A stretch of 64,000 nucleotides of DNA from Pseudacidobacterium ailaaui. GTDB taxonomy: Bacteria > Acidobacteriota > Terriglobia > Terriglobales > Acidobacteriaceae. The DNA lies in the NCBI RefSeq assembly GCF_000688455.1, contig NZ_JIAL01000001.1, forward strand, positions 496,001 to 560,000. The letters run 5' to 3'. The notes under the pieces are model-generated. The model was not told where the DNA came from and did no database searches. It saw nothing but the letters and a program-made list of their open reading frames with translations. Positions 1 to 64,000 of the stretch are shown here, one piece after another. The position numbers and the translations under genes are program-made. Positions within the stretch are counted from its first letter, which is position 1. Every line of letters begins with the position of its first letter.

Positions 1-1487
1 TCCAGTGTGGCCTTGGTCCCTTCAATCAGCGCGCGTGAAAACAGGTGCTCCTGGCCCGTTTCCTGAAATTCGCGCCTCATATCTACCAGCTCCACTACAG
101 GCAGCGGCCGCTGGTTCACCCGCTCCCGCATTTCGATCTTGGCGTAGCGTCCGCGTTCGGCATTGTGCCACGACTCCAGAGACGGCGTGGCCGAACCCAG
201 CACGATCGTCGCAGAAGACAACTTCGCCCGCATCACTGCCACATCACGCGCATGATAACGCGGCGTCTCCTCCTGCTTATAACTGGCGTCGTGTTCCTCG
301 TCTACAATCACCAGGCCCAGGTCCGGCACCGGAGCAAAAACCGCCGATCGCGTCCCCACCACAACCCTGGCTTCGCCGCGCCGGATACGGTGCCACTGCT
401 CAGCCCTTTCCTGCGGCGTTAATGCTGAGTGCAGCAACGCAACCTGCTGGCCAAACGCATGGTGCAATTGCGCGGCCATCGCTGGGGTCAGGCCAATTTC
501 CGGGACCAGCAGGATGGCCGACTTGCCCGCTTCCAGCGAATAACGCAACGCCGCAAGATAGACGGCTGTTTTGCCCGACCCGGTCACCCCATGCAGCAGG
601 TGCGGGCGGAACTCTCCGGAAGAAACTGCTGCGGTAATCGCGTTGAGGGCCTCCCTCTGCTGCGGATTCAGTTCATGAACAGACGGCCTTGCGCCCAATC
701 CGGTCAGATGAAACTCGGCCGGACGCTCCTCAAGCCGGACCAGCCCACGCCGGACTAAAGTCGTCAGCGTGGACTGCGGCACGTCCAGTCTTCGCAGCTC
801 AGCTACAGGAAGTTCTCCCCCTGCGCCAGCCAGCTCCGCCAGGACGGCCTGCTGGTTTTCATTCAGCCTCGGCAACCGCTCCTCGCTGGCCAGTACGGCA
901 TATCGCACCGTCCTCCGTGCATCCCGTGCGGCCGCTTCCGTCTCGCGGAGGACCCATCTTTTGCGCACCATTCCCCGCAGCAGCTCCATACTGGCCCCGG
1001 TAGCGGAGCGTAACTGGGAAAGGCGCGCGGTCTCTCCATTTTCGAGGTAATTCAAAACCGCATATTCTGCCCTCTGGTCTTCTGCCGAAAGCTTTGATCT
1101 GCGCGATGACCCTTTCTCTGCCCCTTCATGGAGCACCTGCCGTCCAAGCTCCGTAATCCGAAACAGCGTGATGTGCCTCACCTCAGCCATTAACGGCAGC
1201 ATCCCGCGCAACACTTCCCCAAGCGGAGCAAGATAGTACTGCGCAATCCACCGGGCCAGGTCCAGAAGCGGGCCTGCAATCACAGGCTCCCGGTCCAGCA
1301 CAGACAGCAGCGGCTTTGCCTCTACCAGAGGAGGGTCCTCATGGACCCGTACCACCACGCCTGCCATCTTTTCATTACGGAAGGGAACAAGTACACGGCA
1401 GCCGGCCTGCGGGAGATCATCCTGCACCTGGTATGTGAAGACGCGGTCCAGCGGAACAGGCAGCGCTACATCGCAAAACATCGGCAT
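1..1487 (-). CDS. priA: Primosomal protein N' (PriA helicase), 5' part only
   Basis: Replication-restart helicase that reloads the replisome at stalled forks. Reading the minus strand from 1487 gives an N-terminus beginning MPMFCDVALPVPLD, the usual PriA 3'-DNA-binding domain start. A Walker A motif GVTGSGKT lies near 570-590 and the DEEH box (VIVDEEHD) near 295-315, followed by the GSATPS motif III near 185-200. The gene runs off the left edge, so the zinc-binding region and the C-terminal helicase lobe are not visible. An in-frame ATG-ATG at 1544 would add 19 residues. I prefer 1487 because the protein then begins as PriA homologues do. The plus-strand open frames here are shadows. Confidence 0.93.
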   Translation of the reverse strand, partial: MPMFCDVALPVPLDRVFTYQVQDDLPQAGCRVLVPFRNEKMAGVVVRVHEDPPLVEAKPLLSVLDREPVIAGPLLDLARWIAQYYLAPLGEVLRGMLPLMAEVRHITLFRITELGRQVLHEGAEKGSSRRSKLSAEDQRAEYAVLNYLENGETARLSQLRSATGASMELLRGMVRKRWVLRETEAAARDARRTVRYAVLASEERLPRLNENQQAVLAELAGAGGELPVAELRRLDVPQSTLTTLVRRGLVRLEERPAEFHLTGLGARPSVHELNPQQREALNAITAAVSSGEFRPHLLHGVTGSGKTAVYLAALRYSLEAGKSAILLVPEIGLTPAMAAQLHHAFGQQVALLHSALTPQERAEQWHRIRRGEARVVVGTRSAVFAPVPDLGLVIVDEEHDASYKQEETPRYHARDVAVMRAKLSSATIVLGSATPSLESWHNAERGRYAKIEMRERVNQRPLPVVELVDMRREFQETGQEHLFSRALIEGTKATL

Positions 1488-1570
1488 GGGTTTTATTCTT
1501 TCAAAAATGCTGCAAGGCTGAATCTCTGTTTCCGGCTCCATCATCGAATCAGTTGAAATCGGGAGGTTCC

Positions 1571-2308
1571 ATGTCTATTCAGAAAGTTGCATTCATTACT
1601 GGCGCAAACCGTGGCATTGGTCTTGAGACGGCGCGCCAACTCGGAAAGATCCAGGGCATTCACGTAATCATCGGCTCCCGTGACCTGGCCAAAGGGCAGG
1701 CGGCGGCCGAAGCCTTGCGCGCCGAAGGGGCTGATGTTGAAGCCGTGCGCTTTGATATTACCCGCCCGGAAGACTACCGGGAGATCTTTGAATTTTTAGA
1801 TAAGAAATTTGGCAAGCTGGACATTCTTATCAATAATGCTGGCATTGCAAAGGAAGACTTCTTTAAAAGCACCGTATCCACCGTGTCTCCTGCGGTCCTG
1901 CGTGAAACCTTTGAAACAAACTTCTTTGGCGCAGTTGAACTGACGCAGACGCTTCTTCCCCTGATAAAAAAAGCTCCGGAAGGACGGATTGTCAATCTTT
2001 CGAGCATCCTCGGATCGCTCACGCTGCATGCGGATCCAAAATCCCCCATTGCAGGCTCAAAGGCCTTTGCCTATAACGCCTCCAAGGCGGCGTTGAACGC
2101 CTTCACCATTCATCTGGCCCATGAGCTGCGCCGTACAAAAATCAAGGTCAATTCCGCGCACCCAGGCTGGGTAAAGACGGAGATGGGTACCGAGGCGGCC
2201 CCCATGGAGATTCCTGATGGCGCTCGGACCAGCGTTGCTCTTGCCACTCTGCCTGCTGATGGTCCTACAGGGGCCTATATCCACCTCGGGGAAACCTTGC
2301 CCTGGTGA
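1571..2308 (+). CDS. Short-chain dehydrogenase/reductase (SDR), classical type
   Basis: A 245-residue NAD(P)H-dependent oxidoreductase of the classical SDR family; substrate unknown. Visible motifs are the nucleotide-binding TGANRGIG at the N-terminus, the NNAG motif, the catalytic Ser in VNLSSILGS and the Tyr-x3-Lys pair in YNASKAAL. The length is normal. The start is ATG at 1571 behind GGGAGG at 1561-1566; a longer in-frame GTG/ATG extension at 1553 lacks a better ribosome site. It resembles plant and bacterial carbonyl-reductase-like SDRs. The gene stands alone, divergent from priA, and is followed by a GC-rich hairpin that probably ends its transcript. Confidence 0.9.
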   Translation: MSIQKVAFITGANRGIGLETARQLGKIQGIHVIIGSRDLAKGQAAAEALRAEGADVEAVRFDITRPEDYREIFEFLDKKFGKLDILINNAGIAKEDFFKSTVSTVSPAVLRETFETNFFGAVELTQTLLPLIKKAPEGRIVNLSSILGSLTLHADPKSPIAGSKAFAYNASKAALNAFTIHLAHELRRTKIKVNSAHPGWVKTEMGTEAAPMEIPDGARTSVALATLPADGPTGAYIHLGETLPW

Positions 2309-2318
2309 CCACGCTTCC

Positions 2319-2341
2319 GGGCCGCCTTTCTGGAGGCGGCC
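2319..2341 (+). terminator. Probable stem-loop terminator after the SDR gene
   Basis: GGCCGCCT pairs with AGGCGGCC (8 bp, 6-nt loop) eleven bases after the SDR stop. The following bases, ATTTCACTT, form only a weak T tract, so termination efficiency is uncertain. Confidence 0.45.
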
Positions 2342-2366
2342 ATTTCACTTCCCATACACTGGATGC

Positions 2367-3047
2367 ATGCAATCCATTCCTGCAGATCAAGTACGCATGG
2401 TCGTCTTTGACCTGGACGGAACGCTTATCGACTCGCGTAAGGACCTGGCAAATTCCATCAATGCCATGCTGGCCGAATTTGGGCGCCAACCATTGCCGGA
2501 AGAGATCATCGCTGAATATATCGGCGACGGCGCAGGGATGCTGGTGCGGCGGGCGCTGGGCGATCCCGATGATGAAGCGCTGGTGGAAAGCGCGCTGGCT
2601 TCTTTCCTGCACCACTACCGTGTGCACAAACTGGATTTCACCTATGTGTACCACGGGGTCTTTGAAGCGCTCGAAGCGCTGAAGCATGGCAGAAAGCTGG
2701 CCGTGCTTACCAACAAGCCTGTCCGGCCGGCCCAGGAAATCTGCGCAGCGCTCGGCCTGGGTCCTTATTTTTTCCGTATCTACGGTGGAAACAGCTTCTC
2801 CACAAAAAAACCTGACCCGGAAGGGTTGAACTTTCTCATTCATGAAGCCGGCGTCCTACCCGAAGAAACCGTCATGGTGGGCGACTCAGACGTGGACATC
2901 CTCACTGCACGACGGGCAGGCACCTGGGCCATCGGTTGCCGTTACGGCCTTTCTTCGCATAAAGTGGAATCCATACCATCAGATTGTCTTGTTGATTCAC
3001 CGCTAGAATGGATTTCTGTTCTGGACATGGCCAGGCAGAAAAAATAA
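2367..3047 (+). CDS. gph: HAD-family phosphatase, phosphoglycolate phosphatase-like
   Basis: A 226-residue haloacid-dehalogenase-superfamily hydrolase, probably clearing 2-phosphoglycolate or another small phosphomonoester in the cytoplasm. HAD motif I is VFDLDGTLIDS just after the N-terminus; motif II is in VLTNKP; the motif III Lys is in STKKPDPEGL; motif IV is MVGDSDVDI. The helical cap insert lies between motifs I and II, as in Gph. ATG 2367 is chosen because it leaves a short lead to motif I; ATG 2397 is a shorter alternative. An upstream extension to 2217 would overlap the SDR gene and is unlikely. HAD substrate specificity cannot be read from sequence. Confidence 0.83.
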   Translation: MQSIPADQVRMVVFDLDGTLIDSRKDLANSINAMLAEFGRQPLPEEIIAEYIGDGAGMLVRRALGDPDDEALVESALASFLHHYRVHKLDFTYVYHGVFEALEALKHGRKLAVLTNKPVRPAQEICAALGLGPYFFRIYGGNSFSTKKPDPEGLNFLIHEAGVLPEETVMVGDSDVDILTARRAGTWAIGCRYGLSSHKVESIPSDCLVDSPLEWISVLDMARQKK

Positions 3048-3139
3048 AACGTTACAAAAAGACCTTCTTGCTGCGCTTTCAGGAAAGGCCGTGACCACAT
3101 TGCAGCCCTTTGCTCTTTGCATGAAAGGAGAACCTTGCC

Positions 3140-5785
3140 TTGCTACGCACTGTTTTGCTGACATTGCTTCTTGCCTGCCCTTTGAGCCATGCGTCGGCTA
3201 CCGAGCCTCCCGCTGCTGCTGCAAGCGTAGCGGTCGCTGCCATCACTGGCACTGTTACAGACACCACGGGGGCCATTGTTCCGGGGGCCCAGGTCCAGTT
3301 ACATGACGCAACAGGAGCATCGGTGGCCTCTGCCACCACAGACAGTACCGGCCACTTCCGTCTCCAGCCTCCCCATGCTGGAGATTTCACTCTGATCATT
3401 GCCCTTCCCGGTTTCCAGACGGCAACGCAAACCGTCCATGCCGGACCAACCCCTTCCGCACCTTTGAATGTTCCTCTGGCAGTCGCCGCTACCGTCACGC
3501 AGGTTGAAGTCAACGGAAATACCAACGTGGATCTCACTGCTTCCGATGACAACGGCGACACCTCCGTCATGACGGCCGACGACCTGAAGCAAATGCCTGT
3601 CTTTGACAACGACTATGTTTCAGCGATGAGCAATTTCCTCGATTCCGGAGAGGGAATGACGGCCGGCGCGGGCCTGATGGTAGATGGTGTGGAAGCCAAC
3701 CGCGCCCTCGTCTCCCCATCCGCCGTGCAGGAGGTGCACATCAATGAGGACCCCTACTCGGCCCGCTACTACTGGCCCGGACGTGGACAGATTGAGATCA
3801 TCACCAAACAGTCCGCAGATGCATATCATGGCGAGCTGAACTTTCTCTTCCGCGATGCCTCCATGAATGCGCAGAACCGCTTTGCGCCCAACAAACCTCC
3901 GGAGCAACGACGCATCTACGAAGGCAGCGTCACCGGGCCACTTTGGCATGCGAAAAAATGGACCTTTCTCGGCTCCTTCAACCGTGCCGAAGAAGACCTG
4001 AACGCGATTGTGAATGCAAATGTCGCTCCCACACCGGAAAATCCCGCAGGCATCTATAACGTCACCGTGCCCGCACCCACACGGGATACTGAGTTCTCCC
4101 TGCGCATCGGTCACCAGATCAACGATCAGCATTCAGCTTCCCTGATGTATTCGTTTCAAGACGCCACCAATCGCAATCAGGGAGTTGGCAACCAGACGCT
4201 ACCCGAAGCCGGATATAACACGGAAACAAGGGAAGATGACCTGGTCTTTCACGATGACTACATTGTCTCCCCGTCCATCCTGAACCAGGCCTCTGTTGTA
4301 CTCGAACGCAGCTACGATCCCATTTCCAACGTTACCAACCAGCCGCGCATCAACGTAAAAGGCTATTTCACAGGGGGAAGCGCGCAGGATGCTCAGGTGC
4401 GTACCGAATACAACCTTCGCGCCAATGAGATTGTTTCCTGGGTCAAAGGACCGCACAACCTCAAGTTCGGTATTAACCTGCCGCATCTGAGCCGACGCGT
4501 TCTCGAAGATCATACCAACTCGGCTGGGACCTATACCTACGGCCCCACTTACAGCGCAGATGGCACTCTGCTTGCCACCGCCATTCAGAACTATCAGTCT
4601 GGCGTGCCCTCTGGCTTCTCAATACAGCAGGGCCGGACCCGGTTTGTGTATCACCAGCAGGAGGTAGGCGCATTCATTCAGGACCAGCTGAAGGTCACCC
4701 CCTTCTTTTCTCTGACGCCGGGCCTTCGCTATGACTGGCAGAACTTCCTCGGCGGGGACACGAACAACTTTTCACCGCGCCTGTCCTTTGCGCTCGTCCT
4801 GGACCAGAAGAGCGAAATGGTGCTGCGCGGAGGTGGGGGCATTTATTACGACCGCATTGGTTCTGGGCCACTGGCTGACCTGGCCCGTTACGAACATGCC
4901 GATCTGCGCCTGCTTCAGGTCTCTTCAAACCAGCAGCCCCTCTGCAGTCCCATTACTGACTGCGCAGACCTGTCTGCCCTTCCTCCCTCGCTGGTGGAGT
5001 TGGCGCCGGGCATCAAAACACCTTATCAGATAAACTACGGGATTTCTCTGGACCGCAAGGTTGGGGAGAAAGGGACCATTTCCATCGGCGGTCGCATGAA
5101 TCGCGGCGTAGACCTCTTTCGTTCCGTAGATGTCAATGCCCCTCTGCCTCCCGATTACAGCCAGCGTCCTGATGCCAGCATTTCACAGCTTCGTCAGATC
5201 CAGTCTGCAGGAACACAGAACGGAAGCGCACTGGACATCAACTATCGCGGACGCCTGAACAAATACTTCACAGGATTCGCGTGGTACACCTGGAGCCACT
5301 ATGGCAACAACACCAGCGGCATCTCGTGGTTTCCAGAAAATCAATTTGATCCCAATGCAGAGTGGGGTCCGGCCGACTGGGACGAGCGTCATCACTTCGG
5401 CTTCTATGGGATGTTCAATTCCGATCACCTGCTGAATCTGGGAGTAGGAATTTTTGCAAATACAGGCAAGCCCTGGACCATTACTACCGGGACCGACGCT
5501 TATGGAACAAACCTCTTCAATGCCCGTCCGGATGATGTTCCGCGCAACTCCGAGACCGGGCCGGACTACGCTGACCTTGATCTGCGCTGGGGCTATGACT
5601 TCAAGCTGCATCCCAGAGAGATGGACAAAAGCCCCACGCTGGGTCTGTCTGCGTCCGCCTTCAACGTTCTGAACCATCCCAACGGCTCCTATGTGGACAC
5701 CGTGGAGGGCAGCGAAGACTTTGGCGACGTAACCAGTGCTTATCCGCCGCGCAGAATGCAGCTCGCCATGCGCTTTGTGTTCTGA
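3140..5785 (+). CDS. TonB-dependent receptor-like outer-membrane protein with carboxypeptidase-regulatory-like domain
   Basis: An 881-residue outer-membrane beta-barrel protein of the Oar/TonB-dependent receptor type common in Acidobacteriota, presumably moving sugars or other ligands. It opens with a signal peptide (about residues 1-22), then a carboxypeptidase-regulatory-like Ig fold (about 35-115, GTVTDTTGA... start), a plug-like region (about 125-230) and a long barrel ending in the aromatic RMQLAMRFVF. It starts at a TTG nine bases after AAAGGAG (3124-3130); no in-frame ATG is near. It is shorter than many acidobacterial homologues of about 1,100 residues. Its last 46 bases overlap the convergent oxyR-like gene. 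Ligand unknown; the neighbouring glycoside hydrolases start about 7 kb away, so linkage to sugar uptake is only suggestive. Confidence 0.88.
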   Translation: MLRTVLLTLLLACPLSHASATEPPAAAASVAVAAITGTVTDTTGAIVPGAQVQLHDATGASVASATTDSTGHFRLQPPHAGDFTLIIALPGFQTATQTVHAGPTPSAPLNVPLAVAATVTQVEVNGNTNVDLTASDDNGDTSVMTADDLKQMPVFDNDYVSAMSNFLDSGEGMTAGAGLMVDGVEANRALVSPSAVQEVHINEDPYSARYYWPGRGQIEIITKQSADAYHGELNFLFRDASMNAQNRFAPNKPPEQRRIYEGSVTGPLWHAKKWTFLGSFNRAEEDLNAIVNANVAPTPENPAGIYNVTVPAPTRDTEFSLRIGHQINDQHSASLMYSFQDATNRNQGVGNQTLPEAGYNTETREDDLVFHDDYIVSPSILNQASVVLERSYDPISNVTNQPRINVKGYFTGGSAQDAQVRTEYNLRANEIVSWVKGPHNLKFGINLPHLSRRVLEDHTNSAGTYTYGPTYSADGTLLATAIQNYQSGVPSGFSIQQGRTRFVYHQQEVGAFIQDQLKVTPFFSLTPGLRYDWQNFLGGDTNNFSPRLSFALVLDQKSEMVLRGGGGIYYDRIGSGPLADLARYEHADLRLLQVSSNQQPLCSPITDCADLSALPPSLVELAPGIKTPYQINYGISLDRKVGEKGTISIGGRMNRGVDLFRSVDVNAPLPPDYSQRPDASISQLRQIQSAGTQNGSALDINYRGRLNKYFTGFAWYTWSHYGNNTSGISWFPENQFDPNAEWGPADWDERHHFGFYGMFNSDHLLNLGVGIFANTGKPWTITTGTDAYGTNLFNARPDDVPRNSETGPDYADLDLRWGYDFKLHPREMDKSPTLGLSASAFNVLNHPNGSYVDTVEGSEDFGDVTSAYPPRRMQLAMRFVF

Positions 5786-6654
5786 TCACTTTGCAGCAGG
5801 TGCTCCAGGGACGCTCCCTGCACACGGTTCAGGGAGCGTCCCCGCAGGACCACCGCAGCGATGGTCCGCTGGGCCTTCTGGTCCGCAATGCGGACAAAGA
5901 CCCGGTCCTCGGCCGCATCTACGGCCATTGCTGGAACAATGGACACACCCACTCCGGCCGAAACCATCCCCAGCAGGCTGCTGAATTGACCGCTTTCAAA
6001 CACAACATGTGGATTGATGCGTGCCCGCTGGCAGGCCGCTAGCGCTACACCGTGGAAGCAATGGCTGTCTCGCAACAGCACAAAAGGCTCTGTGCGCAGA
6101 TCACGAAGGGAAACCTGAGATTGACACGCCAGAGGATGGTCCCGGGGCAGCACAGCGAAGAGCGGCTCGCGAAGCAGCGGCGTGATGACAAATTCCCGAT
6201 GGCGCAAAGGCAGGGCCAGAATGGCCATGTCCAGGGAAAGGTCGCGCACCCTCTCTACCAGGACCGGCGTTGTCTCTTCGACAATCTTTAGCGTTGCCTC
6301 AGGGTACTTGTGGGTGAAAGCGGCTACCCGCGCAGGCATAAAATATGGCGCAACTGTGGGAATGACGCCGACGGTAATGCTTCCCTTCGTGTTCTTCCTT
6401 GCATCATCCACCTCAAAACGCGCTGCTTCCACTTCCTGCAGAATGGCGCGTGCACGGGCAAGAAAGGCCCGGCCCGCATCCGTAAGCCTCACCCGGCGGC
6501 CTAGCCGGTCAAAAAGCCGCGTCCCCAGCTCTTCTTCCAGCTTCGAGACCTGCTGCGATAGAGACGGCTGGGCCACATGGCAGTGTTCCGCTGCGCGGCT
6601 AAAGCTGCCCATCTCAGCGATGGCACATACATAGCGCAGTTGGTGCAATTCCAT
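5740..6654 (-). CDS. oxyR: LysR-family transcriptional regulator, OxyR type
   Basis: A 304-residue LysR-type regulator: N-terminal winged helix (residues 1-60, FSRAAEHCHVAQPSLSQQV) and a C-terminal effector domain. Cys199 lies in RDSHCFH and Cys208 in ALAACQR, the same positions and nine-residue spacing as the redox pair of E. coli OxyR, so peroxide sensing by disulfide formation is a well-founded inference. The start is ATG 6654 with AGGA just upstream. The gene is divergent from uvrB with only 71 bases between starts, and convergent with the receptor gene, overlapping it by 46 bases. No katG or ahpC is in the window. Confidence 0.85.
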   Translation of the reverse strand: MELHQLRYVCAIAEMGSFSRAAEHCHVAQPSLSQQVSKLEEELGTRLFDRLGRRVRLTDAGRAFLARARAILQEVEAARFEVDDARKNTKGSITVGVIPTVAPYFMPARVAAFTHKYPEATLKIVEETTPVLVERVRDLSLDMAILALPLRHREFVITPLLREPLFAVLPRDHPLACQSQVSLRDLRTEPFVLLRDSHCFHGVALAACQRARINPHVVFESGQFSSLLGMVSAGVGVSIVPAMAVDAAEDRVFVRIADQKAQRTIAAVVLRGRSLNRVQGASLEHLLQSDQNTKRMASCILRGG

Positions 6655-6725
6655 AGGTGTTTCCTATAGATTAACCTGCCTGCCTGGTCTGCCTGCGTCC
6701 TTTACCATAGAAGTCTGAGGCGTAA

Positions 6726-8714
6726 ATGGATTTTCAGCTAGTCAGCGACTATAAGCCGCGCGGCGACCAGGGGCGCGCCATTGGTGAGCTTGTTTCCGGT
6801 ATCCATGCCGGCGAAAAACACCAGGTGCTGCTTGGGGTCACAGGGTCGGGCAAGACATTTACGATGGCGAAAGTCATCGAAGAACTGAACCGCCCGGTGC
6901 TGGTGCTGGCGCACAACAAGACACTGGCCGCACAGCTCTATCACGAGTTTCGGCAGTTCTTTCCCAACAACGCCGTTGAGTACTTTGTCTCTTACTACGA
7001 CTACTACCAGCCGGAAGCCTATATTCCCTCCGGTGACCTCTATATCGAAAAGGAGGCCACGATCAATGAAGAACTGGACAAGCTGCGGCTTTCGGCCACA
7101 CGTTCGCTTTTTGAGCGCCGCGATGTGGTCATCGTCTCTTCTGTCTCCTGCATTTACGGCCTGGGCGATCCGGATGCGTATTACGGCATGCTTCTGTTGC
7201 TGAAAAAAGGCCAGCGCGTACGCCGGGAAGACATTACACGCAAACTGGTTGAAATTCTTTATGAACGCAATGACACTGACTTCCGCCGGGGAACTTTTCG
7301 CGTACGCGGTGATGTGATTGAAGTCTTTCCCACCTACGATGAAAATGCTTATCGCATCGAGCTGTTTGGCGATGAGGTTGATTCGCTCTCGCAGATTGAT
7401 CCGCTCTTCGGCACCGTAAAGCAGAAGTATGCGAGATTGCCAATCTATCCGAAAAGCCATTACGTAGTGCAGCCGCAGAAACGGCAGGCAGCAATCGACT
7501 CGATTCTGGAAGAGCTGGCGTGGTGGGAAAAAGAACTCGAATCTCAGGGACGCCTGGTGGAGGCCCAGCGCGTGCATCAGCGTACCCGGTTCGATCTGGA
7601 GATGATCAAGTCTGTTGGCTATTGCCACGGAATCGAAAACTATTCGCGCCACTTTTCCGGCCGGCTTCCGGGCGAACCCCCGCCAACGCTGCTGGATTAT
7701 TTTCCGCGCGATTTCCTGATCTTCATTGACGAATCGCACGCCACCATTCCGCAATTGCATGGCATGTGGCATGGCGACCGCTCGCGCAAACAGAACCTTG
7801 TGGACTATGGCTTCCGCCTGCCTTCTGCAATGGACAACCGTCCTTTGCGTTTTGAGGAGTTTGAAGCACGCACCAATCAGCTGGTCTATGTGTCTGCGAC
7901 CCCGGGACCCTACGAGCTGACCAAGGCTTCAGGCGTGGTCATTGAACAGATCATCCGGCCCACCGGACTCATCGATCCTGAAGTAGAGGTGCGGCCGGTA
8001 CGAGGGCAGATTGATGATCTGCTGGCCGAGATCCGTGAACGGACAAAGAAAAACGAACGTGTTCTGGTAACGACCCTGACCAAACGCATGGCCGAAGACC
8101 TGGCGGGATATTACACTGAGGTCGGGGTGCGCTGCCGCTATATGCACTCGGAGATTGAGACCCTTGAGCGCGTGCGGCTGCTGCGTGACCTGCGCAAGGG
8201 CGAATACGATGTGTTGATCGGCATTAATCTGCTGCGCGAAGGCTTAGACCTGCCGGAGGTTTCTCTGGTTGCAATTCTGGACGCAGACAAGGAAGGCTTT
8301 CTTCGCTCCACCGGATCGCTGATCCAGACCATCGGTCGGGCCGCACGCCATGTTCATGGCAAGGCGATTCTCTATGCAGACAGAATTACAGATTCGATGC
8401 GTCAGGCGATGGATGAGACTTCGCGACGCCGCGAAATCCAGCGCGCCTATAACGAGGAGCAGGGTATTACCCCGACTTCAGTCGTGCGCGCAGCCGATAT
8501 GGCCCTGGCACAGATTCTTAAGGCCGAATACGCTGACCTTACGGAAGAAACCGATGCGATGCCAGAATTTCAGTCCCAGGCAGAACTGGATGCTTATATT
8601 CTGAAGCTTGAAAATGAGATGCGCGAGGCCGCAAAGGTCTTTGAATTTGAAAAGGCTGCAAAACTTCGGGACACCATAAAAGAGCTGCGGACCAAGGAAT
8701 TCCTGTTTGTTTAA
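6726..8714 (+). CDS. uvrB: Excinuclease ABC subunit B (UvrB)
   Basis: A 662-residue nucleotide-excision-repair helicase that verifies damage and hands DNA to UvrC. It has Walker A GVTGSGKT (residues 37-44), the tyrosine-rich beta-hairpin [10 protein letters not shown] (about 91-102) that inserts between strands, the DESH box (about 333), helicase motifs V-VI ([19 protein letters not shown]) and the C-terminal UVR domain ([18 protein letters not shown]). Length matches the family. The ATG is preceded by TGAGG. It is a single-gene unit; uvrA and uvrC are not in the window. Confidence 0.98.
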
Positions 8715-9004
8715 TCGATGGATTCCTGGTGTCCAAGCATTGTGAAAGGGCAACGGAATCACCGATTTGCGTGGCGTTTCCCGGGAATTTGACACGGGAG
8801 ATTTTTCCCTTGGCCCGGTTCTTGGCTGGATTTTGTATTTTGTTTCTATGGGAGGTCGTCGATTTACGGTCGCCGTAGCGAAGGGTCTTCTAAGAAACCG
8901 CCCATCAAGGACTTGAATTTCAATGGCAGAGAATCCGCCCTCGTTGCCGCTTCAGCAATCCAGATGCGACAATGATGTGTTCTCCTAACAGATAAGCGTT
9001 CCAT
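8715..9004. other. 290-base intergenic region upstream of ccmF
   Basis: No convincing gene. A 22-codon frame starting ATG at 8849 (behind TTTGTTTCT) is too short to support. T-rich sequence at 8828-8848 could be part of the promoter for the downstream ccm operon, but no clear -35/-10 pair stands out. No strong uvrB terminator is seen. Confidence 0.4.
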
Positions 9005-11059
9005 ATGCCCACCTTTGGTAGCTTCGCCCTTCTGCTGGCCCTGGCCCTAAGCGGATACACCCTTCTAGCAGGTGCGGTAGCCCTGCGCCAGCTTGCAACC
9101 GGAGCTCGCGGACCTATCTTGCCCGAGCGGCTGGCAGAAACTGCGCGTCGGGCCGGAATTGGCAGTTTTATCGCCGTAAGCTGTGCGGCCTTTGCCCTGG
9201 TATGGGCGGCGTTCAGCAACGATTTTTCCGTCGCTTATATCCTCCATCATTCCAATCGTGCCCTGCCCGGACCCTACAAGTTCGCCGCACTCTGGTCAGG
9301 ACAGGAAGGCTCACTTCTGCTGTGGGCATGGCTACTCACCGGCTATGGATTTGTGCTGCGCATCCGGCACAAAGTAGATGTCAAACTCACGGCGTATGCT
9401 TCCACCATTCTTGCCGGGATCCAGCTCTTCTTTCTCCTGTTGCTGAATTTCGCCGCACCTCCCTTTTCCCTCGTCAGCGGACCCGTCCCCCAGGATGGCT
9501 TCGGGTTGAACCCGCTGCTGCAATATCCTGAGATGGTCATTCACCCGCCGATGCTCTATCTCGGATATGTAGGCTTCAGCGTGCCTTTTGCCTTCGCACT
9601 GGGCGCACTGATGATGCGATATCCCGGCGAAAAATGGATCCATATCACCCGCCGCTGGACCATGGTGACCTGGCTCTTTTTGACCTGCGGCATCTTTCTC
9701 GGCGCCCACTGGGCCTACTCAGTCCTCGGATGGGGCGGCTATTGGGGATGGGACCCAGTCGAGAATGCTTCCCTGATGCCTTGGCTTACAGGGACTGCTT
9801 TCCTGCACTCGGTCATGATGCAGGAAAAACGCGGCATGATGAAGCACTGGAACATCTGGCTCATCTTTTCTACCTTCGCGCTCTCCATTCTAGGGACACT
9901 CCTCACCCGTTCGGGCCTGGTCAGCTCGGTCCATGCCTTTGCCCAGTCCTCCATCGGCTCCTGGTTCTGGGCATTTCTCGTCCTTGTGCTGGCCGTCTGC
10001 CTGTTTACCTATGTTTTGCAGCGCGACCATCTCAAAAGCGAGCACAAACTGGAGTCGCTCGTTTCACGCGAATCCAGCTTTCTCTTCAATAATCTGGTGC
10101 TGCTGGCGGCCTGCTTCACAATTCTCTGGGGCACGCTCTTCCCTGTCATTTCCGAATATGTTCAGGGAAATAAAGTTACGGTCGGTCCACCGTTTTACAA
10201 TCGCGTCGCCGTCCCTATCGGACTGTTCCTGCTCTTTCTTACCGGAATCGGCCCTTTGCTGGCATGGCGCAGTTCTTCCTTCAAAAGTATTCGCAGGAAT
10301 TTTGTCCTCCCGGTGGCCGTAGCATTGGTAACGGCCATGGTCCTGGTTGCCTGCGGAATGCGGCCCTGGCAGGATACTGGCGCATTCTATTCTCTGGTTG
10401 CGTGGTCGCTGGCCGCAATGGTCACTACTGCTGTGGCTTCGGAGTTTCTGCGGGGCGCGCGCGTCATCCAGCGCCATACAGGGCAAAACCTCCTTGCTTC
10501 CATGGTGCAGCTGACACGCCGTAATACGCGCCGTTATGGCGGATACATTGTCCACTTCGGCGTAGTGGTCATCTTTATCGGGCTAGCCGGCTCGGCCTTT
10601 AACCAGAGCAAAGAGCAGGAGCTGAACTACAAACAAAGCATGACCATAGGCCCTTACCGGCTTGAGTGTCTCGACTTCTCTCAGGACACAAACCCGAATT
10701 ACGACACCGAGTACGCCATTCTTGATGTGTATCGCGGCGGCAAAAAAGTCACACAACTTGCCCCTGAGCGCCGTTTTTATCAGGCCAGCCAGACAACCTC
10801 GACCATCGTTGCCAATCACTCAACCCTGGCCTGGGATCTGTATGTCATCTATGCCGGCAAAGATCCGGACAACGGCCAGCCTATTATTAAGGTCTTTCTC
10901 AATCCGCTGGTCGCATGGATCTGGATCGGCGTCATAATCGTTGTGCTGGGCACCTTTGTTGCGCTAACTCCCAACATGGCAGCGGCGCTTGCGGCAAGCC
11001 GCAGCCGTATGCCCGTAGCAGAAGTTGCTGTGATGGCTGCCACGAAAGGCGGCGACTGA
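9005..11059 (+). CDS. ccmF: Cytochrome c heme lyase subunit CcmF
   Basis: A 684-residue polytopic membrane protein of the CcmF/NrfE family that transfers heme from CcmE to apocytochrome c at the periplasmic face (system I maturation). The tryptophan-rich WWD heme-handling motif is WGGYWGWDPVENASLMPWL at about residues 240-258, with conserved His in flanking loops (VIHPPMLYLGY, about 180-190). Many transmembrane helices are evident and a periplasmic C-terminal domain (about 530-650) precedes the last helix. It is the first gene of a tight four-gene operon; its TGA shares one base with the ATG of ccmH (TGATG). ccmA-E are not in this window. Confidence 0.95.
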   Translation: MPTFGSFALLLALALSGYTLLAGAVALRQLATGARGPILPERLAETARRAGIGSFIAVSCAAFALVWAAFSNDFSVAYILHHSNRALPGPYKFAALWSGQEGSLLLWAWLLTGYGFVLRIRHKVDVKLTAYASTILAGIQLFFLLLLNFAAPPFSLVSGPVPQDGFGLNPLLQYPEMVIHPPMLYLGYVGFSVPFAFALGALMMRYPGEKWIHITRRWTMVTWLFLTCGIFLGAHWAYSVLGWGGYWGWDPVENASLMPWLTGTAFLHSVMMQEKRGMMKHWNIWLIFSTFALSILGTLLTRSGLVSSVHAFAQSSIGSWFWAFLVLVLAVCLFTYVLQRDHLKSEHKLESLVSRESSFLFNNLVLLAACFTILWGTLFPVISEYVQGNKVTVGPPFYNRVAVPIGLFLLFLTGIGPLLAWRSSSFKSIRRNFVLPVAVALVTAMVLVACGMRPWQDTGAFYSLVAWSLAAMVTTAVASEFLRGARVIQRHTGQNLLASMVQLTRRNTRRYGGYIVHFGVVVIFIGLAGSAFNQSKEQELNYKQSMTIGPYRLECLDFSQDTNPNYDTEYAILDVYRGGKKVTQLAPERRFYQASQTTSTIVANHSTLAWDLYVIYAGKDPDNGQPIIKVFLNPLVAWIWIGVIIVVLGTFVALTPNMAAALAASRSRMPVAEVAVMAATKGGD

Positions 11060-11514
11060 TGCGGCGCATTGCACACATCTCCTGTCTTGCTCTGTTGCTG
11101 CTTTTCACACTCGGATCAGCTGATACTGCAGTCCGCTATAACGAACTCAGCCATAAGATGATGTGTGCCTGCGGATGCGGTCAGGTGCTGGGCGAGTGCA
11201 ACCATCTTGGCTGTCCGGACTCTGAGCGGATGCTTGGCGAACTTCGCACCGCCCTCGGCAAGGGCGAGAGTGACACTGCCATCCTTGCGGCCTTTCAGGC
11301 AAAATACGGTCCAACCATCCTGGCCGCTCCCATGCTCACCCGATTCAATATTGTCGCCTGGATCGTGCCTCCGGCCGTTTTGCTCCTGGGCATCTTTGCC
11401 ACCTTCGCGCTGGTGCGCAAGTGGAAACTGCGGACAGTCGCCACCTCCGTTCCTCCTTCCATCCATGAGTTGGATCGCATTCGAGACCAGATCCGGAAAG
11501 AGACCGAACTATGA
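11059..11514 (+). CDS. ccmH: Cytochrome c maturation protein CcmH, Cys-rich variant
   Basis: A 151-residue membrane-anchored thiol oxidoreductase that keeps apocytochrome c cysteines reduced for heme attachment. It has a signal peptide (about 1-21), a periplasmic domain carrying MCACGCGQVLGECNHLGC (Cys 36, 38, 40, 47, 52) and a transmembrane helix (about 98-115) followed by a short basic tail. Classical CcmH has a single LRCxxCQ motif; this CxCGC..C....C form is known from other non-proteobacterial lineages. ATG 11059 overlaps the ccmF stop, and its own stop overlaps the next ATG (ATGA), indicating translational coupling. Confidence 0.88.
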   Translation: MRRIAHISCLALLLLFTLGSADTAVRYNELSHKMMCACGCGQVLGECNHLGCPDSERMLGELRTALGKGESDTAILAAFQAKYGPTILAAPMLTRFNIVAWIVPPAVLLLGIFATFALVRKWKLRTVATSVPPSIHELDRIRDQIRKETEL

Positions 11515-11837
11515 GTACCCTGGCCTGCGCACTGCTTTTGCTTGGTCTTTTCGCCTATGTTTTCTGGCCGGAACGTCGTGTCGCTGCCCAGACCCAGAAG
11601 ACCCGGCTCGATTTCCTGCGCGAGCGGAAAGAGGTGCTTTATGACAATCTGCGCGATCTGAATTTTGAATACCGGGCCGGAAAATATCCGGAAGAGGACT
11701 ATCAGGCCCAGCGGACCGCGCTGGAAAATGAGGCTGCTGGCATCTTGGCTGAGATTGAATCACTCGAACAGGGCCCGTCCACCAGCACGCTTGGTCCTGC
11801 AACAGCAACGAAATCTACGGGAAGAATTTTTTCATGA
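11511..11837 (+). CDS. Short CcmI-like membrane protein of the ccm operon
   Basis: A 108-residue protein with one N-terminal transmembrane helix (about 4-20) and a charged helical domain. The segment NLRDLNFEYRAGKYPEEDY followed by QAQRTALE resembles the N-terminal part of CcmI (the apocytochrome chaperone), but the TPR domain of full CcmI is absent. Position after ccmH, with ATGA overlaps on both sides, supports a role in cytochrome c maturation. It could equally be called a c-type cytochrome biogenesis accessory protein of unknown mechanism. Confidence 0.7.
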   Translation: MSTLACALLLLGLFAYVFWPERRVAAQTQKTRLDFLRERKEVLYDNLRDLNFEYRAGKYPEEDYQAQRTALENEAAGILAEIESLEQGPSTSTLGPATATKSTGRIFS

Positions 11838-13102
11838 CATTGAATCTCCACCTTCGGCGCAGCGCGCAGTTCCTGTTTGCCTTTCTGGCTCCTCTCGTCT
11901 CTGTAGGGGCCTTTGCGGTTACTGTAACTGGTACAGTGACAAATAAAACGACCAATAAGCCTGCTGCTGGAGATGATGTCGTCCTGATAGCCTTCGCGCA
12001 GGGAATGCAGGAAGCAGCCCGCACCAAGACCGATGCACATGGCCACTACTCCATCAATGTGCCCGACGAAGGAATGCACCTCATCCGTGTGGACCACCAG
12101 AAGGCCGCCTATTTCCAGCCGCTTCGTCCCGGCACAACAACCGCAGATGTTGAGGTGTTTGATGTGGCCCCGAAAATTGACGGCGTGAGCACAGAGGCCG
12201 ATGTCATCCGCATGGAAACCGATGCGCAGGGACTGCACGTCATTGAAAATTATTTTGTGAAGAACGAGTCCAATCCGCCAAAAACACAATTTGGCCCGCG
12301 TGCGTATGAAATCTACCTGCCCCCGGACGCACGCATCGAAGGCTCTGCGGCCATGGGCCCGGGAGGAATGCCCGTCTCTTCGTCTCCCGTTCCCACCGGC
12401 GAAAAAGGCTATTATTCTTTTGTCTTTCCTGTCCGTCCGGGTGAGACACGCTTTCAGGTCAGCTATCATCTGCCCTATAACGGAAGCTTTACCTTCACAC
12501 CTCGGGTCTCGCTCCCTACGCAGAACATCGCCGTCATGCTGCCGAAGAGCATGAAGTTTGCTGCCGGGGGCACTGTGCCATTTCAGCCCATCAATGAAGA
12601 TGTAAACGCACAGACGTTCCTTGCCCGCAATGTCGCCCCCGCGCAGGCCATGGCCTTTACCGTCTCCGGGACCGGCTCCATGCCGCGTGAAGAACAGGGA
12701 CAAAGCGGCGAGCAAGGCGGACCGACCGCAGCCGCCAATGACAACCGACCCGGTGGTGGACTCGGAAATCCGATAGACACTCCTGATCCTTTGAACAAAT
12801 ACAAGTGGTGGATCCTCAGTGGCCTCGCACTCGTGCTGGCCATGGCTGCGGCATTTTTACTGCGTGCAAAACCAGAGGCCGCGGCCTCAACTGCCGCAGC
12901 ACCATCCAGCACACCTTCAACTTCTGCCAGTCCATCTCATGGAGATTTGCTCTCGGCCCTGAAGGAAGAGCTTTTTGTTTTGGAAACCGAGCGTCTGGAA
13001 GGCAAGCTCTCTGATTCCGAGTATGCAGAGCAAAAGGCGGCACTCGAAACCGTTTTACGCAGGGCGCTGGCCCGGCAGACGATGACCGCGCCTTCCCTTT
13101 GA
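11834..13102 (+). CDS. Exported carboxypeptidase-regulatory-like domain protein, last gene of ccm operon
   Basis: A 422-residue exported and membrane-anchored protein. Order: signal peptide (about 1-25), carboxypeptidase-regulatory-like fold (about 28-115, TVTGTVTNKTTNKPAAG), a beta-rich domain (about 120-280), a Pro/Gly linker, one transmembrane helix (about 322-338), an Ala/Ser/Thr linker, and a cytoplasmic helix with LEGKLSDSEYAEQKAALE. That terminal motif echoes RAGKYPEEDYQAQRTALE of the preceding gene and resembles SHOCT/CcmI-type short helices. Its start overlaps the upstream stop by ATGA. Function unknown; the operon suggests cytochrome c handling. Confidence 0.75.
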   Translation: MTLNLHLRRSAQFLFAFLAPLVSVGAFAVTVTGTVTNKTTNKPAAGDDVVLIAFAQGMQEAARTKTDAHGHYSINVPDEGMHLIRVDHQKAAYFQPLRPGTTTADVEVFDVAPKIDGVSTEADVIRMETDAQGLHVIENYFVKNESNPPKTQFGPRAYEIYLPPDARIEGSAAMGPGGMPVSSSPVPTGEKGYYSFVFPVRPGETRFQVSYHLPYNGSFTFTPRVSLPTQNIAVMLPKSMKFAAGGTVPFQPINEDVNAQTFLARNVAPAQAMAFTVSGTGSMPREEQGQSGEQGGPTAAANDNRPGGGLGNPIDTPDPLNKYKWWILSGLALVLAMAAAFLLRAKPEAAASTAAAPSSTPSTSASPSHGDLLSALKEELFVLETERLEGKLSDSEYAEQKAALETVLRRALARQTMTAPSL

Positions 13103-13115
13103 AGTCCGTGACCTG

Positions 13116-15284
13116 CTACTTCACATCCACAGTACGGTCCTTCTCATACTGCATGATGTGGTAGTACGCCTCCCATCCGTCCCATAACACCGGAGGGGGC
13201 AGCGGTGTCAGCGGGTCATTGAGAAAATCGACAAATGTACGCACAAGCTCGCGGGTGCGCGGAATTCCTGTCAGCCAATCTCCCCGGTACCAGTCCTTCC
13301 ATTTCCCATATTCGGCCTCGTTTTCTGCCTTCTCGATATCATCGAAGGCCTTCAATGCTGCCAGCGCTTCCCTGTGAGCCTGTTCCGTTTGTCCTGCACT
13401 TGCATCCTGAATGGCTTTGGAAATCAGATACAAGATCCGGTTGCTCTCACGATTGATGGCAATCATGGCCAGCACCTGCTCCTGGTAAAAAGGCAATCGT
13501 GACGATTCAACCAGCGACTCGGCTGCCACGGCCTTCTTCCATACATCGTCCCAACGCGCCTGCGCCTCCCCACATTGCTGGATTTCGCGCGCAACGGCGC
13601 TCTCCAGCCACTCCTTTCCCGCAGTGTGCGCCGCGGGAGATCCAAAGCCTTCGCCCACCATCCTGGCCGGCTCCCACTTGGGGGCCTGGCTTGGCAAGGC
13701 ATAGAGCGGCGAATCAATCATGAAAGTCAGCAGCATCCGCCGCACTTCCGTGTGATAAAGCTGGTCCCCATATTCATGCACAGGGCTGCCAAAATGTGCC
13801 GGAGCGCGAAAGTATTCTTTGTAGATTTCTGCAATTTGCGGAGCAGCCTTCTCTCCAAACTCTTCCGCTGCCCATTGCCGATAGAACACATCTGCCGCAT
13901 CCGGTTCCTTGGGGACCCCCTTCCAGACCGCATCCATTACGGCCCGTGCGGACATCGTCACCGGACGAAGATCACTGGTGTTCACCAGATAATACTGCGT
14001 CGCCCCGGCGCGAAGATACCGGGCTATCTCAGAAAGGCTGCGCTCTACCGGGACCATCTCGGAAAGCTGGTTGGCCCGTCCATTCATCATGGCGATGTGC
14101 TCATAAGCACCCTGTCCCGCCTTCACGTCGCCATTGTCCTGCAAGTAGCCATACCCATCATCGGCCCACACGGTCGTCACCTCTGGGGGAATCTTCAGGT
14201 CTCCCTGCTGTACCAGACGCGCCCCCTCCTGCCAGAGACTGGTGATAAACTTTGCCTCCGGATGCACGGCACGCACAATCTTCATCTGATTGGCAATCGC
14301 ACGCGTAATCAGTTGACCTAAAGCCTGGTTGTTTCCGCGCACACTCGGGTCCATGGAAGCGTAGGTCACATCGGAAAGGCCGCGCAGGCCGACCGTCCAC
14401 AGCACCTCCAGGTTCGATGGATACTCCTGGACTGCATTCCTCCAGGCCCGCTCCAGAATCTCCGGATGGGTCGAGTAGTTGTAAGGAACATCTGCCGGCC
14501 AGCGCGCCACATTCAGTCCCAGTGGAATGGCATGGTGCTGGGTAAGAACCAGGCCCCGTTCTGCTGCCAGCTTCACCTGCGGATCATCAGGAAAAATCCA
14601 CGTCCCGGGCGCCACCATGTTCCCCTTCAAGCGCAGGATTGTTTCATAAATTTTGTCCCACACTGCAAGAGAGATCCCCGAGTGGTCTTTCCAGCCCGGT
14701 GCCCAGCCGGTCAGCAGGTCTTCGTCATTAATGAAGAACCCGCGATACCGAAACACCGGGGCTGGGAAAACTTTGTTCAGATTGGCCGGAACCGCGACCG
14801 AATCGCGCCGCGCAGGCTGCCGGTCCGTCCAGTAATACAGCGGGTCCACGCCCAGATACTCCTGCGAAAACTCATAGATGGCGTAAATCGTACCTCGCAT
14901 GTCCGCTCCGGCTAGCCGCACCACGGAATGCGGCTTTCCACCCATCCTCGCCCGGACCACGGAAAGGGAAAAAGACTCAGCTGCAGTCAGCCCTGCCGGC
15001 TTGATCCCCGCTGGCAGACTCGCTGCCTCTCCAATGACGATCGCGGCCCTTGCAGCATCTTCCTCGCTATGCAGGATCGCCGGTTTGTCCCCCAGTACCT
15101 TCTCCAAGTCACTCGCCAGGTCTTCTGCCGCCCTCCGCACAGGGACCGGCGCATCGGGGCTGACCCAGATGGCGGTGTCCCGTCCCAGTTGCAGGGTCTG
15201 CGCAAAAACGCCGGCATGAATCGATATCATCGCGCAAAGGACCAGAACAATATAGTTCGGGACGCAAACAATTATCCTGTTCAA
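13116..15284 (-). CDS. Secreted GH115-family glycoside hydrolase (xylan alpha-1,2-glucuronidase-like)
   Basis: A 722-residue exported enzyme predicted to remove 4-O-methyl-glucuronic acid from xylan side chains. After the signal peptide (about 1-28) comes a GH20b-like N-terminal domain (about 30-160) and then the GH115 barrel opening with the family hallmark FRYRGFFINDED (about 180-192). Other GH115 features include QHHAIPLGLN and WADDGYGYLQDNGD. GH115 proteins usually exceed 800 residues, so the C-terminal beta-sandwich domain seems reduced. It starts at a TTG six bases after AAGGAGGG; an ATG overlapping that site is out of frame. A TAAAAT -10-like box sits at 15342-15347 on the minus strand. 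Downstream of the GH20 gene in the same direction, but separated by that gene's terminator. Confidence 0.82.
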   Translation of the reverse strand: MNRIIVCVPNYIVLVLCAMISIHAGVFAQTLQLGRDTAIWVSPDAPVPVRRAAEDLASDLEKVLGDKPAILHSEEDAARAAIVIGEAASLPAGIKPAGLTAAESFSLSVVRARMGGKPHSVVRLAGADMRGTIYAIYEFSQEYLGVDPLYYWTDRQPARRDSVAVPANLNKVFPAPVFRYRGFFINDEDLLTGWAPGWKDHSGISLAVWDKIYETILRLKGNMVAPGTWIFPDDPQVKLAAERGLVLTQHHAIPLGLNVARWPADVPYNYSTHPEILERAWRNAVQEYPSNLEVLWTVGLRGLSDVTYASMDPSVRGNNQALGQLITRAIANQMKIVRAVHPEAKFITSLWQEGARLVQQGDLKIPPEVTTVWADDGYGYLQDNGDVKAGQGAYEHIAMMNGRANQLSEMVPVERSLSEIARYLRAGATQYYLVNTSDLRPVTMSARAVMDAVWKGVPKEPDAADVFYRQWAAEEFGEKAAPQIAEIYKEYFRAPAHFGSPVHEYGDQLYHTEVRRMLLTFMIDSPLYALPSQAPKWEPARMVGEGFGSPAAHTAGKEWLESAVAREIQQCGEAQARWDDVWKKAVAAESLVESSRLPFYQEQVLAMIAINRESNRILYLISKAIQDASAGQTEQAHREALAALKAFDDIEKAENEAEYGKWKDWYRGDWLTGIPRTRELVRTFVDFLNDPLTPLPPPVLWDGWEAYYHIMQYEKDRTVDVK

Positions 15285-15374
15285 AACTTCCCTCCTTCAT
15301 GAAAAACATCTGTCAGGCAGATCGTTTCCTGCGGTGCGATGATTTTAGACCGTCCTGCCCTGCTCTGGTCACCG

Positions 15375-15412
15375 GAAAACAAAAAATGGGCAGCAGAAAG
15401 CCCTCTGCTGCC
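15375..15412 (-). terminator. Rho-independent terminator of the GH20 gene
   Basis: On the minus strand GGCAGCAG pairs with CTGCTGCC (15389-15396 with 15405-15412, 8-nt loop) and is followed by a T-rich run (CATTTTTTGTTTT). It lies 27 bases beyond the GH20 stop and isolates GH115 from it. Confidence 0.8.
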
Positions 15413-15438
15413 TTCTTCACACCGCCGCGACAACCGGT

Positions 15439-17478
15439 CTAGTGTTCCGAAACGGCATTCACAAGCTGGCGGAGAGGGGCGAGAAACACGAACCGCACCA
15501 TCCCCGATGGCTTCTGAGCAGCATCGATGGCCGCCAGGCTGCTCTGCTTCCAACCGGCTGGGGCCGCGCCACCGGTAAGATAATGCACTGCGTCGCTCCC
15601 AATCTTTGCCAACCCCGGCCACTGCTGTGCCCGCAAAGTCGCATCTTCGGCCAATAATGGAGAAGCGTTCAGCTGCTGTTCGACCTCCGGTGCAACCGCC
15701 TGCCATTGGCTGAAAATTCGCTGCAACTGTTGTCCTTCGCCCTGGTGCTGAGACGGGTCCTGCAGGAACTCACGCACCAGCAGCTCTGTGTTGTGCTTTG
15801 CCGGCGGGTCCGGACGCACAGCATCAATTAGCCGGTCCAGGGGCGTGAGCTGGGAGGTATGCTGGGCCTCGTATCTTTCGCCAAAACTTACCGGCTCCAG
15901 CACGGATGCGAAGACATGCAACGCGTTGATGTCCGTGGTTCCTGCCAGAGCGCGCAGACCTACATCTTCCTGCGTAATATGGGTGAGGCCAAAGGCCTCC
16001 AGTCGCACAGACATCACGTCCAGACGACGATACATATCATCCACGTTGCGCACATTTTCCGGCGACCACAGGCGCTCGGCAATCGCTGCCGTACGCGGCC
16101 AAATGCGCGAATCTATGGTGCGCTCATACACATGCTCTCCCCACATGCAGACCTCTCCGCCCAGAATCAGCTTCCGCTGCTCTGGCGTCAGGTCTGAGGA
16201 AGACGGCAGTGGGTCAGCCAGGTAATGCTCCCCAGCAGACTTCATCCCGTCCAGATAGTATGGCGCCGACAGGATGCCCTGATACCCCTGCCTGGCACCC
16301 TCACTCAGGGATGCCACTCCGCGCCACGATTGCACCACTACGTCCTTCGGCAGGTCGGGGTTCAAAATCTCGTCCCATCCCACCATGTGCTTGTGGTACT
16401 TCTGCAGGATCCTGAGCAGTCGCTGATTGAAGTACGCCTGCAATGCGGCCGTGTCCTTCATGTGGTGCTGCTGCATGAAAGCAACGATCTTCGGATTGTT
16501 CTTCCACTGCACACCATTGGTCTCGTCTCCACCGATGTGCAGATAGGGGTCGGGAAACAGCTGGGCCATCTCACCGATGAACTTGTCAAGAAACTTATAT
16601 GTGCTCTCCCGCGTCGGGTCCATCGCGCAGTCAGAAATGCCAAACTCGCGCCGGATCTGATACGGCCCGGGGCCGCTGGAAATTTCCGGATGGCCGACAA
16701 ACCAGCTTGTGCTGTGCCCGGGCATATCAAATTCCGGTACTACGCGGATGCCCCGCTCCCGCGCATACTCGATGATCTCTTTTGCCTGCTCCTGGGTGTA
16801 GAAAAGGCCGTCCGAGCCCATCTGCGTAAGCTTTGGATAAACCTTGCTTTCGATCCGGAAGCCCTGATCTTCCGTCAGGTGCCAGTGAAAGACATTCAGC
16901 TTGACGGCAGCCATTCCGTCAAGCGTGCGCTTGATGACATCCACCGGCTCAAAGTGCCGTCCACAGTCAATCAGCAAACCGCGCCACTGAAAACGCGGAG
17001 AGTCTTCGATGCTCACCGCAGGAAGTACATATTTCCCCTGCTGCGGTTGCACCAGTTGCAGCAGCGTCTCCATGCCCCGCAGCGCCCCGACCACAGTGTT
17101 GGCCTTCAATAGCGCGCTATTCGGAGTAATTTCCAGTGCGTAAGATTCGTCCTCATCGACAGACTGCACCGTCTCGCCCGGTCCCTGGACCTCCACTATC
17201 AGTGTCGCTCCCTGGCCTTGATGAATTTCCTTTGTTATCGGAACACCTGTCTCATATTCCAGGCGATGCAGCATACGACCCAGCGCAGCCTCCAGGCGCG
17301 CATCACGAAAATGGGTTGTCGTCACCGTGAATGTGGGGGTAATCGCAAGGCCCCCCGGCGCCACCATCAGCTTTGCTGGCTCAGGCATCAGCGTGTTCAC
17401 AAAGGACTGTGCGCGTAAATGGCCGGAAAACAGTATCATGGCCCCAGATACAAGGACTGAACAAAGCTTATGCCGCAA
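15439..17478 (-). CDS. Secreted GH20 beta-N-acetylhexosaminidase
   Basis: A 679-residue exported exo-hexosaminidase that cleaves terminal beta-GlcNAc/GalNAc. Signal peptide about 1-24, GH20b domain about 25-160, catalytic GH20 barrel from about 163. The catalytic Asp318-Glu319 pair sits in HIGGDET, preceded by HWHLTEDQGFRIE and EFDMPGHS, all family hallmarks. A C-terminal domain of about 150 residues follows the barrel. The start is TTG 17478 with AGGAG seven bases upstream; the longer frame to 17970 runs across the divergent hydrolase and is not believed. Substrate may be chitin, fungal or peptidoglycan-derived amino sugars. Confidence 0.92.
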   Translation of the reverse strand: MRHKLCSVLVSGAMILFSGHLRAQSFVNTLMPEPAKLMVAPGGLAITPTFTVTTTHFRDARLEAALGRMLHRLEYETGVPITKEIHQGQGATLIVEVQGPGETVQSVDEDESYALEITPNSALLKANTVVGALRGMETLLQLVQPQQGKYVLPAVSIEDSPRFQWRGLLIDCGRHFEPVDVIKRTLDGMAAVKLNVFHWHLTEDQGFRIESKVYPKLTQMGSDGLFYTQEQAKEIIEYARERGIRVVPEFDMPGHSTSWFVGHPEISSGPGPYQIRREFGISDCAMDPTRESTYKFLDKFIGEMAQLFPDPYLHIGGDETNGVQWKNNPKIVAFMQQHHMKDTAALQAYFNQRLLRILQKYHKHMVGWDEILNPDLPKDVVVQSWRGVASLSEGARQGYQGILSAPYYLDGMKSAGEHYLADPLPSSSDLTPEQRKLILGGEVCMWGEHVYERTIDSRIWPRTAAIAERLWSPENVRNVDDMYRRLDVMSVRLEAFGLTHITQEDVGLRALAGTTDINALHVFASVLEPVSFGERYEAQHTSQLTPLDRLIDAVRPDPPAKHNTELLVREFLQDPSQHQGEGQQLQRIFSQWQAVAPEVEQQLNASPLLAEDATLRAQQWPGLAKIGSDAVHYLTGGAAPAGWKQSSLAAIDAAQKPSGMVRFVFLAPLRQLVNAVSEH

Positions 17479-17490
17479 ATGATGACTCCT

Positions 17491-18576
17491 ATGGCTGAAA
17501 ATTCTTCCTGCCGCACCAGAATAACAATCGCAAAGCGCGCGTTTCTTTCCTCGCTCTTCTTTTTCCTGTTTTCCTTTGCTGGTCTTGCGCAATCTGTAAC
17601 TTCTCCTGCCATTCCTCCCGTGCAGTACGCCGATCTCGGGGATCTGAGGCTTGAAAACGGCCAGGTGATTCACGATTGCAGAATCGGCTACCGTACCCTC
17701 GGCGCATGGAACGCGGCAAAGTCCAATGCCGTGCTCTTCCCCACCTGGTTTACTGGGCGCAGCAGTGACATCGCCATGCAGATCCTCGCCGGACACTACC
17801 TGGACAGCCGCAAATATTTCATAATTGCCGTAGATGCACTCGGCGACGGCATCTCCTGCTCTCCTTCCAACAGCGCCACACAGCATGGAACTGATTTTCC
17901 GCAATTTTCCATCCGTGACATGGTCTATGCAGAGCACCGCCTGCTCACCGAAAAGCTGCACCTTCAGCATCTACGCGCGGTTTTAGGTGTTTCGATGGGA
18001 GGAATGCAGGCCTTTCAGTGGATGGTCAGCTACCCTGAATTTATGGATGCGGTCATTCCAGTCGTCGGCACTCCCCAGCAGAGCTCCTACGATCTTCTAC
18101 TCTGGAACACGGAATTGAAGGCGCTGCAATCCGACTCCGGTTATCACGGAGGCAAATATACACAGCCCCAGCCTCTGCCCCTCGTAGCGCTGATTCACAA
18201 CATGAACCTCGCTACCCCATCGTTTCGCGCCAACCACACCACCCGCGAGGACTTCCCGTCCTATTTTGAACAGATCACGACCGACGGGGACCGCTTCTTT
18301 GACGCGAATGATTACCTGCGCCAGCTCCAGGCCATGATTGGCCAGGACATTGCGGATGGCGGGTCGCTCTATGACGTGGCAAACAAGGTGAAAGCAAAGG
18401 TGCTCATCATCGCCGCTGCGCAGGACCACATGGTCAACCCGCTGCCGGCCCTGGGTTTCGCAAAGCTCATCCACGCCCAGACGCTGCTGCTTGAATCCGA
18501 CTGCGGGCACATGGCGCCGGGATGCGAGATCAACTCCGTTACCACTGCGATTGCCAGATTTCTTGATCAGCCCTGA
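17491..18576 (+). CDS. Secreted alpha/beta hydrolase, homoserine O-acetyltransferase (MetX)-like
   Basis: A 361-residue alpha/beta-hydrolase (368 if started at 17470) with MetX-like architecture: YADLGDLRLENGQ and YRTLGAWN at the start, nucleophile Ser in GVSMGGMQA, Asp in AAQDHMVNP and His in DCGHMAPG. Unlike MetX it has a hydrophobic leader (FLSSLFFFLFSFAGLAQ), so it is probably exported and more likely an esterase than a methionine enzyme. ATG codons at 17470, 17479, 17482 and 17491 are all possible starts; none has a strong ribosome site. The gene is divergent from GH20, and the two 5' ends lie within about 13 bases of each other or overlap. Confidence 0.75.
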   Translation: MAENSSCRTRITIAKRAFLSSLFFFLFSFAGLAQSVTSPAIPPVQYADLGDLRLENGQVIHDCRIGYRTLGAWNAAKSNAVLFPTWFTGRSSDIAMQILAGHYLDSRKYFIIAVDALGDGISCSPSNSATQHGTDFPQFSIRDMVYAEHRLLTEKLHLQHLRAVLGVSMGGMQAFQWMVSYPEFMDAVIPVVGTPQQSSYDLLLWNTELKALQSDSGYHGGKYTQPQPLPLVALIHNMNLATPSFRANHTTREDFPSYFEQITTDGDRFFDANDYLRQLQAMIGQDIADGGSLYDVANKVKAKVLIIAAAQDHMVNPLPALGFAKLIHAQTLLLESDCGHMAPGCEINSVTTAIARFLDQP

Positions 18577-18607
18577 TGATCTAATGGCTTGCCTTAGGTA
18601 GGCAGGA

Positions 18608-19090
18608 TCAGCTTCGCGGCGCTTCCATTTGCCTGCGCAAAAGAACGATCTGGCCCAGGTGGTAGCTCGTGTGGTCTGCGGCCAGAAGGATTTCCCTCAG
18701 CAGGGTCTGCCCTTCTCCCCATGGAATCCGTGCGGTGAGTTTCTCTGTGGGCCCCGCGGCCAGCTTTTCAAAGGTCTCCAGGTACTGCCGCACCTCCTGT
18801 ACAGAGGCCTCCCATTGCTGGGCCGAAGACGGGGACTTCGACTCTGGCCAGTAGTCTTTGGGCCATTCCGGGGCCACGTATGACGGGTCCGTACAGAATT
18901 CCAGCAGGTCCCGTAAGGCAATCCTGATGTGTTCCAGCAGTTGCCAGGCGGTGTGCGGAGCACCGTTCGGCGCGGCCCCGTAAAACTCGGGAGGAAAGTC
19001 CCGCACCGCCTCATCCAGCGTCAGGTGTGCACTGCCGCCTCGCAGCAGTTCCACCAGATGGTCCCGCAGAACATCGCTCCCTGCAGACAT
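18608..19090 (-). CDS. DinB-superfamily protein
   Basis: A 160-residue four-helix-bundle protein of the DinB/YfiT-like superfamily, whose members bind a metal through three His and often act as thiol-dependent transferases or stress proteins; actual function unknown. Candidate ligands are His in WQLLEHIRI, and two His in ADHTSYHLGQIVLLRRQM near the C-terminus, the family's closing signature. The ATG has GGGAG about eight bases upstream. It lies 38 bases after the murA stop in the same direction and may be transcribed with it. Confidence 0.8.
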   Translation of the reverse strand: MSAGSDVLRDHLVELLRGGSAHLTLDEAVRDFPPEFYGAAPNGAPHTAWQLLEHIRIALRDLLEFCTDPSYVAPEWPKDYWPESKSPSSAQQWEASVQEVRQYLETFEKLAAGPTEKLTARIPWGEGQTLLREILLAADHTSYHLGQIVLLRRQMEAPRS

Positions 19091-19128
19091 CTTCTTTCTC
19101 CCATCCCGGACGGCCCCGGCTTTTGCGG

Positions 19129-20469
19129 CTACGAACCGGCTGCTGCGGTCTCAGGAAGCGCACCCACCTGCGCTGCTGCTTTCTCTCGCCTGTCAGAAAA
19201 AACATTTCCCATGCGCCGAATCTGGGCACCTACACCGCGCAGTTTTTCTTCAATGTGCTCATAACCGCGGTCAATATGATAGACCCGGTCGAGAATGGAC
19301 TCTCCATCGGCCACCAGCGCTGCCAGCACCAGAGAGGCCGAAGCGCGCAGGTCAGAACACATGACCGCAGCCGCTGACAACGGAGACTTCCCCCGCACTG
19401 TCGCTGTTCGCCCATCTACTTTGATGTTCGCGCCCATGCGGACCAGCTCCTGCACATGCATAAACCGGTTCTCGAAGATGTTTTCCGTAATAATGGATGT
19501 GCCTTCGGCCTGTGTAGCCAGCGCCATGTATTGCGCCTGCATGTCGGTGGGAAATCCCGGATACTCCTCGGTTGCAATATCAGCTGCTTTCAGATTGCCT
19601 TCACTGCGGACGCGGATCTGGTCTTTCCCCAGCACCTCTACCCGTGCGCCCGCTTCCTCCAGCTTGCGCAGCACCGCCCCCAGATGCGCCGGGTTGCAAT
19701 TGGAGATGCAAAGGTCGCCGCCGGTGATCGCTCCGGCCACAAGAAACGTCCCTGCCTCGATGCGGTCGGGGTGAATACGGTGGCGCGCCCCATGCAGCTT
19801 CTCAACTCCCTGCACACGAATCGTGGAGGTGCCGGCGCCTTCAATCTTTGCCCCCATGGCGGTCAGGAGCGCCGCCAGATCGGTGACCTCCGGCTCGCGG
19901 GCGCAGTTTTCCATGACCGTCTCGCCTTCAGCCAGTACCGCAGCCATCAGCAGGTCTTCTGTCCCCGTAACCGTAATCTTGTCGAAAACGATGTTAGCGC
20001 CCTTCAGCCTCTCGGCTCGGGCCTCAATGTACCCGTGCTCATAGCTGATCTTCGCGCCCATCGTCTCAAGGCCCTTGATGTGCAGGTCTATCGGGCGTCC
20101 GCCAATCGCGCAGCCTCCTGGCATGGCAACGCGGGCAATTCCCGTGCGCGCAACCAGCGGTCCAAGCACCAGCGCAGAGGCACGCATGGTCTTGACAATC
20201 TCATATTTCGCCACGGGGTCGGAAAGCACCCTGCAGCTAATGGTCGTGCGGTGCTGCGCCCGGCCATAACCCAGTTCAACCTCGGCCCCCATAGAGACCA
20301 GCAGTTTGCGCTCCGTCTCGATGTCGCGCACTTGAGGGATATTTTCCAGAATGACTTCATCTTCCGTAAGAATGGCCGCAGCCATGCAGGGAAGCGCCGA
20401 ATTCTTCGCCCCACTGATGCGAATGGTGCCAATCAGAGGATTACCGCCGCGAATGACAAATTTGTCCAT
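19129..20469 (-). CDS. murA: UDP-N-acetylglucosamine 1-carboxyvinyltransferase (MurA)
   Basis: A 446-residue enzyme catalysing the first committed step of peptidoglycan synthesis, transfer of enolpyruvate from PEP to UDP-GlcNAc. Lys22-Asn23 (AKNSALP) and the fosfomycin-targeted catalytic Cys120 in MPGGCAIGGRP are present, so the enzyme should be fosfomycin-sensitive. The length is slightly above the usual ~420 owing to a C-terminal tail after the last beta strand (about 425-446). Followed by the DinB-like gene. The ATG is preceded by AGG at close spacing. Confidence 0.96.
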   Translation of the reverse strand: MDKFVIRGGNPLIGTIRISGAKNSALPCMAAAILTEDEVILENIPQVRDIETERKLLVSMGAEVELGYGRAQHRTTISCRVLSDPVAKYEIVKTMRASALVLGPLVARTGIARVAMPGGCAIGGRPIDLHIKGLETMGAKISYEHGYIEARAERLKGANIVFDKITVTGTEDLLMAAVLAEGETVMENCAREPEVTDLAALLTAMGAKIEGAGTSTIRVQGVEKLHGARHRIHPDRIEAGTFLVAGAITGGDLCISNCNPAHLGAVLRKLEEAGARVEVLGKDQIRVRSEGNLKAADIATEEYPGFPTDMQAQYMALATQAEGTSIITENIFENRFMHVQELVRMGANIKVDGRTATVRGKSPLSAAAVMCSDLRASASLVLAALVADGESILDRVYHIDRGYEHIEEKLRGVGAQIRRMGNVFSDRREKAAAQVGALPETAAAGS

Positions 20470-20564
20470 AATGCCTGGGACTAGTGTAAATGCAGCAGCG
20501 GTGAGGAAATACGGGCAGGGTAACTGGCTGGATGCGCAACTGCATCCCAGACAGGGACCCGGAC

Positions 20565-20591
20565 AAACAAAAAAGCGCCCACAGCGGGCGC
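20565..20591 (-). terminator. Rho-independent terminator of murQ
   Basis: On the minus strand GCGCCC-GCTGT-GGGCGC (pairing 20575-20580 with 20586-20591) is followed by TTTTTTGTTT. It lies 24 bases past the murQ stop and separates murQ from murA. Confidence 0.88.
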
Positions 20592-20615
20592 ACTGAAAAA
20601 CTGGTGCATTCTTTT

Positions 20616-21629
20616 CTATAGGTCCATGACCGTGTCTTCAATCGCGCGGCGTACATTTCCGTCAGAGCGGGCCAGTCTGCGTACCGCCTCCGGCTTGTCC
20701 ACATTGGCCTTCAGCATCACCAGCGCCACTGGAACGCTGCGTCCGGCGGATTTGATGGTGCGCACGGCCGTCTCCCGGTCCACATTGCAGGCGCGCATCA
20801 GGATGGCGATCCCGCGCTCAACCAGCTTCGAGTTCTGCATGTGCACATTGACCATCAGGTTTTCGTACACATACCCCAGCCGCGTCATCGCTCCGGTCGT
20901 GATCATATTGGTGATCATCTTTTGCGCCGTCGCCGCCTTCATGCGGGTCGAGCCGGAGATGACCTCAGGTCCCACCTCGGCCACAATGGCGATATCGGCT
21001 GCAGCGGCAAGAGGGGTGTTCTGATTACAGGTGATACACGCCGTCCGGGCACCGCGGGCGCGTGCATAGGCAACCGCAGCCACCACGTAGGGGGTGCGGC
21101 CGCTGGCAGAAAGACCAATGACCACGTCTTTGCGCGTAGGGCGCCGGCGGGCAATATCGCGCTGCCCCAGCTCTTCTGAGTCTTCGTTCACTTCTACCGG
21201 CGAGGCCAGCGCCTTGGGCCCGCCTGCCATAATGTACTGGATCTGCTGCGGAGAGTTGGAAAAATAGGGAGGGCACTCACAGGAGTCAAGCGCGGCGATG
21301 CGCCCGCTCGAACCGGCCCCTACATAAATCAGCCGTCCGCCATCGCGCAGGCTGCGGGCCACAGAATCAATCACCAGGGCGATTTCCGGCAGGGCCTTTT
21401 TGACTGCACCGGCCACCTTTGCGTCTTCGTGATTGATGATGCGCGCAATTTCCAGCGCAGATTTCGTGTCGAAGCCCTGAGATGCTTCATTCGGGCTTTC
21501 TGTAATCAGTTCGTGGAGGTTGGTCACTGGCATAGCATGGCCGTTGGCCATGCGGGATGGTTCCGTTTGTGGAGGTGTTGTGATGGTTGCCATGGCTGTA
21601 TTTGTTCCTGCATTCTTGCCATCTTCCAT
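20616..21629 (-). CDS. murQ: N-acetylmuramic acid 6-phosphate etherase (MurQ)
   Basis: A 337-residue SIS-fold enzyme that cleaves the lactyl ether of MurNAc-6-P to GlcNAc-6-P and D-lactate during cell-wall recycling. Visible features are the SIS sugar-phosphate site VGAGSSGRIAALDS, the CPPYFSN segment, SASGRTPYV, the family signature EVISGSTRMKAATAQKM, and the C-terminal UBA-like region. The ATG at 21629 follows GGAG by five bases; the first ~35 residues (Thr/Pro-rich) are longer than in most MurQ, so ATG 21593 is possible. It lies 68 bases downstream of a beta-lactamase-fold serine hydrolase that may supply its substrate. Confidence 0.95.
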   Translation of the reverse strand: MEDGKNAGTNTAMATITTPPQTEPSRMANGHAMPVTNLHELITESPNEASQGFDTKSALEIARIINHEDAKVAGAVKKALPEIALVIDSVARSLRDGGRLIYVGAGSSGRIAALDSCECPPYFSNSPQQIQYIMAGGPKALASPVEVNEDSEELGQRDIARRRPTRKDVVIGLSASGRTPYVVAAVAYARARGARTACITCNQNTPLAAAADIAIVAEVGPEVISGSTRMKAATAQKMITNMITTGAMTRLGYVYENLMVNVHMQNSKLVERGIAILMRACNVDRETAVRTIKSAGRSVPVALVMLKANVDKPEAVRRLARSDGNVRRAIEDTVMDL

Positions 21630-21697
21630 TGTATCTCCAACCGCAGTCGCCGTATCGCATTTTCGATGAGGGAGACAAATTCCCGTCCAGAAGAAGT

Positions 21698-22795
21698 TCA
21701 GGAAAGCGCTGTGACAATTGCATCGTGGAATTCCGGGCGCACCTGCTGGATGGCCTTGCTGGAGCGATCAGGCCATGTGCGGTTTGTAAGCAGCACCACG
21801 GCCAGCTCGCGCTCCCGATCGATCCACAAAGATGTTCCCACATACCCGAGGTGACCGATCGAGGACGCACTGAAATACCTTCCCGATGATGAGGGCGCTG
21901 TCGGTGTGTCCCATCCCAGGGCACGCGATTCGTTCTGCCGAGAGGCAAACAGGCGCACCGTCTCCGGACGCAAGAGCCGGCCCCCTTCGGCGCTGGTGCC
22001 TTCCTGCAGAATGCAGCAGGCAAACATCAGAACATCGGGCACATTTGAAAAGAGTCCGGCATGGCCCCCGTATCCCCCCAGTACATAAGCATGTTCGTCA
22101 TGGACTTCGCCCTGAATCACCCGCTTTCGGAACTCCACATCGTGGACCGTGGGCGGAATCTGCTCACGCATCTGGGGCGGAGGACAAAATACTGTCTGGT
22201 TCAGGCCTAGTGGCGCGAAGATCTCCCGCTCGCAGTAGCGGGCTAAGTAATCTCCCGCCAATACCTCCAGCGCTTTTCCCAGCAGAATAAAGCCGATGTC
22301 AGAATATTCCACGCGCGTGCCCGGTGGGGCCTCCAGCGGCATCTGCAGGCAGGCGCGCAGCAGGCCATTGGCTGAGGAATGCTGCTCAAAGAGCCGGGCG
22401 TATGCCGGCAGTCCGGAAGAGTGGGACAGCAGCATGCGCAGGGTCACCCGTTCCTTTCCGCTACCCGGGTCGCGGCCTACCACAAACGCCGGCAGAACCT
22501 CCCCAAGGGGCATATCGAGGTCCAAAATCCCCCGATCATAGAGCAGCATCGCCATCGAGGTCGTCGCCATGACCTTCGTGACACTGGCCAGATCAAATAC
22601 CGTGTCCGGCCTCACCTCTGGTGCGTCCGGCTCATAGGTAAAACCGCCGACTGCATCCAGCGCGATGACCCGGCCACGGGAGAGCACCCCATATGCCGCG
22701 CCGGGAAAGGCCCGCTCCGTTACCGCCTTCTCCAGCAGCGCACGGGCCTGGGCAAACTGCCGGCGTTGTTCTGAGTGGTCATAAGACAATGGCAT
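21698..22795 (-). CDS. Beta-lactamase-fold serine hydrolase (class C/esterase type), possibly AmiE-like
   Basis: A 365-residue serine hydrolase of the beta-lactamase/D-Ala-D-Ala carboxypeptidase superfamily. The SxxK motif is Ser71-Val-Thr-Lys74, the second motif is Tyr164-Ser-Asp166, and HLG near residue 330 is a plausible third motif. No signal peptide is evident. B. subtilis AmiE (YbbE), an N-acetylmuramyl-L-alanine amidase that works just before MurQ in muropeptide rescue, belongs to this same superfamily; adjacency to murQ makes that role a reasonable inference. An esterase or D-aminopeptidase is the alternative. Confidence 0.72.
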   Translation of the reverse strand: MPLSYDHSEQRRQFAQARALLEKAVTERAFPGAAYGVLSRGRVIALDAVGGFTYEPDAPEVRPDTVFDLASVTKVMATTSMAMLLYDRGILDLDMPLGEVLPAFVVGRDPGSGKERVTLRMLLSHSSGLPAYARLFEQHSSANGLLRACLQMPLEAPPGTRVEYSDIGFILLGKALEVLAGDYLARYCEREIFAPLGLNQTVFCPPPQMREQIPPTVHDVEFRKRVIQGEVHDEHAYVLGGYGGHAGLFSNVPDVLMFACCILQEGTSAEGGRLLRPETVRLFASRQNESRALGWDTPTAPSSSGRYFSASSIGHLGYVGTSLWIDRERELAVVLLTNRTWPDRSSKAIQQVRPEFHDAIVTALS

Positions 22796-22846
22796 GGCAA
22801 TTCCGTCCAGGTGAAAGTATAGTAAGCGATTTCAGGAGGAAAACGA

Positions 22847-23779
22847 ATGAACAAGTTCCGTCTTTGGCTCACGCTGGCGCTCGGCGTGTCCTACTGTGCC
22901 TCGCTCTCGGCCCAACAGGACACCGCCCTGGAGGCGCAGCTGAGGGGCCTGACTGCCTTACATCGCGGCAAAGTGGCCATCTTTGCCAAGGATCTGAACA
23001 GCGGCAGGACGGTCGCGATCCAGGCAGACACGCCCGTTCCCACTGCCTCTGTCATTAAGCTGACTGTTCTTTTTGAGGCGCTCAAGCAGGTCCAGGCCGG
23101 CAAAGCACACTTTGAAGACCGGCTGCGGCTCACCAAAGACAATCAGGTGGAAGGATCCGGCGTTCTTAGCTTCTTTGATACACCCCAGACGCTGACGCTC
23201 AAAGATGTTCTGACCATGATGATCATTGTCAGCGACAACACGGCCACCAACATGGCCATTGATAAACTCGGACTCAAAAAGATTGACGATCGCATCCAGT
23301 GGCTGGGCCTGAAAGATACCTGGCTTTACAGAAAGGTGTCGAAACCAGCCAGTGGTCCCATGCCTGCTGACCAGAAACAGTTCGGCCTGGGCAAAACCAC
23401 AGCGCGCGAAATGGCCGCAGTCATGGAGCGCTTTGCTACCTGTAATCTGAATGCCCCTGGAGAGACCGCACCGCCGACCCCAAAAGACCAGAAGCTGTGC
23501 CAGGTCGCCATGCACATGCTGCGCAACCAGTTCTATCGCAACAGTATCCCCCGCTATCTGGAAACCATGGATACGACGGAAGGTGAGTCAAAAATCGCCA
23601 ACAAAACCGGGGCCCTCGATCACGTCAGAAACGACGTGGGAGTTGTCGACGCCAAAAACGGCCCTGTCATCATCTCCGAGTTCACCTGGGACAATCAGGA
23701 CACGAGCTGGACACCGGACAATTCCGCCGAGGTCCTGATGGCAAAAGCGGCAAAGATCATCGTTGACCGCTGGCAGTAG
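22847..23779 (+). CDS. Exported class A beta-lactamase-like serine hydrolase lacking the omega-loop Glu
   Basis: A 310-residue exported penicillin-recognising enzyme. Signal peptide about 1-22; SxxK is Ser68-Val-Ile-Lys71; SDN is 129-131; KTG is 253-255, all spaced as in class A beta-lactamases. The ExxLN omega-loop motif (Glu166 of TEM) expected around residues 161-185 is absent; that stretch reads Lys/Gly/Pro-rich. Two Cys (199 and 218) could form a disulfide. Without Glu166 hydrolysis would be slow, so it may be a penicillin-binding or esterase-type relative. GGAGG precedes the ATG closely and TATAGT at 22818-22823 is a -10-like box. Divergent from the AmiE-like gene. Confidence 0.75.
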   Translation: MNKFRLWLTLALGVSYCASLSAQQDTALEAQLRGLTALHRGKVAIFAKDLNSGRTVAIQADTPVPTASVIKLTVLFEALKQVQAGKAHFEDRLRLTKDNQVEGSGVLSFFDTPQTLTLKDVLTMMIIVSDNTATNMAIDKLGLKKIDDRIQWLGLKDTWLYRKVSKPASGPMPADQKQFGLGKTTAREMAAVMERFATCNLNAPGETAPPTPKDQKLCQVAMHMLRNQFYRNSIPRYLETMDTTEGESKIANKTGALDHVRNDVGVVDAKNGPVIISEFTWDNQDTSWTPDNSAEVLMAKAAKIIVDRWQ

Positions 23780-23815
23780 CCGGGCGTCTACAATAAAGAG
23801 AGACTGGAGGACGTC

Positions 23816-24592
23816 ATGCGCAGGCTTTTCATCGCAGCAATACTGGGGGCCTCCCTCTGCTCCCAGGCGCAGCAAGCCACGCCGCAGGCACCTGCTTCTG
23901 GAGCGAAAAGCATCGTCATCCCCGCCGGCACAAAGGTCCTGCTTCAATTGCGCTCCGGAATCAATACAAAAACCGCACAGCCAGGTGACGGCGTTTATCT
24001 CACCTCCGGATTTCCTGTCGTCGTCGGCGACCACGTGGCCATCCCCGCTGGGGTCTACGTCCAGGGAGTGATTGACCAGGTGACACGTCCAGGCCGCATC
24101 AAAGGTCGTGCCACCGTGCGGATGCATTTTACTTCCATGATTTTTCCGAATGGCAGCGTCGTCACCATTCCCGGAGTCGTCAACAGCCTGCCCGGATCTG
24201 ACGGTCCTAGGGTCCGGGACGAGGGCAACATCGAGCAGGCAGGCAACCAAGGAAGAGATGCCGGGACCATCGCCCAGGACACCATTGCCGGGGCCACTCT
24301 GGGTACCATCGGCGGTGCTGGCGCTGGCGCTCCGGGAAAAGGTGCGGCCCTTGGCGGGTTGACTGGAGCAGCGGTGGGGCTGATTTCTACCATGATTACA
24401 CGCGGCGATGAGGTGGTCCTCCCGGCCGGGCAGAGTGTAGAGATGGTCCTGCAGCGCCCGCTCACCATCACCCAGGCGGACCTCACTGGGCCGGATATGG
24501 CTGGCCAGCCTTTGGTCCCTTCGGCCCAGCCGCCTCTGTCTAAACCCAAACATGTCTTTTGCCCGGCTGGAAGTCTGGGCTGCAATCTGTAA
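23816..24592 (+). CDS. Exported glycine-zipper protein of unknown function
   Basis: A 258-residue exported protein: signal peptide about 1-19, a beta-rich domain (about 30-135) beginning IVIPAGTKVLLQLRSGINT, a Gly/Ala glycine-zipper membrane stretch (about 158-195), then a short beta-rich end (VVLPAGQSVEMVLQRPL). The same order recurs in the BON protein at 26868-27956. The first domain recalls the TrbI/VirB10-like IPAGT..V.L beta-barrel, but no conjugation genes are near. GGAGG lies six bases before the ATG. Only six bases separate it from lepB, so they are probably co-transcribed. Confidence 0.7.
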   Translation: MRRLFIAAILGASLCSQAQQATPQAPASGAKSIVIPAGTKVLLQLRSGINTKTAQPGDGVYLTSGFPVVVGDHVAIPAGVYVQGVIDQVTRPGRIKGRATVRMHFTSMIFPNGSVVTIPGVVNSLPGSDGPRVRDEGNIEQAGNQGRDAGTIAQDTIAGATLGTIGGAGAGAPGKGAALGGLTGAAVGLISTMITRGDEVVLPAGQSVEMVLQRPLTITQADLTGPDMAGQPLVPSAQPPLSKPKHVFCPAGSLGCNL

Positions 24593-24598
24593 GTAAAA

Positions 24599-25159
24599 AT
24601 GCATCATACGGAGAACGAACAACAGATCACTTCTGGCAAAGGCCACCGCAGAAGCGGCTTTCAGCTATGGCTCCGCGACTTCATTGTCTCGGTAATGGCG
24701 TCCTTTTTCATCATCACCTTTCTCTATCAACCCGTAAGGGTGGAAGGCACCAGTATGCAGCCGGAGCTGCGCGATCAGGACCGGCTGTTTGTCAATAAAT
24801 TTGCCTATGATATTGAGAAGATCTCACGCGGCGATGTTGTCGTCTTTTATTACCCGAGGGACCTTTCCAAGAGCTACATCAAACGCGTCATCGGCCTTCC
24901 CGGCGACGACATCCGCATCCGCGAGGGCCGTGTTTACGTGAACGGCAAACTGCTGGACGAACCTTACGTTCCCCGAAGCTATCGCGATGTCCGCTCCATG
25001 GGGGACCTCACCGTTCCTCCGAATGAATACTTTGTGATGGGAGACCATCGCTCCATCTCTAGCGACAGCCGGGACTTCGGGCCGGTTCCGCGTAAACTGA
25101 TCTATGGGAAGGCCGCCTTTGTCTACTGGCCGGCAGACAATATGGGACTGGTACACTGA
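24599..25159 (+). CDS. lepB: Signal peptidase I
   Basis: A 186-residue membrane protease that removes signal peptides from exported preproteins. A single N-terminal transmembrane helix (about 28-44) is followed by the catalytic Ser52 in GTSMQPEL, the general-base Lys95 in SYIKRVIGLPGD, and the closing box GDHRSISSDSRDFG. It is at the small end of the family (Gram-positive-like size). It follows the glycine-zipper gene by six bases and converges on the NlpE-like gene with three bases between stops. Confidence 0.95.
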   Translation: MHHTENEQQITSGKGHRRSGFQLWLRDFIVSVMASFFIITFLYQPVRVEGTSMQPELRDQDRLFVNKFAYDIEKISRGDVVVFYYPRDLSKSYIKRVIGLPGDDIRIREGRVYVNGKLLDEPYVPRSYRDVRSMGDLTVPPNEYFVMGDHRSISSDSRDFGPVPRKLIYGKAAFVYWPADNMGLVH

Positions 25160-25162
25160 CCT

Positions 25163-25660
25163 TTATTTTTCTCCCAGCCTCGCAGCAGGTGGCGATTCCA
25201 CCGCGATTCGCTCCAGTTTGAAGTTCATGCTTGACGCAATTGGCTTCATCTCACGGTCGAGTTGCTGCAGCGTATTTTCATCCACGCGCAGAAAATACTG
25301 GGTGCGTGTAGACAGGTCCGGATCCAGTTCGTAAATGACCGCATCCGGGGTCTGCGAAGTGCCCTGCAGAAGCCTCCAGTGGCCATAATCCGTATCACTG
25401 CCGCGGTCAAGATAGTGCCGGTGCATCCGGTAGATTGCACCCTGAAAATCCTTTGGGGCCTTCTCGTACAGGGTCAGCGTTGTGACAATTCCGCTGCAAT
25501 CCGCACAGGGAAGCGTACCCTGCCACGTGCCCAATACCCACATGGTCCTGGCCTTCCGTGCCAGGACTCCCTGTTGTCTGGAATGCGCGGCCTGCTCCAG
25601 CGCCACAGGGGCCAGGACAAAAACCGCTACTGGCAAAACTGCTCTGGTAAGAAACTTCAC
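25163..25660 (-). CDS. NlpE-N-domain exported protein
   Basis: A 165-residue exported protein matching the N-terminal barrel of NlpE, the E. coli lipoprotein that signals surface contact and copper/redox stress through Cpx. GTLPCADCSGI (Cys52 and Cys55 as CxxC) is the family hallmark, followed by LTLYEKA. The hydrophobic leader (about 1-25) has no lipobox Cys, so it is likely periplasmic rather than a lipoprotein. It starts at GTG 25660 with GGAGGA upstream. No CpxA/R genes are in view. It overlaps nothing but converges tightly on lepB. Confidence 0.75.
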   Translation of the reverse strand: MKFLTRAVLPVAVFVLAPVALEQAAHSRQQGVLARKARTMWVLGTWQGTLPCADCSGIVTTLTLYEKAPKDFQGAIYRMHRHYLDRGSDTDYGHWRLLQGTSQTPDAVIYELDPDLSTRTQYFLRVDENTLQQLDREMKPIASSMNFKLERIAVESPPAARLGEK

Positions 25661-25690
25661 AGCTCCTCCCCTGGAATACTTCAGAGGATA

Positions 25691-25719
25691 AAGGAAAATG
25701 CCCGCGGGCTGCGGGCATT
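25691..25719 (-). terminator. Rho-independent terminator of the Gly/His-rich gene
   Basis: A 9-bp perfect stem, AATGCCCGC (25697-25705) with GCGGGCATT (25711-25719), five-base loop, is followed on the minus strand by TTCCTTT. It lies 20 bases past the stop at 25739. Confidence 0.75.
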
Positions 25720-25738
25720 CTTCCTTCCTAATTTTTGT

Positions 25739-26551
25739 TTAGCGGTGTCCGCCTCCTCCGTGGAAGCCGCCGCCGCCATGGAAGCCACCTCCGAACCCTC
25801 CGCCATGGAAACCGCCGCCCCCGAATCCTCCACTATGGAAACCACCGCCACCGAATCCGCCTCCTCCATGGAAGCCGCCGCCACTGCTGAAGGCGTGAAT
25901 GCCAGAGCTGCCATGGAAGCCGCCACTGTATCCGCTATATCCATGGAAACCGGAGGTACCATCTCCATGGAAACCGCTGGGTCCGCTATAAGCATGGAGC
26001 CCAGTTGTGCCGCGGAAGCTGTTGTTCATGGACGGATGGTATCCAGCGCTGTTCAATGTGTGTGTGCCATAAGCGCCGCCATTCCGGAATCCATTGTTAA
26101 AGCCACCCGAGCGCGGTTGTGGTGTTCCCCAGGCTCCTCCATTGCGATAGCCATGATTGAATCCATTGGCATACCCATGGGCATAGCCGCTGGTGTAACC
26201 AAAGCCATAGCCGTGTCCGTAGCCCCAGTAAGGGTGCCTCCAGCCCCAGCCGCCCCAAGGATGGCCCCAACCCCAGCCCCAAGGTGCTCCATACCACCCC
26301 GTGAACCATGGGCCGGCCCCAATAAAGACTCCGCCGATAAACCAGTCCGGACCATAGTAGCCATAAGGCGCACATTCATAAGGCCAGTAAGGATAGTATC
26401 CCCACGCGCAGACGGGCGGTCCCGCCACATACACCGGGGCGGGATAATCCACCACCGGGCCAATACCAATACCCACGGCAATCTGGCTGTGAGCAAACGC
26501 TGCCGGAAGAGCAAGCGCCGCAAGTAACGCGAGTGAACGCAGGATACGCAC
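25739..26551 (-). CDS. Exported Gly/Tyr/Trp/His-rich low-complexity protein
   Basis: A 270-residue exported protein with a signal peptide (about 1-22). Residues about 40-125 are rich in Tyr, Trp, Pro and Gly; about 125-205 in Asn/Gly/Tyr; the last 65 residues repeat GGGFHGGG-like units, placing a His every five to eight residues, as in GGGFGGGGFHSGG. Such tails can bind metals or form amyloid-like or adhesive layers; this is inference. GTG 26551 follows GGAGG by six bases. Recognised homologues are usually annotated hypothetical. Strong terminator downstream, 316-base gap upstream: a single-gene unit. Confidence 0.72.
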   Translation of the reverse strand: MRILRSLALLAALALPAAFAHSQIAVGIGIGPVVDYPAPVYVAGPPVCAWGYYPYWPYECAPYGYYGPDWFIGGVFIGAGPWFTGWYGAPWGWGWGHPWGGWGWRHPYWGYGHGYGFGYTSGYAHGYANGFNHGYRNGGAWGTPQPRSGGFNNGFRNGGAYGTHTLNSAGYHPSMNNSFRGTTGLHAYSGPSGFHGDGTSGFHGYSGYSGGFHGSSGIHAFSSGGGFHGGGGFGGGGFHSGGFGGGGFHGGGFGGGFHGGGGFHGGGGHR

Positions 26552-26867
26552 TGAAAACCTCCCCGCCAGCAGTTTCCTGGACCGACTGGCGTGGCCTGCC
26601 TGGCTTTTTGGGGCCTGGCAGCCGCCCTACTTATTGGAACCCCGGATGGCAAAAAAGTTGCTCCAAATTCACCCCTTGCCCCGGCCGAATCTTGTCACAT
26701 CGGAACAAAGAGGAGCAGCGCCATGAATTGCTGCGCCCCAGGCTGAAAAATTCTGAATCGCATTCGTCCATGGATATACAAATGCGCTTCAGAACCAGGA
26801 AATCCCACTCAGAAAACAAAGACCCAGCCAATTTCTGACTGGGCCTCTTTTGGATTTCCTTTCCTCT
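26552..26867. other. 316-base intergenic region
   Basis: Holds the leader of the Gly/His-rich gene on the left and the BON-gene terminator on the right. Short frames on both strands have no ribosome site or recognisable product. No RNA gene was recognised. Confidence 0.5.
26811..26845 (-). terminator. Rho-independent terminator of the BON-domain gene
   Basis: On the minus strand GGCCCAGTCA pairs with TGGCTGGGTC (26836-26845 with 26821-26830; two G-U pairs, loop GAAAT), followed by TTTGTTTTCT. It lies 22 bases beyond the stop. Confidence 0.82.
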
Positions 26868-27956
26868 TTACTGTGGTCGCTCCTGCAATTGCGGTCCTGT
26901 GTTGTCGTCAAACGAACGCACCTCACCGGCCTTCTGTGAGGTGGTAACGGTAATGGGCGATTGCAGTTTGAAGTTGATCAGCGTCTCGGGCTGGATCTGC
27001 ACCTGCTGCCCGCGGGTGACGGCGTTGACTCCGGCCCCAGTGGCCCCGCCTGCGGCTGCGCCGATGGCAGCTCCTCTGCCGCCTCCGGCGAGCGCTCCAA
27101 TGATCGCTCCCAGGGCCGCTCCGCCGCCGGCTTTCATCGCTGTGTTCTTACCCCGTCCCTGTCCCTGCCGAACATAGGCTTCGGTCACCACCGGGACCTG
27201 CCTGCCCCGCGCATTGATCTGGGTCAGCTCAATAGAAAGCAGTGAGCTTCCGGAAAAATGCGTCGCGTCCTTTGCATCCACCACACGCCCTACCACGGAT
27301 GCTCCGTGCGGGACCGCCACCATTCCATCTGCAATCAGGTCCCCGGCAAGAGAGCCATGGAAGACTTGGTTGGGCTGTGCCGTCTGGCTGCTCAGCCCTT
27401 CGGTAATCCGTACCGGGACGATGGTTCCGGCAGGAATGGTCACCGTCTTGGCCACAGGCTGCGGCGGTGGCGGCGGAGGTGCCGGCTGCGGCGGCGGCGC
27501 TTGCGTTACAGGCGCGGCAGGTGCTGGCTGCGGCGGTGGCGCCTGGGCCACTTCCTGCTCACGATGCTTCTTCTTCCGCTCGGGCTCCAGTTTCCGCTCT
27601 GGAGCCGGGGCCGCCGCCTGTTGCGGCTGTGGAGGGGGTGCGACGGTGAGATTGTTGATGACGGTCTTTACCCCGTCCACGCTGCCAGCATCATTTGCCG
27701 CTAGAGCACGCGATGCCTCATCATTCGCATTTCCTGAGAGTGTGGCGACTCCATTGGAAACGCTGACCTGAATCGGCTGTCCATTCAGCGCGCTTTCGGC
27801 AGCAATCTTGGCCTGGATGTCGCTGGCAATCTGCTGGTCCGTCCGTGCCTGCGGCTGGGGCTGCTGTTGGCGCTGGCATCCAGCTCCTGCCAGAAGTACC
27901 GCCGTCAGAATGGCCGCCTGGATCCCTCTTGTCCGGATTTTTTCTGCTTGTTTCAT
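26868..27956 (-). CDS. BON-domain, glycine-zipper envelope lipoprotein
   Basis: A 362-residue exported protein. A leader with Cys at the end of LLAGAGC suggests a lipoprotein, though the lipobox is imperfect. Then a BON domain (about 37-105; [15 protein letters not shown]), a Pro/Gln/Lys linker (about 108-170), a beta-rich domain starting [19 protein letters not shown] (about 175-275), a Gly/Ala glycine zipper (about 280-320) and a short beta end. BON domains bind membranes or peptidoglycan-associated partners. The last three parts match the architecture of the gene at 23816-24592. GGAGAG precedes the ATG by about nine bases. Confidence 0.78.
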
Positions 27957-28204
27957 GCCCGAAGTCTCTCCTTATGCTCGCGTGGCATTACCTTATCTTA
28001 GTACTGAACTCGTTCCTCCGCAGAGGAAGACTCTTCTACGTCAGTGCCTGATTTCTAAAACGTCAGGACTGAAAAAGAGTTGTTATCCATTTGTTTTCCT
28101 TTGGGATGGCAGCGAAACCGTCCCTCCAGGCATCTACTAATGCATTGACGTTGGTATACCCTGAAAGGTTCTGATACCATCCGTTTTCGGACAAAGGAGA
28201 ATGT

Positions 28205-28597
28205 ATGTCAGACGAAAAATCGAATAGTTTTGGTTGGTTTTTGGCCGGATTAGGCCTGGGTGCGCTGCTGGGCGTGCTGTACGCGCCGAAGTCCGGGCGT
28301 GAAACGCGGGAAGACCTGGCCAACAGTGCCCGCGAAGGCGGAGAATACTTGCGGCAGCGCTCCCGTGAAGCGGCCGATCAGGTCAACGCCTATGTAGAAC
28401 GCGGAAAGGCCCAGGTCAGCGAATACGTAGACCGCGGCAAAGACTACCTGGAAAAGGGCAAAGCGCAGTGGAATGACCTGGTCAACCAGGGACGTCAGTT
28501 CATCAACGAGAAGGGGGAACGGGTGTCGGCCGCTGTCGAAGCGGGCAAGCAGGCCTATCGTTCAACGACTGAGTCCAGTGCGGAAACGGCCCACTAG
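28205..28597 (+). CDS. YtxH-domain membrane protein
   Basis: A 130-residue protein with one N-terminal membrane segment, FGWFLAGLGLGALLGVLYAPKSG (split here only for description; the LGVLYAPKSG end is the YtxH hallmark), followed by a long amphipathic Ala/Glu/Lys/Arg helix with repeats of YVERGKAQ / YVDRGKDY / YLEKGKAQ. B. subtilis YtxH is a general-stress protein; function is not established. Strong AAAGGAG lies eight bases before the ATG. Followed by a membrane coiled-coil gene in the same direction. Confidence 0.85.
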   Translation: MSDEKSNSFGWFLAGLGLGALLGVLYAPKSGRETREDLANSAREGGEYLRQRSREAADQVNAYVERGKAQVSEYVDRGKDYLEKGKAQWNDLVNQGRQFINEKGERVSAAVEAGKQAYRSTTESSAETAH

Positions 28598-28659
28598 CGC
28601 AGTAAAATGACCGCCGGGACGCCAACCCTAAGACTTGAACCACTTGCCGGATACAGGAA

Positions 28660-29166
28660 ATGCAGATACCACAGATCATCTTTGTTATTTTTGCCATTGC
28701 CGTGGCTGTTGGCGTCCTTTTACAGGCCGGGGTGCTGCTGGGAATGTTCTTTGCGGTGAAAAAGACCGCGAATCATCTGGAGGAGCTCTCCGCAAGAGTA
28801 AACCAGCATGCGGTCCCGGCACTGGCTACGGCCCGCAATCTGCTGGAAGAGATTTCGCCCAAGCTTAAGACGGCCACAACAAACCTGGTGGAGGCGTCCG
28901 CCACATTTCGCGCGCAGGCAAAACGGCTCGACCATACGGTACAGGAGATTACCGGCCTCGCACAGGCCCAGGCTGAACGGGTGGATGAAATCGCAACCAG
29001 CGTTTTGGACGGGGTGACCCATGCGACGGCCGCAGTGCAGCATGGGATTGCCGCTCCCCTTCGGCAGCTGACCGGCATCCTGAACGGCCTTCGTGCTGGC
29101 TTTGACGTGCTCAGAAAGAAAGAAAGCCCCCTGCATGTAGAAGAAGACGGCGGAAACTTCGTCTGA
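28660..29166 (+). CDS. Membrane-anchored coiled-coil protein (DUF948-like)
   Basis: A 168-residue protein with an N-terminal transmembrane helix (about 4-32) and a long Ala/Thr/Glu-rich helical region (about 35-150) that looks like a coiled coil, the layout of DUF948 proteins often paired with YtxH. The pairing here (63 bases after YtxH, same strand) supports that call. No catalytic motif is visible. Function unknown; a general-stress or envelope-spacing role is inference. Confidence 0.72.
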   Translation: MQIPQIIFVIFAIAVAVGVLLQAGVLLGMFFAVKKTANHLEELSARVNQHAVPALATARNLLEEISPKLKTATTNLVEASATFRAQAKRLDHTVQEITGLAQAQAERVDEIATSVLDGVTHATAAVQHGIAAPLRQLTGILNGLRAGFDVLRKKESPLHVEEDGGNFV

Positions 29167-29374
29167 AATTTTTCCCTTCTCCCCTGACCCGCAGAAGAAC
29201 GCAGAAGAATCTCTACATCTTTTTATAAGTGATCTTAAGTAAGTATTGTTGTCTTTCCCTCATGCACTCATTGGGCCCCCGCAAGGATGGAAGTGAGAGA
29301 TGCAAACTTATTGAAAGGGTTGGGCACCCCTCGGACAAGCGACCACGATGTCAGATTCCGTCTCTGAATTTCTT
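29167..29374. other. Intergenic stretch before the receptor remnant
   Basis: About 200 bases with AT-rich sequence at 29215-29245 (TTTTTATAAGTGATCTTAAGTAAG) and no supported gene. It may carry a decayed 5' part of the remnant that follows. Confidence 0.35.
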
Positions 29375-29510
29375 CCTTCGTCCGGTGCCCCGCTTGAGTC
29401 GGCTGTACGGCAAGCTGGACAATGAGACCTTCCGCGTCGGCAACGGTACGGGCGTGTACGCGCTTGGGGCCGCCCGCCAGACCGAGTGGGGACTGAAATT
29501 CAGCTTCTGA
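29375..29510 (+). pseudogene. C-terminal remnant of an outer-membrane receptor/beta-barrel protein
   Basis: The frame ending at 29510 reads LYGKLDNETFRVGNGTGVY, then ALGAARQTEWGLKFSF and stop. The last strand (xxWGLKFSF, aromatic C-terminus) is typical of acidobacterial TonB-dependent receptors, and the preceding segment looks like the last loop and strand. No start, signal peptide or remaining barrel exists upstream in this frame, so it appears to be the tail of a deleted or decayed gene. A GC-rich hairpin follows. Confidence 0.5.
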
Positions 29511-29526
29511 ATCGCGCCAATGGACC

Positions 29527-29549
29527 GGCCCCGCAAAGAAAGCGGGGCC
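29527..29549. terminator. GC-rich hairpin between the remnant and lemA
   Basis: GGCCCCGC pairs with GCGGGGCC across a seven-base loop. Neither side has a good T tract. It may be the old terminator of the receptor remnant and may also act on the convergent lemA transcript. Confidence 0.5.
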
Positions 29550-29555
29550 TGTCTG

Positions 29556-30137
29556 TCAGAACTTCACCTGTGGGGCCTGTCGCGATGCCTCGCTGGCCTG
29601 GAAATAGTCATTATCGGGCTGGAAGCCCGCAATGCTGGCCCAAATGCTGTTGGGGAATTGGCGGATAAAAGTGTTATAGTCCTGAATCGCGCGGTTATAG
29701 CGGTTGCGCTCGACTGCAATGCGATTTTCTGTCCCTTCAAGCTGGTCCTGCAGAGCAAGGAAGTTCTGGTCGGCCTTCAGGTTTGGATAGTTCTCTGACA
29801 GGGCCAGAAGCCTGCCAATGGCCGAATCCAGCCGTCCGTTGGCTTCAATCTTTTCGTGCGGATCATGCGCGTTCAGCAGTGCGGCACGCGCGTTCGCAAT
29901 ATCAGAAAAAACCGTCTCCTCATGTTTGGCGTAACCTTTGACTGTCTCCACCAGGTTCGGGATCAGATCTGCGCGGCGCTGCAACACCACGTCCACCTGC
30001 GACCATTGCGCATGAATGGCCTCCTGCTTGGCGACCATCTGATTCTTCGCGCTTACATAGCTGCCAAAGACCAGAAGTCCGGCCAGCACGATCACGCCTA
30101 GAACCGCAATTGCAATCCACAACCCGCGTCTCATCAT
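29556..30137 (-). CDS. lemA: LemA-family protein
   Basis: About 193 residues: an N-terminal transmembrane helix (about 7-27) with a helical-bundle domain outside the cytoplasm. The LemA signature is RRADLIPNLVETVKGYAKHEE and, later, AVERNRYNRAIQDYNTFIRQFP, both clear. AGGAG lies upstream of two possible starts, TTG 30143 and ATG 30137; ATG is chosen. It follows the TPM-domain gene by about 57 bases; LemA and TPM proteins are habitual neighbours. Function unknown, envelope-associated. Confidence 0.88.
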   Translation of the reverse strand: MMRRGLWIAIAVLGVIVLAGLLVFGSYVSAKNQMVAKQEAIHAQWSQVDVVLQRRADLIPNLVETVKGYAKHEETVFSDIANARAALLNAHDPHEKIEANGRLDSAIGRLLALSENYPNLKADQNFLALQDQLEGTENRIAVERNRYNRAIQDYNTFIRQFPNSIWASIAGFQPDNDYFQASEASRQAPQVKF

Positions 30138-30194
30138 CGGCAAATTTCTCCTAGCTAAAAACCCTTGTTCATTGAGAGAGTATCACGCGGTGCT

Positions 30195-30980
30195 TTACCA
30201 ACTGCCGCCCGCGCCGCCACCTCCAGTGCTTCCACCGCCCCAGCCGCCAAACCCGCCGCCACCATCGCCGCTGCCTCCCCCAAAGCCGCCACCTCCGCCC
30301 CAGCCTCCGCGGCCGCCGCCGCCCAGGAACATGCCCAGCAGAAAGCCCAGCAGTCCGGATCCGCCCGCACGGGCCAGAAACAGGATGACCAGAAGGATGA
30401 CCACCCCGAAGACCATCAACTGCCCCAGACTAAGATGCTCAGCATGTTCCTGCCGCGCAACCGGGTCTTGGGGCACGGTCTGCAGCGTTACACCGGCATC
30501 TTTGGCGATGACCTGGGCAATCTGGTCTACGGCCAGGGAAACCGCATCGTCATAATCTCCCTGCCGCAGATACGGCACCATCTGGCGGCCGATCACTCCC
30601 GCACGCGCATCGGTCACAGCGCCTTCCATCCCGTATCCGGTGGCAATCCAGTATTTGTGGTCTTCCACCGCAAGCAGAATCAGAACTCCGCGGTCTTTTT
30701 GGCCGATCTTCCACTTGTCCCAAAGCTCAACCGCGTACTCCTGAATAGGCTGGCCTTCCAGTGATCTGATCGTGACCACCGCGATCTGCGCATGGGCCTG
30801 CTGGTCCACCTGTCCGCAAAGGCGGCTCAATTGCTGGCGGGTTTCAGGGGAAAGGACATGAGCAAAATCGCTGATGTAATCGGTCGCTGCCGGAAGATCT
30901 TTGACCGCCTGCGCCCAGATCGGCAACGAGAACAACACCAGCCAGAGTGCCAGCAGCCGTCTTGCAGTAGGAAGAAGCAT
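30195..30980 (-). CDS. TPM-domain (YgcG-like) exported membrane protein
   Basis: A 261-residue protein with signal peptide (about 1-24), a TPM domain (about 27-165; VKDLPAATDYISDFAHVLS, KDRGVLILLAVEDHKYWIATGYGMEG), a transmembrane helix (about 197-220) and a C-terminal tail of Gly with Trp/Phe (GGWGGGGGFGGGSG). TPM domains are implicated in photosystem/thylakoid repair in plants and unknown envelope tasks in bacteria. ATG 30980 is chosen because it gives the signal peptide; the longer frame to 31175 crosses the divergent gene. First gene of a TPM-lemA operon. Confidence 0.85.
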   Translation of the reverse strand: MLLPTARRLLALWLVLFSLPIWAQAVKDLPAATDYISDFAHVLSPETRQQLSRLCGQVDQQAHAQIAVVTIRSLEGQPIQEYAVELWDKWKIGQKDRGVLILLAVEDHKYWIATGYGMEGAVTDARAGVIGRQMVPYLRQGDYDDAVSLAVDQIAQVIAKDAGVTLQTVPQDPVARQEHAEHLSLGQLMVFGVVILLVILFLARAGGSGLLGFLLGMFLGGGGRGGWGGGGGFGGGSGDGGGGFGGWGGGSTGGGGAGGSW

Positions 30981-31050
30981 CGCCCTTATTCTACCTGCGT
31001 GATGCAAAATGCATGGGAAGGGACTACACTGGGCAGCGAAGGAGTATGCC

Positions 31051-31587
31051 ATGCTCCGCTGCCTTATTGCCTTCATGCTCGCCGTGGTCCCACTCTTGGC
31101 AAACCACGCCATCGCGCAATCCTCCAAAGACCCTTTGAATGAGGACGAAGTCGAACAGGTGCGGGAATTTGCCAATCAGCCCAACGACCGCCTCAAGCTC
31201 TATGGAAAATTTATTGATCAGCGCATCGAGGCCATCACCAAACTCGCCAGCGACAAAAAGGCGCAGGACCGTGTTGCTGAACTCCGTGCGCGCATCGAAG
31301 AATTTACTTCTCTTGTCGATGAACTCCAGGACAACCTTGACACCTATGACCACGACCACGCCGACATCCGCAAGGCCCTGAAGTCTCTGGCCGAAGCCAG
31401 CATGAAATGGGAACCTGCACTTCATCTGCCGGAAGCCAACCCTGCCTATGATTTCGACCGCAAGTCCGCGGTCGAAGCCGCCCGAAGTGCTGTAGACCAG
31501 ATTCAAGAAATCCGAAACGAGCAGGAAAAATACTTCATCGAGCACAAGGACCAGGCCGGAAAGAATGGCACCGGTCCACAAGGATAG
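31051..31587 (+). CDS. Exported coiled-coil protein of unknown function
   Basis: A 178-residue exported protein: signal peptide (about 1-22) then an almost entirely helical, charged domain with coiled-coil character (for example KLASDKKAQDRVAELRARIEE). No catalytic motif or recognised domain. GAAGGAG lies six bases before ATG 31051. It ends 17 bases before tadA on the same strand and may be transcribed with it. Divergent from the TPM gene. Confidence 0.7.
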   Translation: MLRCLIAFMLAVVPLLANHAIAQSSKDPLNEDEVEQVREFANQPNDRLKLYGKFIDQRIEAITKLASDKKAQDRVAELRARIEEFTSLVDELQDNLDTYDHDHADIRKALKSLAEASMKWEPALHLPEANPAYDFDRKSAVEAARSAVDQIQEIRNEQEKYFIEHKDQAGKNGTGPQG

Positions 31588-31604
31588 TGCCTTAGCATGG
31601 AACT

Positions 31605-32054
31605 ATGCAGGACAAAGTTTTCATGCAGGCTGCGCTTGAAGAAGCCCGTCTGGCCGCCGCTGCCGGAGAAGTCCCTATTGGTGCGGTCGCTGTGCTTGGC
31701 GGCCAAATCATCGCCCGCGGCCAGAACCGGGTCCTGCGCGACGTAGATCCCACTGCCCATGCTGAAATTGTTGCCTTGCGTGCCGCCGCTTATGCAACAG
31801 CCAATTACCGGCTGCTCGATTGCGAGCTCTATGTGACCCTGGAGCCGTGCGCCATGTGCGCCGGGGCCATGGTCCATGCCCGATTGGCGCGATTGATTTA
31901 TGGTGCCTCCGATCCCAAAGCGGGTGCTGTTGCTTCTGTGCTTCAGGTGTTGAACCATCCCAGACTAAACCACAAAATGCTGGTCACCTCAGGGGTCCTG
32001 GCAGAAGAATGTGGCAAGATTCTCCGGGACTTCTTCCGGACAAAGCGTACCTAA
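31605..32054 (+). CDS. tadA: tRNA-specific adenosine deaminase TadA
   Basis: A 149-residue zinc deaminase that converts A34 to inosine in tRNA-Arg(ACG). Zinc ligands and catalytic Glu are His52-Ala-Glu54 and Pro-Cys82-Ala-Met-Cys85, as in TadA. The length is typical. It follows an exported coiled-coil gene by 17 bases. Cytosine/guanine deaminases share the fold, but the RGQNRVL and LNHKM contexts fit TadA. Confidence 0.93.
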
Positions 32055-32225
32055 CGACTATCACCCTGACCGGGGCCACATTTTTCCAGTGCTGGCCTTA
32101 CCATCCACTGCCGAGTACGGGCAGGATGATCTTGCCGAGCATTTCCTTCATCGCTTCACGCTCATCTAAATATCTATCTGTTCTTTGCGGAGCAGCGAAA
32201 TTCATTTTTCTTATGCGGAGATTTC

Positions 32226-33779
32226 GTGAGACCGTTGTGGATCTGCTTCATCTGGACACTTGCCGTTCTGTCTGCATGGGCGCAGGAGCGTCCTCCTGTT
32301 TCAGCAAATTCTGGCTTCCGCTGGATGTGGGGCCTGGATGGGAAAAAGACATCGGAAAAAAATGGCAAGAGGATTTCTTATCAGGAAGAAGAACCCGGTT
32401 ATCACTGGAAAGGACTGCTGCTTCAGTCCTTTGAGTTCAACGCCATTGAAAACAGTTTTCGCATTTTCAGTGATGATACGCTGCGCGCACTGACGGCCAA
32501 TAAACCGTTCTGGCATGACTACATTGCCTCCATCAAACAATTCAATATGCGCCGGTGGAATGATGGAGATGACTTTCTGGTGAACTATGTTGGGCACCCC
32601 ATGCAGGGCGCGGTTGGCGCGTATCTGGAAATACAGAACTCACCCTGGCAATCGCGTGTCCGCTGGAACCAGCCCGGCTACTGGAATTCACGTTGGAAGG
32701 CCTTCTGGTGGACCACCCTTTACAGCACACATTCTGAGATCTCTCCACTGGGTGAGGCCGGACTGGGCAATGAAGGTGGCTATACATACGATGTGAAATG
32801 TATCCTGCACTGCGGCCCGAAAGACCCTCCCAGCGGCAAAGATACAAACAATACCGGCTGGGTGGACTTTATCGTGACTCCATCGGTAGGGATGCTCTGG
32901 GTCTTCGCCGAGGACTTTCTGGACAAAGACATCAGCGACCGCATCGCAGACCATGCAAAACCAGATGCCGTGTATCCGAAGATCATCCGCGGCGCCCTGA
33001 ATCCCAGCCGCAGCTTTGCCAATCTTCTTCGCGGCCATAAACCCTGGTATCGCGACTATGATCATCCCATCACAGTTTTTGGCGCTGGCATTCATTTCAC
33101 AAAACTGGAAAATGCGACGGGCGATGGCGGCAAAGAAGACCGCGCTTGGCCGCGCTTGCAGATGGCACCCTTCTTCCGTGGCTACTCGACGACCGTTACC
33201 ACTTCCAACTGCCTGTACTGCCGCCGCATGGTCCACGGCGGAGGTGCACAGTTCTCTTTGCATCTCTGGCGCTGGCTTTATGCCGATGCAGAGGTGGCGC
33301 ACTACCCGGGGGCCAGCCCCGCTCCGTCAGACCGCGCCGGAGGCAATCTTACTACTGGCTTCTTTGGTTTTCGCGGAGGCATCAACACCACGAATTATGC
33401 GCTGAATCTTTCGCTGCGGCCGGGCTTCCTGCAGTTTGATGACGCCTACCTGAGCTCCCCTGAGGAAGGGAAACCTGCACCTGAGCGAGGAACAATCACT
33501 CATTTTGCCTGGAACATTCTGCTGGCGGGCGACTATAAGCTCACGCGCAACCTCGCCATTCGTGCAGGAATTGAGGAAACGCTGGTGCGCTATCGGCAAG
33601 CCTGTTTCGATGCCTCCGGAATCGGCACACCCAATCCCTTGCGATGGCTGGTACAGGGGACCGGGTGCTTTGAGCGGCCAGGAACGGGTCGGCCTCCCTA
33701 TCAATCGTGGCTCTCGCACGAGGACTTTACGAATCGTGGAAGCTGGGGATATCAGATTGGTCCGGTCTTCAGTTTTTGA
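32226..33779 (+). CDS. Exported, probably outer-membrane, protein of unknown function
   Basis: A 517-residue exported protein: signal peptide (about 1-19) and aromatic-rich beta-like sequence to the end, finishing in WGYQIGPVFSF, consistent with a barrel. A segment NYVGHPMQGAVGAYLE (about 121-136) recalls the HPxxG motif of DUF3943-type outer-membrane proteins, but I cannot verify membership. Four Cys occur in pairs (KCILHC, NCLYCRR). It starts at GTG 32226, seven bases after GCGGAG. Isolated between tadA and a 414-base gap. Confidence 0.65.
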   Translation: MRPLWICFIWTLAVLSAWAQERPPVSANSGFRWMWGLDGKKTSEKNGKRISYQEEEPGYHWKGLLLQSFEFNAIENSFRIFSDDTLRALTANKPFWHDYIASIKQFNMRRWNDGDDFLVNYVGHPMQGAVGAYLEIQNSPWQSRVRWNQPGYWNSRWKAFWWTTLYSTHSEISPLGEAGLGNEGGYTYDVKCILHCGPKDPPSGKDTNNTGWVDFIVTPSVGMLWVFAEDFLDKDISDRIADHAKPDAVYPKIIRGALNPSRSFANLLRGHKPWYRDYDHPITVFGAGIHFTKLENATGDGGKEDRAWPRLQMAPFFRGYSTTVTTSNCLYCRRMVHGGGAQFSLHLWRWLYADAEVAHYPGASPAPSDRAGGNLTTGFFGFRGGINTTNYALNLSLRPGFLQFDDAYLSSPEEGKPAPERGTITHFAWNILLAGDYKLTRNLAIRAGIEETLVRYRQACFDASGIGTPNPLRWLVQGTGCFERPGTGRPPYQSWLSHEDFTNRGSWGYQIGPVFSF

Positions 33780-34193
33780 AGCCAGATCGCTGCTCGGTAT
33801 GGCCTGTCAACGGACCCTGCCGGTCATCCCGGTCCAGTTTGTCTTCACAGCGGCTCACCAGCCATGCTATGCTCAGTGCAACGCGATGCGCAGCCAAGGG
33901 CACATCCTCAAGGCCATATCCAGCCCGCATAGCTGGAGCCGGGCCTTTGCGCGCGCGATTGCACCTAGGAAGCATCTCCGCGTCCTGCCCACCCGCACGC
34001 GACCTAGCCTCTTCGGCAGCGACTAGTCACCGCTGCCCGGAACACCTGCCTGCGAAGTGGTCTGTGCATTGTCCTTTCAGCAGGTTTTCCGCCAGAAGAG
34101 AGACCTTCTTGCTATCTCCGCTCTAACAAAGAAAAGATTTGTACCCCGGCAAAGATTGCCGTGGGTTCCCCTGACCTACAAGGAGAAATTTCG
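33780..34193. other. 414-base intergenic region with one doubtful small ORF
   Basis: A minus-strand frame (33975-33769; 68 residues, or 53 from an inner ATG) has no clear ribosome site but acceptable codon choice; it overlaps the preceding stop by 11 bases. I do not recognise it and do not call it. The right end holds the leader and AAGGAG of the aminotransferase gene. No tRNA or riboswitch was recognised. Confidence 0.35.
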
Positions 34194-35588
34194 ATGCAGA
34201 CGACTGAACTTCTGAAGGAATTTGGACCAAAAGTGAACGGTCCGCTGCCCGGGCCGAATGCAAAGCGCATTGTCGCTGAAGATGACCATCTGATCTCGCC
34301 CAGCTATACGCGCTCTTATCCCATGGTGGCCAAAAGCGGAAGGGGGGTCCGCGTCACCGATGTGGATGGCAACGAATTCCTGGACTTCGCAGCCGGAATT
34401 GCTGTCACTTCGACCGGGCATTGCCATCCGGAGGTGGTCGCCGCGATCCAGAAACAGGCCGCCGAGCTGATCCACATCTCCGGCACTGACTTTTATTACG
34501 AATCGCTGGTCACACTGGCCAAGCGGCTTTCTGCAATCGCCCCCATGCCTGGCCCGCACAAGTTCTATTACGGAAATTCCGGTGCGGAGGCAATTGAGTG
34601 TGCTTTAAAAATTGCACGCTACCACACGCAGCGCCAGCACGTGATTGCATTCTTCGGCGCATTTCACGGTCGCACCATGGGGGCGCTCTCGCTGACCGCA
34701 TCAAAGCCGCAGCAACGACGCCGCTTTGCGCCCCTGGTGCCCGGAGTCACCCATGTTCCCTACCCGAACCTCTACCGCGGCTGTCGCGGAGACGCAAAGG
34801 AACAGGAGGCATATGCGCTCCAGTGCGCCCGCTACATTGAAGACCGGCTTTTCAAGACCACGCTTCCTCCCGAAGAGGTGGCGGCCATCTTCGTTGAACC
34901 CATTCAGGGCGAAGGCGGTTATGTTGTCGCCCCGGACAACTTCCTGCAAGAGTTGCGGCGCATTTGTGACAAGTATGGCATTCTCCTGGTTGCCGATGAG
35001 GTGCAGTCCGGTGCAGGACGCACTGGCAAGTGGTGGGCCATTGAGCATTCCGGCGTACAGCCCGATATTGTTTGCAGCGCCAAAGGCATAGCATCCGGAA
35101 TGCCTCTCGGCATTTGCATGACACGCGCTGAAATCATGGACTGGGTACCTGGCTCACATGCTTCCACCTTCGGCGGAAACCCGGTTTCGATCGCGGCCGC
35201 CCTGGCAACGATCGACATTCTGGAGCGCGAAGGTATCGCCAACGCTGCAAAGGTCGGCGGTCAGATGCTCGATCGCCTGCGGCAGTGGCCGTCCCGGCAC
35301 CCGATCGTCGGCGATGTACGTGGACGCGGGTTGATGATTGGTATCGAGATCGTCAAAGACCAGGCAACACGCGGTCCCGCAGGTGCATGGCGCGACCGCA
35401 TCGTGGAACTGGCCTTCGAGCGCGGACTGCTGGTCCTGGGCTGCGGGGAAACCTCCATCCGGCTTGCACCGCCCCTCATCGTGCATGAGCAGGAAGCTGC
35501 CATCGCGTTGGACATCCTGGAAGAGTGCATCGCAGCGGTTGAGAAGGAACACACCGGGGCCGAAGTTCTGGCCACTTCCGCCGTATAA
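34194..35588 (+). CDS. Class III PLP aminotransferase, 4-aminobutyrate/acetylornithine type
   Basis: A 464-residue fold-type I pyridoxal-phosphate transaminase. Landmarks are VDGNEFLDFAAGIAVTSTGHCHPEV, GNSGAEAIECALKIARY, FFGAFHGRTMGALS, the PLP-binding Asp in VADEVQSGAGRTGK and the Schiff-base Lys in CSAKGIASGMPLG. It resembles GabT-like enzymes of broad specificity (4-aminobutyrate, ornithine or other omega-amines); the substrate cannot be decided. ATG 34194 has AAGGAG eight bases upstream. It is followed by a strong hairpin. Confidence 0.88.
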   Translation: MQTTELLKEFGPKVNGPLPGPNAKRIVAEDDHLISPSYTRSYPMVAKSGRGVRVTDVDGNEFLDFAAGIAVTSTGHCHPEVVAAIQKQAAELIHISGTDFYYESLVTLAKRLSAIAPMPGPHKFYYGNSGAEAIECALKIARYHTQRQHVIAFFGAFHGRTMGALSLTASKPQQRRRFAPLVPGVTHVPYPNLYRGCRGDAKEQEAYALQCARYIEDRLFKTTLPPEEVAAIFVEPIQGEGGYVVAPDNFLQELRRICDKYGILLVADEVQSGAGRTGKWWAIEHSGVQPDIVCSAKGIASGMPLGICMTRAEIMDWVPGSHASTFGGNPVSIAAALATIDILEREGIANAAKVGGQMLDRLRQWPSRHPIVGDVRGRGLMIGIEIVKDQATRGPAGAWRDRIVELAFERGLLVLGCGETSIRLAPPLIVHEQEAAIALDILEECIAAVEKEHTGAEVLATSAV

Positions 35589-35606
35589 GGATCCAGAACA
35601 GATGGA

Positions 35607-35640
35607 GAGAGCACCGGGAACACCCGACCCGGTGCTCTTG
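35607..35640 (+). terminator. Hairpin terminator after the aminotransferase gene
   Basis: AGAGCACCGGG pairs with CCCGGTGCTCT (11 bp, nine-base loop), 20 bases after the stop. The following TGGTCCCTTGCTCC is only weakly T-rich. Confidence 0.65.
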
Positions 35641-35661
35641 GTCCCTTGCTCCTGAATTCCT

Positions 35662-35859
35662 CTATTTCTTGAACGCCTGCCTGCGAAAATACACTCCGGC
35701 CGCAAGAAACAGCAGGGTGATGATCACCGCCCAAAAAGCATGTTGCCGAGTACCGGAGTAAAGTTGCAGCACCGCATCGAAGAACCAGGCCACGGCCCCG
35801 ACAAACCAAACGAGATAAGCAAAACGCCCTCGCATGGCTTCAGGATATTGCCATCTCAC
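35662..35859 (-). CDS. Small two-helix membrane protein
   Basis: A 65-residue protein with two transmembrane helices (about 13-33 and 41-58) and a basic C-terminus. It starts at GTG 35859, whose GTGA overlaps the stop of the upstream acyltransferase gene, so translation is probably coupled. No known domain. Coupling suggests it works with the acyltransferase, perhaps as a membrane partner, but nothing else supports a function. Confidence 0.6.
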   Translation of the reverse strand: MRWQYPEAMRGRFAYLVWFVGAVAWFFDAVLQLYSGTRQHAFWAVIITLLFLAAGVYFRRQAFKK

Positions 35860-36707
35860 TCGCAGTGTTCACCGGTGTCTGGCGGGCTGACATAGGTTTC
35901 CCGGTCAGCAAAGAGCTTTGCCTCGTCTTTTGTCCGGATCTGTCTGGCGGGAACGCCCCCCACAATACTGTGCGGAGGAACATCGCGTGTGGCCACGCCC
36001 ATTGCGCCCAGCATGGCATCTTCGCCAACCCGCACCCCGGCCATCACAGACGCATGATACGTAATGCGGGCATATGGCCCGACTTCAGTCCTACGGTTTT
36101 CCACCACCAGCGGATCTTTTGGATCGTGGGCGTGCGAATAGACGGCCGCGTAATCTGAGATGGACGTCCCTTTGCGCAGGACCAGCTCGCCGCGATCATC
36201 CAGCATCACGTATTTGTGAATCACGCAGTCGTCTTCTATCGTGAGGTTGTAACCATAGCTAAACTCAACACCGTGAAAAATCTTTACGTTCTTTCCGATG
36301 TGCTTAAAAATGTGCTTGCCCAGCATGGCTCGGAAACGGAAACCCAGCCAGTGGTTCAAGGCCACAGGTGAGCGGTCAAACATCTGCCAGAAGTAAATGA
36401 GCGGCTTGATGCAAGCATATTTCTTCTGGTCAATGTCGCCGTAATACTCCGGCTCTAATGTGATATTGGCCGAATCCAGAGACAGCTGCAGAACATTGAA
36501 GGGCAGCTCGCTGGTAAGAGTAAAATTCAGCCGACCGCCTTTTGGCCTTCCCAGAAATAACTGATGCAGATTGTCGTGTACAAGCTCAGCGCGCAGCTCC
36601 GGCTTACGGTGCTTGGTAAATTCTTCGTCGAGATAGTGGATCCAGCGAAGAAAGACCTCTTCGGCTTCTTTACTCGGCCGTAGATCGCGATATTCATATC
36701 GAGGCAT
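35856..36707 (-). CDS. Left-handed beta-helix acyltransferase (CAT/maltose-acetyltransferase type)
   Basis: A 283-residue acyltransferase with hexapeptide repeats (about 145-265): IEDDCVIHKYVMLDDRGE, ISDYAAVYSHAHDP (likely catalytic His), YHASVMAGVRVGEDAMLGA and VPPHSIVGGVPARQI, the usual closing coil. The first ~130 residues are not the standard maltose-acetyltransferase lead and may be a separate substrate-binding domain. It probably acetylates a sugar or lipid-linked intermediate. A small hairpin (36721-36738) lies in its leader. Overlaps the small membrane-protein gene by 4 bases. Confidence 0.8.
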   Translation of the reverse strand: MPRYEYRDLRPSKEAEEVFLRWIHYLDEEFTKHRKPELRAELVHDNLHQLFLGRPKGGRLNFTLTSELPFNVLQLSLDSANITLEPEYYGDIDQKKYACIKPLIYFWQMFDRSPVALNHWLGFRFRAMLGKHIFKHIGKNVKIFHGVEFSYGYNLTIEDDCVIHKYVMLDDRGELVLRKGTSISDYAAVYSHAHDPKDPLVVENRRTEVGPYARITYHASVMAGVRVGEDAMLGAMGVATRDVPPHSIVGGVPARQIRTKDEAKLFADRETYVSPPDTGEHCE

Positions 36708-36821
36708 AAGGTCCCCTTGAATCCTGATTTTTCAGGATGACGCTGCGGAATGGCTCCAGTCAGCCTTGCCTGTGCTGGTCCGTCCATTCATCAGATGCGT
36801 CGTGTGCGGCGGCGTTGCAAC

Positions 36822-37553
36822 TCACTCGATGGCAAACACCGCATAAACTGTTGCTGATTCTTCGATCTGTTGCGGGTTGATGGCCAGCGGCGCCACCTTT
36901 TCCGCAGCCAGCCTTCCTCCTCCTACTGCCATTGCCATCATGGCCATGGGCCTTACAGGACTCTCCGGCGCCTGATTACTGGCATAGATCAATCCGGCGA
37001 GCTTTACGTGTAACCCATCTGCCATTTGTTGTGCTACGGCCTGTGCTTTTCGAAGCGCATTCGCTGCGGCCTTCGCCTGAAGGCCATTCATGTCCTGATA
37101 CTGCCAGTCGATCTGGCCGCTCTGGTTTGCTCCAGCTTCGATGGCGGAATGCAGTATTTTAGCTGCGTCCTGCGGTTTCGCTTTCACTTTCCACGACTGG
37201 TTCAGCACAAACCTTCTTTGCGCGCGTTCCATCTCCGATTCTTTCGGATCACGATCATTGTTCGGTGCGATGTTCTGGCTCTCGCTCTCGATGGACTTCT
37301 CCGCCACGCCGGCCTTTTTGAGTGCATCCAGAATGGCATTGGAGACTTTAGAGCCGTTGGCGTACGTCGTCTGCTCATCTGGTCCAAAGACCTGAAACCC
37401 GACGTGCACGACAGCCAGGTCCGCGTCCACAATGGCTTTGTCGCTGGCCGTAATGGCAATGGTGCGGTTGTCCTTGTTGACTTGAATGGTCTGGGCGCTG
37501 GCAGAGACTGCTGCCGCCAGTAACAAAAGATGTAAGCAGGACCATTTCTTCAT
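36822..37553 (-). CDS. SIMPL-domain (DUF541) exported protein
   Basis: A 243-residue periplasmic protein with a signal peptide (about 1-21) and one SIMPL domain: a beta strand start (TIAITASDKAIVDADLAVVHVGF), and the conserved ALRKAQAVAQQMADGLHVKLAGL near residue 165-185. Family members form ring-like oligomers; the bacterial role is unclear (oxidative stress in some). ATG 37553 gives the signal peptide and has AAAAGG six bases upstream; the longer frame to 37835 lacks support. Stand-alone between the acyltransferase and trpD. Confidence 0.85.
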   Translation of the reverse strand: MKKWSCLHLLLLAAAVSASAQTIQVNKDNRTIAITASDKAIVDADLAVVHVGFQVFGPDEQTTYANGSKVSNAILDALKKAGVAEKSIESESQNIAPNNDRDPKESEMERAQRRFVLNQSWKVKAKPQDAAKILHSAIEAGANQSGQIDWQYQDMNGLQAKAAANALRKAQAVAQQMADGLHVKLAGLIYASNQAPESPVRPMAMMAMAVGGGRLAAEKVAPLAINPQQIEESATVYAVFAIE

Positions 37554-37692
37554 ACGCGCCTTTTCCTCCTGTGCTTTACAGCCGCACTGGCAAGTATAGT
37601 CGTTCAGGCTCAAGGCCGCAGGACCGCCGCTTTTGCCGGGAAGCGATCTCATCCTTCCTGCAGTCATACTGAGGCAGGCTTGCGTTTGCGAT

Positions 37693-38724
37693 TCACCCGA
37701 TGACCCTGGCCGAAAACTCGCGTAGTTTTTTGAGCGTCTCCAGCACCGCTCCGGAATCAATGGCTTCGGCCGCCCGCTCCACGCCTTCACGGAGATCGGA
37801 GGCGACCTTTCCTGTAACCAGGGCGGCCGCCGCATTCAGCAGCACAATCTCTCGCTTCGCGCCGCGTTCACCTGTAAAGATGCGCTCCAATACGACAGCA
37901 TTTTGAGCGGCATCTTGCCCAGCGGCAAGCTCTGGCAATGTGGAACGCCGGACCCCGGCCTCCTCCGGAGTCATCGCAAACCGTCGCACCGGCGCCGTGC
38001 CCTGCACCTCAGCCACATAACTTGGTCCGGTGGTCGTCAGCTCATCCAGACCGTCGCTTCCGTGGACGACAAGCGCATGTCTCACTCGCAGCCGCTGCAG
38101 GGTCTCAGCCACCACATCCACGCGGTTTGCCGAAAAGACACCCATGACCTGCGCCCGTGCGCCCGCCGGGTTCGTCAGCGGGCCGGCCAGGTTGAAGATG
38201 GTGCGAAACCCCAGCGCGCGGCGGACCGGTGCCACCCGCTTCATCGCCGGATGCAGTGCCGGAGCATATAAAAACATGAAACCGGCCGTCCGCAGGGACT
38301 CCACAGCAAGCTCAGGAGGCAGCGCAACCGCCACTCCGAGCGCTTCGAGCACATCTGCTGACCCGCACTTTGACGTCACCGCTCGATTTCCGTGCTTGGC
38401 CACCCGGGCCCCTGCGGCCGCGGCCACCAGCGCCGCACCGGTAGAGATATTAAATGTGCCGCGATCATCTCCCCCGGTTCCACAAGTGTCGATCAGCCGC
38501 GCACGTTCTTCCTCGGTCAGCGGAACTGGCACCGACAATTCCAGCATGGCTTCGGCAAAGCCAGTCAGCTCATCCGCAGTTTCTCCGCGCTGCGCCATGA
38601 CGGTGAGGAGGGCCGCAATCTCGGAATCCTTCACATCGCCGGTAAGTATCTCGTGCAGAACAGATCGCGCCTCTTCGCGCGTCAGCGCGCGATGCTCCTG
38701 GATGAGTTCTTTGCTCACAGACAT
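37693..38724 (-). CDS. trpD: Anthranilate phosphoribosyltransferase (TrpD)
   Basis: A 343-residue enzyme joining anthranilate and PRPP in tryptophan synthesis. The PRPP-binding GTGGDDRGTFNIST and KHGNRAVTSKCGSADVLEALG segments are unmistakable, as are RRALGFRTIFNLAGPLTNP and VHGSDGLDELT. Length is normal. Other trp genes are not adjacent, so the pathway genes are dispersed in this genome at least around this locus. Divergent from msrA. Confidence 0.96.
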   Translation of the reverse strand: MSVSKELIQEHRALTREEARSVLHEILTGDVKDSEIAALLTVMAQRGETADELTGFAEAMLELSVPVPLTEEERARLIDTCGTGGDDRGTFNISTGAALVAAAAGARVAKHGNRAVTSKCGSADVLEALGVAVALPPELAVESLRTAGFMFLYAPALHPAMKRVAPVRRALGFRTIFNLAGPLTNPAGARAQVMGVFSANRVDVVAETLQRLRVRHALVVHGSDGLDELTTTGPSYVAEVQGTAPVRRFAMTPEEAGVRRSTLPELAAGQDAAQNAVVLERIFTGERGAKREIVLLNAAAALVTGKVASDLREGVERAAEAIDSGAVLETLKKLREFSARVIG

Positions 38725-38807
38725 CTAAGCTCATCGTATCGAAGTCTTTGCCGCACGGCTATGAATCGCCTGCCGACTTACCGTAATCTGATGAGTGGAG
38801 GTGTGTG

Positions 38808-39281
38808 ATGGAAAAGGCAACATTCGGCGCGGGATGCTTCTGGGGTGTGGAGGCGCGCTTTGCCCAGGTCCCCGGCGTGGTGGAAACAGCCGTCGGATAC
38901 GAGGGTGGAACGATGGAGCATCCCACTTACAAGGATGTTTGCACTGACCAGACCGGGCATGCCGAAGTCGTGGAAATTACCTTCGATCCCTCCCGGGTCA
39001 GTTATGAACAGCTGCTGGAAGCCTTTTTCTCTCTGCATGACCCCACACAGCTCAACCGGCAGGGACCGGACTGGGGCACGCAATACCGCTCGGTCATCTT
39101 CTTTCATTCTCCCCAGCAGGAGGCCGCTGCCCGGCGCATGATTGAAAAGCTTACGGAAGAAAAACGCTTCCCAAAACCGATCGTCACCCAGGTGGTTCCA
39201 GCCCAGACCTTCTGGCGCGCCGAAGAGTACCACCAGAGGTATCTGGAAAAACGCGGACTGGCCAGCTGCCACATCGGCTGA
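38808..39281 (+). CDS. msrA: Peptide methionine (S)-S-oxide reductase MsrA
   Basis: A 157-residue repair enzyme reducing methionine-S-sulfoxide. The catalytic Cys10 is in GAGCFWGVEARF, and HPTYKDVCTDQTGHAEVVEI and HDPTQLNRQGPDWGTQYRS are family blocks. A second Cys (CTDQTGHAE region) and the C-terminal SCHIG may serve as resolving residues. ATG 38808 has GGAGG six bases upstream; GTG 38805 is one codon longer. It is small for MsrA but complete. Confidence 0.95.
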   Translation: MEKATFGAGCFWGVEARFAQVPGVVETAVGYEGGTMEHPTYKDVCTDQTGHAEVVEITFDPSRVSYEQLLEAFFSLHDPTQLNRQGPDWGTQYRSVIFFHSPQQEAAARRMIEKLTEEKRFPKPIVTQVVPAQTFWRAEEYHQRYLEKRGLASCHIG

Positions 39282-39292
39282 GTCTGCGCCGG

Positions 39293-40345
39293 TCACCTTC
39301 CCAGATGCGCATCAAAGAAGTGGGCCATGGTCTCATCGGCGTCCCGGGACTCAGGCAGGTCTACATCGTTCCAAAAGGCGTGCGGCAGGGCCTCATACAC
39401 CACAAGCTGGGCCTCGACTCCCGCCTTCAGAAAGGCCTGGTGGAGAATGACGGTACCGCTCAGCAAAAGGTCCCGTGTGCTGGTCACAAACAGTGTGGGC
39501 GGCATCCCGCGCAGGTCGGCATAAATCGGGGAAAGCACCGGATCTTTTGCATCGTTCTTTGCCACATATTCCGGAAGAATCACGCTCTGCGCCGGCGGTG
39601 CAAGATGGCCGGAAAGCCCCTGCAGTCCAAAGATTGCCTGGGAGTCGCCGGGCTTGCTGAAGTCCCCCATGCCGGAAAAAATGCCCAGCGCCCCCGGCAT
39701 CGGAAGTCCAAGCTGCTTGATCTTCGCTGCCGTCTCTGCCGTCAGAATGGCGCCCGCCGAGGTCCCATAAATGGCGATGTTCTTCGGTTTGTATGTCTTC
39801 AGCAGTTCCCGGTAGACGGAGATTGCATCCTCCACCGCAGCAGGAAATGGATTTTCCGGGGCAAGCCGGTATAACACGGCTACGACTTTGGTCTGCGTGA
39901 TGTTGGCAATAGGGATGGTTTCGGTCAACGAACCAGAATCCACCATGAACGCGCCTCCATGCAGATTGAGCAGAATGCGGTCGCTCTTGCCGGCGCCGAT
40001 CACAGGGGGCGTAATCATGCGGACCGGCACTCCGCCCATCGTTGCGCTGCTCACTGTCGCCGGATAGACCTGCCGGTAGGCCTCTCCCGCTTTGGCCTGC
40101 CATGCGTCGGTCTGTGCGCGCTGCTGGGCAATACTCAGGGCTTCGGCCGTGTCGGGAATCTGTCGCGCCAGAAACTTCTGCGCCTCTGCACTGACGGTCT
40201 GTGGCACCGGCACCACGCGTGTAACGTGCGCAGTTCCCTGAGCATCAATGAAACTTGTGTCTGTCTGTGGAACGGATGACGACTGGCCCTGAGCAGACCC
40301 GGCCCCAAGGCAGAGAAGAATTGCAAGCGCGCTGAAAGCTTTCAT
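39293..40345 (-). CDS. Exported alpha/beta-hydrolase esterase, hormone-sensitive-lipase type
   Basis: A 350-residue exported carboxylesterase. A signal peptide (about 1-20) precedes the oxyanion-hole motif LNLHGGAFM, the nucleophile elbow GTSAGA, the acid in TSTRDLLLS and His in LPHAFWND, giving a complete Ser-Asp-His triad of the HSL/acetylesterase family. Substrates are likely short acyl or acetyl esters, possibly on polysaccharides. ATG 40345 is chosen over TTG 40354, three codons upstream. Convergent with msrA, 11 bases between stops. Confidence 0.82.
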   Translation of the reverse strand: MKAFSALAILLCLGAGSAQGQSSSVPQTDTSFIDAQGTAHVTRVVPVPQTVSAEAQKFLARQIPDTAEALSIAQQRAQTDAWQAKAGEAYRQVYPATVSSATMGGVPVRMITPPVIGAGKSDRILLNLHGGAFMVDSGSLTETIPIANITQTKVVAVLYRLAPENPFPAAVEDAISVYRELLKTYKPKNIAIYGTSAGAILTAETAAKIKQLGLPMPGALGIFSGMGDFSKPGDSQAIFGLQGLSGHLAPPAQSVILPEYVAKNDAKDPVLSPIYADLRGMPPTLFVTSTRDLLLSGTVILHQAFLKAGVEAQLVVYEALPHAFWNDVDLPESRDADETMAHFFDAHLGR

Positions 40346-40586
40346 GCACGTCAATACATCACAAGAAAAACAATCTGTCGAGGGGTCCTATTTCCGAATT
40401 CGGCTTGTCTGCAATTCTCTGCTTCAGACACTGCCCCGCGGGGCAAAGTACCACTTGCGCTGGGAGGCGCCGGCATTCGACCCAGCACCATCAGCAGCCG
40501 CCAGCCTCGCCCGCCGCTGATTTCTCTCCGTCAAGAATGCAGGCGCAGCTCAGGAAGCTTTTCCGGCCTTGGGGGTCTGGTGTCTG

Positions 40587-40604
40587 CCGAGAGGATCCTC
40601 TCGG
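40587..40604 (-). terminator. Perfect palindrome next to the S41 protease stop
   Basis: CCGAGAGGATCCTCTCGG abuts the TAA of the S41 gene. It could fold as a 7-bp stem on the transcript, but no T tract follows, so a terminator role is uncertain. Confidence 0.35.
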
Positions 40605-42254
40605 TTATTCGGTCTTGGTGCCAGCCGGCATGTTCTTTGCCGTCACCATTTTCTGTGAATCCAGCTTTTCGGCCGCCTCTTCCAAAGAAGCCGCCTGCGG
40701 CATATAGGTTAAAGCCTGATTGATCATCGGGTCCCAGGCGGCGCGGACCTTCAGGCCCTCCATCTGGCCAAAGACCGTGGTGAAGATCTCCGCCTTGATG
40801 TTGGTCTTGATCCAGTCCAGAACACCGTTAAATTCCTGGTCCGTAAAGGTGATGTCCTGGGAGCCAAGAAATTGCTTGAATTCACCGAGAACACGATCGT
40901 CCACCTGAAAGTCCCGGGTAACCTTGTGGTTCGGGTCTGCCAGATAGTGCCGGGCAAAATTAAAGAAGGAATAGTGCAGCGGAGACATCAGCACTTCCTG
41001 GAAATGCGTGGCCTTCGGTGTGTCGATCTTGACATCCGGAGTAATGCCACCCCCTCCATAGACCGTGCGCCCGGAATCGGTCAGTTTTACCTCGCGGTCT
41101 TTATTGTCCTGCGGCTGGTCGTGATTGTAGTAGTAATCGTAAAGAGAAACGCCGTTGTAATTGCGCTGGATCAACCTTCCGCTGGGCGTGTAGTAGTGGT
41201 AGGTCGTGAGTGCCAGGCCCGTGTTGTCGGAAAGTTGGTAGACCGTCTGCACGAGTCCCTTCCCGAATGTGGTCTCGCCCACAATCAGGGCCCGGTCGTG
41301 GTCCTGCAGCGCTCCGCTGACGATTTCCGCAGCAGACGCCGTCCCGTGGTTCACAAGAACGACGATCGGATAGGTCTTGCCGCCATTGCCGTGCATGGCA
41401 TGATAGGTCTGCTCAGGATAAGCACGTCCGCGCTGGGAAACAATCACCTGCCCTTTCTTCAGGAACTTGTCACAGGTGGCCACCGCCTCGGTCAACAGAC
41501 CTCCGGGATTGTTCCTCAGATCAATCAGCAGCCCTTTCAGGTCGGGACCAAAGCCGTCCAGAGCATCGGCGACCTCGCGCCCCGTGGTCTCCTGAAACTG
41601 GGTGATATGGATATATCCAATTCCCGGACGGATCCACTCCTTCAGGTCAATGCTCGGATGGGGGATCTCATCTCGCACCAGGTCAAAGGTGATCGGAGCA
41701 GCCACACCCTCACGCGAAACGGTCAATTTCACATGCGTACCCTTGGGGCCCTTCAGCATGTTGGCCACTTCTTCAGAACTCATCGAGTCGGTGCTCTTGT
41801 CATCCACTGAGAGAATGATGTCGCCCGGCCGCACACCCGCCTTGTAGGAGGGGGTGCCTTCATACGGGTAGATCACCACCACCTTTTGCACACCATTGAT
41901 GAGTTGTGGCTGAATGGTCATGCCCACGCCGTAGTACTTTCCGTGCTGGTCCTCTTTCATCTTGGCGTAGGCCTTGGGATCATAAAAGCTCGAATGCGGA
42001 TCGAGCGTGTGCAGCATCTCCGGAATCGCACCGTCATAGATGACCTTGTCCGGCATGTCGCCCGTCAGCGGTTCGGCGTAGTTCTGCGCCACCACGTCAT
42101 AAACGCTGGTAAAAGTCTTCAGGCTGTCGCGGAACTGTGATTCATCATCGCTGGATTGCGCGCCAACCTTCTGGCTGATGACCATGCCGGCCAGACCACA
42201 TGCGGAAAAGAAAACAGTGAGCGCGAAAACGGTACGGCGAGTGCGGGATGGCAT
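40605..42254 (-). CDS. S41-family carboxyl-terminal processing protease with PDZ domain
   Basis: A 549-residue exported serine protease (CtpA/Prc group). N-terminal signal/anchor (about 7-30), PDZ domain (about 115-195; YEGTPSYKAGVRPGDIILSVDD), then the S41 catalytic domain with Ser in NHGTASAAEI and Lys in GETTFGKGLVQT, plus DLRNNPGGLL. A C-terminal region of about 120 residues follows. Roles in the family include trimming periplasmic proteins and controlling peptidoglycan hydrolases. ATG 42254 is favoured because a signal peptide begins there; the frame extends to 42431 without a plausible product. TATACT at 42288-42293 (minus) is a -10-like box. Confidence 0.88.
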   Translation of the reverse strand: MPSRTRRTVFALTVFFSACGLAGMVISQKVGAQSSDDESQFRDSLKTFTSVYDVVAQNYAEPLTGDMPDKVIYDGAIPEMLHTLDPHSSFYDPKAYAKMKEDQHGKYYGVGMTIQPQLINGVQKVVVIYPYEGTPSYKAGVRPGDIILSVDDKSTDSMSSEEVANMLKGPKGTHVKLTVSREGVAAPITFDLVRDEIPHPSIDLKEWIRPGIGYIHITQFQETTGREVADALDGFGPDLKGLLIDLRNNPGGLLTEAVATCDKFLKKGQVIVSQRGRAYPEQTYHAMHGNGGKTYPIVVLVNHGTASAAEIVSGALQDHDRALIVGETTFGKGLVQTVYQLSDNTGLALTTYHYYTPSGRLIQRNYNGVSLYDYYYNHDQPQDNKDREVKLTDSGRTVYGGGGITPDVKIDTPKATHFQEVLMSPLHYSFFNFARHYLADPNHKVTRDFQVDDRVLGEFKQFLGSQDITFTDQEFNGVLDWIKTNIKAEIFTTVFGQMEGLKVRAAWDPMINQALTYMPQAASLEEAAEKLDSQKMVTAKNMPAGTKTE

Positions 42255-42620
42255 GTATGCTTGGACCCTCAGGGTGTCCTGTGGAAAGTATAGCAAGGCT
42301 GCGGCCCGGCGCGTTCCTGGCTCCGGACTGCATGTTTGGGGCATCGATTCGGCCGAATGGTCCTCGCTACGCATCTGCCCCCAAACACGCTCGCCAGACA
42401 AGCTCACCGGATGTTTTTCAAGTTCGTCCAAAATAGCGGACCGGATCTTTCACGACCGCTGCTTCGGCAAATGCCGACGGATTTGGCTCTGATTTGGATC
42501 GGCAGCGCCCTTCGGCGCGCTGGCCCGCTTACCTGCTTCTGTTTAGAATAGTTTGCAGGCGCAACCGGACATTGTGGAGCAGACCCCCAGACGCTGCGCG
42601 CACCTGAATCGAGACGTATC
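42255..42620. other. 366-base divergent promoter region (S41 protease / SurA-like)
   Basis: No supported gene. Contains a TATACT-like -10 for the minus gene near 42288-42293 and TAGAAT at 42544-42549, which may be the -10 of the plus-strand PPIase gene. GGCAGCGCCCTTCGGCGCGCTG at 42500-42521 can form a small hairpin. Confidence 0.4.
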
Positions 42621-44417
42621 ATGATGAATTTCAAAACCCTTCCGTTCCCGGCTGCATTCCTGGCAGGGATCGCATTCCTGAGTGGGCCTTCCCTCGTCCT
42701 GGCCCAATCCAAACCCGCTGCACCGGCACAGGATTCGCCCTATCAGGGCACAGTGGTCGAGCGCATCATCGCCCGGGTCAACGATCAGGTCATTACCAAT
42801 TCGGACTATCAGCGCGCGCGTCAGGAACTGGAAGCACAGGCCCGCCAGCAGGGATGGTCGCAGCAGCAGCTCTTTGAACAGGAACACAATCTCCTTCGTG
42901 ACCTGATTGATCAGCAATTGCTCCTATCCAAAGGCAAGGAGCTGGGCATCACCGGAGAATCAGAGACCATCAAGCGCCTGGACGATATCCGGAAACAGAA
43001 CCACCTGGACAGCATGGAGGACCTGCAGAAGGCCGCCGAATCGCAGGGTGTTTCCTTTGAGGACTTCAAGCAGCACATCCGCGAAGGCATCATCTCTTCG
43101 CTCGTCATCCGTGACGAGGTCGGCCGCCATCTTTCTGTCAGCCAGTCGGAGGTCCAGCAGTACTATGACCAGCACAAAGCCGACTTCGACCAGCCGGAAC
43201 AGGTCCGTCTGAGCGAAATCCTTGTTCCTACCCCCAATCCAGATGACGCCTCCCAAGTCGAAGCCGCCCAGAAGAAGGCCGATGCCATTGAAGCCAAACT
43301 GAAATCGGGCGCAGACTTTGCAGAGGTGGCAAAGACTGAATCCGGCGGCCCTACAGCGCAGCAGGGCGGCGATCTCGGTGAGTTCAAACGCGGTCAGCTG
43401 GCCAAGGTCTTGGAAGACCAGACTTTTAACCTGAAGGCAGGCGAATACACACAACCGATCCGTACCAAGCAGGGCTTTGTCATCCTGAAGGTCACCGAGC
43501 ACACCCCCGGTGGGATCCAGCCGCTCAAGGAGGTCGAGCCGCAGGTAGAGGACGCTCTTTACCAGCAGAAGATGGCCCCCGCTTTGCGTCAATATCTGAC
43601 CCGGCTCCGCGAAGAGGCCTATATTGAGATTGATTCCCGGGACGGCTATGAAGACTCAGCAGCCACCCCGAATGAAACCCAGCCGACGACAACCTATAGT
43701 GCCTACGTTCCGCCGACCGGCAAAAAGAAAAAGCACGTAGAGCGCACACGCTTCCGCCAGAAGGGCCCGCGGCAGAAGCCGGAAACAGAAACCGCAAGCA
43801 CGCCGGCCCCAGCCAATGCTCCTTCTCTGGCCCAGGTCCCGGGCGCAGCAGCTGCGGAGACAAACAATCCGCAGACCACTGCCGCGGCACAGCCTGCTCC
43901 TGCCCAGAAAAACAGCCAGGTGGCCAGCACCGGCGTAGAGAAACCGGGAAAGAAAGAAAAGATCCGCTTCGGTCAGGCTCCCCGCGAGACCCTTCCCTAC
44001 TCTCCCACCCGGACTGAAGATGCAGGCGCAACTACAGAGACCGCCAGCAGCAACGTCCCTCGGAACCTTCAGGTGGTAGGCCCCAACGGAGAGGTCGAGG
44101 ACCATACGACGCAGGAAAAAAAGGAGAAGTCCCGCTTCTCGGATCGCACGAAGCTGCCGAAGCAGAAAAAATCCAAAGACAAGACGGACCCGTTTGCTCC
44201 CGCTCCGGAGACGACCGATGAGCTTGCCACCCGCCAGACCCAGAGCACGCCGCTGGGCCTGAACGGCGATACCTCAAAACCAAAGAAGGAGAAACCCACG
44301 GGAAAGACGCGCCTTTCCGACAAGGCCAAGGAAAAGCCGGCCGACCAGCAGCAACAGCAGCAGGAGCAAACGCCTTCGGCGCCGCAGCCCTCGACGCAAT
44401 CTTCTCAGCAGAAGTAG
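42621..44417 (+). CDS. surA: SurA-like parvulin peptidyl-prolyl isomerase with long basic tail
   Basis: A 598-residue periplasmic chaperone. Signal peptide (about 1-28), SurA N-terminal domain (about 42-165; VERIIARVNDQVITNSD) and one parvulin domain (about 192-295; ILVPTPNP, GGDLGEFKRGQL, GFVILKVTEH). E. coli SurA has two parvulin domains; one is common outside proteobacteria. From about residue 345 a disordered Pro/Thr/Ala/Gln tail carries four Lys-rich units centred on KKEKxRF (about 368-381, 444-453, 500-509, 555-570). The ATG is the second-strongest evidence only; MMN gives two adjacent starts. Likely role: outer-membrane protein assembly. Confidence 0.85.
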   Translation: MMNFKTLPFPAAFLAGIAFLSGPSLVLAQSKPAAPAQDSPYQGTVVERIIARVNDQVITNSDYQRARQELEAQARQQGWSQQQLFEQEHNLLRDLIDQQLLLSKGKELGITGESETIKRLDDIRKQNHLDSMEDLQKAAESQGVSFEDFKQHIREGIISSLVIRDEVGRHLSVSQSEVQQYYDQHKADFDQPEQVRLSEILVPTPNPDDASQVEAAQKKADAIEAKLKSGADFAEVAKTESGGPTAQQGGDLGEFKRGQLAKVLEDQTFNLKAGEYTQPIRTKQGFVILKVTEHTPGGIQPLKEVEPQVEDALYQQKMAPALRQYLTRLREEAYIEIDSRDGYEDSAATPNETQPTTTYSAYVPPTGKKKKHVERTRFRQKGPRQKPETETASTPAPANAPSLAQVPGAAAAETNNPQTTAAAQPAPAQKNSQVASTGVEKPGKKEKIRFGQAPRETLPYSPTRTEDAGATTETASSNVPRNLQVVGPNGEVEDHTTQEKKEKSRFSDRTKLPKQKKSKDKTDPFAPAPETTDELATRQTQSTPLGLNGDTSKPKKEKPTGKTRLSDKAKEKPADQQQQQQEQTPSAPQPSTQSSQQK

Positions 44418-44429
44418 GCCGGTAGCGCC

Positions 44430-45479
44430 ATGAAAGACCTTTTTGTCCACGACCTGACCAAGCAGGAAAACCAGGTCATCACCGGTTTTTTTGCTGTCGC
44501 GCAAAAGCAGAGGCGCACCACACGCGACGGTGCGCCTTATCTCGCCCTTCTGGTTTCTGATCGCACCGGACAGATCGAATGCCGCATCTGGGAAACAGCT
44601 TCCTCCGTTGCCGATTTTGAGCAGGGAGACGTCGTCAAGCTACAGGCGCAGGTCTGCCGCTACCAGGAAAAGCTCCAGCTCAAAGTAGAAAAGGTCCGGA
44701 AGGCGAAGCCGGAAGAATATGACCTGGGCGATTTTGTCCCTACCACCTCGCGCAACGTTGAAGATCTCTGGGCTGAGCTGAACCAATACGTCTCCAGCTT
44801 CACCAATCCACATCTTCACGCATTACTGCGCGCTTTTCTGGATGACCCGCAGATCGCCGAGGCGCTGCGCTCAGCGCCGGCCGCCAAGACCATGCATCAT
44901 GCCTGGATCGGTGGCCTGCTGGAGCATATTGTCTCCCTGCTGGGCGTGGCCAGTGACATGGCCCTCCGCTATCCGGAAATCAACCGCGACCTGCTTCTTA
45001 CCGGGGTCGTGCTGCATGACATTGGGAAGCTGCACGAACTGCGCTGGGGCACCGAGTTTGACTACACCATCGAAGGACATCTGGTGGGTCATATCGCCAT
45101 CGGCCTCCGCATGGTGGAACAGAAGATTTCGGCCCTGCCGGATTTCCCCAGTCCCTTGCGGATTCTTGTCGAGCACCTGATTCTCAGTCACCATGGGAAA
45201 TACGAATTTGGCTCTCCCCGGCTGCCGATGGTGCCGGAAGCCGTCATGCTGCACTACCTGGACGATCTCGACGCCAAAATGCAGACCCTTCGCAGTGAGT
45301 TCCTGCGTGCGGAAGCCAATGGACGCGCGCCGGGACAAATGACAGAATGGGTACGCGCCATGGAACGCCCCTTGCTGAATACTGCCCAGTACCTCGCAGA
45401 GCAGCAGTCCAGGCCTGCGCCGGAGGAAGCCGATGCATTACCTGCTCAAGACGGAACCGGAAACCTATTCCTTTTATGA
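44430..45479 (+). CDS. OB-fold + HD-domain 3'-5' exoribonuclease, YhaM type
   Basis: A 349-residue protein with an N-terminal OB-fold (about 15-95; IECRIWETA) and an HD phosphohydrolase domain (about 150-310) with His in MHHAWIGGLLEH, the HD motif in VLHDIGKLHE and ILSHHGKYEFGS. This is the architecture of B. subtilis YhaM, an RNA/DNA 3'-5' exonuclease. It begins 12 bases after the SurA-like gene, so they are probably an operon, and its 3' end overlaps the EVE-domain gene by 47 bases. Confidence 0.88.
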   Translation: MKDLFVHDLTKQENQVITGFFAVAQKQRRTTRDGAPYLALLVSDRTGQIECRIWETASSVADFEQGDVVKLQAQVCRYQEKLQLKVEKVRKAKPEEYDLGDFVPTTSRNVEDLWAELNQYVSSFTNPHLHALLRAFLDDPQIAEALRSAPAAKTMHHAWIGGLLEHIVSLLGVASDMALRYPEINRDLLLTGVVLHDIGKLHELRWGTEFDYTIEGHLVGHIAIGLRMVEQKISALPDFPSPLRILVEHLILSHHGKYEFGSPRLPMVPEAVMLHYLDDLDAKMQTLRSEFLRAEANGRAPGQMTEWVRAMERPLLNTAQYLAEQQSRPAPEEADALPAQDGTGNLFLL

Positions 45480-45813
45480 CCTTGAACGTGAAGGCGAAAC
45501 CGTGTGGGATGGCGTGACCAACCCTGTTGCGCTGAAGTTCCTCCGTAGTATGCAGCCCGGAGAGAAACTCGTCATCTACCACACCGGAGACGAACGCACC
45601 GCCGTGGGTACCGCCATTGTCGTTTCTGTGGATGCGGACAATCCCCGGTCCCCTGTCGTCCGCATCAAGGCCGGAAAGAAAATCAAAACGCCCCGCACCT
45701 TGGCCGAAATCAAGGCCCACAGGCTCTTTGCGGATTCGCCGCTTGTCCGCCAGGGCAGACTGTCAGTCGTTCCCCTCAATGATGCCCAGTATGCATGGCT
45801 GACCAGTGAATAA
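45433..45813 (+). CDS. EVE-domain protein
   Basis: A 126-residue PUA-like EVE-domain protein (family hallmark YLLKTEPETYSFYDL ... WDGVTNPVALKFLRSM, and YHTGDERTAVG). EVE domains bind modified bases in nucleic acids or small thymine-like ligands; many solitary EVE proteins are predicted to act on tRNA or DNA with modified cytosine. It overlaps the YhaM-type gene by 47 bases, with ATG inside that gene after GGAGG, implying coupled expression of an RNA-binding protein and a nuclease. Confidence 0.88.
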   Translation: MHYLLKTEPETYSFYDLEREGETVWDGVTNPVALKFLRSMQPGEKLVIYHTGDERTAVGTAIVVSVDADNPRSPVVRIKAGKKIKTPRTLAEIKAHRLFADSPLVRQGRLSVVPLNDAQYAWLTSE

Positions 45814-45921
45814 AAGCCGCGGGGTATCGATTCTGCTCCTGCAAAAGGCCCTTTGCTGCTCTTGCCTGGTCCGGGACCAGGTCTTTCTCTGCGCTACAAT
45901 CAGAAGTGGCACAGCACGCAA

Positions 45922-47103
45922 ATGTTACGTTTCTCTACCGCAGGTGAATCACACGGCGAGAGTCTGATTGCCTTGGTTTCCGGGCTTCCGGCCGGCATTG
46001 AAGTAGACCTCAGCTTCATCAACCGTGAATTATGGCGACGCCAGCAAGGCTACGGCCGCGGCGGACGTATGCGCATTGAGCAGGACACGGCCCACATTCT
46101 TTCCGGGGTCCGCCACGGCAAGACCATCGGCTCTCCTGTCGCCATCGAAATTGAAAACCGCGACTGGAAGAACTGGACCGAAGTGCTTCCGGTAGACAAG
46201 GGCGATCCGGCCAAGCACAAAGCCGTTGCCTCTCCGCGCCCCGGCCACGCCGATCTTGCCGGCGCACTCAAGTATGACTTTCCCGATGCCCGCTATGTGC
46301 TCGAACGCGCCTCGGCCCGTGAGTCCACGGCCCGCGTCGCCGCTGGGGCCCTGGCCAAGTTGTTGCTGCTCTCTCTGGGAATCGATGTAGCCAGCCATGT
46401 CATCCGCGTTGGTCACGCCGAATTGGAACGCGATGCTTGCTGGGAGGAGATTGCCGCGCTCCGCGGCAAGGAGGAAGTCCTGCTGGGCTGCGTAGATCCG
46501 GAAGCCGAAGCGCGTATGAAGGAAGAAGTCGATAAAGTGCTGCGCACCGGGGATACCGTCGGCGGGGTCTTTGAGGTGGTCATTCACAACGCACCAGCCG
46601 GCATCGGTACCCACGCCAATTGGGACGAGCGCCTGGATGGCATCCTTGCCCAGGCCGTCATGTCGCTCCAGGCCGTCAAGGCCGTAGAAATCGGACGCGG
46701 AGTCACCGCCGCTGAATCTTTTGGCTCTGAAGTGCATGACGCTATTGGATACGCCAGCAGCCTGCCTGCCGGGGCGCATACTCGCTTTACTCGTGAGCGC
46801 AACAATGCCGGTGGCGTCGAAGGAGGCATCTCCAACGGAGAAGACATCATCGTGCGCGGCTATCTGAAGCCCATTTCCACCCTGCGCCGCCCACTGCAGT
46901 CTGTGCGCTTCGACACCCGCGAAGTGACCAAGGCGGCCTACGAACGCAGCGACGTCTGCGTTGTCCCCGCTGCCGGTGTGGCGGCAGAGGCGATGGTGGC
47001 ACTGGCCTTTGCGCGGCTGGTCCTCGAAAAGTTCGGAGGAGATTCGTTGCGCGAGCTGAAGCGTAACTATGATGGTTACATAGAGCAGATTCGCGCTTAT
47101 TGA
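45922..47103 (+). CDS. aroC: Chorismate synthase (AroC)
   Basis: A 393-residue FMN-dependent enzyme converting EPSP to chorismate, the last shikimate-pathway step. The family blocks GESHGESLIALVSGLPAGI, RRQQGYGRGGRM, HADLAGALKYDF, ERASARESTARVAAGA and ERNNAGGVEGGISNGEDI are complete, including the FMN-site His and Arg. ATG 45922 is chosen because homologues start MLRFSTAGESHG; a longer frame to 45853 adds unrelated sequence. Followed by def with a 75-base gap. Confidence 0.96.
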   Translation: MLRFSTAGESHGESLIALVSGLPAGIEVDLSFINRELWRRQQGYGRGGRMRIEQDTAHILSGVRHGKTIGSPVAIEIENRDWKNWTEVLPVDKGDPAKHKAVASPRPGHADLAGALKYDFPDARYVLERASARESTARVAAGALAKLLLLSLGIDVASHVIRVGHAELERDACWEEIAALRGKEEVLLGCVDPEAEARMKEEVDKVLRTGDTVGGVFEVVIHNAPAGIGTHANWDERLDGILAQAVMSLQAVKAVEIGRGVTAAESFGSEVHDAIGYASSLPAGAHTRFTRERNNAGGVEGGISNGEDIIVRGYLKPISTLRRPLQSVRFDTREVTKAAYERSDVCVVPAAGVAAEAMVALAFARLVLEKFGGDSLRELKRNYDGYIEQIRAY

Positions 47104-47178
47104 CCTTGCACCCGCTCGGAACAGAGGCCGGGCGAAACCATGATCCAGCGGCTGCCGCGAAAGCAAGAATTGAAGTAG

Positions 47179-47688
47179 ATGATTCGACCCATCGTTAAAT
47201 ATCCTGATCCGGTCCTTCAGCGTCGCACGGAACCCGTTACCGAGTTCAACAATGAGTTGCGCGCTCTGGTGGATGACATGTTTGAATCCATGTACGCCGC
47301 GCAGGGAATCGGCCTGGCCGCACCCCAGATTGGCGTGCCGAAACGCCTTACCGTCATCGATTTAAGCCTGGGGAAAGACCCGAAAGAGAAGATCGTCCTG
47401 GTCAACCCTGAAATCATCCATAAAGAAGGCAGGCAGGTCGAGGAGGAAGGCTGTCTGAGCCTCCCGGAGATCCGTGAGAAGGTCTCACGGGCCTATAAGG
47501 TGCGCGTCCGCGCCCAGGACCTCGATGGAAATTGGTTTGAGCTCGACGGAGAGGAGCTGCTTGCCCGCGCCTTCCAGCATGAAATTGACCACCTCGATGG
47601 CATCCTGTTCATCTTCCGGATAAGCGCATTGAAGCGCGACCTCATCCTGCGCAGGATCCGTAAACTGCAGCGCGCAGGCGAGTGGTAA
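47179..47688 (+). CDS. def: Peptide deformylase
   Basis: A 169-residue iron/zinc metalloenzyme removing the formyl group from nascent peptides. All three motifs are present: GIGLAAPQIG, EEGCLSLPE (metal Cys) and QHEIDHLDG (two metal His and catalytic Glu). Length is normal. fmt, the usual neighbour, does not follow; instead an AT-rich gap leads to the GvpL/F gene. Confidence 0.96.
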   Translation: MIRPIVKYPDPVLQRRTEPVTEFNNELRALVDDMFESMYAAQGIGLAAPQIGVPKRLTVIDLSLGKDPKEKIVLVNPEIIHKEGRQVEEEGCLSLPEIREKVSRAYKVRVRAQDLDGNWFELDGEELLARAFQHEIDHLDGILFIFRISALKRDLILRRIRKLQRAGEW

Positions 47689-47979
47689 AACTCGGCATCT
47701 CACCCACAAAAGAGGAGCATCTGGTGGCTGAGTACCTCTATTTTTCATATTGAGAAAATAGATTTCTATTTCATAAAAACAAAATCTGGCCTTTCGGCTA
47801 ACCTTTTCATTTTTATCCCCTGAAAAAGTTGCCAGTTGTTCCTCCAGAGGACTAGGATACGTGTCAGTTCGGGGTAGTCTGGGCAGTTTCTGACACACCA
47901 GAACAATGCAGCAGTTGAATCGTTTCACAGGTGCCAATGTAATCCCACTTCAACAAGCCAGTGTACGGAGCGATTTTTT
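47689..47979. other. 291-base AT-rich intergenic region before the GvpL/F gene
   Basis: The stretch 47735-47830 is much more AT-rich than the surroundings (TATTTTTCATATTGAGAAAA and TTTCATAAAAACAAAATC). TTGAGAAAATAG and similar boxes could hold a promoter, but no spacing is compelling. No gene or RNA is recognised. Confidence 0.45.
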
Positions 47980-48753
47980 ATGGCATGGTATGCCTACTGC
48001 ATTACAGAGAAGCAAGCCTTTCCTGAACTCCTTCGCCATCGTAAGCCCATTCCTTTTGAGTCTGTTTCCGGAATTGCTGGAAACCAGGTTTTTCTCTATC
48101 CGGCCAGCGATCTGGCCGTCATCGTCAGTGAACATTGTCCGGAAGACACGCAGCACGAACGTGCAGCCCTGGAGCATGCTCGCGTGATTGCAGATTGTTT
48201 CAAAACATCCACCGTCCTTCCCTTCCGCTTTGGCACTGTCTTTGCCGACGACGATAGCCTTCGTCGGTCGATCCGTTCTAATCAGCGCCAGTTCCTCACC
48301 AACATTGAGCGTCTCCGTGGCAAGGCCGAAATGCACCTGAAGGTGGTGCTGGATGATTGCTGCCGCGAACAGATTCGCGCTTATGCCCACACCCAGACTG
48401 GACCTGGTCGCGAATATCTGGCGCAGCTGCGTGAAAACGCCACGCTGCAACGGGAGCGCCAGACCAAAGCACGCGCCATCTCAGTCCAGATGCACCGCAT
48501 GTTTTCCCCTCTGGCCGAGGAGATTACCTGCCGCCGCATGGATTCCGGCAAGATGCTGCTCGATATCGCCCATCTGATTGAGCACAAGTCGGTAGAGCGC
48601 TATCAGAACAAATATTCCAGCGCGCTGCAACTGATGAAAGATTGCCAGATGCAGCTCTCCGGCCCCTGGCCACCCTATCACTTTGTACACCGGCTCACGA
48701 CGCGCCATCACCACCAGGGACACCCGGCGGTCCCGCAGCCGGCCCATGCCTGA
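47980..48753 (+). CDS. GvpL/GvpF-family gas vesicle protein, orphan
   Basis: A 257-residue protein of the GvpL/GvpF family, which nucleates or decorates gas vesicles together with GvpA. The two family hallmarks are PFRFGTVF (81-88) and the terminal SGPWPPYHFV (227-236), joined by a helical middle section. No GvpA, GvpN, GvpK or other gas-vesicle gene lies within this window. ATG 47980 follows ACGGAG by about ten bases. A bidirectional terminator follows directly. Solitary members outside gas-vesicle clusters have no established function. Confidence 0.88.
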   Translation: MAWYAYCITEKQAFPELLRHRKPIPFESVSGIAGNQVFLYPASDLAVIVSEHCPEDTQHERAALEHARVIADCFKTSTVLPFRFGTVFADDDSLRRSIRSNQRQFLTNIERLRGKAEMHLKVVLDDCCREQIRAYAHTQTGPGREYLAQLRENATLQRERQTKARAISVQMHRMFSPLAEEITCRRMDSGKMLLDIAHLIEHKSVERYQNKYSSALQLMKDCQMQLSGPWPPYHFVHRLTTRHHHQGHPAVPQPAHA

Positions 48754-48754
48754 A

Positions 48755-48792
48755 AACAAAAAACCCCGGCGGACCCACGAACCGCCGGGGTT
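48755..48792. terminator. Bidirectional rho-independent terminator
   Basis: AACCCCGGCGG pairs with CCGCCGGGGTT (11 bp, nine-base loop). On the minus strand it is followed by TTTTTTGTTTT, serving the porin gene; on the plus strand TTCTCTCTTCT serves the GvpL/F gene. Confidence 0.9.
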
Positions 48793-48891
48793 CTCTCTTC
48801 TGGAGCAGAGATCGAATCAGCCTGATCAGCGCTCGACCTCTGTTTACAAAGACGCAGACAAACCAAAAATGTTTACGAAAAATGCGTCTGC

Positions 48892-50379
48892 CTAAAAATG
48901 CCAGATGAGGTCTCCCGCAAACGTAAGCTGGGTTGATTTCGTCGGCGCTCCTCCCGTAGGAGCATCATAGGCGGGCTTGTCATAAGAGTGCTCCAGCCGT
49001 AGCTCCGGCCGGAAGGTCACTGTACTTCCAACCCAGTAATTGAACCCCAGCAGATGCTCGCTGTACTTTGTCGCCGTACCGGTGCGCTGGCCCCGGATGT
49101 CATCCAGAAATTCATTGCGGATGGTCATCGAAGTATGATGATGGTTCCATTCATGCTCGATGTAGTTCACCACCGCCCAGTCAGGAGCATAACAGTGAGT
49201 GGCAGCAGGATTACACTGCGCGCCATTGGCACCCGGAATTAGAGAAGGAGAGTGGATCTCTCCGGCATTGGCCCCGATGTTCGCCCCCGGTCCATCGCTG
49301 ATGCAGGGGTCCAACCCGTAACACAGGTTGGGCACATCGCGCTCATACTGGTACCACCCTTCCGTGGCCGTGTGCCAGCTTGCATTGAATTTGTGATAGT
49401 AGGTGAGGTAATACGCTGAAACATTGTTGTACGAGTACTTTGCCGAGTTCAGCGAGTTTGCGCAGAAGTAGAGATTGTCGCCCCCCGTATGCCAGGTGTA
49501 TGCCGCACAGGCATTTCCCGTCAGCTTGGCATACTTCGTCCAGGGAGCGGCCTCGCATCCGGCCGAAACACCTCCCTGCACTGTCCAGTGCTGGCTTAGC
49601 TTGGTGGTCACATTCACGCCGTGCTGTGTGTAACAGTCATAGGTATAAAGCAAGGAATGGCTGTAGGTGTAATTATTGGGAGCAAGCTGCGCTTCAATAT
49701 CAGGCAGAGAAATATATCGTCCTACACGGACATCCGTCCCTTGCCCGAGATGCGGCAGATAAAAATCCAGGTAGTACATCACCGGGTCGTATCCATACGT
49801 ATTGTTGCTCTTGAGCAGCTGCTGGCTGAAAACGCCATACGCCGTTGTATAGCGATAATCCAGCCCATAGATGCTGGCGAAGCGGAATCCCCAATCAAAG
49901 TGCTCCTTCTGCACCGTGTCCGGCAGGCGCTCAAAGTACAGGGCCGCCTGGTCCAGCTGGACCGAGTTGGGGACCACGTCGTAGGCCGCCGGAGCATTGG
50001 CAAATTTGCCCTTGTTTGATGTGCTGGCGTTGTAGCCAAAATCGAACCATCCGTAAATCTTGAAGCGCGTCTCATTCTGATTGACCGCCTGCATCAGCAT
50101 ATAGGTCTGGTAATCGGGCGCGCCAATCACAGGAGTGCCTCCAATCGGCCAGTCTGCCGATGGAAACGGAGGTGAATTGAGCGGAGCTGGCGTTCCTCTG
50201 CGCTGCGGCTCCGGAGCGGGTGGCAGATTGCTGGAGCTCGCCGTCCAGTCATCCAGATATGCGTGTCCCAACCGTGTCCAGAAACCCTGGCTCTGCGTGG
50301 ATCGGCCCGTATCCTGCGCAAAGGCCTGCAGGGAAAACATGGCCACCAGTAAAAAGATAAGCGATGATTTTTGTCCCAT
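48892..50379 (-). CDS. BBP2-type outer-membrane beta-barrel protein
   Basis: A 495-residue exported barrel: signal peptide (about 1-22), a short linker with Pro/Gly/Thr, then alternating aromatic strands starting FKIYGWFDFGYNAST and ending TQLTFAGDLIWHF. This matches putative OmpL/BBP2-type porins of Acidobacteriota. Several Cys (about eight) in the loops suggest disulfides, unusual for porins. ATG 50379 is chosen to give the signal peptide; the longer frame to 50430 adds a non-leader. Followed by the bidirectional terminator. Confidence 0.78.
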   Translation of the reverse strand: MGQKSSLIFLLVAMFSLQAFAQDTGRSTQSQGFWTRLGHAYLDDWTASSSNLPPAPEPQRRGTPAPLNSPPFPSADWPIGGTPVIGAPDYQTYMLMQAVNQNETRFKIYGWFDFGYNASTSNKGKFANAPAAYDVVPNSVQLDQAALYFERLPDTVQKEHFDWGFRFASIYGLDYRYTTAYGVFSQQLLKSNNTYGYDPVMYYLDFYLPHLGQGTDVRVGRYISLPDIEAQLAPNNYTYSHSLLYTYDCYTQHGVNVTTKLSQHWTVQGGVSAGCEAAPWTKYAKLTGNACAAYTWHTGGDNLYFCANSLNSAKYSYNNVSAYYLTYYHKFNASWHTATEGWYQYERDVPNLCYGLDPCISDGPGANIGANAGEIHSPSLIPGANGAQCNPAATHCYAPDWAVVNYIEHEWNHHHTSMTIRNEFLDDIRGQRTGTATKYSEHLLGFNYWVGSTVTFRPELRLEHSYDKPAYDAPTGGAPTKSTQLTFAGDLIWHF

Positions 50380-50595
50380 AATTCTCACTGTTGTCACCGG
50401 GATTGAGACTATGGGACGGACCATAAGCATGGACTAAGCGAGGCATAAACAGTCCATAAAGGACCAAAGAATGGCAGCGCTGCCAACGCCAGAATCCGCC
50501 TGCCGTGCCGCAACGGGGCCGCAACTTTTCCGCAGTCCGCGTAGAGCTGGGCACGTACCGGAGAAGGCGGCCTCATCCGTTGATAGACTCAAAGT

Positions 50596-53295
50596 ATGCA
50601 ATCCCGTTCCGGTAACGAAATCCGAGAGATGTTTCTGCGTTTTTTTGAGACGAAGGGCCACCGCCGCGTGCATTCGTCTTCTCTGGTCCCTGCCAATGAC
50701 CCCACTCTGCTCTTCACCAACGCTGGCATGAACCAGTTCAAAGATGTCTTTCTCGGGTTGGAGCAGCGTGACTACTCCCGCGCCACCACTTCACAGAAGT
50801 GCGTCCGTGCCGGTGGCAAGCACAATGACCTGGAAAACGTCGGCTTCACGCGCCGCCACCATACTTTCTTCGAGATGCTGGGCAACTTCAGCTTTGGCGA
50901 CTACTTCAAGAAAGAAGCCATTGCCTATGCCTGGGAGCTGGTCACCTCGCCGGAATGGTTCGGCATCCCTAAGGACCGTCTTTACGTGACCATCTTCAAG
51001 GGTGAGAACGGTGTCCCGCGTGACGAGGAAGCCTACAATCTGTGGCTCGCACAGGGAGTACCCGCCGACCGCATCCATGAATACGGCATGAAGGACAACT
51101 TCTGGCAGATGGGCGACACCGGCCCCTGCGGTCCCTGTTCGGAGATCTTCTATGACATGGGCATCGAGGCCAGCGAGACCGGAGAAGACAGGCCCTTTGG
51201 CCAGGACGATTCGCGCTACGTCGAAATCTGGAACCTGGTCTTTATGCAGTTTGACCGTAATGCCCAGGGCGAATTGAACCTGCTGCCCAAACCTTCCATT
51301 GATACCGGCGCCGGTCTTGAACGCATGGCAGCCGTGCTCCAGGGAAAGATCTCTAATTTCGAGACCGACTTGTTCACGCCGCTGATTGAGCGGGCAGCGG
51401 AGCTGACGGGGCATTCAGCCGGTAACCCAGCGGCCCGGCAAACCAACGGTTCTGTTCTGACCGGCAATGCCTCGCTGCGCATCATCGCCGACCACGCCCG
51501 CGCGGCCACTTTTCTCATCTCTGACGGCGTTCTCCCTTCCAATGAAGGTCGCGGTTATGTGCTGCGCAAGATCCTTCGCCGTGGCATCCGTCATGGCCGT
51601 CTGCTTGGGCAGGAGAAGCCCTTCATGTGCCAGATGGTCTTCGCCGTCCGCGATGAAATGCAGAACGCTTATCCCGAGCTAAAGGAAAGCGCAGACCGCG
51701 TCTCCAAGGTCATCGAGGCCGAAGAGCGGCAGTTTGCGCGGGTGCTTGAGGTGGGATCTCGCCAGCTCCAGTCGGCCCTGCAGCAAGGTTCTCTGGATGG
51801 CAAGACCGCTTTCCATCTTTACGAGACGTACGGCCTGCCCCTTGACTTCATGATGGACGCGGCCCGCGACGCAGGGGCCCACTTCGACCTCGAAGGCTTT
51901 GAGCGCGCACGCGCCGAAGAGCAGGCCCGTGCCCGCGCTTCCTGGAAGGGCGGAACGAAGCAATCGGCCAACCCGGTCTTCCGCGAGCTGCCTAAAACCG
52001 AATTTGAAGGCTATCGCCAACTCACCTCCACCGGATGCGAAGTCCTCGCCATCATCAAAGACGGGCAGGGCGTACCGTCGGCAAGTCCTGGCGATACAGT
52101 GGAAGTCGTGCTCGACCACACCAGCTTCTATGCTGACTCTGGCGGACAGATTGGCGACCACGGCTGGCTCTATTCCGAGGATCACAACTCCGTCGTTGCC
52201 GATGTGAGCGGATGCACCAAGCCCGTCCAAGGCATCTTCGCCCACAAGACCGTGCTGCGCCAGCCGCTGAAGTTGGGCGACAAGGTAGATACAGTTGTAG
52301 ATGGCAATTTCCGCGCTGCTGTGCGCCGCAACCATACAGGGACACATTTGCTCCATGCCGCGCTGCGCGAAGTGCTGGGAAAACACGTCAAACAGGCCGG
52401 CTCTCTCGTCGAACCGAACCGTCTGCGCTTTGACTTCTCGCACTTTACTTCGATTGCCGACGAAGAGCTTCAGGACATCGAAGACCTCATCAACAAAGAG
52501 GTTCTTGCCAACACCCCGGTCCAGACCCTGGAAGACGTGCCCATCGATGTAGCCATCAATGAGTACCATGCGATGGCGCTCTTTGGCGAAAAGTACGGCG
52601 AGAAGGTGCGCGTGGTGAAGATCGGCGACTTCTCCACCGAGCTCTGCGGTGGCACACATACCGGCGCGACAGGCGAAATTGGCGTGGTCAAACTGCTTGG
52701 CGAGGGCAGTGTGTCCTCCGGTGTGCGCCGCGTCGAGGCCGTCACCGGATTTGGCGCCTTGCACGAGTTCCGCCGCGACTTTGCCGTCGCGCAGCTTGCT
52801 TCGCAGCTTGCTCCCAATGTTGATCTGTCTCCTGCAGAAGCACTTCGGCAGAGGCTCTCCGCGCAGGAAGAAGAACTCAAAAAGCTCCGCCGCGAGCTGG
52901 AGCAGATGCGCATGAAATCCGCCGCTTCCGCCGTGTCCGACGCCGCCAGCCAGGCCATCGAAGTCAACGGAATCAAAGTGCTGGCCCAGCGCGTGGATTC
53001 CCTGGACCGCGGACAGATGCGCACCCTGGTAGACAATCTGCGCCAGAAACTCGGCTCTGGAGTGGTCGTGCTTGGCTCCGCGCAGGAAGAAGGCAAGGTG
53101 GCGCTGATTGTCGGCGTGACGAAAGACCTCACCGGAAAAGTACAGGCGGGCAAGCTGGTCGGCCAGATTGCAAAAATCGTCGGCGGTTCCGGAGGTGGAC
53201 GGCCGGACATGGCCGAAGCCGGCGGCAAGGACGCAGCGCAGCTGGATGCCGCCCTGCAAAGTGCTTCAAAAATCGTCGCCGAGCTCGCTGGGTGA
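50596..53295 (+). CDS. alaS: Alanyl-tRNA synthetase
   Basis: An 899-residue class II aminoacyl-tRNA synthetase. N-terminal catalytic domain with [20 protein letters not shown] and [14 protein letters not shown]; editing domain with the HxxxH site [14 protein letters not shown] and the zinc Cys in [16 protein letters not shown]-terminal DHHA1/C-Ala domain with [15 protein letters not shown]. Complete. ATG 50596 begins the usual catalytic start. It heads a unit that continues with the amidase gene about 208 bases on. Confidence 0.97.
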
Positions 53296-53503
53296 AGATG
53301 ATCCTCTGGCTGGACCATCAGGCATAGGTCCGGTGGTTCAGTCGCGCAGTGTAGCCAAGACCTGTGGGAGGACCCTTGTTCTACCTTGAACTTCGGTTTC
53401 CATCCTGGTTTCCTCCCTTTCAGTTCTGTTTTTCTTCGATTGCTCCGGCCTTCCGCCCCACCTATAATCAAGATGTCTCTGGCGTGTGCCTCTGAAACTG
53501 CTT

Positions 53504-55753
53504 ATGCCGCATCCTTACCGAACTGGAGGACGCACGCTTTTTTTGTGCCTTCTGCTGGCCTGCGCGTCTTCAGCATTTGCGGCACAGCATACGCCACTTT
53601 CTCCTTATGAAAAGGCCCAGCGAATGCGCGAAGCGCTCGAAGGCCGTCCGGAGCAGCAGCGTACCCGTCGCGATTACGAGCGGGTCCTGAATGCCTATCG
53701 CTCCATCTATCACAGTGACCCGGCCTCGCCCAAGGCAGACGCCAGCATCTCCGCAGTGGCGGAACTCCTCGCCGAACAGGGACGCATCTTTCAGGACGAA
53801 AAATCGCTGCATGACGCCATCGGACAATACGAGTTCCTGCGCAAGCAGTATCCTGCCAGCCGCTTTCGTTACAGCGCCCTGCTGACTGAAGGTGAAATTT
53901 ATCTGCACGATCTCGATGACCGCGCCAGCGCAAAGGCAGTCTTCCAGCAGTTTCTCCGGCTTTACCCCAAAAACTCTCTGGCCGAGCAAGCACGCCAGGA
54001 GCTGAGCAACATCCACAAACAGGAAATTGCTGCCAAGCACAGGAAACCAACCTCGGCGCAGGCGAAACAATCGCCCGGAGCAAAGCCGCTCGAAAAACCG
54101 CCATCAACTCCTGAGGCAGAAAACGCCTCTGTACGGAGCACAGGAGACCTTTCCAGGCCCCAGCCTGCTGCTGCAACCGATTCCCGGCGCGCACAGGAAC
54201 CAGCAGAGGGGCCCAGGCTCAGTGACGCCGCCATGAATGCGCCTCCGCCACCGCCGCGCAAGGGCAGGCTGCCTCTTGTTACCGGTATCCGCCACTGGTC
54301 GACCCCTGTCTACACAAGGGTCGCAATTGACCTACAGGATGAGGTGCAATACGAGGCGTCGCGTGTGCCGGACCCGGACCGCATCTTCTTTGATCTGCAT
54401 GGGGCCCGGCTGGCTCCGGAGCTGGTCGGCAAGTCCGTTGAGGTCACCGATGACGGATTTCTGAAGCGCGTCCGCGCTGCGCAGTTTTCCAATGACGTCA
54501 CGCGCATTGTGCTTGACGTCAGCGACGTCAGCGAATACTCGGCCTTTCTGCTGCCCAATCCCTGGCGCCTGATTATTGACGTCCACGGCAAAAAACCAGG
54601 GACCGCGCCGCTGGCCGCCTCGGCACAGCCGGCTCAGAACTCCCCCTCCGGCCAGCCCTCTCGCACAGAGGAACATCCTCCCGCTCCGCAAATCGCAGCC
54701 CAGAAGAAGCCCCTCCCCTCGCCCTCTCAGCCTGCGCCTTCAACGCCAGTACAACAGCAGGACAGCTCTTCGGCAAAAGACATTGCTGCACTGGACCGGC
54801 AGCCAAATCGCGTCAAGGCCACCAGACATCCTACGACAGCACCGGTCGTGCAGACGGTTGCAGGTACAAAGCCGGAAGAGCAGCCCAATGAATGGGAAGC
54901 CCTGCGCAACACTCCGCCTCCACAACCTGCGAAAAGGAGCGGCAAAGCCACGCGCACGGCCGATGCCAATGCCTTACCTGCGCACGAAGCCCAACCCACG
55001 GCCACCGGAGAGCGCTCCATGGTGCGTGCCCTGGGCCTGAAGATCGGTCGCATTGTCGTCGACGCCGGACACGGCGGACACGATTCCGGAACGCTCGGCC
55101 CCGGCGGCATTGAAGAGAAGGACGTCGTGCTCGATGTGGCCCTCCGCCTGGGAAAACTGCTCCGGCAGCGCCTGGGGGCTGATGTGATCTACACGCGCGA
55201 CGATGACACGTTCATTCCGCTCGAAACGCGCACTGCAATTGCCAACAAGGCACAGGCCGACCTGTTTATCTCTGTCCACGCCAACTCCAGCCAGGACCCT
55301 TCAGCACGCGGCGTGGAGACCTATTATCTCAACTTCACGACCTCTGCTGACGCGCTTGAGGTAGCGGCCCGCGAAAATGCCGTCTCTGACCAATCCATTC
55401 ACCAGCTCTCTGACCTGGTAAAAAAGATCGCCCTCCAGGACAAGATCAGCGAATCGCGCGAATTTGCTACGGACGTGCAAGAAAGCCTCTTTGCCGGGCT
55501 GCAGAGCGGCAATCCTGGATTGAAAGACCGCGGTGTGAAAAAGGCGCCGTTTGTGGTCCTGATTGGCGCAAACATGCCTTCGATCCTGGCGGAAATCTCC
55601 TTCCTCACCAATCCCGACGACGCCCGCGAACTGCGCGACCCGGAGTATCGCCAGCGCATCGCTGAATCGCTTTATCGAGGAGTGGCCCGCTACGTCAGCA
55701 GCCTGAGCGGTGTGCGCATCGCACAGAATGAATCGCATTCATCGGGAAACTGA
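53504..55753 (+). CDS. N-acetylmuramoyl-L-alanine amidase with TPR-like and AMIN domains
   Basis: A 749-residue periplasmic peptidoglycan amidase. Signal peptide (about 1-26), helical TPR-like repeats (about 35-180), Pro-rich linker, AMIN domain (about 255-355; VAIDLQDEVQYEASRVPDPDRIFFDLHGA), another disordered linker, and Amidase_3 (about 505-735) with zinc-site residues in IVVDAGHGGHDSG, Glu in GIEEKDVVLDV, HANSS and the closing Glu in ILAEISFLTNP. AMIN targets cell-division septa in AmiC. Here it is fused to an unusual N-terminal TPR module. ATG 53504 is preferred; GTG 53486 is an alternative. Confidence 0.85.
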   Translation: MPHPYRTGGRTLFLCLLLACASSAFAAQHTPLSPYEKAQRMREALEGRPEQQRTRRDYERVLNAYRSIYHSDPASPKADASISAVAELLAEQGRIFQDEKSLHDAIGQYEFLRKQYPASRFRYSALLTEGEIYLHDLDDRASAKAVFQQFLRLYPKNSLAEQARQELSNIHKQEIAAKHRKPTSAQAKQSPGAKPLEKPPSTPEAENASVRSTGDLSRPQPAAATDSRRAQEPAEGPRLSDAAMNAPPPPPRKGRLPLVTGIRHWSTPVYTRVAIDLQDEVQYEASRVPDPDRIFFDLHGARLAPELVGKSVEVTDDGFLKRVRAAQFSNDVTRIVLDVSDVSEYSAFLLPNPWRLIIDVHGKKPGTAPLAASAQPAQNSPSGQPSRTEEHPPAPQIAAQKKPLPSPSQPAPSTPVQQQDSSSAKDIAALDRQPNRVKATRHPTTAPVVQTVAGTKPEEQPNEWEALRNTPPPQPAKRSGKATRTADANALPAHEAQPTATGERSMVRALGLKIGRIVVDAGHGGHDSGTLGPGGIEEKDVVLDVALRLGKLLRQRLGADVIYTRDDDTFIPLETRTAIANKAQADLFISVHANSSQDPSARGVETYYLNFTTSADALEVAARENAVSDQSIHQLSDLVKKIALQDKISESREFATDVQESLFAGLQSGNPGLKDRGVKKAPFVVLIGANMPSILAEISFLTNPDDARELRDPEYRQRIAESLYRGVARYVSSLSGVRIAQNESHSSGN

Positions 55754-55762
55754 GATTGCCTC

Positions 55763-55839
55763 TGGTGGCGGCGGGTGGGATCGAACCACCGACCTTAGGG
55801 TTATGAATCCTACGCTCTAACCAACTGAGCTACGCCGCC
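55763..55839 (-). tRNA. tRNA-Met (anticodon CAT)
   Basis: The minus strand from 55839 reads GGCGGCGTAGCTCAGTTGG and folds into a full cloverleaf: acceptor GGCGGCG/CGCCGCC, D arm AGCTCAGTTGGTTAGAGC, anticodon loop TTCATAA, T arm GGTGG-TTCGATC-CCACC and encoded CCA (77 bases). Anticodon CAT with a G1-C72 pair suggests elongator Met; tRNA-Ile2 (lysidine) is possible but less likely. The bottom pair of the anticodon stem next to the loop is A-C, which is unusual. Confidence 0.97.
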
Positions 55840-55936
55840 AATTTCCTTGGGGAAGCTGCTGAACAGCAGCCAGTTTCTATGATACGGGCGATGCCGCAGC
55901 GGGTCAAACCTTTACACTCTTCTCAAGGAGACTGTT

Positions 55937-56680
55937 TTGCAGAAAAAAGAACGCATCCTGGGCGTGATTCCCGCGCGGCTTGCCTCTACCCGCCTGCCGC
56001 GCAAGGTGTTGCGCGAAATTGCCGGAGAGCCGATGCTTGCCTGGGTCTATCGCGCGGCCCGTTCCTGCTCCCGTCTGGATGAACTCCTGATTGCCACCGA
56101 TTCGGATGAAGTCATGGAATTTGCGCATTCACGCAGCTTCCCGGCCATCTTTACTCCCGCCGATTGCGCCAGCGGGTCTGATCGCGTCCATGCTGTCGCC
56201 CAATCCATTCCCGCAGATATCTATGTAAATATCCAGGGCGACGAACCCATGCTGCGGCCAGAACATCTGGAAGCATTATTGCAGCCCATGACGCGGCCTG
56301 AGGTCGAAGTGGCCACCATCTCCACTCCCTGTCCCCCGGAACGGATCGAGGACCCCAACACTGTGAAAGTCGTCACCGCTGCAGATGGCCGCGCGCTTTA
56401 CTTTTCCCGCGCCGCCATTCCCTTTGACCGGGACCGGTCCGGGACCGTGGCTTACCAGAAACACCTTGGCCTCTATGCCTACCGGAAAAGCGCACTCCAT
56501 CGCTTTCCCACCCTGCCTTCCAGAAGGTTGGAGCAGGCGGAAAAATTGGAGCAGCTGCGCTTTCTTGAAAACGGCATCTCCATCTATGTGACCTCCCAGC
56601 CCTATGACACGATTGGCGTCGATACGGAAGAAGACCTCCGGGCAGCCGAACCATTCCTTTTACAGCGGCGGCCCTCCTAG
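55937..56680 (+). CDS. kdsB: 3-deoxy-manno-octulosonate cytidylyltransferase (KdsB)
   Basis: A 247-residue enzyme activating KDO to CMP-KDO for lipopolysaccharide core, so the organism has LPS. Motifs are VIPARLASTRLPRKVL (nucleotide loop), ATDSDEV, the metal-site GDEPMLRPEHL and EQLEQLRFLENG-like C-terminal block. The start is TTG 55937, six bases after AAGGAG; no in-frame ATG lies close. Complete. Downstream genes are unrelated. Confidence 0.93.
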   Translation: MQKKERILGVIPARLASTRLPRKVLREIAGEPMLAWVYRAARSCSRLDELLIATDSDEVMEFAHSRSFPAIFTPADCASGSDRVHAVAQSIPADIYVNIQGDEPMLRPEHLEALLQPMTRPEVEVATISTPCPPERIEDPNTVKVVTAADGRALYFSRAAIPFDRDRSGTVAYQKHLGLYAYRKSALHRFPTLPSRRLEQAEKLEQLRFLENGISIYVTSQPYDTIGVDTEEDLRAAEPFLLQRRPS

Positions 56681-56727
56681 CCGCCGAAATTTGCTGCATC
56701 CCCCTACTCTGCTGCTGAATCATATTC

Positions 56728-56756
56728 GTTTGAACGGATAATTTATTCGTTCAAAC
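56728..56756 (+). promoter_or_regulatory. Palindromic operator with embedded -10 box upstream of azoR
   Basis: GTTTGAACG (56728-56736) and CGTTCAAAC (56748-56756) form a perfect inverted repeat around an 11-base AT spacer. GATAAT at 56737-56742 in the spacer matches a -10 hexamer, so a bound repressor would block the promoter. It lies 138 bases upstream of the azoreductase start. Confidence 0.6.
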
Positions 56757-56893
56757 ACTTGTTTGGTGCTGGCCCCGCTGGCCTAGGAGTGTCTTCCAGC
56801 CCGGAGGACCCCTCAAGAAAACCAGCCTGCCCCTATCGAGCTCGTATCAGGCCGGGCGTTATGGCAGCAGCAAACCTTTCAGGGAGCATAAAA

Positions 56894-57505
56894 ATGGCGA
56901 ACCTTCTGTTGATTGAATCCAGTCCCCGCGCGGCTTCGGTTTCCAGCGCCGTGGCGGCCGAATATGTCGCGAAATGGCAGCAAAAACATCCGGATGGCAA
57001 GGTGGTGCGTCGCAATGTTGCAGTCAACCCTATGCCTCACATTACGGAGGCATGGATTGCAGCGGCCTACACTCCGGCCGAAGCCCGCACCCCGGAGCAG
57101 CAGCAGCTACTGGCGCTTTCTGACACATTGATTGACGAGCTAGAGGCGGCCGACACCATTGTCATTGCCGCGCCCATGCACAATTTCGGCATCTCGGCCC
57201 ACCTGAAGACCTGGATTGACCAGATTGTCCGCCCAGGCCGCACCTTTGCCTTCGCAGCAGAAGGCTTCAAGGGCCTTCTGGACGAGAACAAAAGGGTCAT
57301 CGTGGTGATGTCTCGTGGAGGGGCCTATACTGGCAGCTCTCCTTACAATTTTCTCGACCAGCAGGCACCCTATCTTCGCACTGTCCTTGGCTTCATCGGC
57401 TTAAAGGCGATTGAATGGGTGTATGCCGAAAACCAGAGCCGGGGACCGGAGGCCGCCGAACAGGGCTTCCAGGCGGGCGTCGCGTCCGTCCTGGCGCTGG
57501 CATAA
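56894..57505 (+). CDS. azoR: FMN-dependent NADH-azoreductase
   Basis: A 203-residue flavodoxin-like quinone/azo reductase, taking two hydrides from NADH. The FMN-binding start (MANLLLIESSPRAASVSS) and the APMHNFGISAHLKTWID block match AzoR, with SRGGAYTGSS near the second flavin loop. It detoxifies quinones and azo or nitro compounds. AGGGAG lies seven bases before ATG 56894. A palindromic operator (56728-56756) sits in the long leader, suggesting quinone- or electrophile-responsive repression; the regulator gene is not in view. Confidence 0.88.
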   Translation: MANLLLIESSPRAASVSSAVAAEYVAKWQQKHPDGKVVRRNVAVNPMPHITEAWIAAAYTPAEARTPEQQQLLALSDTLIDELEAADTIVIAAPMHNFGISAHLKTWIDQIVRPGRTFAFAAEGFKGLLDENKRVIVVMSRGGAYTGSSPYNFLDQQAPYLRTVLGFIGLKAIEWVYAENQSRGPEAAEQGFQAGVASVLALA

Positions 57506-57561
57506 TCTGCAGGCGGTGGCTGCGGACCCAGCGGGCCACCGCGCTGTGCTACCCTTCGGAC

Positions 57562-59220
57562 GTGGCCGCTCTGGATGGATGGAAACGCAAAATCTCTGCT
57601 CTGCTTCTCTTTTCTTTCTTTGCTTTGTTGTTAAAAGCGCAGGACCGTCCCGTCACCATTACCGTCCACGCAGACCAGAGCGAAGGCCCTTATACTCCCA
57701 TCTGGAACTATTTCGGCGCGGATGAGCCCAACTACGTCTATGCTGCAAATGGCCTGAAGCTGCTCCGGGAGTTGGGCCATCTGGGCCCTGTGCCCGTCTA
57801 CTTCCGGACGCACAATCTCTTTACTACAGGCAATGGGGAAGCCTCTCTAAAATGGGGCTCTACCAATGTGTATACGGAGAAGTCCGACGGCACTCCCGTC
57901 TATGACTGGACCATCACAGATAAAATCTTCGACGCATTCCAGACGGCGCACATTCGTCCACTGGTTGAGATCGGCTTCATGCCGGAAGCGCTCTCTACCC
58001 ACCCTGAGCCGTACCGCCATCACTTCCCTCATGGCGATGTCTTTACAGGCTGGAGTTATCCGCCCAAAGACGAGGCCAAATGGAGTGCGCTGGTGACCAC
58101 CTACGTGAAGCATCTGCGCCAGCGCTATGGAGACAGCATCCATACCTGGCTATGGGAGGTCTGGAATGAGCCGGACATTGCCTACTGGCACGGCACGCCA
58201 GAAGAATACGACAGGCTTTACGACACGACTGCTGCCGCCATCCGCCAGGTACTGCCTCAAGCCAGAATTGGCGGGCCGGAAGTAACAGGGGTCCGTCCGG
58301 GAAGGTCCGAAGCCTTCCTGCGGCAGTTTCTCGAACACTGCGCCAGCGGCAGGAACTACGCCACTGGAAAACTGGGCGCGCCCCTCGATTTCATCAGCTA
58401 CCACCCCAAGGGCAGTCCGAAGTTTATCAACGGACATGTACAGATGGACATCGGCGAACAACTGCGTGCGGTGGATTACGGCATGAGAGTCATCGCCTCC
58501 TACCCGCAATGGAAGAACACTCCCATCATCCTGGGCGAATCGGACCCAGAAGGATGCGCTGCATGCAAAGGTAGCCAGAACGGCTACAGAAATGGTCCCC
58601 TTTACGGCGTCAGCGTGGCGGAGGCGATAGCCCGGACCTACGAACTCGCCCGGAAAAACAACCTGCACATCGAAGGAGCCGTCACCTGGGCATTTGAATT
58701 TGAAGACCAGCCCTATTTCGCTGGCTTCCGCGAGCTGGCGACCCACGGCATCGATAAGGCCGTGATGAACGTCTTCCGCATGTACGGCAAACTGGCGGGA
58801 AACTGGGTGCAGGTGGAAAGCACGGGCGCTTTGCCTGTCGAAGAGGTCCTTGAGCACAGCTTGCGTGGGCAGCCGGACATCAATGCCGTTGCTACACGAC
58901 ATGGCCATGAGCTGAACGTGCTCCTGTGGAATTACCACGACGATGATGTGGCTGCTCCCTCCACAGACATTGTGGTTTCTGTCTCCGGGCTTCCGGCCCG
59001 TGGAGTACGTGTCCAGGAATTTCGCATGGACCGGGACCACAGCAATGCTTATGCGGTCTGGCAGGCAATGGGCAGCCCGCAGCATCTGACGGCGGCGCAG
59101 CAGCGGCAACTGATACGTTCTGGCAAATTACAGATGGCAGAACAGATACGGCTTCAGAATGCAGTCCTGCGCCTGGCCCTGCCGCGCCAGGGGGTCGCCC
59201 TGCTTCATTTTTCCTGGTAG
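57562..59220 (+). CDS. Exported GH39-family glycoside hydrolase (beta-xylosidase-like)
   Basis: A 552-residue exported retaining glycosidase. A hydrophobic leader (about 11-27) precedes the (beta/alpha)8 barrel with acid/base Glu203 in EVWNEPDIAYWHG and the likely nucleophile Glu326 in IILGESDPEG, then a C-terminal beta-sandwich. GH39 includes beta-xylosidases and alpha-iduronidases. GTG 57562 is chosen to begin at the leader; an ATG nearby is out of frame, and no good Shine-Dalgarno site is seen, so the start is soft. Probably acts with GH115 in xylan breakdown. Confidence 0.83.
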   Translation: MAALDGWKRKISALLLFSFFALLLKAQDRPVTITVHADQSEGPYTPIWNYFGADEPNYVYAANGLKLLRELGHLGPVPVYFRTHNLFTTGNGEASLKWGSTNVYTEKSDGTPVYDWTITDKIFDAFQTAHIRPLVEIGFMPEALSTHPEPYRHHFPHGDVFTGWSYPPKDEAKWSALVTTYVKHLRQRYGDSIHTWLWEVWNEPDIAYWHGTPEEYDRLYDTTAAAIRQVLPQARIGGPEVTGVRPGRSEAFLRQFLEHCASGRNYATGKLGAPLDFISYHPKGSPKFINGHVQMDIGEQLRAVDYGMRVIASYPQWKNTPIILGESDPEGCAACKGSQNGYRNGPLYGVSVAEAIARTYELARKNNLHIEGAVTWAFEFEDQPYFAGFRELATHGIDKAVMNVFRMYGKLAGNWVQVESTGALPVEEVLEHSLRGQPDINAVATRHGHELNVLLWNYHDDDVAAPSTDIVVSVSGLPARGVRVQEFRMDRDHSNAYAVWQAMGSPQHLTAAQQRQLIRSGKLQMAEQIRLQNAVLRLALPRQGVALLHFSW

Positions 59221-59322
59221 GCCGCACCTTCGAGGACAGGCCGATCGTCGCGCCGGCAGGACTTCGCAGCCAGGACGCGCCAGGACAGGACCGCACCATA
59301 CAACGTCTCTGCGAAAGCTCGG

Positions 59323-59363
59323 CAAAAACAAACCGGGCACCCAGCGATTTCTGAGTGCCCGGT
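59323..59363 (-). terminator. Rho-independent terminator of aceE
   Basis: On the minus strand ACCGGGCAC and GTGCCCGGT (59332-59340 with 59355-59363) pair across a 14-base loop, followed by TTTGTTTTTG. It lies 18 bases past the aceE stop. Confidence 0.85.
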
Positions 59364-59381
59364 GTTGTATGTCCCTTTCGC

Positions 59382-62057
59382 TTACGCCTTGGCTGCGTCC
59401 ACTTTTTCCGTATCGAGACCCAGTTCCTCAAACGCCTTCTGTGCCTTTTTGGCGTCGAACTTTCCATCTCGCGCAAGTTTGGAGAGCGTGGCTGCGGCAA
59501 TCGACTCTGCATTGACCTCGAAATGACGGCGTAGATATTCGCGGTTGTCACTTCGTCCAAAGCCATCTGTGCCCAGTGATACCAGACGGTCTTGAAGCCA
59601 GGGAGCGAGCTGGTCTGGGACCACCTTCATGTAGTCGCTGGCCGCAATCACCGGGCCCTTCGCGCCCTTGAGGGCCTGCAGAATATACGGCGTTTTCTCC
59701 GCCTCGGCCGGATGCAGGCGGTTCCAGCGCTCCACTGCTAATGCATCGCGGCGAAGCTCATTGTAGCTGGTCACGCTCCACACATCGGTCTGCACTCCAT
59801 ATTTTTCCGCCAGGATCTGCTGCGCGCGCAGGGCTTCATTCAGGATCGGACCGCTGCCAAAAAGCTGCGCATCCGCTTTGCCCTTGATCGCCGGCTTGTA
59901 CTTGTAAATGCCGCGCACAATGCCCTCACGAATACCCTCTCCCTGCGGCATCTCTGGCATGGCATAGTCTTCGTTATACATGGTGACGTAATAGAAGACC
60001 TGCTCGTTTTCCTGGTACATGCGGCGCAGCCCGTCCTGCAGAATGACGGCCATTTCATAAACAAAGGCCGGATCATAGCTCAGGCAGTTCGGGACCGTAC
60101 TGGCCAGCACATGGCTGTGCCCGTCCTGGTGTTGCAGTCCCTCACCGAGCATGGTCGTGCGTCCGGCGGTGCCTGCCATCAGGAACCCCTTGCCACGGGA
60201 ATCGGCAAAGGCCCAGATCATGTCGCCGACCCGCTGGAAACCGAACATCGAGTAGTACATGTAGAACGGAATCGTGGGGACGCGGTAGTTGGCATAGGCC
60301 GTTCCTGCCGCGGTGAAAGAGGCCATCGAACCCGCCTCCGTGATGCCCTCTTCCAGGATCTGGCCGTCCTTCTCCTCGCGGTAGTAAAGCAGCATGTCCA
60401 AGTCATGCGGCTTGTATTTCTGTCCCTCCGGCGTGTAAATGCCTACCTGGCGGATGGCCGACTCCAGGCCAAAGGTACGGCCCTCATCGGGAACAATCGG
60501 CACCATCAGCTTGCCAATTTCCGGGTCCTTCATCAGGTGACGCAAAATGCTTACAAAGCCCATCGTTGTGGAGACGGCCCGACCTTTGGAACCGCCCGTC
60601 CACTCGCTGAAGTAGTCCAGCTCCGGTGCCTTGAAGTGCAATGCCGGAACTTCCCGCTTCGGCAGATATCCGCCCAGGGCCTTGCGGCGCTCATGCATGT
60701 ACTGGATCTCAGGAGCGTCCTCCGCAGGCTTATACGGAGTACCGTGCTTGGCCGCCTCTTCCGGCACCGGGATATCAAAGCGCTTCACAAACGTTGTCAA
60801 CGACTCATCGGTGAGCTTTTTCTCCTGGTGTGCGGCATTGCGCGCCTCTGTCGTACCCAGACCATATCCCTTTACGGTTTTAGCAAGAATCACCGTCGGA
60901 CCACCCCGGTGCTCCACAGCACGCTTGTAGGCGTTGTAGATCTTCACCGGATCATGCCCGCCGCGATGCAGGCTGGCCAGTTGCTCATCGGTCATGTCAC
61001 TGACCAGTTCCAGCAGTTCAGGATATTTGCCAAAGAACTCCTTGCGCACATAGGCGCCACCCTTGGCCTTGAATGCCTGATACTCCCCGTCCACGCACTC
61101 TTCCATGCGTTTCAGCAGCAGGCCCTTGTGGTCGCGCTCAAACAGAATGTCCCAGTCTGATCCCCAGATGACCTTGATCACGTTCCATCCGGCGCCGCGG
61201 AAGACGCCTTCCAGCTCATCAATAATGCGCTTGTTGCCGCGCACAGGTCCGTCCAGCCGCTGGAGGTTGCAGTTGATGACGAAGATGAGATTGTCCAGCT
61301 TTTCACGCGATGCGACCGTGATGGCGCCCAGCGTGTCGACTTCGTCTGTTTCGCCATCGCCAACAAAGGCCCATACCTTGCGCGGCGTCTTTTCAATCAG
61401 ACCGCGGTTTTCCAGATAGCGCATGAATCGCGCCTGATAAATGGCATTCAGCGGTCCAATCCCCATGGAGACCGTGGGGAAACTCCAGAAGTCCGGCATG
61501 AGCCACGGGTGCGGATACGAAGACAATCCCGGCTTTTCCCTCAGTTCGTGCCTGAAGTTCTTCAGGTGGTCGTCATTCAGACGCCCTTCCAGATAAGCGC
61601 GTGCGTACACGCCTGGCGAAGCATGTCCCTGAAAATAGACAAAGTCTCCCGGCTGGTCGCCATAGCTGGCATGGAAGAAGTGGTTGAAACCCACCTCCAG
61701 CAGCGTGGCCAGCGAGGAGTAGGTCGAGATGTGTCCGCCGATACCGGCGTCTTTTTTGTTCTGCGCATGGACCATGGCCATCGCGTTCCAGCGGATCAGG
61801 GCCTCAACGCGGCGTTCCATCTGGCGGTCGCCAGGGTATGGCACTTCATCATGTTTGGGAATGGTATTGAGGTAGGGGGTGCGGATTTCACTGGAAGAAT
61901 TGATACCTGCTTCCCGCGCTCGCTGCCGGAGCGCATCCAGCAGTTCCGCCGCTTGTTCCGGGCCTTCATCAACCACTACCTGATCGAAGGCCTCAATCCA
62001 CTCCGCAACTTCTTCCAAAATGTCCGCCTGCGCGGGACTTGCCAGTTTCGTAGCCAT
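59382..62057 (-). CDS. aceE: Pyruvate dehydrogenase E1 component, homodimeric (AceE)
   Basis: An 891-residue thiamine-diphosphate enzyme that decarboxylates pyruvate and acetylates lipoyl E2. The ThDP motif GDGETDEVDTLGAI ending in FVINCNLQRLDGPV is clear, plus NKKDAGIGGHISTYSS and GFNHFFHA active-site loops. This is the gammaproteobacterial-type single-chain E1, not the alpha/beta form. ATG 62057 is chosen; a GTG at 62075 adds six residues. aceF and lpd are not downstream (a terminator follows), so E2 and E3 lie elsewhere. Confidence 0.95.
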   Translation of the reverse strand: MATKLASPAQADILEEVAEWIEAFDQVVVDEGPEQAAELLDALRQRAREAGINSSSEIRTPYLNTIPKHDEVPYPGDRQMERRVEALIRWNAMAMVHAQNKKDAGIGGHISTYSSLATLLEVGFNHFFHASYGDQPGDFVYFQGHASPGVYARAYLEGRLNDDHLKNFRHELREKPGLSSYPHPWLMPDFWSFPTVSMGIGPLNAIYQARFMRYLENRGLIEKTPRKVWAFVGDGETDEVDTLGAITVASREKLDNLIFVINCNLQRLDGPVRGNKRIIDELEGVFRGAGWNVIKVIWGSDWDILFERDHKGLLLKRMEECVDGEYQAFKAKGGAYVRKEFFGKYPELLELVSDMTDEQLASLHRGGHDPVKIYNAYKRAVEHRGGPTVILAKTVKGYGLGTTEARNAAHQEKKLTDESLTTFVKRFDIPVPEEAAKHGTPYKPAEDAPEIQYMHERRKALGGYLPKREVPALHFKAPELDYFSEWTGGSKGRAVSTTMGFVSILRHLMKDPEIGKLMVPIVPDEGRTFGLESAIRQVGIYTPEGQKYKPHDLDMLLYYREEKDGQILEEGITEAGSMASFTAAGTAYANYRVPTIPFYMYYSMFGFQRVGDMIWAFADSRGKGFLMAGTAGRTTMLGEGLQHQDGHSHVLASTVPNCLSYDPAFVYEMAVILQDGLRRMYQENEQVFYYVTMYNEDYAMPEMPQGEGIREGIVRGIYKYKPAIKGKADAQLFGSGPILNEALRAQQILAEKYGVQTDVWSVTSYNELRRDALAVERWNRLHPAEAEKTPYILQALKGAKGPVIAASDYMKVVPDQLAPWLQDRLVSLGTDGFGRSDNREYLRRHFEVNAESIAAATLSKLARDGKFDAKKAQKAFEELGLDTEKVDAAKA

Positions 62058-62303
62058 AGAATTCGTTTTCCGCACAGCAAAATTCGGCTTCTCCGGAGCA
62101 GTCAGGGAAAGCTCCCGGCGAGGACCGGCACGCTGTATCCATCTTCAATTTTCGCAGAATATGCCGGAGGGCGCTAGAATGGCCCCGCTTCTCTCTTTTA
62201 AAGAAGAATGGCGGATTGACGACAGACCCCATCCATCGTACAGTGGCTGCACCGATCTGAGGCATCTTGCCGACGCATCAGAGTGCTTCGCCGGAGGCCC
62301 GCC
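62058..62303. other. Divergent region between aceE and the trypsin-like gene
   Basis: No gene supported. Both genes must fire from here. No operator-like repeat stands out; GGAGG at 62293-62297 is the ribosome site of the plus-strand gene. Confidence 0.4.
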
Positions 62304-63323
62304 ATGGGCTTTGAATTTGAAATGGATTCCCGCCGCCAGCAAGGCCCTGCAGAAGGCCTGGAATATGCCCGCCTGCGGGCAAAAGCTTCCTTTGCCGACA
62401 GCAGCATGAGTAAGAGCAGCGGTCCTGATCTGTTGCCCAGGAGCTGGCCTTCTCCGCATGCCCTGGGTCCCACCGGCTTTGCTTTTGAAAAGAACCCGGC
62501 ACTGCTTGAAAATCTCTCAGAAATCCAGGTCCGCGCCGTCCTCTGGACCATCGCCATCCAGAATGCCTTTGAATCCGGTGGTTACACCGTAGAGGTCGCC
62601 GGCTTCCGCGCCGCCAGCTATGGGTTCTTTGACCCGGAAAGCGAAAAAGACGGCTTCGGTGTCATTGCTTATGTCAGTCCTTCTTTGCACGGACCCAACC
62701 GACATGAGTTCGCATGGGTCACAGTCGATGACCAGAGCTTTCCCATCATCCGGCGCGCGGCGGCCTGGAGACTCCATGCTCCCTCGATTCACCCTTCTAT
62801 GGGCACCTCCACCTGCTGGGCCAGTTCCCGTCGGCCAGGACTCAGGAGCAAGCCTGCTATTGTCACCGCCAAGCACGTTGTCGGCAACACCACCCCCATC
62901 GGCAGCGCTGTCTCCATGACCGCTGGACACGGTACGCTGCTGGACCTGGCTCCGGAAGGCATTGACGCCGCCCTGGTACAGGTTCCCAAAACCCACTGGC
63001 CCAGCTCCACAAATACTCTCCACTGCCAGAAATTTGTCGCCCAGTGGACCGATGTGGATGTGCATACCCCTTCCGGAATCATTTCCACAAAAGTCACCGA
63101 GGTCAGCAGCGGCCGGGGCACGCTCGATCCCAGCGTCCCTCTGCGCATCTTCCTTGCCAATGCCGGCCAGAGTGGCGATTCCGGAGCACTCGTGCTGGAC
63201 AGCAACGGTCAGGGCATCGGTCTCTATATGGGTGAAATCACTACCCCCGCCAATCTTCAGGAGGGCTTCTGCCAGCATCTGGGCCAGGTCGAAGAGGCGA
63301 TGTCCGCCGATCTGTTTCTTTAA
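62304..63323 (+). CDS. Trypsin-like serine peptidase with uncharacterised N-terminal domain
   Basis: A 339-residue predicted peptidase without a signal peptide. Residues about 65-160 form an uncharacterised domain; about 170-325 is a trypsin-like fold with a full triad: His191 in IVTAKHVVG, Asp221 in GIDAALVQV and Ser293 in AGQSGDSGALVLD. ATG 62304 has GGAGG six bases upstream; GTG 62283 is weaker. Twenty bases on comes a Trypco1-like gene. Peptidases paired with Trypco domains are described in bacterial conflict systems (work of the Aravind group), so an anti-invader or programmed-cleavage role is inferred, not shown. Confidence 0.75.
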   Translation: MGFEFEMDSRRQQGPAEGLEYARLRAKASFADSSMSKSSGPDLLPRSWPSPHALGPTGFAFEKNPALLENLSEIQVRAVLWTIAIQNAFESGGYTVEVAGFRAASYGFFDPESEKDGFGVIAYVSPSLHGPNRHEFAWVTVDDQSFPIIRRAAAWRLHAPSIHPSMGTSTCWASSRRPGLRSKPAIVTAKHVVGNTTPIGSAVSMTAGHGTLLDLAPEGIDAALVQVPKTHWPSSTNTLHCQKFVAQWTDVDVHTPSGIISTKVTEVSSGRGTLDPSVPLRIFLANAGQSGDSGALVLDSNGQGIGLYMGEITTPANLQEGFCQHLGQVEEAMSADLFL

Positions 63324-63342
63324 CGCAAAGGAGTGCGAAAAC

Positions 63343-63702
63343 ATGCCGCAGAAAAAGAACGCGTCCGCAAAGTCAGCAGCCACTGCCGATCCCGGGGATC
63401 CCGGCATCGTCCTGTTTCAGGGCCCTGCTCCAGTCGCCAGGCCGGGGACCGTCCAGCTGCATTCTTTCGGAAGTGTAATGGACAAAGTCTTTGGCCGGAC
63501 CGTACAGGATGTCAAGGCCGATTTCGATAAGGTGTCCGCTCAACTGGATGCCATTCTGGCGGGCGCATTTGCCAAAGTCACATCGGGCATGAAGATGGAC
63601 GAGGTGGAGATCTCTCTCGGGTTCACGGGGGAAGGAAAGCTCGCCTTCATTGCGCAGGCAGGCGTAGAAGCGAGCGTAAAGGTGACCTTCAGACGTGCCT
63701 AA
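63343..63702 (+). CDS. Trypco1-like (CU044_2847-type) small protein
   Basis: A 119-residue protein. The C-terminal part (about 85-119) reads MDEVEISLGFTGEG and AFIAQAGVEASVKVTFRR, closely following the trypsin-co-occurring domain 1 pattern (DEVEVxxGxxxxxxGxAxIAKAGxEAxFKVTL). The N-terminal half is Ala/Pro/Lys-rich with a short helix (KADFDKVSAQLDAIL). AAAGGAG lies nine bases before the ATG and the gap from the peptidase gene is 19 bases, so they are one operon. Expected to be the adaptor that brings the peptidase to a partner or signal. It overlaps the HAD stop by 4 bases on the opposite strand. Confidence 0.72.
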   Translation: MPQKKNASAKSAATADPGDPGIVLFQGPAPVARPGTVQLHSFGSVMDKVFGRTVQDVKADFDKVSAQLDAILAGAFAKVTSGMKMDEVEISLGFTGEGKLAFIAQAGVEASVKVTFRRA

Positions 63703-64000
63703 AAGTGCCGCCCCATCTCTGTGAAGCTCTCAAGCTCCAGCAGATGCTGGCCATTCTGTGCGGGCTCTACCGCTTCGTGTTCCAGCATCCAAGTATGCGG
63801 ATGGGGAATAAACACGGCATGGAGGCCCGCAGCCAGGGCAGGATTAATGTCTGACTTGGGGCTGTTACCAACCATCCATGTTGACCGATGGTCCAGGTCA
63901 TACTTTTTGCGCACAAAACGGTATGCGTCCGGGTCCTTCTCCTTCGGCACCTCGACTGCAACAAAATAGGCTGCGAGTCCGGAGCGCATCAGCTTGTCCT
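63699..64000 (-). CDS. HAD-family hydrolase, C-terminal part only
   Basis: The frame reads in from beyond 64000; only the last ~100 residues are inside. Motif III Lys (VPKEKDPDAYRFVR) and motif IV MVGNSPKSDINPALAAGL are visible, so it is a HAD phosphatase, perhaps YjjG-like. Stop 63699 overlaps the Trypco1-like stop by four bases in convergent orientation. The N-terminal nucleophile motif is outside. Confidence 0.8.
   Translation of the reverse strand, partial: DKLMRSGLAAYFVAVEVPKEKDPDAYRFVRKKYDLDHRSTWMVGNSPKSDINPALAAGLHAVFIPHPHTWMLEHEAVEPAQNGQHLLELESFTEMGRHF

Follow-up and report, generated by a model that had tools for sequence, protein, structure and literature searches.

Published passages (PMC7688916, PMC11445434, PMC9501494) depict GvpF of vesicle-making organisms as a binding partner that presumably keeps GvpA soluble, and GvpL as a platform for the other Gvp proteins. 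For Halobacterium salinarum, such passages describe GvpF as binding GvpA and GvpL as attracting all other accessory Gvp proteins (PMC7688916, PMC9501494), and a gvp cluster is described for Microcystis in a passage of PMC9501494; one for Anabaena is named in a paper title. In the passages considered, GvpF and GvpL appear solely as helpers of gas-vesicle assembly (PMC7688916, PMC11445434, PMC9501494). Among the matches listed in a search of the open-licence literature, we found no paper with a title or opening of the abstract devoted to a solitary GvpL/F in Acidobacteria; an earlier report may exist elsewhere. In papers that mention gas vesicles, gvp, and Acidobacteriota, the passages considered link vesicles to other organisms or name no acidobacterium.

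Here we analyze a solitary GvpL/GvpF-family gene in the window, which is the whole 64,000-nt stretch of Pseudacidobacterium ailaaui DNA under study. A sequence-only reading had described the gene as either repurposed or a relic, with retained function favored. On the best reading, it is the form taken in Acidobacteriaceae by an old GvpL/GvpF paralogue, one that would work without gas vesicles and stands apart from the vesicle-cluster copies. We refer to this gene and its counterparts as the orphan GvpL/F. As far as we have seen, the GvpL/F family has been described but a probably vesicle-independent branch of it, spanning a whole bacterial family and marked by a promoter-like site and residues of its own, apparently has not.

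Results

A full-length GvpL/GvpF-family gene in a genome without matches to the other gvp families searched

The gene and the elements around it are as follows.

47730..47828, + strand: AT-rich stretch, 30.3% GC compared with 57.6% for the window; a possible UP-like region (putative function)
47829..47858, + strand: sigma-70-type promoter-like site, TTGCCA, 18-nt spacer, TAGGAT; pattern kept in main-clade relatives
47866..47979, + strand: predicted 5' leader, about 114 nt long and containing GGAG (47967-47970); start assumed a few bases past the -10 box
47980..48753, + strand: solitary GvpL/GvpF-family gene, 257 aa (from the ORF, Pfam, orthologues, and tree)
48220..48243, + strand: PFRFGTVF motif, residues 81-88, from the sequence; P81 in 43/43 and T86 in 32/43 cluster-type rows
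48658..48687, + strand: SGPWPPYHFV motif, residues 227-236; His234 is orphan specific, and the 43 vesicle-cluster rows have Asn, Ser, Glu, Arg, or Thr
48762..48792, + strand: 11-bp perfect GC-rich hairpin, terminator-like; fold -24.7 kcal/mol, z -3.6, weak T-run

The reading frame opens with ATG. Pfam profile PF06386 (GvpL_GvpF) aligned to the predicted protein over its full length (profile positions 1-245 of 245) at 196.9 bits and E 7.5e-58, which exceeds the gathering cut-off of 23.6 and is far past chance level. It was also the sole Pfam family matched at E up to 1. However, the protein scored below the cut-offs of both NCBIfam equivalogs, with 50.8 bits versus 200 for GvpL (NF045778) and 29.9 bits versus 350 for cyanobacterial GvpF (NF052351). 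Therefore, it is a family member that falls in neither functional group. Both GvpL/F signatures claimed in the sequence-only reading are present and in frame. We fetched 80 orthologous loci, the best 80 of 259 relatives. All 80 orthologues open with ATG and MAWYAYC and have an intact frame, the copy in locus L111 reaching the end of its contig without a stop.

The host genome is a single contig of 3,686,523 bases, scored as 100% complete. We searched it for PF00741 (the GvpA family, which we take to cover GvpA, J, S, and M), PF06386, GvpK (PF05121), and GvpG (PF05120). The window gene was the sole PF06386 match in the whole genome, and there were no matches to PF00741, GvpK, or GvpG. As positive controls, PF00741 matched in 23 of 396 genomes of the phylum, and GvpK, run on 10 genomes, matched in the four GvpA carriers described below; neither matched in 14 named control genomes. 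For GvpG, controlled on the named genomes, the only matches were sub-cut-off ones in two of them, so its absence is the least secure of these negatives. The earlier observation that no other gvp gene lies nearby thus holds genome-wide for the four families. A gvpA cluster elsewhere, which by the earlier account would make this gene a dispersed member, was looked for with PF00741 and GvpK and was not found. Membership in a gvp set dispersed through the genome is ruled out for the families searched (PF00741, GvpK, and GvpG).

A solitary GvpL/F is the rule in Acidobacteriaceae

PF06386 was found in 67 of 396 genomes sampled across the phylum, including 44 of 44 Acidobacteriaceae. In a sample of the class, it was found in 99 of 299 genomes: 74 Acidobacteriaceae and 25 others. 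These are all of the Acidobacteriaceae sampled (74/74), which follows from the misses listed in order of kinship, where the first miss is a genome of the same order and none is from this family. PF00741 was found in only four of the 74 (G073, G121, G576, and G627), leaving 70 without GvpA. Each GvpA carrier has four GvpL/F, one of the orphan type outside the cluster and three more. Therefore, a solitary GvpL/F is the rule in Acidobacteriaceae and is not peculiar to the window genome, and the orphan copy persists alongside a gvp cluster in relatives. Both points go beyond what had been seen from the single locus.

Among the 25 carriers of PF06386 from other families, 18 had PF00741 and 7 did not. 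Those seven were six genomes of one family of the same class (f92) and one genome of family f2 (G442), in which the match was partial. A single GvpL/F was present in six of the seven f92 genomes sampled and GvpA in none of them (0/7). The sole f92 genome without GvpL/F is 82% complete.

The orphan GvpL/F forms a lineage apart from vesicle-cluster copies

An orphan profile was built from 81 sequences, the window protein plus its orthologues. The out-of-cluster copies of the four GvpA carriers scored 336-338 bits with it and the f92 copies 96-155 bits, and vesicle-cluster copies scored at most 68 bits over all loci searched and at most 59 bits in the four GvpA carriers. Identity to the window protein was 50-52% for the orphan copies of the four carriers, 28-35% for f92, and 15-28% for 43 cluster rows.

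A maximum-likelihood tree of 80 rows was also constructed. The tree is arbitrarily rooted and contains several long-branched cluster rows, which leaves its deeper order uncertain. One side of a branch (support of 95/98) comprises the 29 orphan rows, those of the four GvpA carriers among them, and the orphans and six f92 rows together form one clade (100/98). The phylogeny proposed in the sequence-only reading thus placed the solitary copies in one clade, distinct from the cluster copies. The profile scores and tree indicate that the orphan GvpL/F descends separately from vesicle-cluster GvpF/L.

Two GvpA-less Acidobacteriaceae have a second, diverged GvpL/F, at 3452-4159 of L131 (G257) and 3516-4421 of L132 (G265). 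Both grouped with vesicle-cluster copies, outside the orphan clade. It is possible that they are leftovers of lost gvp clusters.

Purifying selection and orphan-specific residues

We estimated dN/dS by the Nei-Gojobori method over the first 237 codons in 24 pairs, one of which was identical and had no ratio. Values were 0.009-0.105 in the nine pairs with dS of <1 and 0.024-0.166 in the other 14, in which dS was larger and partly saturated. The orphan gene is under strong purifying selection. Residues 7, 66, 73, 119, 184, 195, 198, 208, 222, and 234 were identical in 81 of 81 sequences (the window protein and 80 orthologues), a count that applies to close relatives because the 80 loci are the top-ranked ones.

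The tree alignment allowed comparison with more distant copies. D195, H198, Y208, and H234 occur in 29 of 29 orphan rows; the six f92 rows all have H198, Y208, and H234, and five have D195. In contrast, the commonest letters of the 43 cluster rows at positions 195, 198, 208, and 234 are N (28 rows), F (26), F (33), and N (25), and the orphan letters occur there in only 2, 1, 1, and 0 rows, respectively. C184 is in 29/29 orphan, 5/6 f92, and 0/43 cluster rows, and C222 is in 28/29, 4/6, and 1/43, respectively. In cluster rows, L is commonest at 222, and position 184 is mixed but never Cys. D195, H198, Y208, and H234 thus set the orphan apart from vesicle GvpF/L. The orphan-specific residues could be equally compatible with ligand or metal binding.

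A promoter-like site kept in the main clade and a single-gene unit

We collected 80 upstream regions: one from the window, 77 from orthologues, and two from deep-branching orphans. Three of the 80 orthologues were left out for having <250 nt upstream. The pattern TTGCC[AG]-N17-19-TANNAT was present in 77 of these regions, at 129-208 nt ahead of the start codon, with a spacer of 18 in 76. The three regions without it were that of L059, which has an assembly gap there, and those of the two deep-branching orphans, so that 77 of 78 main-clade regions have the promoter-like site. Background occurrence was 12 in 4000 shuffles and 15 in 1977 other 300-nt pieces. In the upstream regions searched, the site was found in none of four deep-branching orphans and none of six f92 copies. 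Therefore, it is a feature of the main clade only. An exact copy of a stricter pattern occurs only here in the whole host genome, with two mismatches at five other places. A backwards control pattern had six matches within two mismatches, as many as the pattern itself, so only the exact match counts and there is no sign of a regulon.

The claim that the gene has its own AT-rich leader held only in part. The AT-rich stretch exists, but it is placed 5' of the predicted -35 element and so is not itself the transcribed leader. The claimed terminator corresponds to the 11-bp hairpin after the stop codon, which is terminator-like although its T-run is weak. RNAalifold on 30 leaders gave five weak pairs, none with both sides changed, and Rfam gave no match above its gathering score, with two sub-threshold matches that were both at the 3' hairpin. 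A structured RNA leader was rejected on these results. An ATGCAG and an inverted repeat of 7 bp (GTGTCAG...CTGACAC) occur within the leader and the bases just before it; judged by eye, neither is kept as a structure or frame in the relatives compared.

The window gene lies in no gvp cluster, and its neighbors as assigned by Pfam include no gvp gene. To its left are SurA/rotamase, HD plus OB-fold, EVE, chorismate synthase, and peptide deformylase genes, and to its right are a convergent BBP2 porin gene and then alaS (alanyl-tRNA synthetase). We searched the reading frames of 41980-54753 against the 80 loci. The orphan gene was found in 79 of 80 (the copy in L111 is stopless). Own-gene overlaps aside, the only window frames matched in other loci were peptide deformylase (two loci) and 53570-54070 (one locus, E 1e-10). 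The 80 loci represent several distinct gene contexts, with no conserved operon partner among them and no common neighbor that names a client. Neighbors differ between species while the promoter-like site persists, which points to a single-gene anatomy. Flanking frames of six f92 loci also revealed no shared operon by eye.

Two neighbor families recur most often in a map of the fetched loci, with L111-L120 and the window outside it. A 212-aa proline-rich protein with no Pfam match is encoded at 41 of 80 loci, on the same strand as the orphan gene in 39; in 36 of 77 loci, its gene is the closest conserved one upstream on that strand. A pgsA-like gene (name read from sequence) is present at 42 loci, on the opposite strand in 37. 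Where there is a nearest conserved same-strand upstream gene (53 of 77 loci), it ends 139-1443 nt before the orphan start. The proline-rich protein, exemplified by L072:5026-5664, has a C-terminal hydrophobic stretch, and it is not at the corresponding place in the window.

Searches for a phage link returned no phage record, no viral contig encoding a relative, and no PHROGs family, and NCBIfam and PADLOC yielded chance-level Cas1 matches only. A phage or defence link was rejected on these null searches. A plasmid search returned 27 records with remote relatives of <60% identity; the 20 listed were mostly annotated as gas-vesicle proteins.

A predicted GvpF-like fold

A profile of 60 sequences (the window protein and 59 orthologues) matched GvpF structures 6l5d (E 0.001) and 4qsg (E 0.11). 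Two predicted models had pLDDT of 66.4 and 70.3 and pTM of 0.47 and 0.53, and the conserved tail was their least confident part. For both, the top Foldseek matches were GvpF crystal structures, with E of 3.8e-8 to 4.2e-7 for one model and 7.8e-8 to 3.5e-7 for the other; the best of these (E 3.8e-8 and 7.8e-8) had a probability of 1.00. TM-scores of the models to GvpF were 0.39-0.50. VIA-align gave Z 9.0 for 4qsg (212 residues, rmsd 7.8) and Z 9.8 for 6l5d (216 residues, rmsd 6.3), so that GvpF was highest or joint-highest, tied on Z with small ferredoxin-like domains; aspartokinase and PII-like domains came within 1 Z of GvpF, over <90 residues. The C-terminal half aligned with aspartokinase ACT, PII-like, and CutA structures at Z 8.1-9.0 over 72-85 residues with 5-12% identity, although middling VIA Z values are common for a ferredoxin-like fold. 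The structural comparison proposed earlier favored vesicle GvpF, at modest model confidence. The window protein is predicted to have a GvpF-like fold; the fold is supported, but its details are not.

Discussion

The orphan GvpL/F very probably has a conserved function that is independent of vesicles. Carriage by all 74 sampled Acidobacteriaceae, low dN/dS, and a promoter-like site kept in the main clade argue for retained function. Of the two options in the sequence-only reading, the relic has fallen away and retained function stands; repurposing itself is our interpretation. The promoter-like site suggests that the orphan would be made as a stand-alone protein during ordinary growth. GvpA, GvpG, and GvpK are missing as far as searched, which makes it parsimonious that the client-binding fold was retained and the client exchanged. 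The orphan would then bind a different aggregation-prone or amphipathic client, keeping it soluble or delivering it. By analogy with vesicle GvpF and GvpL, it may work in a chaperone or adaptor mode, to which we give slightly less than even weight. The explanation as a whole, an old GvpL/F paralogue that is vesicle independent, housekeeping type, and bound to another client, we consider evenly balanced.

As the main alternative, the orphan might be a ligand- or metal-binding regulator, its C-terminal ferredoxin-like half having turned sensor, with D195, H198, H234, C184, and C222 at or near the site. These five residues and Y208 are identical in all 81 sequences, and f92 keeps them in most rows (H198, Y208, and H234 in 6/6, D195 and C184 in 5/6, C222 in 4/6), whereas the commonest letters in cluster rows are N195, F198, F208, N234, and L222, with never a Cys at 184. 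The modeled resemblance of this half to aspartokinase ACT, PII-like, and CutA structures (Z 8-9) would also fit a sensor. However, middling Z values come readily with this fold, and D195 lies three residues from H198 along a single predicted strand, a spacing that would tend to place them on opposite faces. We consider such a regulator somewhat unlikely. If the orphan were a resident helper for transient gvp clusters, it would be idle in most species and used when a cluster is present. GvpA does occur in four of the 74 Acidobacteriaceae genomes, and genus g11 contains both a GvpA carrier (G627) and a genome that lacks it (G257). Even so, each of the four carriers has three further GvpL/F, and its orphan copy lies elsewhere in the genome, has 50-52% identity with the window protein, and retains D195, H198, Y208, and H234. 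Strong selection in GvpA-less species also requires a function there, and we think this role very unlikely.

The idea of a relic, left to decay after the loss of a gvp cluster, draws on the absence of the other gvp families searched from the genome and on the two GvpA-less relatives with a diverged cluster-type GvpL/F, which suggest that relics may exist in Acidobacteriaceae. Against it, the frame and start are intact in the 80 orthologues (one cut by a contig end), dN/dS is well below 1, the promoter-like site is kept in the main clade, and all 74 genomes carry the gene. This conservation rules out a relic for practical purposes, and we regard it as extremely improbable.

Returning to an old paralogue with a function of its own, one bolder proposal is that Asn/Phe/Asn of vesicle GvpF/L became Asp195, His198, and His234, which with the extra Cys would form a ligand-, metal-, or client-binding site, so that GvpL/F was reused outside vesicles as a core single-gene protein of Acidobacteriaceae and f92. 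We think this rather unlikely in full. If it were true, vesicle GvpF/L and the orphan would be two branches of a broader family named after one use. Every sampled genome of this soil family carries the gene, and 70 of the 74 have no shell protein, which indicates that the GvpL/F fold can serve otherwise. The label "gas vesicle synthesis protein" is misleading for Acidobacteriaceae genomes and could be mistaken for a buoyancy trait. The orphan also offers a simple test bed: a lone gene with a promoter-like site of its own, in hosts some of which are named isolates.

The closest described systems include the GvpF proteins of Microcystis aeruginosa (4qsg) and Anabaena sp. PCC 7120 (6l5d), which have a near full-length likeness to the orphan in the predicted models, with 12-19% identity in the structural alignments. 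Both are described as gas-vesicle proteins, whereas the orphan is without a cluster or GvpA match. The conserved D195, H198, and H234 of the orphan are contrasts with the vesicle-cluster rows and not with the 4qsg and 6l5d chains. GvpL and GvpF of H. salinarum are remote relatives in sequence (for gvpF, 21.1% identity with 95% of the query covered). Their partners set that organism apart from the window genome, which has no GvpA, GvpG, or GvpK match.

The solitary GvpL/F of f92 is the sister clade, also a single copy in six of seven genomes and with H198, Y208, and H234 kept. It differs from the window type in its 28-35% identity, in having Arg for H119, and in having no C73 and no promoter-like site (0/6). 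The vesicle-cluster GvpF/L of G073, G121, G576, and G627 belong to the same phylum and Pfam family and occur beside an orphan copy. Cluster copies differ from the orphan in identity (15-28% over 43 rows), in their place in the tree, and in orphan-profile scores that do not exceed 68 bits. They nevertheless share with it P81 (43/43), G228 (42/43), and F235 (43/43).
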